Source: Thermodesulfatator sp. | GTDB taxonomy: Bacteria; Desulfobacterota; Thermodesulfobacteria; Thermodesulfobacteriales; Thermodesulfobacteriaceae | Assembly (NCBI GenBank): GCA_027064165.1 | Contig: JAMOQE010000055.1 | Location: 1-35,305, forward strand | Reading direction: 5' to 3' | DNA: 35,305 nucleotides | Shown here: piece after piece, positions 1-35,305 of the stretch | Numbering within the stretch: position 1 is the first letter of the stretch | Layout of the letters: each line of letters starts with the position of its first letter | Notes under the pieces: generated by a model | What the model saw: only the letters and a program-made list of their open reading frames with translations | Database searches by the model: none | What the model was told of the DNA's origin: nothing | Program-made: the position numbers and the translations under genes

Positions 1-55
1 AATTTTAACAAACTTCCCTGAATTTGCCAGCAAAAAATTTACCAGCAAAAGGCTT

Positions 56-1105
56 ATGAAAGTAGGAGTAGCCCTTAGCGGAGGAGTGGATAGCGCTGTC
101 TCCTGCTATCTTTTGAAAAAAAGCGGAATAGAACTTGTTGCCCTTACCTTTGATCATGGATATCTCTTAAAAGAGCAGCTTGAAGCTGCAAAGGAAATAA
201 CAAAATTTTTCAAGATTGAGCATCACATTCTGGATGTAAAAAGGCTTTTTGAGGAAAAAGTAATAAAGCTTTTTATTGAATTTTACAAAAATGGCCGCAC
301 TCCCAATCCCTGCACCTTTTGCAATGCAAGCATAAAATTTGGTTATCTCTTTGAATTTGCCATTAAAAAGCTCTCCTGCACAAAATTTGCCACAGGCCAT
401 TATGTGAAAACAAAAATCTTTCAGGGCTATCCCTTGCTTTGCTCTCCAAAGGATAGTAAAAAGGATCAAACCTACTTTCTGTCCCTTGTTTCACAAAAAG
501 TCCTTCCCAAACTTGAATTTCCTTTAAAAGACTTTACAAAAGAGGAAGTAAAGGAGCTTGCTGAAAAGTTAAAACTTCCCTGCACAGCAGGAAAAGGTTC
601 TCAAGACATTTGTTTTCTCAAAGGAAAACCCTTAAAGGACTTTTTAAAAAATTTTTTGCCTGAAAAGCCTGGCAAAGTTATTTATCAGGGAAAAGTGGTA
701 GGTGAACATAAGGGAATCTACTGGTACACCATCGGCCAGAGAAGGGGCTTAAGGCTTCCTCTTGGCAAACCTTTATACATTGCAGAACTCAGGGCAGAAG
801 AAAACGAGATAGTCCTTACAGAGGAAAAGGGCCTTTACTCAACAGAGTGCCTGCTTGAAAATTTAAACTTGCATTTGCCTTTTGATTTCTGGGAGGGGCT
901 CTTTAAAAAAGAACTTTACGCCAAGGTAAGGTATCGCTCGCCCTTGAAAAGGGTTTCCGCAGTAAAAAAAAGAAAAAAAGGCGTCCTCGTAAAGTTTGCC
1001 GAACCAGTAAAAGCAATCACTCCCGGGCAGGTATGTGCTTTTTATTATAAAGGAATGCTTCTTGGAGGAGGAATAATAAAGGAAGTAGAAAGAAGCGGGG
1101 GCTAA
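56..1105 (+). CDS. mnmA: tRNA-specific 2-thiouridylase MnmA
   Basis: Cytoplasmic ATP-dependent enzyme that puts sulfur on U34 of Lys, Glu and Gln tRNAs. The N-terminal PP-loop SGGVDS is at residues 8-13. The catalytic cysteine region NPCTFCN has C86 and C89, and the second active-site cysteine is C186 in GSQDICF. The C-terminal half carries the family motif YTIGQRRGL. The 349-residue length is normal for the family (about 350-370). The reading frame is open upstream to the window edge, but the Met at 56 matches the usual family N-terminus (MKVxVALSGGVDS), so I keep it; the ribosome site (aaaagg) is weak. The stop codon lies in the loop of a GC hairpin that probably ends transcription. The converging neighbour is the inositol phosphate synthase gene. 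Identification is very secure. Confidence 0.96.
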   Translation: MKVGVALSGGVDSAVSCYLLKKSGIELVALTFDHGYLLKEQLEAAKEITKFFKIEHHILDVKRLFEEKVIKLFIEFYKNGRTPNPCTFCNASIKFGYLFEFAIKKLSCTKFATGHYVKTKIFQGYPLLCSPKDSKKDQTYFLSLVSQKVLPKLEFPLKDFTKEEVKELAEKLKLPCTAGKGSQDICFLKGKPLKDFLKNFLPEKPGKVIYQGKVVGEHKGIYWYTIGQRRGLRLPLGKPLYIAELRAEENEIVLTEEKGLYSTECLLENLNLHLPFDFWEGLFKKELYAKVRYRSPLKRVSAVKKRKKGVLVKFAEPVKAITPGQVCAFYYKGMLLGGGIIKEVERSGG

Positions 1106-1112
1106 AGCCCCC
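1097..1112. terminator. GC hairpin between convergent mnmA and ino1
   Basis: GGGGGC, a TAAA loop, then GCCCCC form a perfect 6-bp GC stem. It sits between the convergent ends of mnmA and ino1, and the TAA in the loop is the mnmA stop codon. The tracts that follow are only moderately T-rich on either strand, so this is a probable bidirectional terminator rather than a textbook one. Confidence 0.5.
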
Positions 1113-1124
1113 ATTTAAAAGTCT

Positions 1125-2276
1125 TTACTCATACTTAGCAGGAAGTCCTGCCCAGGCCCTCATCCTTTCGTAAGCAATAATTCTGGGCAGATTCTTCTTT
1201 TCCTTAGGCCCTGGATTTTTCATATAAAAGGCATTTACAGGATAAACTGTGCCCCACTCCTTCCTTTCCACGGCCATTTTACCGAGCCTTACCAAGTCAA
1301 CAATAAGCCCGGCAAGAGCAGGACTATCATTTATACGCCCGGTAATTACAAGCTCATCAACTGCCCCATTAAAACTTACATACTCCATGTGCATGGCTAT
1401 GAATTTTTTGTCTCCCAAAGGCTCAAGAAAACCTGTGGGTTTAATATAGTGAGGAGCATCATAGCCAAGTATGTCCTCTACAACACTTGACTTGGTAAAT
1501 TCCTTACTCTTGTTCCTTTCCTTATCAGTAAGGGCAAGAAAATCTGTGTTTCCACCAATGTTAAACTGGGCAATGTCCTTTACAAAGCGATTTCTCTGGG
1601 CAAGATGGGCAAGGATATCCGCAGTTAAAGGAGTGGCACCTGTTGCTCCATCGTCTCCAAAAATTACCAGGTTGCTCTCCTTTGCAAATTCCACATACAC
1701 AGGGTCATTAGCAATGAGGGTGGGAATAGTATTTACAAAGGCAGCCCCTCCCATTTCCCTGGCATATTTGCAGGCAGCGTAGGCATAAACCTGAGTTGCT
1801 GTAAGCCTATCAGTGTGGTTCTTTTCAATAGCCTCTTCAAGCTCAGCCCTGCTTTTAAAAGGTACAAATGCCTCTGTTGTGCATACATTTACGAACACAT
1901 CAACCTTTAGCTCCTTCCATTCTTCAACGAGCTTTGCCACCACCTCTTTAAGTGGTGCCTCACTCTCAAGTCCTTCTGCCTCTATAGGAAGATTCCTCAG
2001 GCTCCTCAAATGAACGCCTTTTCTTATGGGTACTTTTCCAAGTGACTCAGGAAGTTTACCCTTCCAGTAATTTTTCACTATTTCTGAAAGGGGCTTTCCT
2101 ACTTTGTTTTTATCCACATCATAGCTTGCTACTATTTCTATGTCTTTTATTTTGTAAGGCAGTTCGTCCTGTAGAGGAACGCCGTGAGGCTCAATTTCTC
2201 CGGCTTTTATCCTCTCAAGACCCACTGCAAAGATGCTACCCACATACCCCTGTCCTAAAATAGCAACTCTCACCAT
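1125..2276 (-). CDS. ino1: myo-inositol-1-phosphate synthase
   Basis: Converts glucose-6-phosphate to inositol-1-phosphate (1L-myo-inositol-1-phosphate, also written as the 3-phosphate) using bound NAD. The N-terminal Rossmann segment VAILGQGYVGS and the later blocks NTIPTLIAND, GDDGATGATPLT and FNIGGNTDF are typical of prokaryotic Ino1. The frame is open to a GTG at 2288, but that codon overlaps the strong AAAGGAGG ribosome site (2295-2288). The ATG at 2276, about 10 bases after the site, is therefore the better start and gives 383 residues. It lies 47 bases downstream of the IPCT/DIPPS gene on the same strand, so the two are very likely co-transcribed. Together they would supply inositol phosphate for a di-myo-inositol phosphate solute or an inositol lipid. 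Function is secure; the end product is inferred from context. Confidence 0.94.
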   Translation of the reverse strand: MVRVAILGQGYVGSIFAVGLERIKAGEIEPHGVPLQDELPYKIKDIEIVASYDVDKNKVGKPLSEIVKNYWKGKLPESLGKVPIRKGVHLRSLRNLPIEAEGLESEAPLKEVVAKLVEEWKELKVDVFVNVCTTEAFVPFKSRAELEEAIEKNHTDRLTATQVYAYAACKYAREMGGAAFVNTIPTLIANDPVYVEFAKESNLVIFGDDGATGATPLTADILAHLAQRNRFVKDIAQFNIGGNTDFLALTDKERNKSKEFTKSSVVEDILGYDAPHYIKPTGFLEPLGDKKFIAMHMEYVSFNGAVDELVITGRINDSPALAGLIVDLVRLGKMAVERKEWGTVYPVNAFYMKNPGPKEKKNLPRIIAYERMRAWAGLPAKYE

Positions 2277-2323
2277 CTCTCCCTCCACCTCCTTTCTTTA
2301 ATATTTTTTAAATTGTTTTTCTC

Positions 2324-3610
2324 TCAAGTTAAAAATCTCTGAGCTCTCCAGGCAAATATTAAAGTTAATATAACTCTTAGGTTAGTTAATACTGCAAGAA
2401 TTAAAAAAAGTTCAAAAATCCTGTTAAACAAACAAAAGAGCATTATTAAAAAAACTCTTTCGTCTCTTTTCCCAAGAAGGTATTTCATAGCAGGAACTTT
2501 TACATAAATGTCTTCTCCAAAGGCAGCCTTATATCTCTCTGTAGAGTAACTCACCATTACCGAGCCAAACATTGCCATGCATACAACTGGGAAAAAGCTT
2601 AATGGCGGAGCTGTTTTCCACATCAAAGCCAGCAAAAAGGCAAAGTCTACATACCGATCAAGCACAGAGTCAAGATATCCTCCCCATCTGCTTGTACGAA
2701 GACTTGCCCTTGCAATCTCTCCATCAATACCATCAAGAATTGAGCTTACTTGATAAAGCACCCCTCCCAGAGGCACATTTATTAAAGCTACAAGAGCAGA
2801 TAAGATTCCAAGAATAAAAGTAAAAAAAGTAGCCTGATTGGGAGAAACTTTTTCAACTAAATAAGAGGAAACCCAGGTGGATATCCTGCGATTTATCAGC
2901 CTTGAGATTAACCCATCTCCTGCCCCTTTAACAGCTGTTTTAACAAGAAACTTCCTTGCCTTAGCGAGATCTTCCGGTGTATCCACATCCATCCAGAAAT
3001 ATCCGTTTACAAAGCTTACTTTCAGCCCAGCCTTTTTAACAATCTCACTTAGCTCTACCACATCTTTTGAAGACACAAGCTCCTCTGCTACTTTAAAGAC
3101 CTCTGGCGTGAGCACGAAAAAGCCAGTGTCAAAAGCTTGATAATCCCTAAGAGACTTTCCTATTTCAACCACTCTGTCCTGATTGATTTTTACTTTGGTT
3201 GCTTCTTCTGAATCAATATACTTACCCTGTGCATCTACGATAAGCCCTTCCTTTCCGATAGCCTCTTTTACAAAGGCTTCCTCATAAAGGTGATCGCTCA
3301 TTACCAGCACAAACTTATCCTTTACCAGCTCTTTTGCAAGAAAAAGAGAATACCCATTTCCACGCTCTGGAGAGGAGTTTAACACGAACTTTACGGAAAA
3401 GCTATACTTTTTAAAAAAATCTTCGTACCTTTTTTTAAATTGTGGATTTACTACTACTATAAACTCATTTACACCATTTTTTTGAAGATAAGTTAAAGTA
3501 CGATAAAGAATTTCTCTTCCTGCCACTTTAAGAAGTCCCTTAGGAATTTGATTGTGGGTAAGGCTACTAATCCTGGTGCCAAGACCCGCAGCCAGGATTA
3601 CAGCCTGCAC
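2324..3610 (-). CDS. bifunctional inositol-1-phosphate cytidylyltransferase / DIPP synthase (CDP-alcohol phosphatidyltransferase)
   Basis: Two-domain membrane enzyme. The N-terminal nucleotidyltransferase (about residues 1-225) starts with VQAVILAAGLGTR. The C-terminal domain is a CDP-alcohol phosphotransferase with a complete D-x2-DG-x2-AR-x8-G-x3-D-x3-D motif (DGIDGEIAR and GGYLDSVLD) and hydrophobic helices. In thermophiles this fusion makes CDP-inositol from inositol-1-phosphate and CTP, then joins it to a second inositol-1-phosphate to give di-myo-inositol-phosphate phosphate. The frame is open to 3778, but that would add 56 unrelated residues and overlap the divergent phosphatase gene. 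The GTG at 3610, six bases after AAAAGGAGG and directly at the catalytic motif, is clearly the start (428 residues). It forms an operon with ino1. A phosphatidylinositol-type lipid product is the main alternative. Confidence 0.9.
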   Translation of the reverse strand: MQAVILAAGLGTRISSLTHNQIPKGLLKVAGREILYRTLTYLQKNGVNEFIVVVNPQFKKRYEDFFKKYSFSVKFVLNSSPERGNGYSLFLAKELVKDKFVLVMSDHLYEEAFVKEAIGKEGLIVDAQGKYIDSEEATKVKINQDRVVEIGKSLRDYQAFDTGFFVLTPEVFKVAEELVSSKDVVELSEIVKKAGLKVSFVNGYFWMDVDTPEDLAKARKFLVKTAVKGAGDGLISRLINRRISTWVSSYLVEKVSPNQATFFTFILGILSALVALINVPLGGVLYQVSSILDGIDGEIARASLRTSRWGGYLDSVLDRYVDFAFLLALMWKTAPPLSFFPVVCMAMFGSVMVSYSTERYKAAFGEDIYVKVPAMKYLLGKRDERVFLIMLFCLFNRIFELFLILAVLTNLRVILTLIFAWRAQRFLT

Positions 3611-3633
3611 CTCTCCCCTCCTTTTAGAGAAAA

Positions 3634-3663
3634 TTGACAAAGAGAAAAAAACAGGACTATAAA
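3634..3663 (+). promoter_or_regulatory. sigma70-type promoter for the inositol phosphatase gene
   Basis: TTGACA at 3634-3639 and TATAAA at 3658-3663, with an 18-base spacer, lie about 85 bases before the phosphatase start in the divergent intergenic region. The -35 box is perfect consensus. Confidence 0.6.
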
Positions 3664-3665
3664 CA

Positions 3666-3694
3666 AAAATAAAACAGACCTTCTTAAAAGACAA
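3666..3694 (-). promoter_or_regulatory. candidate promoter for the IPCT/DIPPS-ino1 operon
   Basis: On the minus strand, TTGTCT (3694-3689) and TATTTT (3671-3666) are 17 bases apart. They lie about 55 bases upstream of the GTG start at 3610, back to back with the phosphatase promoter. The -10 box is only a partial match. Confidence 0.35.
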
Positions 3695-3748
3695 GGGGGG
3701 AACTCTCAAATATACCCAAATTAAAAAATTGATAGTAAAATTAAAAGA

Positions 3749-4537
3749 ATGCTTAAAAAACTCATAAACGCGGTCCAAAAAGCAGGGAAGTTTTTAAAAG
3801 AATTCCAAAAAAGTGTTAGACTAAAAGAAAAAGACGAAATTGAAGTGGTTTCCGAGGCAGATTTTATTATAGAAGACTTCCTTAGAAAAGAGCTTCCCAA
3901 AATCTACAATGCTGAAGTTATAGGGGAAGAGAGTTTTTCGGAGAATTCAGGGCTTCCAGAAGAGTACTGGCTCGTTGATCCTGTGGACGGCACTCTAAAT
4001 TTTCTCCATAAGCTCCCCTGGGCAGGCATATCTGTTGCACTTATGAAAGGAAAGGAACCAGTTCTGGGAATAGTTTACAGCCCGTTTCTTGAAGAATGCT
4101 TTTATGCTGAAAAAGGGAAAGGGGCTTTTTTAAATGGGAAGCCCATAAAAGTGTCTTCTGAAAAAGAATTGAAAAATGCACTTCTTGTAACGAGCTTCCC
4201 GGGCAAGTGCAAAAAAATAGGCTTAAAAAAATGCACCTTACTCTTTGAAGTGCTTAACGAAAAGACCCGTGGTGTTCGCAGGTTTGGAGCAGCCTCCCTT
4301 GATCTTGCCTATGTTGCCTGCGGAAGGTTTGACGCCTTCTGGGAGCCTTTTTTAAAGCCCTGGGACACTGCAGCTGGAATCCTTCTCGTAAAAGAAGCTG
4401 GAGGAATTGTTACAGACTACTTTGGCAATCCTTATAATCCATTCAAAGACACTTTGGTTGCCTCAAATCCCTTTATCCACAAAAAGCTCATAGAAATAAC
4501 TGCCCTTTATCATCCAGAAAAAGTGAACCTATCTTAA
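3749..4537 (+). CDS. inositol monophosphatase family protein
   Basis: Mg-dependent phosphatase of the inositol monophosphatase/FBPase superfamily. Metal ligands are visible: E60-E61 (GEES), D77 and D80 in DPVDGT, and D206 in PWDTAAG. The 262-residue length is normal for the family. The ribosome site is weak (aaaaga), but the start is supported by the family N-terminus and by a good upstream promoter. It diverges from the IPCT/DIPPS-ino1 operon, so it may remove the phosphate from di-myo-inositol-phosphate phosphate as the last step of solute synthesis, or it may release free inositol. The superfamily also includes FBPases and PAP phosphatases, so the substrate is inferred from context. Its end overlaps the convergent metF gene by 9 bases. 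Confidence 0.88.
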   Translation: MLKKLINAVQKAGKFLKEFQKSVRLKEKDEIEVVSEADFIIEDFLRKELPKIYNAEVIGEESFSENSGLPEEYWLVDPVDGTLNFLHKLPWAGISVALMKGKEPVLGIVYSPFLEECFYAEKGKGAFLNGKPIKVSSEKELKNALLVTSFPGKCKKIGLKKCTLLFEVLNEKTRGVRRFGAASLDLAYVACGRFDAFWEPFLKPWDTAAGILLVKEAGGIVTDYFGNPYNPFKDTLVASNPFIHKKLIEITALYHPEKVNLS

Positions 4538-5428
4538 AGCCTTTACTATCTCAGGAAGTGCCTCTTCCCAGCCAATAAGCATAATGTGAAGCCCTCTTAC
4601 TCCTTTCATCTCCTTTAAGGCTTTACCTATCTCTACTGCTATCTTTATCCCTTCTTCTCTCTGATCCCTGGCAGAAGCCATTCTCTTTATCCACTCATCA
4701 GGAATGTCCATCCCTGGAACACGCTCTTTCATATATTTAAGCATCTTAAAAGACCTGGGAGGAATAATCCCTGCAATAAGAAAAACTTTTTCCAAGATGC
4801 CTTCTTCCTCAGCCAATCTTAAAAATCTTTCAAACTTTTTTAAATTGAAAATGCCCTGTGTTTGAATAAATCTCGCCCCTGCAAGGGCCTTTTTCTTAAG
4901 CCTTAAAACTCTGAAGTGAAGAGGAGTAGCAAAGGGATTTTCCACAGCTCCAAGGAAAAAACAAGGCCTCTCTCCTTTAAGGGGCTTACCATTAAAAAAT
5001 TTCCCTTCCTCAAGCCCTTTCACTAAGCTTAAAAGCTGCACAGAGTCAAGGTCATAAACTGGCTTTGCCTGGGGATGATCTCCGACCAAGGGGTGATCCC
5101 CTGTCATGCAGAGAAGATTTCTCACACCAAGGGCATAGGCTCCAAGGATCTCTGCCTGAAGGGCAATTCTATTTCTATCACGGCAGGTCATCTGCCACAC
5201 AGGTTCAAACCCCTCCTCAAGGGTAATCAGAGAAGCAGCCAAGCTGGACATACTCACACTGGCAGTTGAGCAATCAGTAAGATTCACTGCATCTGCAAAG
5301 TCTTTGATGGCAGAAAGCTTTTTGCGTACTTCTTCCTTTGAGGCATTCTTGGGAGGCTGAAGCTCCACAGTAAAAACAAATTTGCCTTCCTCAAGTAGCC
5401 TCTGAAGCTTACTTACTGGCCTTTCCAT
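4529..5428 (-). CDS. metF: 5,10-methylenetetrahydrofolate reductase (MetF)
   Basis: Cytoplasmic flavoenzyme that reduces methylene-THF to methyl-THF for methionine synthesis or the methyl branch of the Wood-Ljungdahl pathway. FTVELQPPK holds the conserved catalytic Glu (E22). The folate/FAD-barrel segments NLTDCS, LLCMTGDHP and GARFIQTQ follow the family order. The frame is open to 5521 inside metV, but AAGGGA lies 8 bases before the ATG at 5428. Starting there gives 299 residues, close to E. coli MetF (296); an ATG at 5434 is only 2 bases from the site. The gene overlaps metV by 20 bases in a folD-metV-metF operon, which suggests translational coupling and a MetVF complex. Confidence 0.93.
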   Translation of the reverse strand: MERPVSKLQRLLEEGKFVFTVELQPPKNASKEEVRKKLSAIKDFADAVNLTDCSTASVSMSSLAASLITLEEGFEPVWQMTCRDRNRIALQAEILGAYALGVRNLLCMTGDHPLVGDHPQAKPVYDLDSVQLLSLVKGLEEGKFFNGKPLKGERPCFFLGAVENPFATPLHFRVLRLKKKALAGARFIQTQGIFNLKKFERFLRLAEEEGILEKVFLIAGIIPPRSFKMLKYMKERVPGMDIPDEWIKRMASARDQREEGIKIAVEIGKALKEMKGVRGLHIMLIGWEEALPEIVKALR

Positions 5429-6059
5429 GGACATATTCCCTTGGTGAATTTCCCTCGGCAAGAGAGTAATCCCTTGGTGGAAAAAGCTCAAGGAGTTCTT
5501 CAAGCCTTCCCTGCTTTTCAAGGCGCTTTATGATTTCCTCCCACACGCAGGGCTTATTCGGATTTACCTCACACCTACCTTCAGAAGAACCTCCACAGGG
5601 ACCATTTAAAAGCCCTTTGGGGCAGAGAGCCACAGGACAAAGCCCAGCAGTTAAATGAAGAAGGCAATTTCCACAAGCTCTGCACTTTTCCTGAAACACT
5701 CCCCTTTCCACCTGAGCCCCACAAAAAAGGGTGTCAACCCCTGGATATACAGGAATTTCGGAAAACATTTCGGCAAAAGTGACCACTCCCACTCCACAGG
5801 CAAGGCTCAAAACCGCATCAAACTGAGAAAGCTCTTCTTTCAAATCTTTAAGATACCGGGGATCACACTGGCGAAGCACACTTTTTGATGAAGCCTCAAA
5901 GCCTTTTTGAGAAAGCTTCTGTGCAAGCGCTTTTGCCTCCTTGTCCCCTCCTACATGATAAATGGCAACACATCCCCTGCAACCAAGCACAAGTATTTTT
6001 CTAAAACCCTTTAAAAATGAAAGCACTTCTTCAAGGGGCTTAGGGCGGGTAACAATCAC
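5409..6059 (-). CDS. metV: methylenetetrahydrofolate reductase C-terminal-type zinc protein (MetV)
   Basis: Member of the MTHFR C-terminal family, known as MetV, the partner of MetF in acetogens and related anaerobes. It has an N-terminal [10 protein letters not shown] segment and a C-terminal cysteine-rich region ([29 protein letters not shown]) expected to bind zinc or an Fe-S cluster. Length is 216 residues. It starts with GTG, overlapping the folD TGA stop by four bases (GTGA), with AGAGGA upstream, so it is translationally coupled to folD. It probably links methylene-THF reduction to an electron carrier other than free NADH; the carrier cannot be read from sequence. Family assignment is confident, exact role is inferred. 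Confidence 0.88.
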
Positions 6060-6943
6060 TTTTTTACCATCCTCTTAGCAGCTTCAAGGGTGTTTTTCAT
6101 AAGCATGGTAATTGTCATGGGACCAACCCCTCCTGGTACAGGGGTAATGGCTGAGGCTTTTTCTTTTACCTTTTCAAAATCTACATCTCCACAAAGAATT
6201 GCCTTACCTTCAGGGGTTTGCCCTATACGATTTACCCCCACATCTATCACCACTGCCCCTTCTTTTACCATGTCAGCAGTAATAAGCTTGGGCTTTCCCA
6301 CAGCCACAATCAAAATGTCTGCCCTCTTAGTATGAAAGGCAAGATCCCTTGTTGCAGTATGACACACAGTAACAGTAGCATTCCCAACAGGCTTGCTCTT
6401 TTGAAAAAGAAGGATGGCAAGGGGTTTCCCTACTATATTGCTTCTTCCCACTATTACTACTTCTTTGCCTTCTACCTCACAGCCAATTTTTTCAAGCATA
6501 ACCATTACTCCAAGAGGGGTACAGGGCACAAAAGTGGGCTTGCCTCTCACAAGATTCCCTAAATTTACAGGGTGAAACCCATCCACATCTTTTTCAGGGA
6601 CAATTTCCATTATTACACGCTCTTCATTAATATGCTTGGGAAGAGGAAGCTGCACCAAAATTCCATGAATGGAAGAATCTTTATTATAACGCCTTATAAG
6701 CTCAAGAAGCTCCTCTTCTGAAGTATCTGCAGGCAGGTTTTCCTGCACAGAATAAAAACCAAGCTTTTTGGCAACATTCTGTTTGGCTTTCACATAAGAA
6801 ATTGAAGCAGGATCATCCCCCACAAGAATGGTAGCAAGTCCGGGAGTAATTCCGTGCTCTGCCTTTAACTTCTCAACCTCCTTTTTTATTTCTTCTCTTA
6901 TTTCAGCAGCAATCTTTTTCCCATCAATTATTAAAGCAGACAT
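6056..6943 (-). CDS. folD: methylenetetrahydrofolate dehydrogenase / methenyl-THF cyclohydrolase (FolD)
   Basis: Bifunctional cytoplasmic enzyme that interconverts formyl-, methenyl- and methylene-THF. The catalytic YxxxK pair is Y50 and K54 (SYVKAKQ). Other signatures are [27 protein letters not shown] (NADP site) and [11 protein letters not shown]. The 295-residue length is standard. The start is supported by GGAGGGG four bases before the ATG. It is the first gene of folD-metV-metF, with a good promoter in the shared intergenic region with gatB. The operon supplies consecutive C1 steps, which suits an anaerobe using the Wood-Ljungdahl methyl branch, though biosynthetic methionine supply alone would also explain it. 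Confidence 0.97.
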
Positions 6944-6977
6944 TTTCCCCTCCTACTCCTTTAAATAAACTTTTTCT

Positions 6978-7006
6978 AATTTACTCACAAAACCCCTTAT
7001 TGACAA
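6978..7006 (-). promoter_or_regulatory. promoter for folD-metV-metF
   Basis: Minus-strand TTGTCA (7006-7001) and TAAATT (6983-6978) with a 17-base spacer, about 35 bases upstream of the folD ATG. Its -35 box shares five bases with the -35 box of the opposing gatB promoter. Confidence 0.6.
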
Positions 7007-7028
7007 GAGCTTAAAATAATAGTAGATT
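7000..7028 (+). promoter_or_regulatory. promoter for gatB-mtnA-rex
   Basis: TTGACA (7000-7005) and TAGATT (7023-7028) with a 17-base spacer, about 50 bases upstream of the gatB ATG. The -35 box is perfect consensus and overlaps the folD -35 box on the other strand. Confidence 0.6.
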
Positions 7029-7077
7029 TTTTTTATTGATATTAATTTTTGAAAATTCCAAAAAGTGAGGTCAAAAA

Positions 7078-8511
7078 ATGGAGTTTGAAGCAGTAATAGG
7101 GCTTGAGGTTCATGCTCAGCTTACTACAAAAAGTAAAATGTTTTGCTCCTGTTCCACAGAGTTTGGTAAACCTCCAAACACCAACATCTGTCCTGTTTGC
7201 ACTGGCCAGCCCGGGGTGCTTCCAGTAATAAACAAAAGAGCTGTAGAATACGCGCTAAGGCTTGCTCTTGCCTTAGGGTGCAAAATCAATCTTACCTCCA
7301 TCATGGCAAGAAAAAACTACTTTTATCCAGACCTTCCCAAGGGATATCAAATTTCTCAATACGAGCTTCCCATTGCAGAAGGAGGAGCTATAGAAATTGA
7401 GGTAAATGGGAAGAAAAAGAAGATTGGTTTGGTAAGAATTCACATGGAAGAGGATGCCGGCAAACTTGTTCACGACGAACACAAGCCCGTATCTTATGTA
7501 GATTTTAATAGAGCTGGGGTTCCACTCCTTGAAATTGTAAGCAAGCCCGAGATTTCTTCCCCGGAAGAAGCAGTGGCCTATCTTAAAACTTTAAGAAGAA
7601 TAGTTCGCTATCTTGGCATTTGTGATGGAAACATGGAAGAAGGAAGCCTGCGTTGCGATGCCAATGTCTCAGTAAGACCAAGGGGAAGTGAGAAGCTTGG
7701 CACAAAAGTGGAGCTAAAAAATATGAATTCTTTTAAACATGTGGAAAAAGCCCTTGCCTATGAAATAAAAAGGCAGATAGGGCTTCTTCTTGAGGGAAAA
7801 GAAGTGGTGCAGGAAACAAGGCTTTATGACGAAGCCACTCAAACAACACATCCCATGAGAGGAAAAGAAGAGGCTCATGACTATTGTTATTTTCCTGATC
7901 CGGATTTGATTGAGATAAAAGTTCCTGAAGAGTGGATAGAACAAATTACCAGGCAATTGCCTGAGCTTCCGTCTCAAAAAAAAGAAAGATTTTTAAGAGA
8001 ATATAGCCTTACGGAAAAGGAAGTAGAAATATTGATAGAAGAAAAAGACTTTGCAGACTTTTTTGAAAACACTGTTAGAGTTTATGGGAATGCCAAGCCT
8101 GTTGCCAACTTTTTGCTTACTGAAGTATTAAGGTATTTAAATCGCGATCATAAGTCCATAGGTGAAACCAAGCTTACTCCAGAATTAATAGCGGAACTTT
8201 TAACCTTGGTTGACAAAGGAATTATATCCATAACTATAGCCAAGCAGCAGGTTTTTCCGGAGGTTTATGAAAAAGGAGTTTCTCCGAAAAAATTGGTTGA
8301 AGAAAAAGGGCTTGTTCAGGAAAGCTCTGAAGACAAGCTTCTTGCAGTGTGTAAAGAGGTGCTTGAGGAAAATCCCAAAGAGGTAGAAAAGTATAAAGCC
8401 GGGAAGAAAGGGCTTCTTGGCTTTTTTGTTGGGCAGGTTATGAAAAAGACAAAAGGAAAGGCAAACCCCAAAGTGGTAAACCAGCTTTTTCAAAAGCTCC
8501 TTGAGGAGTAA
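7078..8511 (+). CDS. gatB: aspartyl/glutamyl-tRNA(Asn/Gln) amidotransferase subunit B
   Basis: Kinase/transamidation subunit of the GatCAB complex, which converts Glu-tRNA(Gln) and/or Asp-tRNA(Asn) to the amidated forms. The N-terminal signature IGLEVHAQL is followed by a zinc site of C23, C25, C38 and C41 (CSC and CPVC), then YPDLPKGYQISQ and the ammonia-tunnel region. The C-terminus is the helical GatB/YqeY tRNA-binding domain. The 477-residue length is normal. GTGAGGT lies about five bases before the ATG. gatA and gatC are not in the window, so the complex is encoded at separate loci. It is the first gene of a plus-strand run with mtnA three bases after its stop. Confidence 0.97.
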   Translation: MEFEAVIGLEVHAQLTTKSKMFCSCSTEFGKPPNTNICPVCTGQPGVLPVINKRAVEYALRLALALGCKINLTSIMARKNYFYPDLPKGYQISQYELPIAEGGAIEIEVNGKKKKIGLVRIHMEEDAGKLVHDEHKPVSYVDFNRAGVPLLEIVSKPEISSPEEAVAYLKTLRRIVRYLGICDGNMEEGSLRCDANVSVRPRGSEKLGTKVELKNMNSFKHVEKALAYEIKRQIGLLLEGKEVVQETRLYDEATQTTHPMRGKEEAHDYCYFPDPDLIEIKVPEEWIEQITRQLPELPSQKKERFLREYSLTEKEVEILIEEKDFADFFENTVRVYGNAKPVANFLLTEVLRYLNRDHKSIGETKLTPELIAELLTLVDKGIISITIAKQQVFPEVYEKGVSPKKLVEEKGLVQESSEDKLLAVCKEVLEENPKEVEKYKAGKKGLLGFFVGQVMKKTKGKANPKVVNQLFQKLLEE

Positions 8512-8514
8512 GAG

Positions 8515-9606
8515 ATGAAACTTAAGGCTCCGGGAATTTTACCCACAAGGGCAGATGTAATAACTGCCTGGGTATGGCACGAGGATGCCCTTTATTTGCT
8601 TGATCAAAGGGAGCTTCCTCACAGGGAAAAATATATCAGATGCGAAACCTGTGGTCAGGTCAAAAAAGCTATAAAAGACATGGTGGTAAGAGGTGCTCCG
8701 GCAATTGGAATTACTGCAGCTATTGGGTTTTATTTGGGAATAAGGCGGTTTTTAATAAAAAGCAAGGGTACAAGAAGCGCTCTCAAAGCACAGGCAAAAA
8801 GAGTGTTTCAGGTGCTCTCTTCTGCAAGGCCAACCGCAGTAAATCTCTTCTGGGCTTTAAAAAGAATGCAAAAGGTGCTTGAATCTCTTGAATTTTCGCC
8901 ATCTAAGGAAACGATAGAAGCCCTTAAAAAAGAAGCTCTGAAAATCTGGCAGGAGGATGTGGATGCAAATTTGAAAATGGCTGAGTTTGGGGCTGAAATC
9001 CTGCCTCAGGGAAAAGTCCTCACCCATTGCAACACTGGAGCTTTAGCTACAGGTGGCTATGGCACAGCTCTTGGAGTAATAAGAAAGGCTTATGAGCTGG
9101 GGAAGGTTAAAAGTGTGTGGGTGGATGAAACTCGCCCCTTTTTGCAAGGGGCAAGGCTTACTGCCTGGGAACTTTCAAAGGTTGAAATTCCTTATCAGAT
9201 AATAGTTGATAGTTCCGCAGGTTTTCTTATGCAAAAAGGAGAGGTGCAGGCAGTCATAGTAGGAGCTGATAGAATTGCGGCAAATGGAGATACAGCAAAC
9301 AAAATAGGCACCTATTCTCTTGCTGTGCTCTGTAAGGAGCACAACATTCCTTTTTTTGTAGCAGCACCCTCTTCTACTTTTGATCTTTCCATTAAAAGTG
9401 GTAAAGAAATTCCTATTGAAGAGAGGGATGAAAGGGAAGTGCTTTTTTGTGGTGGAAAAAGAATAGCTCCGAAAACTGCTTCTGCCCTAAATCTTGCCTT
9501 TGATGTAACTCCTGCTGAATATATTTCAGCTTTTATTACTGAGAAAGGGGTAATAAAACCACCATTTGAGAAACAGATACCTCAGGTTTTAGAAAATGAA
9601 AGTTAA
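8515..9606 (+). CDS. mtnA: methylthioribose-1-phosphate isomerase
   Basis: Aldose-ketose isomerase of the eIF2B-like fold that converts 5-methylthioribose-1-phosphate to methylthioribulose-1-phosphate in methionine salvage. Signatures are RGAPAIG (59-65), the catalytic Cys C172 in HCNTGALATGG, DETRPFLQGARLT, and VGADRIAANGDTANKIGT with the catalytic Asp. The 363-residue length is slightly longer than usual (about 345). The ribosome site GAGGAG overlaps the end of gatB, with a three-base gap between genes. Its end overlaps rex by 11 bases. Other salvage genes are not in the window, so the sugar phosphate may feed a shortened pathway or a related 5-deoxypentose salvage. Confidence 0.93.
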   Translation: MKLKAPGILPTRADVITAWVWHEDALYLLDQRELPHREKYIRCETCGQVKKAIKDMVVRGAPAIGITAAIGFYLGIRRFLIKSKGTRSALKAQAKRVFQVLSSARPTAVNLFWALKRMQKVLESLEFSPSKETIEALKKEALKIWQEDVDANLKMAEFGAEILPQGKVLTHCNTGALATGGYGTALGVIRKAYELGKVKSVWVDETRPFLQGARLTAWELSKVEIPYQIIVDSSAGFLMQKGEVQAVIVGADRIAANGDTANKIGTYSLAVLCKEHNIPFFVAAPSSTFDLSIKSGKEIPIEERDEREVLFCGGKRIAPKTASALNLAFDVTPAEYISAFITEKGVIKPPFEKQIPQVLENES

Positions 9607-10231
9607 AGAAATCCCGGAAAATACACTACACCGCCTTGTCATTTATCTCAAAGTTCTGGAAGATCTTGAGAAAAAGCGAATTGAGTCCATAAGTTCTGAG
9701 GAACTCGCAAGAAGATGTGGAGTAAATTCTGCTCAACTGAGAAAAGACCTGACCTTTGTAGGACATCTGGGAACAAAAGGTGTAGGGTATAATGTAAGAA
9801 GTCTGAAATATAGTCTTAAAAATTTTCTTGGAAGATCTCAGGAGTGGAATCTTGTTCTGGGAGGATTAAGTCCTCTTGGGATTTTTCTTCTTGAAAACAA
9901 GGAGCTTCAGAAAGAAGGTTTTTACTTTATGGCAGCTTTTGACCACAGGGAAGAAAACATTGCCAAAATTTATAACGGAGTTTCAGTGTATAGCCTTGAC
10001 CAAATCTCTTATGTTTTTAAGGCTATAAAAGTGGACATAGGCGTAATCACGGCAGAGGAAAATCCAGAAATTTATTTGGAAGCCTTTTTAAATCAAGGGC
10101 TTAAAGCTATTTTAAATTTAAGCAAAGCTCCTCTTTTTGTAAAAGACACTTCTGTAAAAATTGAAAACTTTTCTTTTCCCTTGGCCCTAACAAAGCTTTC
10201 TTATTTTTTAAAGGATAGTGACAAAGGTTAA
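9596..10231 (+). CDS. rex: redox-sensing transcriptional repressor Rex
   Basis: NADH/NAD-responsive DNA-binding repressor. The N-terminal winged helix has ISSEELARRCGV, then SAQLRKDLTFVG and GTKGVGYNV, which are diagnostic of Rex. The C-terminal Rossmann domain begins at about residue 85 and keeps the AAFD aspartate (D116). The usual GxGNLG loop reads GLSPLG (G90-G95), with Ser in place of the second glycine, so nucleotide affinity may differ. The 211-residue length is normal. The start overlaps the mtnA end by 11 bases and has no clear ribosome site, which suggests coupling to mtnA translation. Its targets are not known; I found no full palindromic Rex operator in the window. Confidence 0.9.
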   Translation: MKVKEIPENTLHRLVIYLKVLEDLEKKRIESISSEELARRCGVNSAQLRKDLTFVGHLGTKGVGYNVRSLKYSLKNFLGRSQEWNLVLGGLSPLGIFLLENKELQKEGFYFMAAFDHREENIAKIYNGVSVYSLDQISYVFKAIKVDIGVITAEENPEIYLEAFLNQGLKAILNLSKAPLFVKDTSVKIENFSFPLALTKLSYFLKDSDKG

Positions 10232-10252
10232 ATTTTAGAAAGAGGTTATTTT

Positions 10253-10699
10253 ATGAAAGTAAAAGTCTGGAAAAAGGACAAAAGGGCAAGGCTTCCTGAG
10301 AAGTCAACAGATGGCTCCATTGGTTATGATATTTTTGCTTTAGAAGAAGCTGTGATAAAGCCCTTTGAGCTTAAGTTTATAAGAACCGGGCTTGTAATAA
10401 AGACTGAGCCGCCTTATGGGCTTTTTATTTTCCCCAGGTCCTCACTTTTCAAGAGAAAAAAGCTTATTATGCCAAATTCTGCGGGTATAATTGACTTTGA
10501 TTATTGTGGAGAAGAAGACGAGGTAAAGATTCCTGTGGTAAATCTGGGTAAAGAAGAAGCGGTGGTAAAGGCAGGAGAAAAGATTGCCCAGGCAGTTTTT
10601 ATAAAGGTGGGGGCTCCTGAGATAGAAGAGGTGGAGGAGCCTCCGTCTTCTGCCTCAAGGGGAGGCTTTGGTTCAACAGGTGGGTATGAATCTAAATAA
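10253..10699 (+). CDS. dut: dUTP diphosphatase
   Basis: Trimeric dUTPase that hydrolyses dUTP to dUMP, keeping uracil out of DNA and supplying the substrate of thymidylate synthase. All five motifs are present in order: GYDIFA, PRSSL, GIIDFDYCGE, KIAQAVF and the C-terminal P-loop-like arm SRGGFGSTG. The 148-residue length is standard for the trimeric family. AGAGGTTATTTT precedes the ATG. The gene overlaps the start of thyX by 14 bases, pairing dUMP production with dUMP methylation. Confidence 0.95.
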   Translation: MKVKVWKKDKRARLPEKSTDGSIGYDIFALEEAVIKPFELKFIRTGLVIKTEPPYGLFIFPRSSLFKRKKLIMPNSAGIIDFDYCGEEDEVKIPVVNLGKEEAVVKAGEKIAQAVFIKVGAPEIEEVEEPPSSASRGGFGSTGGYESK

Positions 10700-11633
10700 A
10701 TTAAAAACCAAGCAAAAATCCCTTATATCCCTTGTTTTTAAACAGGCAGATTGGAAATTTTTGCCTTTTTTTCTTCCCTTCAGTTACTTAGGGGCAAGGG
10801 TGTGCTATTCTGCAAAGCATCCGCTTCTGCTTTTTGAAGAAGAAAAGTTTCAAAATCAGGAAAAGTTTAAAGAATTTTTAATGCGCCTTAAAAAAGCAGG
10901 ACACCACAGTGTGTTTGCTCACACTCCGATTTTCGTAAGTTTAAAGGGGCTTTCTATTGAAGAAAAATTTAACCTGGCAACCACTTATTTTAAAGTTTTC
11001 TGGGATGAAGAAAAAGGGCTCGCTCTTTTTAATTTAAGACACTTTTCGGAAAACCTCTCTGAGGAAGAATTTTCAAAGCTTATAAGCTGTGAAATAACAC
11101 TTTCTTTTTTAAAAGTAATTTTTTACAGAAATTGGAAAAAGGTGTTTGAGGGCTTTTTTGAGGAATTTCCTTTAAAAGGGCTTGAAAAAAAGTCTGAAAT
11201 ATTTACTGCCCCTGAAGTAATTATATTAAAAGTGGAAAAAGAGCATCCTTTTGAGTGGATTGGAGTAATTGTGCATGGTTTTTCAAGGATTTTCAGTCAT
11301 CAGTTTGTAAGACACACCTGGCTCAATTTTAATCAGAGGTCTCATCGCTATACTTTTGTGGATAGTTTTGTACTTCCAGAGTCTTTTCCAGAAGACTTAA
11401 TTGAGTTATATTTAAAACAGATAAAAAGTGGAATGGAAGTATATAGAAAGTTTTCTGAGAGGGTTCATCGGGAGAGTTTGAGGTTTGTGCTTCCACAGGG
11501 AGTTTCTACTACTTTGCTTGCAACAGGTCCATTAATGGTGTGGGAGGATTTTGTTAGCAAAAGGGCTATACCTCAGGCACAGGGAGAGATAAGGAAGCTT
11601 GCTTTTATTTTGAAGGATGAGATGGGGCTGTAG
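10686..11633 (+). CDS. thyX: divergent flavin-dependent thymidylate synthase (ThyX family)
   Basis: FAD-dependent methylation of dUMP to dTMP with methylene-THF. Family blocks include AGHHSVFAHTPIF, a signature RHTWLNFNQRSHRY (about residues 209-222) in place of the usual RHR-x7-S pattern, and the C-terminal block RFVLPQG followed by AQGEIRKLA. The 315 residues are longer than common ThyX (about 220-250), from extra sequence between the conserved blocks. The signature has Thr for the third residue and Gln for the usual Glu, so activity is likely but should not be assumed. A TTG at 10668 is only two bases from an AGG run, whereas the ATG at 10686 follows AGGTGGG and fits dut-thyX coupling. The TAG stop at 11631-11633 is inside the tRNA-Arg gene. 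Confidence 0.82.
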   Translation: MNLNKLKTKQKSLISLVFKQADWKFLPFFLPFSYLGARVCYSAKHPLLLFEEEKFQNQEKFKEFLMRLKKAGHHSVFAHTPIFVSLKGLSIEEKFNLATTYFKVFWDEEKGLALFNLRHFSENLSEEEFSKLISCEITLSFLKVIFYRNWKKVFEGFFEEFPLKGLEKKSEIFTAPEVIILKVEKEHPFEWIGVIVHGFSRIFSHQFVRHTWLNFNQRSHRYTFVDSFVLPESFPEDLIELYLKQIKSGMEVYRKFSERVHRESLRFVLPQGVSTTLLATGPLMVWEDFVSKRAIPQAQGEIRKLAFILKDEMGL

Positions 11634-11696
11634 CTCAGAGGACAGAGCACTGGCCTCCGGAGCCAGGTGTCGGGGGTTCAAATCCCCCCAGCCCCG
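11624..11696 (+). tRNA. tRNA-Arg(CCG)
   Basis: Full cloverleaf: acceptor GGGGCTG pairs with CAGCCCC, D-stem GCTC with GAGC, anticodon stem CTGGC with GCCAG around loop CTCCGGA (anticodon CCG, reading the CGG codon), and T-stem GGGGG with CCCCC around TTCAAAT. Discriminator base G is at 11696; CCA is not encoded. The first ten bases overlap the 3' end of thyX on the same strand, including its stop codon. The glycan island begins immediately after it. Confidence 0.97.
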
Positions 11697-11718
11697 TTTT
11701 TAATTCGGGCTTGTTTTT
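11690..11718 (+). terminator. possible terminator using the tRNA 3' end
   Basis: AGCCCCG at the tRNA 3' end can pair with CGGGCT at 11706-11711 (one bulged C, loop TTTTTAATT), followed by TGTTTTT. This could end transcription after tRNA-Arg, but the stem competes with the tRNA acceptor arm and is imperfect. Confidence 0.3.
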
Positions 11719-11742
11719 GCTCAGAAAATAAGGAGGGAAAAG

Positions 11743-13773
11743 ATGCTCGTAGCCAAAGCTAAAGTTCCTATGAAATTTTCATTCAATGGATATGACTTTC
11801 AGCTAAAAAGAAAGGAAAAGCTCCTTTTTGCAGATGATGTATTTGATCTCCTACCTCCAAAAATAAAAGGAAATTTTGAAAAAGCTCACAGTGTTCTCCC
11901 TCCTATCTATCGTGGAGAAAACTTAAATGGTAAAACGCTTTTTGTGTTTGCTCAGGCAGCAATAGGAGATGCCCTTTGTATGACACCTGCTCTAAGGGAA
12001 ATAAAAAGGCGCTATCCGGAGATGAAGCTCTGGGTAGCAATTTCTGGAAGAGCCCGCCCTGTGCTTGAAGGCCTTCCCTATATAGACAAGCTTTTACCCC
12101 ACCCTGCTCCTCTAAAAGAGGTGGTGAAAGCTGATTATATGGTAAAAGCTGTTGAAATGGTAGGTAAACCGCAGTTCAATCAACTTAACATGGTAGAATA
12201 CTTTCTCTGGAAGTTTTATCTTTATTTTGCTGAAAAAGAAACTCCTGATGTAGTTGTGGACGAAAAGATAGTTAAGGAGCTAAAGCCACTTTTTGATGAG
12301 GCAAAAAAGGTGTCAGGCAAGGAAAAGATTTTACTCTTTCATTATCTTGCCTCCTCTGTACATAGAACCCTTCCTCCCAGGCTTTTAAAAGACATAGAAG
12401 ACCTCATCTGGAATGAATATGCTCCAATTATCTGCAGTCTTCCCGAAGAGGACATAACTGTTGAGGTTGCTCTTGATGTGTACGGCATAAGGGCTGGCAA
12501 TTTTTCTCCTTATATGAAGGATGTGAGGTACTTAATTGCAGCGGTAAGTCTTTGTGATGCAGTGATAACAGCTGATACAGCAACGGTTCACATAGCAGCT
12601 GGCTTGGGGAAACCAGCGGTACTTATTTCCGGAGCCATAGAACCCGAACTCAGGTGCAGGACATATCCCACGGTGATTCCCCTTCGCCCAAATTACAAAC
12701 CAAGGGTATATAATTGCCCCTGTGGGATTCATGCTTTAGATGGTCCATGCCCTGAAGCTCAAAATTTGAAGCAGTTTTATTCTCCCTGCTTAGAAAGCAT
12801 TCCTGCTAAAGTAATTTATTTTGCTCTTAAAGATGCAGAGCTTCTTAAAGCAGGAGTTAAGCAGCCAGAGAGATGCCCTGTATGTGGAAAGAACTTTCAA
12901 AATTTTTCTTTTGTGGAAGCAATTAATTCTTATGAAATTTTTGAGTGTCCTGGTTGTCAGGTGGAATTTAGCATTCCTTTGAAAGGGGAAGAACAAAATC
13001 AATACGAAATTTTTACTTTCTGTGAAAAAAATGAAAGTGCCAGAACAAGGGCAGAAGTATTCCTTTTAAAAATTCTGCAAAATCTTGACTTTATTCAGAA
13101 AAAATTGCTTTTTATAGAAGGTGAAGAATTTCTTTCAGAAGATTTTAAGACAAAAGTCTCTGGTGCTTTAATAAAAAAAGTTAAAAAAGAAGCTGAGCTG
13201 GAAAAAATAAAAGCCGAAATAGGGCAGCAAAAATTTGATTTAATAATTTCCATTCACCTAATAGAAAAGTTCACCCAGGTTAACGAAATATTAGATTTTC
13301 TCTCTTCTTTGGTAGATACGCAGGGGGGGCTTGTTTTTCTTTCTTCTTCTTTTAAAAGATTTGAATTCCAAGCCAAAGGGCAACAAATGTATAGGTGGTG
13401 GAGTGGAGAATATCCTCCAAGATACTTTACCAGATGGAAGCCATTTACTTATTACCATCTCCTGAAGAAAAAAGGATTTAAAGAGGTGAGAATAATTTCA
13501 GAGCCTCTCACTGCAGAAACTCTTATACAAAATGTTTTTATAAAACACATTGACATTTTTGACCGTAGAGGACAATACCAGGCTACTTTACCAAAAAATT
13601 ATACAGAAATAATTGTCTCAGATGCATTTACCCCTTTTTATTTAAACTCTGAGGGCCTGGGGAATTTTTATTTTGTTTTTGCTTTTAAAGAATTTTATCC
13701 ATCTATTAACAAATTTTTTAGCAGAATGAACAGAGTGATGGCTGCGGAGTTTAACTGGGGAAGAGATGATTAA
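11743..13773 (+). CDS. GT9-type glycosyltransferase fused to a zinc-ribbon/methyltransferase-like domain
   Basis: A 676-residue fusion. The N-terminal part (about 60-370) resembles heptosyltransferase-family GT9 enzymes: AAIGDALCMTPAL (72-84), then ADTATVHIAAGLGKPAVLISG in the nucleotide-sugar domain. From about residue 378 there is a CPVCG/CPGC four-cysteine ribbon. A methyltransferase-like domain (DLIISIHLIEKF, GGLVFLSS) follows, with a tail ending near FYFVFAFKEF. The usual glycine-rich SAM loop is replaced by FIEGEEFLSED, so the methyltransferase may be inactive or use a different ligand. AAGGAGGG lies six bases before the ATG. It opens the glycan island just after tRNA-Arg and probably transfers a sugar in glycan assembly. 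Donor and acceptor are unknown. Confidence 0.75.
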   Translation: MLVAKAKVPMKFSFNGYDFQLKRKEKLLFADDVFDLLPPKIKGNFEKAHSVLPPIYRGENLNGKTLFVFAQAAIGDALCMTPALREIKRRYPEMKLWVAISGRARPVLEGLPYIDKLLPHPAPLKEVVKADYMVKAVEMVGKPQFNQLNMVEYFLWKFYLYFAEKETPDVVVDEKIVKELKPLFDEAKKVSGKEKILLFHYLASSVHRTLPPRLLKDIEDLIWNEYAPIICSLPEEDITVEVALDVYGIRAGNFSPYMKDVRYLIAAVSLCDAVITADTATVHIAAGLGKPAVLISGAIEPELRCRTYPTVIPLRPNYKPRVYNCPCGIHALDGPCPEAQNLKQFYSPCLESIPAKVIYFALKDAELLKAGVKQPERCPVCGKNFQNFSFVEAINSYEIFECPGCQVEFSIPLKGEEQNQYEIFTFCEKNESARTRAEVFLLKILQNLDFIQKKLLFIEGEEFLSEDFKTKVSGALIKKVKKEAELEKIKAEIGQQKFDLIISIHLIEKFTQVNEILDFLSSLVDTQGGLVFLSSSFKRFEFQAKGQQMYRWWSGEYPPRYFTRWKPFTYYHLLKKKGFKEVRIISEPLTAETLIQNVFIKHIDIFDRRGQYQATLPKNYTEIIVSDAFTPFYLNSEGLGNFYFVFAFKEFYPSINKFFSRMNRVMAAEFNWGRDD

Positions 13774-13797
13774 GAAATCTGAACAGGGAGTAAAACG

Positions 13798-15000
13798 ATG
13801 AAAAAACTACGATTTCAAATAAGAACCTGGAACAGAGCAAAAAAGCTTGAAAAATGCGTAAGAAGGATGGCTGAAGAAGTAAAAAAACTGGGGAAAGAAG
13901 ATGAGTGTGTAATTTTTGTAATAGATAATTATTCGGATGATGAAACACCCAAAGTATTAAAAAAGCTTCAAAAAGAAATTCCTTTTTTAGTAACCTGGCG
14001 TTATCCCAGATGGTGTAAACAAACAGAAAATTTAACCATACCTCAAGATGTTTGGAATAAAGTCTCAGCTCAATTCGTATGGTTTTTTGGAGACGACGAT
14101 CTTTTATTAAAAGATGGTCTATCTTTGGTATGGAGAGTTCTTTCATCTGAAGAGGCAGAAGATATTGCTTTTATTTCGGTTGGACAGAGTTTACTTACTC
14201 CTCACAGTTTTAAAATCTACCACGGAACAGTATGGGAATTTATGAATTTAATGGGATATAATCAATTTGCTGGATGGATTACTGGAACTATTTGGAATAC
14301 AGAATTATGTGAAGAACCTTTAAGACTGCTTTTTGCAAGTAAAGAAGAACTTGAAAAAGAAGAGGAATATAAGGAATTCTATTCGGTTTATTTTAGAACC
14401 GCATTTATTCATGTTTTGCTTCTTATTCATTTTTGCGCTCACTTTCCAGCTGTTGTTATAGATTATCCTATAGTAGAACCAATGGAGGTGGGAGACTTAG
14501 AAACTGCTGAAAGATGGGAAATGGAAAATGTTGGCTGGAGGTATTTCTTATTTGCAAAAGCTCTTAAAATTATGTATGATAAAGGGATTTTGGAAGAAAA
14601 ACTTAAGCCGGGATTTTTTAAATATTTAGAGCATAATCTCTGGGACAGATTTTTATCTGAGATGATAGCCTCCAGAATAGGAATTTACAAAAGGAATCCC
14701 CGCCCTGATGAAGGCTGGGAGATTATAAGAGGGATAGCAGATATTATTGATAATCCAACTATAGCTAAAGAAATTAAAATTACTGTTGAGCTTGCAAGGG
14801 CACTTTGTGATGAGTATCAATGGATAAAAGAGCAGATTGAAGCTTTAGAGGGAAAGTCGCTTCCCATGGGAGAAGAAAAAGTAAAAAAAGAGCTTGAAAA
14901 AAGAAAGGAATCAATTTATCAAACGCTTCTTTCTGCTGGAAATGAAATAGTAAAACCCCTTTTTGAAAAAGGATGGGCTGGAAAAGGATATAAAAAATAA
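13798..15000 (+). CDS. GT-A-type glycosyltransferase (copy A of an inverted pair)
   Basis: A 400-residue protein with an N-terminal GT2-like GT-A fold. IRTWNR (8-13), [18 protein letters not shown] and a metal-binding GDDD (98-101) are visible. The C-terminal part is helical and specific to this family (SEMIASR, RPDEGWEI, LFEKGWAG). AGGGAG lies eight bases before the ATG, 24 bases after the GT9 fusion. It is paralogous along its length to the minus-strand gene ending at 19705, so the two copies bracket the intervening genes in inverted orientation. It probably adds a sugar to the flagellar or surface glycan. The donor and whether it acts directly on protein are not known. Confidence 0.75.
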   Translation: MKKLRFQIRTWNRAKKLEKCVRRMAEEVKKLGKEDECVIFVIDNYSDDETPKVLKKLQKEIPFLVTWRYPRWCKQTENLTIPQDVWNKVSAQFVWFFGDDDLLLKDGLSLVWRVLSSEEAEDIAFISVGQSLLTPHSFKIYHGTVWEFMNLMGYNQFAGWITGTIWNTELCEEPLRLLFASKEELEKEEEYKEFYSVYFRTAFIHVLLLIHFCAHFPAVVIDYPIVEPMEVGDLETAERWEMENVGWRYFLFAKALKIMYDKGILEEKLKPGFFKYLEHNLWDRFLSEMIASRIGIYKRNPRPDEGWEIIRGIADIIDNPTIAKEIKITVELARALCDEYQWIKEQIEALEGKSLPMGEEKVKKELEKRKESIYQTLLSAGNEIVKPLFEKGWAGKGYKK

Positions 15001-15028
15001 AAAAGACGGAAGAATAAAAGGAGGGAAA

Positions 15029-16096
15029 ATGAAAGAAGAAAAACTTACGCCGGTAGAAAAAGCAAGAAGGGAGCGCCTTAAAAAGTTAAAACCGCGAGTT
15101 TACGAAAAAGTAATTAAATATTCCGAAAAAGTAAAAAGAGGTGAAAGTATTGCAATTATTCAATTTCAATACGATTATCGTTGTAATTTCAGATGCGTTC
15201 ATTGTGATGTAGCAAATTTTATGAAGAAAAAAACAGATAGGTACTTTACTCTTGAAGATGTAAAAAGACTTTCTAAAGAGGGAGATGAGCTTGGACTTGC
15301 TAATATAGTAATTACAGGAGGTGAACCACTTGTATTCCCAGATCTTGAAAAGCTGATAGAAGCAATAGATCCAAATAAGTGGTATATAGTTATGGATACA
15401 AATGGATGGTATCTTGATAAAGAAAAAGTAAGACACCTGAAAAGTCTAGGTGTAGACAAAATTCAGCTCAGCCTTGATAGTCTTAATCCTGAAGAGCATG
15501 ATGCTTTTAGGAGAAAAAAAGGAGCTTGGGAAAGGGCTATGAGAGCAATTGACGCGTGTTTAGAGGAGGATATGTATATTATCGTAGCCACAGTAGTGTG
15601 GAAAGAAAGAGCTAAGTCTCAAGAATTTCTAGAATTTGTAAAGTTTTTAAATAATAAAGGAGTAGGGGTATTTGTAACTTTTGCAAAGCCTGTAGGGGCC
15701 TGGGAAAGAAATCTTGATGTGGTGTGTGGAAACGAAGAATGGAATTATTTAAAAGAACTGGAAAAAAAATATAATGTATTTACTCATCTCACCCCTGGAT
15801 ATGGAATAGATGTAGGTTGTATTGCAATGAAAAGAATGATTTCTATTACAAAATTTGGAGATGTAATGCCCTGCCCTTATATTCATGTCTCTATAGGAAA
15901 TTTTTTTAAGGAGTCTTTAAAAGACATTATAGAGCGGGGGTTAAAAATTAAATGGTTTGCTTATGGGAAAAAGTGGCCTTGTTTAATCGCTAATAAAGAT
16001 GCACCTTTTATTGAAAAGGTAATGCCTAAAATTTGGGGGAAAGTAGGTCCTGTTCCATGGCAGGAAGTTTTTAGCGAAGAGGATTTTATACAATAA
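15029..16096 (+). CDS. radical SAM protein
   Basis: A 355-residue radical SAM enzyme. The cluster motif CNFRCVHC has C52, C56 and C59 for the [4Fe-4S] cluster. ITGGEPLVFPDL (the GGEP SAM motif) and DKIQLSLDS follow in normal order. The C-terminal part has cysteines in VGCIAMKR and MPCPYIHVS, spaced like a shortened SPASM/twitch auxiliary-cluster region. The frame is open to 14963 within the previous gene, but AGGAGGG four bases before the ATG at 15029 fixes the start. It lies among glycosyltransferase, SDR and sulfotransferase genes, so a sugar or glycopeptide substrate is likely, for example a radical epimerization, dehydration or methylthio-type step. The exact reaction cannot be told from sequence. 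Confidence 0.82.
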   Translation: MKEEKLTPVEKARRERLKKLKPRVYEKVIKYSEKVKRGESIAIIQFQYDYRCNFRCVHCDVANFMKKKTDRYFTLEDVKRLSKEGDELGLANIVITGGEPLVFPDLEKLIEAIDPNKWYIVMDTNGWYLDKEKVRHLKSLGVDKIQLSLDSLNPEEHDAFRRKKGAWERAMRAIDACLEEDMYIIVATVVWKERAKSQEFLEFVKFLNNKGVGVFVTFAKPVGAWERNLDVVCGNEEWNYLKELEKKYNVFTHLTPGYGIDVGCIAMKRMISITKFGDVMPCPYIHVSIGNFFKESLKDIIERGLKIKWFAYGKKWPCLIANKDAPFIEKVMPKIWGKVGPVPWQEVFSEEDFIQ

Positions 16097-16117
16097 ATAT
16101 TTGTTTACAATTCAAAA

Positions 16118-17173
16118 ATGATAAATCCTTTTTTACAGGAAGATCTTGAATTTATTGCCAAAAAACTTTTTCCTTTTTTTAATTTTTTTAAAAATCAGAA
16201 AATTTTTATTACAGGAGGTACGGGTTTTTTTGGAAAATGGTTTTTGGAAACTTTTATTTATTTAAATGAAGTATTTCAACTTAATATAGAAATATTTGTA
16301 CTTACCCGAAATTACTACAAATTTAAAGAAAAATTTGAAAGACTTGCTACTTATAAAAAATTTACATTTATTGAAGGGGATGTAAAAAATTTTGAATTTT
16401 TTAAAGGAAAATTTTTAGCTGTAATTCACATGGCTGCAACAAGTGCAGAAGAAACTTTTAAAGGAGAAGATGAATTGGCAAAATTTGAAACTGTAGTAGA
16501 TGGAACAAGGAGGGTCCTTGAATTTACAAGAATAAATCAAGTGCCTTATTTTCTTTTCACGAGTTCAGGAGCGGTATATGGAAAACACAATCATCCTGTA
16601 AGGGAAGATTATCTAATTGCCCCTCCCTGCAATAGTATAAAATCAGTATGGGGTACGGCAAAAAGGACAGCAGAATTTTTAGTTAGTTATTATGGAGAAA
16701 AAAAGAATATAGAAACAAGAATTGCAAGATGTTTTTCTTTTCTTGGACCTTATCTTCCTCTTAATATCCATTATGCAGCAGGCAATTTTTTAAAAGATGC
16801 CCTTAAAGGTGGACCTATTGTAGTTAAAGGAACTGGGAATGATGTAAGAAGTTATCTCTATCCTGCAGATTTAATAGTATGGTTAATCACAATCCTTATA
16901 AAAGGAGAAAAAAATTCAGTATACAATGTAGGTTCTGATCAAAAAGTAACAATTAAAGAACTTGCAGAGCTTATTAAAAAAAAAGCAAAAGTAAAAGAAA
17001 TAAAGTTAGAAAAAAGAAAAATAATAAAAGGTGCTACAGCGCTTTCTTTTTATGTACCTTCTATAGAAAAAGCAAAAAAAGAGCTTGGTTTAAAAGTATT
17101 CACTCCACTTGAGAAAGCAATTGAAAAAACTTTACAATTTTACAAACAATTTTATAAAAATGGCAGGGATTAA
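16118..17173 (+). CDS. NAD-dependent epimerase/dehydratase (extended SDR) with Trp at the catalytic Tyr position
   Basis: A 351-residue extended SDR, as in nucleotide-sugar epimerases and dehydratases. ITGGTGFFGKW (31-41) is the NAD site, FTSSGAVYG holds the catalytic Ser, and ARCFSFLGPYLPL and RSYLYPADL are typical of sugar-nucleotide SDRs. The Tyr-xxx-Lys pair reads W178-GTA-K182, so the catalytic Tyr is Trp. This would be expected to abolish or strongly change oxidoreduction. No ribosome site is obvious before the ATG. The gene is strongly A/T-biased, as is the sulfotransferase gene after it. It could be a binding protein, an isomerase using another residue, or a decayed epimerase. Confidence 0.8.
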   Translation: MINPFLQEDLEFIAKKLFPFFNFFKNQKIFITGGTGFFGKWFLETFIYLNEVFQLNIEIFVLTRNYYKFKEKFERLATYKKFTFIEGDVKNFEFFKGKFLAVIHMAATSAEETFKGEDELAKFETVVDGTRRVLEFTRINQVPYFLFTSSGAVYGKHNHPVREDYLIAPPCNSIKSVWGTAKRTAEFLVSYYGEKKNIETRIARCFSFLGPYLPLNIHYAAGNFLKDALKGGPIVVKGTGNDVRSYLYPADLIVWLITILIKGEKNSVYNVGSDQKVTIKELAELIKKKAKVKEIKLEKRKIIKGATALSFYVPSIEKAKKELGLKVFTPLEKAIEKTLQFYKQFYKNGRD

Positions 17174-17176
17174 CAA

Positions 17177-18019
17177 ATGAATTGGAGTAATTTAGAAAAG
17201 ATGAAACTTGTTTTTGCAATAGGTTCACCCAAATCAGGCACTACTTTTCTTCAAATGATTTTAAATAACCATCCAGAGGTTTCATGTGCTCCTGAGGTTG
17301 CCTTTTCGTCTTTTTTTAAAAAATTGCAACAAATTTTTGAAGAGTTAAACCAAACTTTTGAAGATATTGATAAAAAAACTGCAAGGCAGGGTCCGGTACA
17401 GATAAAAGAAGCGGAAATTTTGGATGTTTATAGATTTATAGTAAAAAAAATTGCCTATCTTGGAGCAAAAGGGAGAACTGTGAAGTGGTATGGTTTAAAT
17501 GAAAATGAAATACTTATATATGATAAATTTAAGCTGTACAGTGAGCTTTTTCCTGAGAGTAAATTTATAGTAATTGTAAGAGATCCAAGATCTATTGCAG
17601 TCTCTTCCTGGTATCATAATTTAAGAACTCAAAAAAATTTTAAAGATAATGTTGGAAGTTTAGAAAATTGGTGCCAAGTTGTAGGGAAAATCTGGAAAAA
17701 AGAACAAACTGCTCTTTTAAATTTTGCTAAAGAACCTCTTTCAAAGGATAAGCTTTTTATCTGTAGATATGAAGATTTGGTGCTTTTTCCTTTGAAATGG
17801 TATACTCACATTTTTGAATTTTTAAATGTAGATACAAGAGAGGATATAATAAAACAAATTATTGAAAACACTTCTTTTAAAAAGTTTCAAGATGGTAAAT
17901 TTTTCAGAAAAGCAAGCATAGATGAGTGGAAAGAAGTGCTTTCATCTTTAGCTATTAAATTTATAGAAAAAGAATGCGCCCACATTATGCAACTTTTTGA
18001 ATATGAATTACTTTATTGA
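17177..18019 (+). CDS. PAPS-dependent sulfotransferase
   Basis: A 280-residue sulfotransferase-family protein. IGSPKSGTTFLQ (16-27) is the 5'-phosphosulfate loop of PAPS binding. IVIVRDPRSIAVS is the 3'-phosphate motif with the conserved Arg and Ser. The C-terminal part has FFRKASIDEWKE, like the family's late RKG motif. AGGGA precedes the ATG by about eight bases, and the gene starts three bases after the SDR stop, so the two are co-transcribed. It probably puts sulfate on a sugar hydroxyl of the glycan made by this island; a lipid or peptide acceptor is possible. PAPS supply genes are not in the window. Confidence 0.88.
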   Translation: MNWSNLEKMKLVFAIGSPKSGTTFLQMILNNHPEVSCAPEVAFSSFFKKLQQIFEELNQTFEDIDKKTARQGPVQIKEAEILDVYRFIVKKIAYLGAKGRTVKWYGLNENEILIYDKFKLYSELFPESKFIVIVRDPRSIAVSSWYHNLRTQKNFKDNVGSLENWCQVVGKIWKKEQTALLNFAKEPLSKDKLFICRYEDLVLFPLKWYTHIFEFLNVDTREDIIKQIIENTSFKKFQDGKFFRKASIDEWKEVLSSLAIKFIEKECAHIMQLFEYELLY

Positions 18020-18107
18020 TAATCTCCCTCGGTTTTCGTCAGTTGGTTCTAAAATTTTTTCTCTCTCTTCCGATAAAAAAATATAAAAATTATATCAGGG
18101 AGTAATT

Positions 18108-18863
18108 ATGAAAATTCTTGCTATAATTCAAGCACGGAAGGATTCTTCCAGATTTCCAAATAAAGTTCTTTCTAAGCTTTGTGGGCTTACTACCTTAGAG
18201 CATGTCATCTTTCGGACATTGAAGTGTAAATTAATTGACACAATAGTTCTTGCTACCCCAAATAGAAAAGAAGATGACGAAATAGCCAGAACTGGCAAAA
18301 AATGGGGGATAGAAGTTTTCAGAGGAAGTAAAGAACCTTTAACCAGATTTTATGAAGTTGTTAAAATTTACAATCCCCAGCATATTATTAGAATAAAAGC
18401 AGACTGCCCCGCAATAGATCCTGAAGTAATTGACATAGCAATTTGTAGCCACCTTTCTAAAAATGCTCATTACACTACAAATACCATTTACCGAAGCTAT
18501 CCAGTGGGCTATGATGTGGAAATTTTTTCCTATAAAGCTCTTACATGGCTTCATTATAATTCTCATCACCCTGTAGAAAGAGAACATATAAGTCTTAAGT
18601 TTGAAAAATTTTGTCCTTTTCCGATAAATCACTTTGGTTTAAAAACTAAAAATAACAACTTAGCTTCTCTTAGACTAACTATTGACTATAAAGAAGACTA
18701 TAAAGTAATGCAAATCCTTTTTAATGAGCTTTATCCTAAAAATCCTCTCTTCGGATTAAAAGAAGTCAAGAAGTTCGCAGAGGCTCATTCAGAAGTCTTC
18801 AAAATTAATTCTCACATTCCTCCTAATGCAGGAATTTTAAAAGATTTTGCCAAAGTAAACTAA
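18108..18863 (+). CDS. SpsF-like CMP-sugar-type cytidylyltransferase
   Basis: A 251-residue member of the SpsF/CMP-Kdo-synthetase-like family. The N-terminal signature QARKDSSRFPNKVL (8-21) is the nucleotide loop. RIKADCPAIDPEVID carries the metal-binding Asp region, and LRLTIDY is conserved late. CAGGGAG lies about seven bases before the ATG. In Bacillus, spsF is paired with spsE (a NeuB homologue), and here a NeuB-like fusion is found on the minus strand, so it may activate the keto-acid sugar that enzyme makes. The sugar is not identifiable. An 88-base AT-rich gap separates it from the sulfotransferase gene; I saw no hairpin or strong promoter there. Confidence 0.78.
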   Translation: MKILAIIQARKDSSRFPNKVLSKLCGLTTLEHVIFRTLKCKLIDTIVLATPNRKEDDEIARTGKKWGIEVFRGSKEPLTRFYEVVKIYNPQHIIRIKADCPAIDPEVIDIAICSHLSKNAHYTTNTIYRSYPVGYDVEIFSYKALTWLHYNSHHPVEREHISLKFEKFCPFPINHFGLKTKNNNLASLRLTIDYKEDYKVMQILFNELYPKNPLFGLKEVKKFAEAHSEVFKINSHIPPNAGILKDFAKVN

Positions 18864-18931
18864 AAATTTTCATAAGGCATAAAATTTGCTTTCAAATTTA
18901 AAAAAACAAAAAGAAAGGCAGGTGATAAAAA

Positions 18932-19708
18932 ATGAAGGTGGTAATACTTGCTGGAGGTTTTGGGACAAGGCTTAGTGAGGAAACCCATTTAAAACCCAAA
19001 CCAATGGTAGAAATAGGAGGAAAACCAATTCTCTGGCACATTATGAAGATTTATTCTGCCTATGGATTTAATGAATTTATTATATGCCTGGGCTACAAGG
19101 GCTACATGATCAAAGAGTTTTTTGCAAATTATTTTCTTTACATGGCAGATGTAACAATTGATCTTTCAAACAATAGTATAGAAGTACACAATGCCAAGGC
19201 AGAACCATGGAAGGTGACCCTTGTTGATACAGGGCTTTACACTCAGACAGGAGGAAGAATAAAGAGAATTAAGTCTTATGTGGGAAATGAGACTTTTATG
19301 CTTACTTATGGAGATGGAGTTGCAGATGTGAATATAAAAGAGCTTTTAGAATTTCATAAAAAGCATGGAAAGCTTGCAACAGTTACAGCAGTGCAGCCTC
19401 CTGGTAGATTTGGAGGATTAATTTTAAATGGGGGAGAAAAAGTTCTTGATTTTAGAGAAAAGCCAAAAGGAGATGGAGCCTGGATAAACGGAGGTTTTTT
19501 TGTGCTTGAACCTGGTGTATTTGATTATATAAAAGGAGACGATACCCCATGGGAGGCGGAACCACTTCAAAATCTTGCAAGAAATGGGGAGCTTATGGCT
19601 TATAAACACAAAGGATTCTGGCAGTGCATGGATACTTTAAGAGATAAAAATTACCTGGAAAAACTCTGGAATTCTGGGAAAGCACCCTGGAAAATTTGGA
19701 AAGATTAA
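18932..19708 (+). CDS. rfbF: glucose-1-phosphate cytidylyltransferase
   Basis: Makes CDP-glucose from glucose-1-phosphate and CTP, the first step of CDP-3,6-dideoxyhexose synthesis. The nucleotide loop [13 protein letters not shown] (6-18) with the [12 protein letters not shown] block, [11 protein letters not shown] (metal Asp), PPGRFGGL and the late [10 protein letters not shown] are diagnostic of RfbF. The 258-residue length matches the family (about 257). AGGTGAT lies six bases before the ATG. Its stop TAA shares bases with the convergent glycosyltransferase stop (TTAA). The next steps, RfbG and RfbH, are on the minus strand about 9-12 kb away, so this arm and the minus-strand arm act in one pathway. 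Confidence 0.95.
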
Positions 19709-20913
19709 ATTTTTAAAACATTTTTACATCCTTCCCCTGCCCAGCCTTTTTCAAAAATGGGTTTTACCCCTTCCGAACATGCTGCAAGAAGAGCACTGAC
19801 AATTTTTATATAATGTGACTTGAATGGACTTTCTTTTCTTTTTTCTTTTTCTGGCAAAGAGTCAAATTCTTTTTTTAAATATTTAAACTCGTCACAAAGA
19901 GCCTTAGCTAATGTTACATTTACTTTAATATACTTAGCTATAGCTGGATCGTTAATTATATCTGCTATGTCAAAAATAATTTCCCAACCTTCTTCAGGAC
20001 GAGGAGTTGTAATATATTTTCCCACTATTTCTCCAAGCAATTTAAGAGCACCCATCCGGGAAGCTATCATCTCGGAAAGTAACCTTGTCCAAAGAGGATA
20101 TTTTACAAATTTAAAAAAATTAGGAGACAATTTTTCTTTTAAAATTCCTTCTTTGTAAAGAGTTTTAAATCCTTTTATTGTTAAAAAAGTTTTCCAACCT
20201 ATATCTTCCCTTTTCCATCTTTTTGCTTCTTCTTCACCAAATGGTTTTATAGGCTCTGCTATAGGATAATCTATAACTATAGCTGGGTCATACGCAAAAA
20301 AATGAAGAATAAGTAATACATGAGCATAAGCAGTTCCTTTATAAACCTTTTTATATTGAGGGCAAATTTTATCCATTTCTTCAGTATCTATTTTAGTAAA
20401 AATGTCATGAGCTTTTCGACCCCAGATTATGGAAGTTGCCCATCCTATAAATTGATTAAATCCCATTAAATTAGCAAATTCTATTACAGTTCCTTTATAG
20501 ACTTTATGACTATGAGGAGAAAAATTGCTACGACCTATATGTACAATAGCACAATCTTCTGCTTCTTTAGAATTTAATACTTTCCATACAATAGGTAAAG
20601 TGTTTTCTAATAACAGATCGTCGTCTCCAAACTCCCAAATAAATTCACTCTCTACCCGGGAAGCTATTTCAGAAGGAATAGGAATAATCTCTCCTGAACG
20701 ATACCACTTGGGTGTTCTATAAGAAATAATAAACTCAAATTCTTTACATAATTTTTTCAAAACCTTAGGGGTTTCATCAGAAGAATAATTGTCAATTATG
20801 AAGATTATAATAGGCAAGTTAAACTTTTTTATTTCTTGAGCAATTCTTTTTACACATAACTCAAGCATTCGCGATCTATTCCAGGTTCTTATTTGAACCC
20901 TTAGTTTTCTCAT
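19705..20913 (-). CDS. GT-A-type glycosyltransferase (copy B of an inverted pair)
   Basis: A 402-residue paralogue of the plus-strand gene at 13798. Shared blocks are IRTWNRS (8-14), [15 protein letters not shown], metal-binding GDDD (96-99), [17 protein letters not shown] and FEKGWAGEG. It has an extra segment of about 15 residues after SEMIASR and a different acceptor-side region. AGGAAGGAT lies a few bases before the ATG. It is the last gene of a minus-strand operon (Nudix, C-methyltransferase, small membrane protein, this gene), with only 12 bases to the preceding gene. It probably adds a different sugar from copy A, since the middle regions have diverged. Substrate is unknown. Confidence 0.75.
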
Positions 20914-20925
20914 TTCTATCCTTCC

Positions 20926-21252
20926 TTATTTTCCTAAGGTTACGAGTATCATCCCTGTGGTTATTCCCAAAATTCCTATCCATTGAAAAATATTCAAATT
21001 TTCTTTTAACCATAAACAAAAAACAAATTGAGTTAAAAGAAAAGCTCCTCCTGCTCCGAGAGCAAGGGCTACATTGGGAGATATACTTCTGTAAAGTAAC
21101 ATAAGAAGCCACATACTTGAAAATCCAAAGAGATTTCCCAACAAAAAACCGGTTATCCATTTCTCCTTACTTATACTACCCCACTTAAAAAATACCTGAG
21201 CTAAAACCTGCATTATCCAGAAAATCGTTAAATATACTGTTGTCTTTATCAT
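20926..21252 (-). CDS. small DMT/SMR-superfamily membrane protein
   Basis: A 108-residue protein with four predicted hydrophobic helices (about 4-22, 33-52, 62-81, 86-106) in the inner membrane. The pattern SISPNVALALGAGGAF and the final helix GITTGMILVTLG resemble EmrE/ArnE-type half-transporters of the drug/metabolite superfamily. In glycan clusters such proteins are candidate undecaprenyl-phosphate-sugar flippases. It sits between a C-methyltransferase and a glycosyltransferase in the same operon, which suits a lipid-linked sugar step. Drug efflux is the alternative. These proteins usually act as dimers; no partner gene is adjacent. Confidence 0.7.
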   Translation of the reverse strand: MIKTTVYLTIFWIMQVLAQVFFKWGSISKEKWITGFLLGNLFGFSSMWLLMLLYRSISPNVALALGAGGAFLLTQFVFCLWLKENLNIFQWIGILGITTGMILVTLGK

Positions 21253-21270
21253 ACCCCGAAACTTCAGCTT

Positions 21271-22404
21271 TTATAATTCCTTTAGTTTTAATCCCTCTAC
21301 TACTGCTATTTTTTTTACATCTTTGAAATTTTTTTGCAAAATTTGTACTACTTCTTCTGAATAACTTCCTGCCATAACTATTACTGCTTTAATAAGCTTC
21401 TCCTTTAAAATCTCAGGAGGATAAATAAAAAGGTTGGTAACAGGGGTATATTTCCCCTGCTTAAAAAGTGCTGAATCAATAACTCCGTAAATTTTATTAG
21501 CAATACCAGTAAGAGAAAGTATGACAAGTGCCTGATGCCCTGCTCCCCAAACCATTACCTCTTCTTTTTTATAATCCTTCAAAAATTTCTCCAAGGACTC
21601 TTTTAACTTTTCTAATTCCTCCTGCCAATCTCTTAAGTCGTACGCTTCTCGTTTTTTTACCACCGCTGAAATAATGTAATTATGCCAAATTACCCCTATC
21701 TCAAGCACTTCAAATCCATTTATCCGCAAAGTTTGTTCTAAAGTCTCCAAAGTGAAGTAAAAAATGTGATCAGGAATAAACTCGGTAAGCATTTTCTTTT
21801 CCAAAATCATTTCAAAATTAGGTACCTCTACAAGACCTATAGCTCCGGGTTTTAGATTATAGGCTATTCCTCTTAAAAATGTGTTTATTTCTGGTATGTG
21901 CTCCAGAAAGTTTAAAATGTAAAATCCGTCAAAGGGAGCATACTTAACCCTATGATTTTCACTAAAAATAAAGTCTCTATTCACTTTCAAACCCTTTTCC
22001 AAACAGGCTTTTACATTTTCTTCACTATATTCAATTCCATATACATCAGCTCCACACTCCTGCATAAGTTCCATAAACTCACCTTTTCCACATCCAACTT
22101 CAAGAATCTTTTTACCCATAAGTTCGTATTTTTTCAGAAACTTTTTAAACTGCTTTAGTCGGAAGTCTTTCATTTCCTGAGAATAAGCAGTAGCTCGTAT
22201 GACTTCACGATAATAAGAAACTGGCTCCCCTGCAAGCTGAACAAGTCCACACGAAGAGCATTGATAAATTTTCAAGTCAACACCTTTATCCTTAGAAAGT
22301 TCCTCTTTTCGTAAAAAAGATTGTGCTCCACAGGGCATATTCTTTAAAACCAAAATTGGTTCTTTAAAAAATGTTCCTCCACAAACTCTACACTTTTTTG
22401 TCAT
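21271..22404 (-). CDS. SAM-dependent sugar C-methyltransferase
   Basis: A 377-residue three-part enzyme matching deoxysugar C-methyltransferases (the NovU/EryBIII/TylC3 type). The N-terminal zinc site is C5-C8 and C49-C52 (CRVCGG, CSSCG). The SAM domain has ILEVGCGKGEFMELM (about 100-114) and ILNFLEHI. The C-terminal Rossmann-like domain holds VMVWGAGHQALVIL. These enzymes methylate the 3-carbon of 4-keto-6-deoxy nucleotide sugars. RfbF, RfbG and RfbH in this island make such substrates, so a branched CDP- or dTDP-sugar is likely. The gene starts two bases after the Nudix gene. Its place in the pathway relative to the TPP enzyme is not clear. Confidence 0.88.
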   Translation of the reverse strand: MTKKCRVCGGTFFKEPILVLKNMPCGAQSFLRKEELSKDKGVDLKIYQCSSCGLVQLAGEPVSYYREVIRATAYSQEMKDFRLKQFKKFLKKYELMGKKILEVGCGKGEFMELMQECGADVYGIEYSEENVKACLEKGLKVNRDFIFSENHRVKYAPFDGFYILNFLEHIPEINTFLRGIAYNLKPGAIGLVEVPNFEMILEKKMLTEFIPDHIFYFTLETLEQTLRINGFEVLEIGVIWHNYIISAVVKKREAYDLRDWQEELEKLKESLEKFLKDYKKEEVMVWGAGHQALVILSLTGIANKIYGVIDSALFKQGKYTPVTNLFIYPPEILKEKLIKAVIVMAGSYSEEVVQILQKNFKDVKKIAVVEGLKLKEL

Positions 22405-22406
22405 TT

Positions 22407-22913
22407 CTATTCTGGTAAAAATTCTTTGTAAGCTTTATGTACTTCAAAAAGGTTTTCTGGGCACTTGGAAAACCACTTCCACTCTCCGGGTTTTGGTTTT
22501 CCTCCTCTATACTTAATTTTTTCGTCAGGAGGAGAAAGAAGTTTACACTCAAAAAGAAAAGAGATAAAGTGCCCTCGCTCTTTAAGTTCTGGGAAGATAA
22601 ATTCTTTTATTGCAAGAAGATGGAGATTACAACTTACCTCAGCTCCAAGTTCCATTTCTGCCACCTTTTTAATCCTTTGAGCCATAGTTTCTTTATAGCG
22701 AATAACTCCTCCTGGAATATGCCAACCCGGTTTAAAATGATACATTCCCTCTCTCCAGGTAAGAAGCACCCTCCCTTTTTCGTCCTTTATAAGTAAATCC
22801 ACATTCACTATAGGAGTAACACTGGAAACCCATAAAAACAATTCCTCTCCCAACCCTTCTTCTGGAGTTTTTACAATCTGTTTTAGTAAATCAATTACTT
22901 CTTTTAAATTCAT
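22407..22913 (-). CDS. Nudix hydrolase, GDP-mannose mannosyl hydrolase-like
   Basis: A 168-residue Nudix-fold protein. The box reads GVIRYKE, then degenerate KVAEMELGA, so the canonical REUXEE glutamates are mostly lost. GDP-mannose mannosyl hydrolases have the same kind of change (RLTMAELG), and WHIPGG and the C-terminal WKWFSKCP resemble that group. The role is probably hydrolysis or control of a nucleotide sugar in the island, with C-O rather than P-O cleavage if the analogy holds. First gene of the minus-strand Nudix-methyltransferase-SMR-glycosyltransferase operon, with a candidate promoter about 20-45 bases upstream. The substrate need not be GDP-mannose. Confidence 0.75.
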   Translation of the reverse strand: MNLKEVIDLLKQIVKTPEEGLGEELFLWVSSVTPIVNVDLLIKDEKGRVLLTWREGMYHFKPGWHIPGGVIRYKETMAQRIKKVAEMELGAEVSCNLHLLAIKEFIFPELKERGHFISFLFECKLLSPPDEKIKYRGGKPKPGEWKWFSKCPENLFEVHKAYKEFLPE

Positions 22914-22931
22914 ACCTAAATTTATTACTTA

Positions 22932-22959
22932 CTTATATACAATTAAATCTATTTTCCAA
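22932..22959 (-). promoter_or_regulatory. candidate promoter for the Nudix-methyltransferase-glycosyltransferase operon
   Basis: Minus-strand TTGGAA (22959-22954) and TATAAG (22937-22932) with a 16-base spacer in the 125-base gap between the TPP-enzyme stop and the Nudix start. Weak -35 box. I saw nothing else in this gap. Confidence 0.35.
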
Positions 22960-23038
22960 GCTCTACTCCCGATTCTATTTCAAACCTTCCAAGCCTATTT
23001 TTAATACCCCTTTTGTCTCCTTAATTTTTTACTTTTTT

Positions 23039-24823
23039 TCAAAACCTGAACTCCATCTCAAGTACTTCTTTATCTAAAAACGGATACATGTCTTCCATGG
23101 GAAGGCTCATCATTTTTCCGTCTGGAAGTTTTTTAGATGCTACCCTTGGCTTCGTTTCTCCCTCCTCACATAAAACCTCGCAAACAATAGGACCCTCTGC
23201 CTCAAGCACTTCTCTCACCTTTTCTTTAATCCCCTCCTGATTTTCTATTAAATAAGTCTTTATTCCAAAAGCCTCTGCTACCTTTCTCACAGAAGGAAGG
23301 GTCATTCCGCTCTCCGGTGTGCTTGCAACGAATTTTCCAAAAAAACGCCTTTGAGTGGCCCTGATAGAAGCATACCCCCCATTATTAAGCACAAAAAACT
23401 TAATAGGTAATTTCAGCCTCCTTACCACCTCAAGCTCCTGAATGTTTAAGAAAAAGCCCCCGTCTCCGTTTATGCAGATCGTTCGTTTTCTACCGGAGGC
23501 AATACATGCTCCTATGCTTGCTGGGAGTCCAAAACCCATTGCTCCAAGCCCAGGGCTATTTAAAACCCTAACTCCCTCTGGCACCCGAAAAGCCTGCATG
23601 GTCCTCTCACTGCATCCCCCCGAAGAGCCCGGCACAAGCACATTCCCCTCTTTAAGCAAATCTGAAAGCGCATCTATAAGCACATAGTCTATCACCTTTC
23701 CCTTATGCTCATAATATTCCTTTTCCACTACAGGATACTTTCTCTTCCACTCCCTTATTTTTTCAAACCAGGCTCGTCTGTCTTTTTTCACAATTTTATC
23801 CTTAAATTCAAGAAGTTTCTGTAAAAACACTTTCGCATCACACACCACACTTACTTCTACTGGAAACTTGAGTTTTTTTATCTCTGCGGGATCCACATCC
23901 ACCACCACTTTTTTAGCTCTTTTTGCAAAGTTTTCATATTGATAGGCAGTAATCCCCACATCAAGCCTTGCTCCTACGCTAAGCAAAAAATCAGCACTCT
24001 GAATGGCAAAATTTGCCCAGCGGGATGCAACAAGGCCAGGCCTTCCAGCAAAAAGAGGATGCTCATCTGGCAAAAAATCTACACTCTTCCATGTAGTCTG
24101 CACAGGGATTCCCAAAACTTCTATCACCTCATAAAACTCCTTCATTGCCCCTGCAAGCCTTATTCCATTCCCTGCAAGAAAAATTGGTCTTTCACTCTGA
24201 TTTAAAAGCTTTATTATCCCAAGCAACTTTTCTTCAAGCTCTTGTTCACAGGGTTTTTCAGGAGTTTCAGGAGTATAGCTTAAAAGGCTGTTCTCTTCAA
24301 CTTCTGTCCCCTGCACATCAAGAGGAATATCAATCCACACAGGACCAGGTCTCCCACTTTTTGCAAGGAAAAGTGCTTTTTCAAGATGATACCTGATTTC
24401 CTCCGGTTTCATCACAGTAATTGCATACTTTGTTATAGGCTTCACTATATCAACAATGTTTATCTCCTGAAATCCATATTGCCTGACACCGTACTGATAG
24501 GCAAGATCACTCGTTTTAACCTGTCCTGAGATAAACACCACTGGAATAGAATCTATCCACGCAGAAGCACAGCCTGTTATGGCATTCGTTCCTCCTGGTC
24601 CTGTAGTAACAAGAGCACAGCCAAAGTTATTGGTATATTGAGCATAGGCTTCAGCAGCAATGGATGCTCCCTGCTCGTGAAGGCAGCACACATACTCAAG
24701 TCCGCTTCTTCCAAGGGAATCAACTAAGTGCATTGCCCCACCACCAGGAAGCATAAAAACTGCTTTAAGCCCTCTTTCTTTTAAAAACTTAAACACAAAA
24801 TCAGATACTTTTATCTTCTCCAT
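23039..24823 (-). CDS. thiamine-diphosphate enzyme, acetolactate-synthase-like (YerE type)
   Basis: A 594-residue ThDP enzyme with the three acetohydroxyacid-synthase domains. The catalytic Glu is E50 in HEQGA, GPGGTNAITG follows, and the ThDP/Mg motif is GDGG (453-456) with NN at 480-481. No ilvN regulatory-subunit gene is adjacent and its neighbours are sugar genes. This matches O-antigen-cluster enzymes such as YerE, which add a two-carbon unit from pyruvate to C4 of CDP-3,6-dideoxy-4-ketohexose to make yersiniose-type branched sugars. RfbF, RfbG and RfbH in the same island supply that substrate. A housekeeping acetolactate synthase is possible but less likely. The best ribosome site (GGGAGG) is about 15 bases before the ATG. 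Confidence 0.82.
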   Translation of the reverse strand: MEKIKVSDFVFKFLKERGLKAVFMLPGGGAMHLVDSLGRSGLEYVCCLHEQGASIAAEAYAQYTNNFGCALVTTGPGGTNAITGCASAWIDSIPVVFISGQVKTSDLAYQYGVRQYGFQEINIVDIVKPITKYAITVMKPEEIRYHLEKALFLAKSGRPGPVWIDIPLDVQGTEVEENSLLSYTPETPEKPCEQELEEKLLGIIKLLNQSERPIFLAGNGIRLAGAMKEFYEVIEVLGIPVQTTWKSVDFLPDEHPLFAGRPGLVASRWANFAIQSADFLLSVGARLDVGITAYQYENFAKRAKKVVVDVDPAEIKKLKFPVEVSVVCDAKVFLQKLLEFKDKIVKKDRRAWFEKIREWKRKYPVVEKEYYEHKGKVIDYVLIDALSDLLKEGNVLVPGSSGGCSERTMQAFRVPEGVRVLNSPGLGAMGFGLPASIGACIASGRKRTICINGDGGFFLNIQELEVVRRLKLPIKFFVLNNGGYASIRATQRRFFGKFVASTPESGMTLPSVRKVAEAFGIKTYLIENQEGIKEKVREVLEAEGPIVCEVLCEEGETKPRVASKKLPDGKMMSLPMEDMYPFLDKEVLEMEFRF

Positions 24824-24833
24824 TTTTTACTCT

Positions 24834-25472
24834 TTAACCTCCCTCTGCAATTAATTCAATCTGTCTTGTAAGTTTTTTGAGAAATTTGGAAATCTCAAGT
24901 CCTCTGTTTTTATTCCACGGAGCCGGGAAAAGAAGGCTCTTTTTAGCAAACTCCTTTCCTTCCTCCACATTTTCTTCTCTGTCATCTATAAAGATGTCAA
25001 TTCTTTTAAAATGCTTAAGTATATCCTTTTTGTACCTCAAAATAGGAAGTGCTTTATCCTCTTCCCTTTCTGAAGGCACTGAAAAAAAGCCCCTTATCCA
25101 CTTTCCAAAGGTTTCAAAGACCCACTTTGCCGAAATACCTGCAAATTCAAGGGGAATTGCGGTAACACAGATATGAAAAAGCCTCTTTCCTTTTACCTCA
25201 AAAGCAAATTCCTCAAACCAGGCAAGAACTTCTGCTCTTGGCAAAATAAAAGGAGTGCTGTAATAGTTTTTTCTAAACTGATCCAGACTTTTCAGATATT
25301 CTTCTCTGCTCATATTGCAAAGTTTATAAGGAGGATTCTGAAAAAGCCCCTGATAGGAAGGAAGTTTTTTATCAGGATAAAACGCTTTTAACCAGGAGAC
25401 CCACGCCTGCATAAAATTATTGAGTACATCGTCAACATCCCAGACAATTACAATCTCTTCCATTGCTATCAC
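24834..25472 (-). CDS. HAD-superfamily phosphatase
   Basis: A 212-residue HAD hydrolase. Motif I is WDVDDVLNNF with catalytic D12 and D14; the Thr of VTAIP is a candidate motif II; IDIFIDDREENV is motif IV. The size and pattern are closest to NT5C-like 5'-nucleotidase/phosphatase members. The start is a GTG whose GTGA overlaps the NeuB-fusion stop (four bases), with an alternative ATG nine bases on. Translational coupling to the NeuB-like gene suggests it removes phosphate from the keto-acid sugar phosphate, as in nonulosonic-acid pathways where NeuB-type products are sometimes phosphorylated. Substrate is inferred. Confidence 0.78.
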   Translation of the reverse strand: MIAMEEIVIVWDVDDVLNNFMQAWVSWLKAFYPDKKLPSYQGLFQNPPYKLCNMSREEYLKSLDQFRKNYYSTPFILPRAEVLAWFEEFAFEVKGKRLFHICVTAIPLEFAGISAKWVFETFGKWIRGFFSVPSEREEDKALPILRYKKDILKHFKRIDIFIDDREENVEEGKEFAKKSLLFPAPWNKNRGLEISKFLKKLTRQIELIAEGG

Positions 25473-26980
25473 TCTTGCCAGTAGGACACTATGGTTTTTC
25501 TCTTTTTATTTTGCATAATGGTTTCGTCTGTGTAAAAAGAGTCTTCCTTATAATGAGTGGTGGAAATTTCTTCAATAATACAACCTGTTTTTGTGGTCAT
25601 CAGATGCCTTACCCCCCTTTCAATGGTAACCACTTCACCAGGTTTGCAGACTCTCTTTTTTCCATCAAGATAAAGCTCAAGTTCGCCATAAATCACAAAA
25701 AATGTTTCCTCCTTCTTAAGATGATACTGTTCTGGATGAGTTTGTCCCGGGAGTAAAATAAGGAGTTTTTTACAATACTCTCTGTTTACAACTGTAATCA
25801 TTACCATCCCATATTCATAAAATTTTTCCAGTCCATAGTGGTGGGAAATTTCAAGCTCTGCACCAGGTGGCACAACAACCCCTGCTTTTTTAATGAAATC
25901 CCTTACTTTTAAGACTATCTCGTATACCTTTTCCTGAGTGTTAACCAAGGAAGTATTTTCTCTGGTAAGTGCCTCTTTTTCTTTGATATTTTTCAGGGCT
26001 GTAATTTTGGCGTACTTTGAAAAGTCATTGGCAACCCACTGCCCCTCACAGGTTGGAATAGCAAAAAACACATCTGAAATACTGATTTCTTCACCACTTT
26101 TTATGTCCCTTTTTGCAAAGGCACCTCTTTTTAGTGCAAAAAGAGTGTTGATTTCCTTTTCTGAAGGCTCATAACGGGTCTCTTTCAGTCTCTCTTCTCC
26201 CATCATTTCAAGGGCTTTTACTCCTGCAGAAAGCCAGGGAACTATTTCCTCAGGTGTGGAAGAATAGGCATTGAGAGGATACTTATCTCTAAGACCGATG
26301 TGTCTTTCAAGAAGCCTTGCCCCTTTTGCAAGGGCAATTACTATGGCTGTGGTATTTTTGGGATCTTCGTGAGTTGAAAAACCAATAGGAATTCCAGGAT
26401 ATCTGTGTTTCAAAAGATCAATCTGATTCAAATAAAGATGGGTATCTTCTGTGGGATATTCTGCTATGCAATGCATGAGAGCAAACTTGCGATTTCTGTG
26501 CATAAGAAAACTTACCACTCTATCTATGTTGGTAAGAGACTCTCCTGCTGTTGAAAGAATCATGGGTTTATCAGAAACTTTTACAATATATTCAAGAAGA
26601 GGCCAGTCTGTAAAACTACAGCTTGCAACTTTTATAAATTCAAATCCATGTTCAAGCACAAGATCAACCGAAGGCTCGTCAAAGGGGGTGCAAATAGGAA
26701 TAAATCCTTCTTCTACAATGGTGTCTTTTATAGCCTTTAACTCATCTGCGCTAAGGCGCGTCTCACTAAACCTTTTCACAAACTTTATGTCCATCCTCTC
26801 TTTAAAATCCGGATGAATGAAAGTGTCTAAGTGGCGATATTGCATTTTTACTGCAAAATCAAAATATTTTCTGAAAGGCTGTACTGCCCTGGCAAATTCC
26901 CTTACAATGCGTTTCCCATATTCCACATCTCCCATGTGATTGTTGGCAAGATCAAATATTATAAGTACTTTTTTAAACAT
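25469..26980 (-). CDS. NeuB-like keto-acid sugar synthase fused to SAF and cupin domains
   Basis: A 503-residue fusion. The N-terminal TIM barrel (about 1-265) matches sialic-acid synthases: DLANNHMGD, VKMQYRH, CTPFDEPS, ILSTAGE, LMHCIAEYPT and LERHIGLRD. A SAF (antifreeze-like) substrate-lid domain (about 285-350) follows. The C-terminus (about 380-475) is a cupin with a metal-type pattern, HPEQYH followed by KKEETFFVIYGELEL. The barrel condenses phosphoenolpyruvate with an aldose to a 3-deoxy keto-acid; the cupin may isomerize or bind the sugar substrate. GGGGGT lies before the ATG. It is coupled to the HAD gene and is a possible partner of the SpsF-like cytidylyltransferase. Which nonulosonic or octulosonic acid it makes is unknown. 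Confidence 0.85.
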   Translation of the reverse strand: MFKKVLIIFDLANNHMGDVEYGKRIVREFARAVQPFRKYFDFAVKMQYRHLDTFIHPDFKERMDIKFVKRFSETRLSADELKAIKDTIVEEGFIPICTPFDEPSVDLVLEHGFEFIKVASCSFTDWPLLEYIVKVSDKPMILSTAGESLTNIDRVVSFLMHRNRKFALMHCIAEYPTEDTHLYLNQIDLLKHRYPGIPIGFSTHEDPKNTTAIVIALAKGARLLERHIGLRDKYPLNAYSSTPEEIVPWLSAGVKALEMMGEERLKETRYEPSEKEINTLFALKRGAFAKRDIKSGEEISISDVFFAIPTCEGQWVANDFSKYAKITALKNIKEKEALTRENTSLVNTQEKVYEIVLKVRDFIKKAGVVVPPGAELEISHHYGLEKFYEYGMVMITVVNREYCKKLLILLPGQTHPEQYHLKKEETFFVIYGELELYLDGKKRVCKPGEVVTIERGVRHLMTTKTGCIIEEISTTHYKEDSFYTDETIMQNKKRKTIVSYWQE

Positions 26981-27010
26981 CGTTTTACCCCCTTTTTCAA
27001 CTTACTTCAC

Positions 27011-28090
27011 TTAATTACCTTTAAGAAATATCTCAAGCCCTTTTTCATAAATACGATTATTTCCCGTTATCCTCAGCTCCAAAGGATCATAAAAAAGTAT
27101 CTCCTTCTCTGCCCACTTCTGCAAAAATTTTCTTTTATCTTCCTTTAAACCTCTAATACTATAGTATCCCTTTTTTACAATTTCTTTTGCTACTTCTCTA
27201 AAAAACTCCACCTCTTCGTCGTTAAATACAGCCAAAAACTCATCTATCTCCGTGTAAGCAAGCCAGGCTTCACGCTCTAAAAACTCCCTAAGAGGATATC
27301 CCTTTTTCACTTTGCTTAACATCTTCAATATTAAAGGTATTGTTCCTCCTAAGTACTCCCACACAAGTTCTATATCCTCACTTTTTATTCCTTCCTTAAA
27401 TAACCACTCTTTTACTGTTTCCTCTGGCAAATGTCCTATTTTCATAAACTCTGAAGTAAGTTTCATCTTTGCATCATTATAAACTCTTTCTATAAACACT
27501 GTATTTGAAGTCAAAATTACAACATGACTTAAGTGTGTCTCCTTTGTTAATCTTATGCAAAAATTTAAAAATTCTTTAAGCAACTCCCTTTCACCATTTC
27601 CATTCTGAATGTAAATGTCTCTTAGCTTTTGTATTTCATCTATTATCAATATCGGCTTTTTTCCTTTCCTCCTTTCCCTCTCCACCTCCTCAAACAATAC
27701 ATCAAACAAATTTCTCTTCTTCTGCATAACCTGCTCTATCTTCCTGCTCTCAAGGCTTATCAATCCCAATGTCAAATTTACATTAGTTTCTACTGTTTCC
27801 TCATACACCTCCTCTGGCACTATCAATGCCTCCAAAAAACTCCTGTAAGAAGTAATAAGCTTGCCCCTCAAATTCAAATACTTAACCCAGTACTTTCCCT
27901 TTATCCACCACTCCTTTTCCGTAAGAAGCCTCCTTTCTATTACATACTCCATCACTGTTGTCTTCCCACTTGACTTCGGTCCATAAACCCACAAAATCCT
28001 CTGCGGCACCTCACTAAACCACTCCACGAAAAACTCTATCTCTTCCTCCCTATCCACAAATGGTGCTGAACGATAAGTCTCTATGTGCAT
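27011..28090 (-). CDS. archaeal-type AAA/STAND ATPase
   Basis: A 359-residue P-loop ATPase of the family common in archaea and thermophilic bacteria (Arch_ATPase-like). It starts MHIETYRSAPFVDREEEIEF, then Walker A GPKSSGKT (about 37-44), Walker B PILIIDEIQKL (about 146-156), and a sensor-like HVVILTSN. The C-terminal part is a helical/winged-helix region (REFLEREAW, FNDEEVEFFREV). A TTG at 28096 is too near GGAG (four bases); the ATG at 28090 has a ten-base spacing. It has no evident role in sugar synthesis and lies between the NeuB fusion and RfbH in the same operon, so it looks like an inserted selfish or regulatory gene. Function unknown beyond ATP binding. Confidence 0.8.
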   Translation of the reverse strand: MHIETYRSAPFVDREEEIEFFVEWFSEVPQRILWVYGPKSSGKTTVMEYVIERRLLTEKEWWIKGKYWVKYLNLRGKLITSYRSFLEALIVPEEVYEETVETNVNLTLGLISLESRKIEQVMQKKRNLFDVLFEEVERERRKGKKPILIIDEIQKLRDIYIQNGNGERELLKEFLNFCIRLTKETHLSHVVILTSNTVFIERVYNDAKMKLTSEFMKIGHLPEETVKEWLFKEGIKSEDIELVWEYLGGTIPLILKMLSKVKKGYPLREFLEREAWLAYTEIDEFLAVFNDEEVEFFREVAKEIVKKGYYSIRGLKEDKRKFLQKWAEKEILFYDPLELRITGNNRIYEKGLEIFLKGN

Positions 28091-28108
28091 TTTCAAAAGA
28101 CTCCTTTT

Positions 28109-29791
28109 TCACTTTTTCTTTACAAAGTTTTTAATGGTTTCAATTACATAGTCAAGCATTTCCTGGGTAAGTCCGGGATATACCCCCAGCCAGAAAGTGT
28201 CTCTCATAACTTTATCAGTATTTTTTAGCTCACCCACCACTCTGTACTGATAACCTCCCTCCACTATAGCAGGCTGTTTTATAATATTTCCTGCAAAAAT
28301 CATTCTCGTTTGAATCCCCTTTTCTTCTAAATAAGAAACAATTTCCCTTCTGGTAAAAGGTGCGTTATCCCTTATAGTAAGCACAAAACCAAAGGGAGAC
28401 GGAATGGCGCTTTCAGGATAGCCGGGAAGAATAAAAAATTCTTCCAGTTCTTTTAGTCCCTCGTAAAGCTTTTGCCAGTTTTTTTGCCTTGACTCCACAA
28501 AATCTGGAAGTTTCTCAAGCTGGGCAAGCCCCACTGCAGCTTGCATATCTGTAATCTTCAAATTATAACCCAGATGAGAGTAAATGTACTTGTGATCATA
28601 GCCCTCTGGTAAGTCCCCGAGTTTCCAGGAAAATCTCTTTCCACAGGTATTATCTTTTCCCGGCTCACACCAGCAATCCCTCCCCCAATCCCTGAAAGAA
28701 AGGAGAATTCTGTAAAGCTTTAGATCGTCTGTATATACCGCTCCTCCTTCTCCCATTGTTATATGATGTGCTGGATAAAAGCTTGAAGTACCGATGTGTC
28801 CAAAGGTACCGGTGAAGCGCTTGCCACCTATCACTTTACCGTTTACAAGTTTGTATTCCCTTTTTAAAGTATATTCCGCTCCCAAGGCATCGCAATTATC
28901 TTCTATTACCCAAAGATTATATTTTTCTGCCACTTCTAAAACCCTATCAAGGTCAAAGGGAATTCCAAGGGTATGAGCTAAAAATATAGCCTTTGTCCTG
29001 GGAGAGACTGCCTCTTCTAAAAAATCAGGATTTATGTTGTAAGTTCCAAGCTCTATATCTACAAACACAGGAACAAGGTTATTCTGAATTATAGGAGCTA
29101 TTGTGGTGGGAAAACCTGCTGCAACAGTAATAACCTCGTCTCCTGGTTTTAAGCGAAGATCTCCCAGTTTGTACGAGGTAAGCGCAGAGATTGCAAGAAG
29201 ATTGGCAGAAGAGCCAGAATTACAGGTAAGCACATGTTTTATTCCAAGATATTCAGAAAATCTCTTACAAAATTCTCTATCAAATCGTCCAGCAGTAAGC
29301 CAAAAATCAAGGGCAGAGTCTACGAGATTTATAATTTCTTTTTCATCATAAACACGACCGGCATAGTTTATGCGGGTTTTTCCGGGAAAAAAACTTTCCT
29401 GATTTTTATGAAAAGTTCTATAATAATTAACAATTTGAAACTTAATCCAAGCCCGTAAAACCTCGTCTATTTTTTCTTTTGTTAGATATGCTACTTTTTC
29501 TCTTAAAAATTGACTCTTATGAGCTAATATTGTTTTATCAACCCTGATAACGCATTTATACTTCAAATTGCCCCATACAAGATCCTCTTTTGATAAAGGA
29601 ACTGCATATTCACTCCAAATATACTTATCAAACTCTGTAGTAATATAGGCAACTATATAATCTTCTTCATTTATATCCGATTCTCCAATAATCAAAGCAG
29701 GCCTTTTTTTTGAATCTTTAACATCAGTAAAAGGGAAATCCAAAAATACAACTTCTCCAATCCTATTTGCTTCAGTTTTATTTAAGCCCAA
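28109..29791 (-). CDS. rfbH: PemK/MazF-type toxin domain fused to CDP-6-deoxy-4-ketohexose 3-dehydrase (RfbH)
   Basis: One 560-residue frame. Residues about 10-118 match PemK/MazF toxins (GEVVFLDFPFTD, KKRPALII, YIVAYITTEFD, late YLTKEKIDEVLRAW). Residues about 122-560 are RfbH, a PLP/PMP [2Fe-2S] enzyme dehydrating C3 of CDP-4-keto-6-deoxyglucose: FFPGKTRINYAGRVYDEKE, SFYPAHHITMGEGG with His342 for the aminotransferase Lys, and cluster cysteines C300, C373, C375, C383 (C-x-C-x7-C). The start is TTG at 29791, with GGGAGGAG a few bases upstream inside the antitoxin gene (14-base overlap). No in-frame ATG, GTG or TTG lies between the domains, so RfbH appears to be made only as this fusion unless an atypical start is used. 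A reductase partner (RfbI/DdhD) is absent here. Confidence 0.9.
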   Translation of the reverse strand: MGLNKTEANRIGEVVFLDFPFTDVKDSKKRPALIIGESDINEEDYIVAYITTEFDKYIWSEYAVPLSKEDLVWGNLKYKCVIRVDKTILAHKSQFLREKVAYLTKEKIDEVLRAWIKFQIVNYYRTFHKNQESFFPGKTRINYAGRVYDEKEIINLVDSALDFWLTAGRFDREFCKRFSEYLGIKHVLTCNSGSSANLLAISALTSYKLGDLRLKPGDEVITVAAGFPTTIAPIIQNNLVPVFVDIELGTYNINPDFLEEAVSPRTKAIFLAHTLGIPFDLDRVLEVAEKYNLWVIEDNCDALGAEYTLKREYKLVNGKVIGGKRFTGTFGHIGTSSFYPAHHITMGEGGAVYTDDLKLYRILLSFRDWGRDCWCEPGKDNTCGKRFSWKLGDLPEGYDHKYIYSHLGYNLKITDMQAAVGLAQLEKLPDFVESRQKNWQKLYEGLKELEEFFILPGYPESAIPSPFGFVLTIRDNAPFTRREIVSYLEEKGIQTRMIFAGNIIKQPAIVEGGYQYRVVGELKNTDKVMRDTFWLGVYPGLTQEMLDYVIETIKNFVKKK

Positions 29792-30008
29792 AACACTCCT
29801 CCCAGTCTATATTTTTATCATCCTCGGTATTAAAAAAGTTATAAACACCTAACAACCTAAAATCATCTTCACTTTCTGATATATTTATTTTTTTTTCTAT
29901 CTCTTCTGGTTCGATTATAACAATAAGTTTAGCTTTTTTTATGTAGGAAGGAATTTTATCGTAAAGTTTTATTTGCTCATTTTCATAAACTCCTTTTATA
30001 GCTATCAT
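29778..30008 (-). CDS. antitoxin-like protein, AF2212-type (copy B)
   Basis: A 76-residue protein beginning MIAIKGVYENEQIKLYDKIP, the pattern of small AF2212/DUF104-type antitoxins (short Y-x-G/N-x2-I...L segment, then a VIIEPEEIEKK turn). Its C-terminal half is acidic (SESEDDF, NTEDDKNID), as often seen where antitoxins block a toxin. GGAGGAG precedes the ATG. Its stop overlaps the toxin-RfbH TTG by 14 bases, and the toxin ribosome site is inside this gene, so the two are translationally coupled as in a standard toxin-antitoxin pair. Function is inferred from family look and position. Confidence 0.72.
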   Translation of the reverse strand: MIAIKGVYENEQIKLYDKIPSYIKKAKLIVIIEPEEIEKKINISESEDDFRLLGVYNFFNTEDDKNIDWEECFGLK

Positions 30009-30041
30009 AACTTCTCCTCCTTCAACTATACTCTCCCTCTT

Positions 30042-30293
30042 TTAATCTTCATCAAAAATTACCTCTGGTGATTCTTCCAAATCTTTCATTAAAGTATACA
30101 TAGCCATTTTTCTTATTTCTTCTTCTGTCCATCCTTTAAATTCGTGGACTTCGCCATTTTCCATAATTACAGCATTTGTAGATATAGATTTGCGAGGTAA
30201 TACAATAATATAAAGTTCTGCTTCCTCTATCCCTTCTAAAGGATGTAAGCTTTCTATCTTCCCTTTTTTATAAATACCCTTTACTGCAAACAT
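30042..30293 (-). CDS. antitoxin-like protein, AF2212-type (copy A)
   Basis: An 83-residue protein starting MFAVKGIYKKGKIESLHPLE, clearly related at the N-terminus to copy B (M-A-KG-Y pattern), followed by ELYIIVLPRK and an acidic C-terminus (ESPEVIFDED). The frame is open to 30347, but GGGAG lies seven bases before the ATG at 30293, just after the rfbG stop. No toxin gene follows it directly; the next gene is copy B 33 bases away. It could be a second antitoxin for the same fusion, or an orphan whose toxin was lost. Family assignment is by pattern, not search. Confidence 0.65.
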   Translation of the reverse strand: MFAVKGIYKKGKIESLHPLEGIEEAELYIIVLPRKSISTNAVIMENGEVHEFKGWTEEEIRKMAMYTLMKDLEESPEVIFDED

Positions 30294-30294
30294 A

Positions 30295-31347
30295 TTATTG
30301 CTCCCATTCTTCTTCATAATCCCGAATTTCCTGCAAACTATACTCAAACATATTAGTTTTGCCCTTATAGAAAAATTTATACCACTTTACTGTTCTTTCC
30401 AGAGCCGTATCTAAATCCCACTTAGGACGCCAGCCAAGTTTCATCATGGCTTTACTTATGTCAAGCCTTAATAAACCTGCCTCGTGAAAACTGGTATCCT
30501 TTTCTACTTCGTAATTACCACTACCCCAGAATTTAATCACCTTTTCCACCACTTCCTGCACCGTGGCCATATCCCTCTCAAAAGGTCCAAAGTTCCAGGC
30601 TTCTGCGTATTTATCAGGTTCTTCCCACATCTTCACTGCAAGAAGAAGATATCCATAAAGTGGCTCAAGCACATGTTGCCAGGGTCTTATAGCATGAGGA
30701 TTGCGAATTTTTATGGGCTCTCCTCTGGAAAGGGCTTTTACACAATCAGGAATGAGTCTGTCAAGTTGCCAGTCTCCTCCTCCCACTACATTTCCTGCCC
30801 GACAGGTGGCAAGAGGCAGCCCAAAGGATCTCCTATAAGAACTAACCAGAATTTCCACACAGGCTTTACTTGAGCTATAAGGATCATATCCTCCCAAAGC
30901 ATCTATTTCTCTATAACCATAAAACCATTCCTTATTCTCATAACACTTATCACTTGTTATAACAATTACAACCCTTGCACTCCCCGTCTTCCTTACTGCC
31001 TCAAGCACATTTAAAGTTCCCATTACATTTGTTTCGTAAGTAAGCTCTGGTTCTTTATAAGAAAGCCTTACAAGGGGCTGAGCAGCAAGGTGAAATACAA
31101 TTTCTGGTTGATGTTCTTTAAAAACACTTAGAAGCTTTTTAGCATCTCTTATATCTCCGATAATATGCGTGATTTTTTTGTCTAACTCAAGGGCTTCAAA
31201 GAAATTTGGCTTTGTAGGAGGCTCTAAGGAGTAGCCTATGACTTCTGCTCCGAGTTTAACAAGCCAGAGGCTAAGCCACCCTCCTTTAAAACCTGTATGC
31301 CCTGTGATTAAAACCTTTTTCTTTGAAAAAAAACTTAAAAACTTCAC
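30295..31347 (-). CDS. rfbG: CDP-glucose 4,6-dehydratase
   Basis: Extended SDR that makes CDP-4-keto-6-deoxyglucose from CDP-glucose, step two of CDP-dideoxyhexose synthesis. The NAD loop is GHTGFKGGW (16-24), the catalytic Thr/Ser region is VITSDKCYENKEW, and the Tyr-Lys pair is in YDPYSSSKACVE; RAGNVVGGGDW and RPWQHVLEP are specific to RfbG. The 350-residue length is normal. The start is a GTG that overlaps the Uma2 TAG stop by one base, with only a weak ribosome site. It would normally be followed directly by rfbH; here two antitoxin genes lie between them. Confidence 0.94.
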   Translation of the reverse strand: MKFLSFFSKKKVLITGHTGFKGGWLSLWLVKLGAEVIGYSLEPPTKPNFFEALELDKKITHIIGDIRDAKKLLSVFKEHQPEIVFHLAAQPLVRLSYKEPELTYETNVMGTLNVLEAVRKTGSARVVIVITSDKCYENKEWFYGYREIDALGGYDPYSSSKACVEILVSSYRRSFGLPLATCRAGNVVGGGDWQLDRLIPDCVKALSRGEPIKIRNPHAIRPWQHVLEPLYGYLLLAVKMWEEPDKYAEAWNFGPFERDMATVQEVVEKVIKFWGSGNYEVEKDTSFHEAGLLRLDISKAMMKLGWRPKWDLDTALERTVKWYKFFYKGKTNMFEYSLQEIRDYEEEWEQ

Positions 31348-31979
31348 TATTTTACTTCGTTAACAAGTTTTTCTAAATTAATTTGCACTCCTTCCAGAAT
31401 TGAAATTTCCTTATTCCAGTCAGTAATAATCCAATCTTTGTCTTTTTCTGCTACTAAAATTTTTTTAGATGTAGTAAATATCCACACAACTTTTTCCACA
31501 CCACTTTCTAACAAATCTTTTATTTTTATATTTACATACTCCTCAAATGAGCCAAACTTTTTAACATCTGCCTTGGTATCAATTTCTATTACAACCTTGG
31601 GAGCTATTGTTGTCATTTTATCTTCAAAAAGTTGAGATTTCACCTTCTCTTTTTCCCAAATCCCTATATCTATATTATACCAGCTACTTTTAGCAAACTT
31701 AAAACCTACTTCCCCATACAGCACAATATATTTCTGCGATTTTAAAAATTTTTTTAAAAAAGTAACAATTAAGTCTATCAAAAAAGCATGTAATAAACTA
31801 CTTCCCATAACAGCCTCCAGGGGCAATTTCCCTTTTAAAACTTCCTCATATCCTTTATAATAGATGGGCTTCCCAAATCTCTTTTCGTAAATAAGCGCCT
31901 TCTGTAATTGTTTTTGTAAAAAACCCCTGTCTTCCTTTTTTTGAGCTTTTTTATATCTTTGACTTAACACCACCGGCAT
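31347..31979 (-). CDS. Uma2-family putative restriction-like nuclease (DUF820)
   Basis: A 210-residue protein with the PD-(D/E)xK-like core of Uma2-family proteins: YNIDIGIWE, PKVVIEIDTKAD with conserved acidic residues, then VWIFTTSKKILV. The family is abundant in cyanobacteria and thermophiles; its function is uncertain and it is often found beside mobile or defence genes. GAGGGAG lies before the ATG. It overlaps rfbG by one base and is the first gene of the minus-strand operon. It is probably not part of sugar synthesis. Nuclease activity is unproven for most members. Confidence 0.75.
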   Translation of the reverse strand: MPVVLSQRYKKAQKKEDRGFLQKQLQKALIYEKRFGKPIYYKGYEEVLKGKLPLEAVMGSSLLHAFLIDLIVTFLKKFLKSQKYIVLYGEVGFKFAKSSWYNIDIGIWEKEKVKSQLFEDKMTTIAPKVVIEIDTKADVKKFGSFEEYVNIKIKDLLESGVEKVVWIFTTSKKILVAEKDKDWIITDWNKEISILEGVQINLEKLVNEVK

Positions 31980-31999
31980 TTATACTTCTCCCTCGCTTA

Positions 32000-32029
32000 C
32001 TAATATTATTTTTATCACTTTAATCACAA
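32000..32029 (-). promoter_or_regulatory. candidate promoter for the Uma2-rfbG operon
   Basis: Minus-strand TTGTGA (32029-32024) and TATTAG (32005-32000) with an 18-base spacer, in the 50-base gap after the SapC gene. Both boxes are partial matches. Confidence 0.3.
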
Positions 32030-32746
32030 TTAAATTAAATCAAAAAGCTTGAAATTTCTTGCACTAAAATACATAGCGTAAAGCACAGATAAGTACCCCT
32101 GGGTGTTTAAATAATACAAAACTTCTGGCTTGATGTTTTTGAGCTTCTCTACATCCGCAATATACACATTCTTTAATCTTGAAGTTCCATACTTACAGGA
32201 AACTTCAAGATTTATAGAAGCAATAATTTTTTTATCTTTTAAATATTCGCAAAATTCAATTGCCTTTTCAAAATCAAGGGCAAGCTGAGTGAGTTTTCCT
32301 TTGATTTCTCTAAAAAATTCAGTGGGCTCGCCAAAGTCATCAAAAATTTCTTTTCCGTCTTCGCACTCTTCATCATCTCTGCAAGCCGTAGACATATCCA
32401 GTATTACAGACCACGACTCTTCTCCCTCTTCCCCTTCCTTTATTACAAAAAAAGGATAAAGTTCACAAGCTTTAGGGACAGCGGGGACTTTCATCCCACC
32501 TTCTTCATTTACATACACATTTTGATTTTTAATCCCCATTATCACAAAAGGAAAAAACCTTTCTCTAAAACTCCCTATCATTACAGGATAATACATAGTT
32601 AAAGGTAAAATCTCAGAAAACCCTATAGGGACAGTTTCTACATTTTTTAAAAATGCAAAATTGGAAGGTAGTTTGACTTTTACTCTCCGGTGCCTCTCTT
32701 CGTCAAGAATTTCAGGCTTTTTGAATGCATAATAAGGAGCAAACAT
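32030..32746 (-). CDS. SapC-family protein (copy 1)
   Basis: A 238-residue SapC-family protein. Family marks are FAFLKNVETVPIGFSEILPL followed by YYPVMIG, then a variable acidic middle and the C-terminal LYYLNTQGYLSVLYAMYFS. It has no signal peptide or membrane helix. SapC takes its name from the Campylobacter fetus surface-layer locus; the biochemical role is not established. It is paralogous to the next gene upstream and both lie beside flagellin, suggesting a role in the cell surface or flagellum. A good promoter (TATAAT) precedes it, so it can be expressed apart from copy 2. CCCCC-rich ggggg lies before its ATG. Confidence 0.78.
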   Translation of the reverse strand: MFAPYYAFKKPEILDEERHRRVKVKLPSNFAFLKNVETVPIGFSEILPLTMYYPVMIGSFRERFFPFVIMGIKNQNVYVNEEGGMKVPAVPKACELYPFFVIKEGEEGEESWSVILDMSTACRDDEECEDGKEIFDDFGEPTEFFREIKGKLTQLALDFEKAIEFCEYLKDKKIIASINLEVSCKYGTSRLKNVYIADVEKLKNIKPEVLYYLNTQGYLSVLYAMYFSARNFKLFDLI

Positions 32747-32790
32747 AAAATCCCCCTTTTTAAGATGATTTTAGCAAAAATTTGTGAAAT

Positions 32791-32819
32791 ATTATACTTC
32801 AAAATTGAAAGAAAGTCTA
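32791..32819 (-). promoter_or_regulatory. promoter for SapC copy 1
   Basis: Minus-strand TAGACT (32819-32814) and perfect TATAAT (32796-32791) with a 17-base spacer, about 45 bases before the SapC copy 1 ATG. Confidence 0.55.
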
Positions 32820-32825
32820 CCAAAA

Positions 32826-33671
32826 TTAACTTATCTCAGGATTGAAAGCATTTGAAAGAAAAAATTTTTCATTTTGAGTTAAAGGCTGACTCAGGACAGG
32901 AGATTCCTGCTTACTCCTCTCAAACCTGATTTCTTTTGCGATAATCTTTAGAAGATCAAAGTTTCTTATACTAAGAAAAACAGCATAAAGTACAGGTAAA
33001 TACCCTTTTACATTAAAATAATAAAGTTTTTCAGGCTGCATACTTTGCAACCCTTCTATATCTCCCAGAAATACATTTTTATATTTAACCTTTCCAAAAG
33101 GAGTTTCGGCAGTTATATTTACTGGTTTTAGACACTTAGCTTTAAAAAGTTCTTTACCAAATTCTCTTGCAAGAAACCAATCTTTAACAAACGCTGTTAG
33201 ATGAGTCTTTATTTTTTGAATAAAGGCAGTTTCTTCCCCATTTTTTTCAAAAAGCAGCTCATATTTTTCATTTGAGGAACTGTGCTCTAAAAATCCATTT
33301 TCTTTAACCAGACTTTTTTCTTCAACTACTACAAAAAATTCTCCCTTTTCGTAAAGAAGTCCAAAAGGATAAATTTTGCTTAAAAAAGGAAGTGCCTCAA
33401 TTTTTAACCTGCCATCCGGGTTTAAATAGAAAGGAGTGCCCCGCACAGAAATTATAGCAAAAGGAACAAGCTCGGTTTCTCCATCTAAATAAAGAGTTCT
33501 AAAAATAATGGGATAAAATAAAGAGACCGGTATAAGCTCTGAAAAACCAAGAGGTACCATGTCAGTTTTACTTAAAAAAGAAAAATCTTCTGGTAGCTTT
33601 ATTAAGCAAGTCTGGTGTTTATTTTCTTCTAACCTGATGTTCTTTTTAAAAGAAGCCAAAAGGACCCTCAT
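32826..33671 (-). CDS. SapC-family protein (copy 2)
   Basis: A 281-residue paralogue of copy 1. Shared blocks are FSFLSKTDMVPLGFSELIPV with FYPIIF, and late KLYYFNVKGYLPVLYAVFLS. It has a longer C-terminal tail (SKQESPVLSQPLTQNEKFFL). No signal peptide. GGGAGG lies six bases before the ATG. The start is 27 bases from the flagellin terminator, so it may be read through from flagellin or have a promoter hidden in that gene. Copy 1 and copy 2 are separated by 79 bases with a promoter between. Function unknown; tandem placement beside flagellin argues for a related surface role. Confidence 0.75.
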   Translation of the reverse strand: MRVLLASFKKNIRLEENKHQTCLIKLPEDFSFLSKTDMVPLGFSELIPVSLFYPIIFRTLYLDGETELVPFAIISVRGTPFYLNPDGRLKIEALPFLSKIYPFGLLYEKGEFFVVVEEKSLVKENGFLEHSSSNEKYELLFEKNGEETAFIQKIKTHLTAFVKDWFLAREFGKELFKAKCLKPVNITAETPFGKVKYKNVFLGDIEGLQSMQPEKLYYFNVKGYLPVLYAVFLSIRNFDLLKIIAKEIRFERSKQESPVLSQPLTQNEKFFLSNAFNPEIS

Positions 33672-33695
33672 TTTTGTCCTCCCTGGTTAACTAAT

Positions 33696-33726
33696 TTAAA
33701 AGGGAGGGGAAAGCCCTCCCTTTTAA
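33696..33726 (-). terminator. flagellin terminator
   Basis: Thirteen-base stem TTAAAAGGGAGGG pairing with CCCTCCCTTTTAA around a five-base loop, just after the flagellin stop. On the minus strand it ends with TTTTAAATTAG. A strong rho-independent terminator, partly bidirectional. Confidence 0.8.
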
Positions 33727-33735
33727 GAATTTACA

Positions 33736-35305
33736 TTATCTCAGGAGCTGAAGGACAAGCTGTGGGAGCTGATTGGCTTGTGCCAGCATTGCAATGGTGG
33801 ACTGCATCCTGATCTGATAGGTGGTAAAGTTGCTCATCTCCTTAGCATAGTCAGTGTTACGGATGACAGATTCTGCCTGCTTGGTATTGTCATAAGCCAC
33901 CTTCTGGGAGTCAAAGATGGACTGGAGGTTGTTCATAGTGGCACCGATCTGGGATCTCACGGTGTCCACTTTCTTCATGGCAAATTCAGCAATAAGCATA
34001 GCCTGCTCAGCACCAACATTGCTGTTCACATTGATTGCATAAAGGTTGTATTTGTCAGAATCTGTATGCTGGATACTACCAGTATCGATTACATAATTAT
34101 ACTCGCCTGCACTTGAATCGTAATCAAGAAGCGCAAGTCCGGCATCATTATCGCTTACTCCTTTACTATCCACTCTAAAGTGATAGGAAGATGCAATCAT
34201 AAGATTGCCCACCTTTATTGCATGAGCTACTCCTGTAGTACCATCTACTTGAGTTGTTTGAGATCCTTGGATTAACTGATCAAAATTTACCACTGCGTTA
34301 GTATCTCCTGTTACTTTGACTTCCATAGCAATTGTTTCACCATTTTCTGTCTGTAAAACAAGATGGCCGTTATCATTTGTAGCCTTTAAGGGAGCTCCGG
34401 TTTCAGAAGCAGCCTTGTTAATTCTATCCACAAGTTCGTCAATAGTAATATTATTTGAAAGCCCTGTAAGAGAAAAAGTTGCATTGCTAATATCTGCCTG
34501 GCCAATATAAAATTTAATATCTATAGTAACAGAGGAAGCAGTGGTAGATACAAGAGAAGTAAACTGTTTTTCTGCCTTACTGATATTTACTGCAGTTGCC
34601 TTAATACCCTGAGGACCAAGCTGTTCGTTAATATTCTTTGCAGCAGTTGCAGCATCAACTAAATAAGTGTTAGTAGAAGATGGAGCATTAATCAAAGCGG
34701 CAGCACCGTTTACTTTTAAGTAATCACCGGCATCAAGAGCCCATGCTGAATTTGTAATAGATGTAGCGAGGCTTTTAGCTTCTTGAGTAACTATGGCATC
34801 GTTTGTAACTTTCTGTCCGTTAATAATTGCACCCTCAAACTTTGACATTACCATCTGAGCACCAATGCTCTGAGCCCTTATGTCATCAATATTTACTTTT
34901 ACAGTCTGATTAGCCCTTGCTCCGTAGTGCACATACTTATCTGTAAAACTACCGTCAAGAAGCTTAATGCCGTTATATTCTGTATCTCTTGTAATCTTCT
35001 GAATTGCGTCAATAAAGTTGTTAATTTCTCTCTGCAAAGATGCACGCGCATTTGGGTCGTTAATGTCGTTAGCAGCATTCTGCGCTCTAATATAAATCTC
35101 CTGGAGCTTATCATAAACCTGCCCCGCAGAAGCCTCTGCAATCTGAAGCGCAGAAATGGCTGTCTGAATGTTTTTGTTCCCCTGATCATAAGCCTTTGCC
35201 ATGGTTCCTAACATGTCTGCAATAAACATTCCTGCAGCATCGTCTGCAGCATTTAAAATCCTGTAGCCGGTTGAGAGCCTTAAAAGGCTCTTGTTCATAG
35301 CCCTT
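33736..35305 (-). CDS. fliC: flagellin, 5' end beyond window
   Basis: Filament subunit exported through the flagellar type III apparatus. At least 523 residues are in the window: the frame stays open upstream of the Met at 35298 (next residues are Arg-Ala), and the D0/D1 block LLRLSTGYRILNAADDAAGM shows that the true N-terminus is outside. The D1 region ends near YNGIKLLDGSF, then a central variable domain rich in Thr, Ser and Asn (possible O-glycan sites) and a C-terminal D1/D0 ending QSTIAMLAQANQLPQLVLQLLR. The gene is less AT-rich than its neighbours, as often seen for highly expressed genes. It is the probable target of the glycan island. A sigma-28 promoter would be beyond the window. 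Confidence 0.95.
   Translation of the reverse strand, partial: RAMNKSLLRLSTGYRILNAADDAAGMFIADMLGTMAKAYDQGNKNIQTAISALQIAEASAGQVYDKLQEIYIRAQNAANDINDPNARASLQREINNFIDAIQKITRDTEYNGIKLLDGSFTDKYVHYGARANQTVKVNIDDIRAQSIGAQMVMSKFEGAIINGQKVTNDAIVTQEAKSLATSITNSAWALDAGDYLKVNGAAALINAPSSTNTYLVDAATAAKNINEQLGPQGIKATAVNISKAEKQFTSLVSTTASSVTIDIKFYIGQADISNATFSLTGLSNNITIDELVDRINKAASETGAPLKATNDNGHLVLQTENGETIAMEVKVTGDTNAVVNFDQLIQGSQTTQVDGTTGVAHAIKVGNLMIASSYHFRVDSKGVSDNDAGLALLDYDSSAGEYNYVIDTGSIQHTDSDKYNLYAINVNSNVGAEQAMLIAEFAMKKVDTVRSQIGATMNNLQSIFDSQKVAYDNTKQAESVIRNTDYAKEMSNFTTYQIRMQSTIAMLAQANQLPQLVLQLLR

Follow-up and report, generated by a model that had tools for sequence, protein, structure and literature searches.

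In Escherichia coli, the protein gene secG and the downstream tRNA gene leuU share one transcript, from which RNase P releases the tRNA. The mRNA there keeps a stop codon upstream of the tRNA, whereas the thyX gene considered here has its stop inside the tRNA. Mitochondrial 'ss-tRNAs', reportedly described by Faure and Barthelemy in 2018, are said to carry overlapping stop codons at conserved positions, with a stop at tRNA positions 8–10 used by the upstream gene. The thyX case differs in its setting, a bacterial chromosome with RNase P and tmRNA systems of its own. In the tRNA punctuation of animal mitochondria, a coding region and the tRNA that it abuts share one transcript, and once RNase P has cut, the mRNA has no encoded stop (a passage of PMC9674279 that cites Ojala et al. 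1981). According to the same passage, the last encoded letters of these mRNAs are U or UA, which poly(A) extends to a UAA codon (PMC9674279). Likewise, thyX runs straight into a tRNA, and cutting would leave its mRNA without a stop; unlike the mitochondrial genes, it has a full UAG, placed inside a bacterial tRNA in a cell with tmRNA. Poly(A) would not repair the cut message: adding A residues to its predicted end, GAG-AU, gives AUA AAA and no stop, as it does in a second genome with this junction, Caldimicrobium sp. SKYB6 (G002). The literature searched, with subscription journals mostly outside it, held no direct precedent for a 3′ overlap between a bacterial coding region and a tRNA.

The thyX stop codon lies within tRNA-Arg(CCG)

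The window, by which we mean the whole 35,305-nt stretch of DNA analysed, is one contig (C55) of the Thermodesulfobacterium-like draft genome of a heat-loving bacterium. The draft has 1.49 Mb in 81 contigs, is 99.7% complete, and belongs to the family that includes Thermodesulfobacterium and Caldimicrobium. ARAGORN calls a single tRNA in the window, tRNA-Arg(CCG) at 11623–11697 on the forward strand, and Rfam places the edges of the tRNA body one base further in (Table 1). The cloverleaf is predicted both for the tRNA alone and inside the thyX transcript. The final codons of thyX are GAT GAG ATG GGG CTG TAG, in which the G of ATG is the first base of the tRNA, giving a same-strand overlap of 10 nt; thyX has no stop codon outside the tRNA. 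The other two frames contain no stop within the tRNA and meet their first at +79 and +107. Rfam, ARAGORN and an ORF with a Thy1 match thus confirm the tRNA start and the position of the thyX TAG on the same strand, as an earlier note on this DNA had given them. That note had also reasoned that RNase P would strip the stop codon and leave a non-stop thyX message, and the geometry bears this out for a cut at the expected site. In this genome the tRNA is the only one found with anticodon CCG, the remaining arginine tRNAs being ACG, TCT and CCT. Decoding of CGG should therefore rely on it.

Table 1. Features of the thyX–tRNA-Arg(CCG) locus, in window coordinates
Feature	Position	Strand	Basis or remark
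gatB	7078-8511	+	Pfam and NCBIfam
mtnA	8515-9606	+	Pfam and NCBIfam
rex	9596-10231	+	Pfam and NCBIfam
dut	10253-10699	+	Pfam and NCBIfam
thyX, FAD-dependent thymidylate synthase, 315 aa (probable start)	10686..11633	+	Pfam Thy1; PDB ThyX chains; start and length from relatives
Expected RNase P cut	11623..11624	+	Inferred from tRNA 5′ end; thyX mRNA would end GAG-AU
tRNA-Arg(CCG)	11624..11696	+	Rfam RF00005, 69.9 bits; ARAGORN; without encoded CCA
TAG common to thyX (stop) and tRNA-Arg (U8-A9-G10)	11631..11633	+	Sequence; same in G002

The product of the upstream ORF is recognisably ThyX. It matches Pfam Thy1 (PF02511) with 100.7 bits against a cut-off of 24.8, and it matches ThyX chains in the PDB; the NCBIfam model TIGR02170 scores 74.6 bits, under its cut-off of 87.9. 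The ThyX signature motif is RHRxxSxNxxSxR. The corresponding region in the window (11302–11346), RHTWLNFNQRSHR, retains RH, N, S and R but departs from the signature at two positions, and it aligns with RHRHFSYSQLSQR in a PDB ThyX. Residues 1 to ~190 lie outside the Thy1 profile match, and this divergent branch, with its variant signature and unmatched N-terminal part, is common to the family. Translation probably starts at ATG 10686, TTG 10668 being merely the mechanical start of the ORF. The resulting 315 aa compare with 312–325 aa in relatives (n = 22 with a full-length prediction); judged by these predicted lengths, the protein sequence is not lost, and the overlap took the place of a spacer and a stop codon. 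The search of this genome for ThyA found none, and ThyX is apparently its sole thymidylate synthase.

Gene context and distribution of the overlap

thyX is the last protein gene of a tightly packed unit. Along gatB-mtnA-rex-dut-thyX, all on a single strand, the spacings are 3, −11, 21 and −14 nt. All 14 of the named relatives that are closest (L031-L044) keep the order mtnA-rex-dut-thyX, and most of the family keeps the dut-thyX pair. thyX starts within the 3′ end of dut (10686–10699), and the final dut codons (GGxGG), which are also kept in relatives, are probably the thyX ribosome binding site.

A thyX gene followed on the same strand by tRNA-Arg(CCG) occurs in 11 genomes of three genera. 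Two of the 11, the present genome and Caldimicrobium sp. SKYB6, have the identical overlap, with the thyX stop formed by U8-A9-G10. The other nine have a separate thyX stop, 10–28 nt before the tRNA in six genomes and about 115, 407 and 754 nt before it in three. The two overlapping genomes fall on different branches of the ThyX tree, a topology that cannot choose between two gains and one older gain followed by losses.

This recurrence bears on two alternative explanations. The first is a sequencing or assembly artefact that took away a true stop or spacer. The window does come from a draft assembly in many pieces, but the same junction stands in a separate genome of another genus and the ThyX frame reaches its expected length; we rejected sequencing error, and consider an artefact of any kind extremely improbable. 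The second is a selected regulatory device, in which maturation of the tRNA by RNase P sets the number of ThyX chains made per message. The presence of an identical overlap in two genera whose ThyX sequences branch separately would suit such a device, as would the apparent status of ThyX as sole thymidylate synthase, and recurrence is the one piece of positive evidence for a possible selected role. Against it, nine relatives combine the same gene order with a separate stop, and tRNAs in these genomes hold the ends of other, unrelated coding regions as well (see below). Moreover, a stop comes early in this tRNA in one frame only, so gene ends that collapsed more than once would arrive at an identical geometry by chance. 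We consider a selected device quite unlikely. A more elaborate form, in which the tRNA would serve the mRNA of an essential enzyme as a self-limiting 3′ end, with its maturation limiting the rounds of thyX translation, tmRNA rescue as routine and dTMP supply coupled to tRNA maturation, strikes us as a similarly long shot.

Co-transcription or a promoter within thyX

The earlier note had left two alternatives, transcription of the tRNA together with thyX or from a promoter of its own within thyX. To compare tRNA genes, we scored the best TTGACA-(16–18)-TATAAT match immediately upstream of each tRNA in four genomes against shuffled sequence. Leading tRNAs (n = 146) have a mean score of 9.6 (shuffled, 8.1), and those internal to clusters (n = 30) a mean of 6.9 (shuffled, 6.9). 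tRNA-Arg(CCG) of the window scores like the cluster-internal ones, 7 of 12 against a shuffled mean of 7.3–7.5, although such matching is crude and the lower A+T content of coding DNA depresses scores by itself. Its counterpart in Caldimicrobium sp. SKYB6 scores 7 or 8, by the exact edge chosen, and these two overlapping genes have the lowest scores among the 11 thyX-linked tRNA genes. A weak promoter-like match further upstream, at 11385–11412, is at chance level. Scores of 7 or less are found for 11 of the 146 leading tRNAs, several of which lie close behind other genes; examples are tRNA-Sec, behind the SRP RNA, and two tRNAs behind a short coding region, tRNA-Ala(CGC) and tRNA-Val(CAC). The tRNA-Sec gene follows the small SRP RNA by 24 nt on the same strand (L094 2164-2380; G000:C36) with no recognisable promoter between them, and the two are probably one transcript.

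If the tRNA did have its own promoter within the 3′ part of thyX, and thyX transcription seldom ran on into the tRNA, the overlap would just save space and the two genes would hardly interfere. A TTGACA/TATAAT-like promoter does stand just upstream of most lone tRNAs in the four genomes, and relatives with a gap, such as G013, show TATAAT adjoining the thyX stop; hot-growing bacteria may also have promoters that the scan does not see. Yet the best match here does not rise above shuffled sequence, the two overlapping genes score lowest of their kind, and a terminator is impossible between thyX and the tRNA. We therefore hold a separate promoter to be rather unlikely. The case still qualifies the earlier claim that tRNA processing and thyX expression can interfere 'either way': an internal promoter with little thyX read-through would entail little interference, so that this wording was too strong. 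Between the two alternatives, co-transcription of thyX and tRNA-Arg(CCG) with release by RNase P is most likely. Three observations favour it: the close spacing of the genes upstream, an overlap into which no terminator would fit, and a promoter score at the level of shuffled sequence, lower than that of most lone tRNAs in these genomes. The low score is support for co-transcription and not proof of it.

Processing, rescue and a model for the junction

The genome encodes tmRNA, SmpB and rnpA. Neither rnpB nor the protein-only HARP was found in this draft assembly; across 30 genomes of the family, rnpB was found in 23 and HARP in 25. Nothing resembling rnpB was found beside tRNA-Leu(TAG) in this genome, tRNA-Leu(TAG) being its neighbour in G013, and two other genomes (G018, G029) likewise have no rnpB match. 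HARPs are recorded from Thermodesulfobacteria in a review, which adds that most HARP-bearing bacteria outside the Aquificae also have rnpA and rnpB (PMC10941002). The missing rnpB and HARP are probably assembly gaps. A host that lacks RNase P and makes leaderless tRNAs was rejected as the main reading, since rnpA is present and several clustered tRNAs need 5′ cutting.

Our reading of the overlap is the ordinary one: in a compact genome, the end of a gene has collapsed onto the stop triplet of a tRNA, and the arrangement is tolerated. With loss of the spacer, thyX would have come to end on the amber triplet built into most tRNAs, and thyX and tRNA-Arg(CCG) would be the final two cistrons of one transcript. 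Termination at this UAG and release of the tRNA should be mutually exclusive on any one RNA molecule. The leading ribosomes, following RNA polymerase closely, would presumably reach the UAG before the tRNA folds or is cut and so make normal ThyX. Once the tRNA has folded, RNase P would cut between 11623 and 11624, freeing the tRNA and leaving a non-stop thyX mRNA, on which later ribosomes would stall until cleared by tmRNA and SmpB; tmRNA deals with non-stop messages in bacteria (PMC3985003). Low demand for ThyX and dispensable last residues would probably make the arrangement tolerable, and the yield of ThyX per transcript may be capped. Taken as a whole, this chain of events seems to us moderately probable. 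Actual interference between tRNA processing and thyX expression is what we infer from it, and an effect on ThyX output is possible.

If processing occurs as expected, production of a needed tRNA would routinely turn the mRNA of the only thymidylate synthase detected in this bacterium into a non-stop message. The junction would then be a natural conflict between an mRNA and a tRNA, with routine dependence on tmRNA. Since U8-A9-G10 reads as amber in one frame of most tRNAs, an upstream gene may lose its own stop without damage to its protein. Such overlaps can also escape annotation: Prokka by default rejects coding regions that overlap RNA genes, and pipelines of this kind would omit thyX from such genomes.

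Coding regions that end in tRNAs

Overlap of a coding end with a tRNA is rare but recurrent in the four genomes surveyed, with the stop supplied by the tRNA consensus. About 115 of their 176 tRNAs have a stop triplet at positions 8–10. The triplet itself is thus an ordinary consensus feature, and its use by a coding region is the unusual part. Upstream coding regions end in a tRNA in four cases among the 176 tRNAs (about 2%), two of them thyX. ORFs passing through tRNA clusters (86–104 aa; L065, L084, L088, L123, L125) were set aside as frames open by chance. We also asked whether an extended acceptor stem might slow RNase P; such a stem is not distinctive, as at least five extra pairs occur in 12 of 175 tRNAs and no extra pair in two other overlapping tRNAs.

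The third case lies in the same genome as the window. A 290-aa coiled-coil ORF with a weak DUF3782 match ends in a TAG whose G is G1 of tRNA-Ser(CGA) (G000:C23:41293-41385; L097), and RNase P would likewise take away part of the stop of this ORF. In the fourth case, an ORF whose product, at least 487 aa long, looks like a GGDEF-EAL protein overlaps tRNA-Leu(CAG) by 18 nt (G009:C1, tRNA 870861-870944; L180), and the TAG of this ORF occupies D-loop positions 16–18 of the tRNA.
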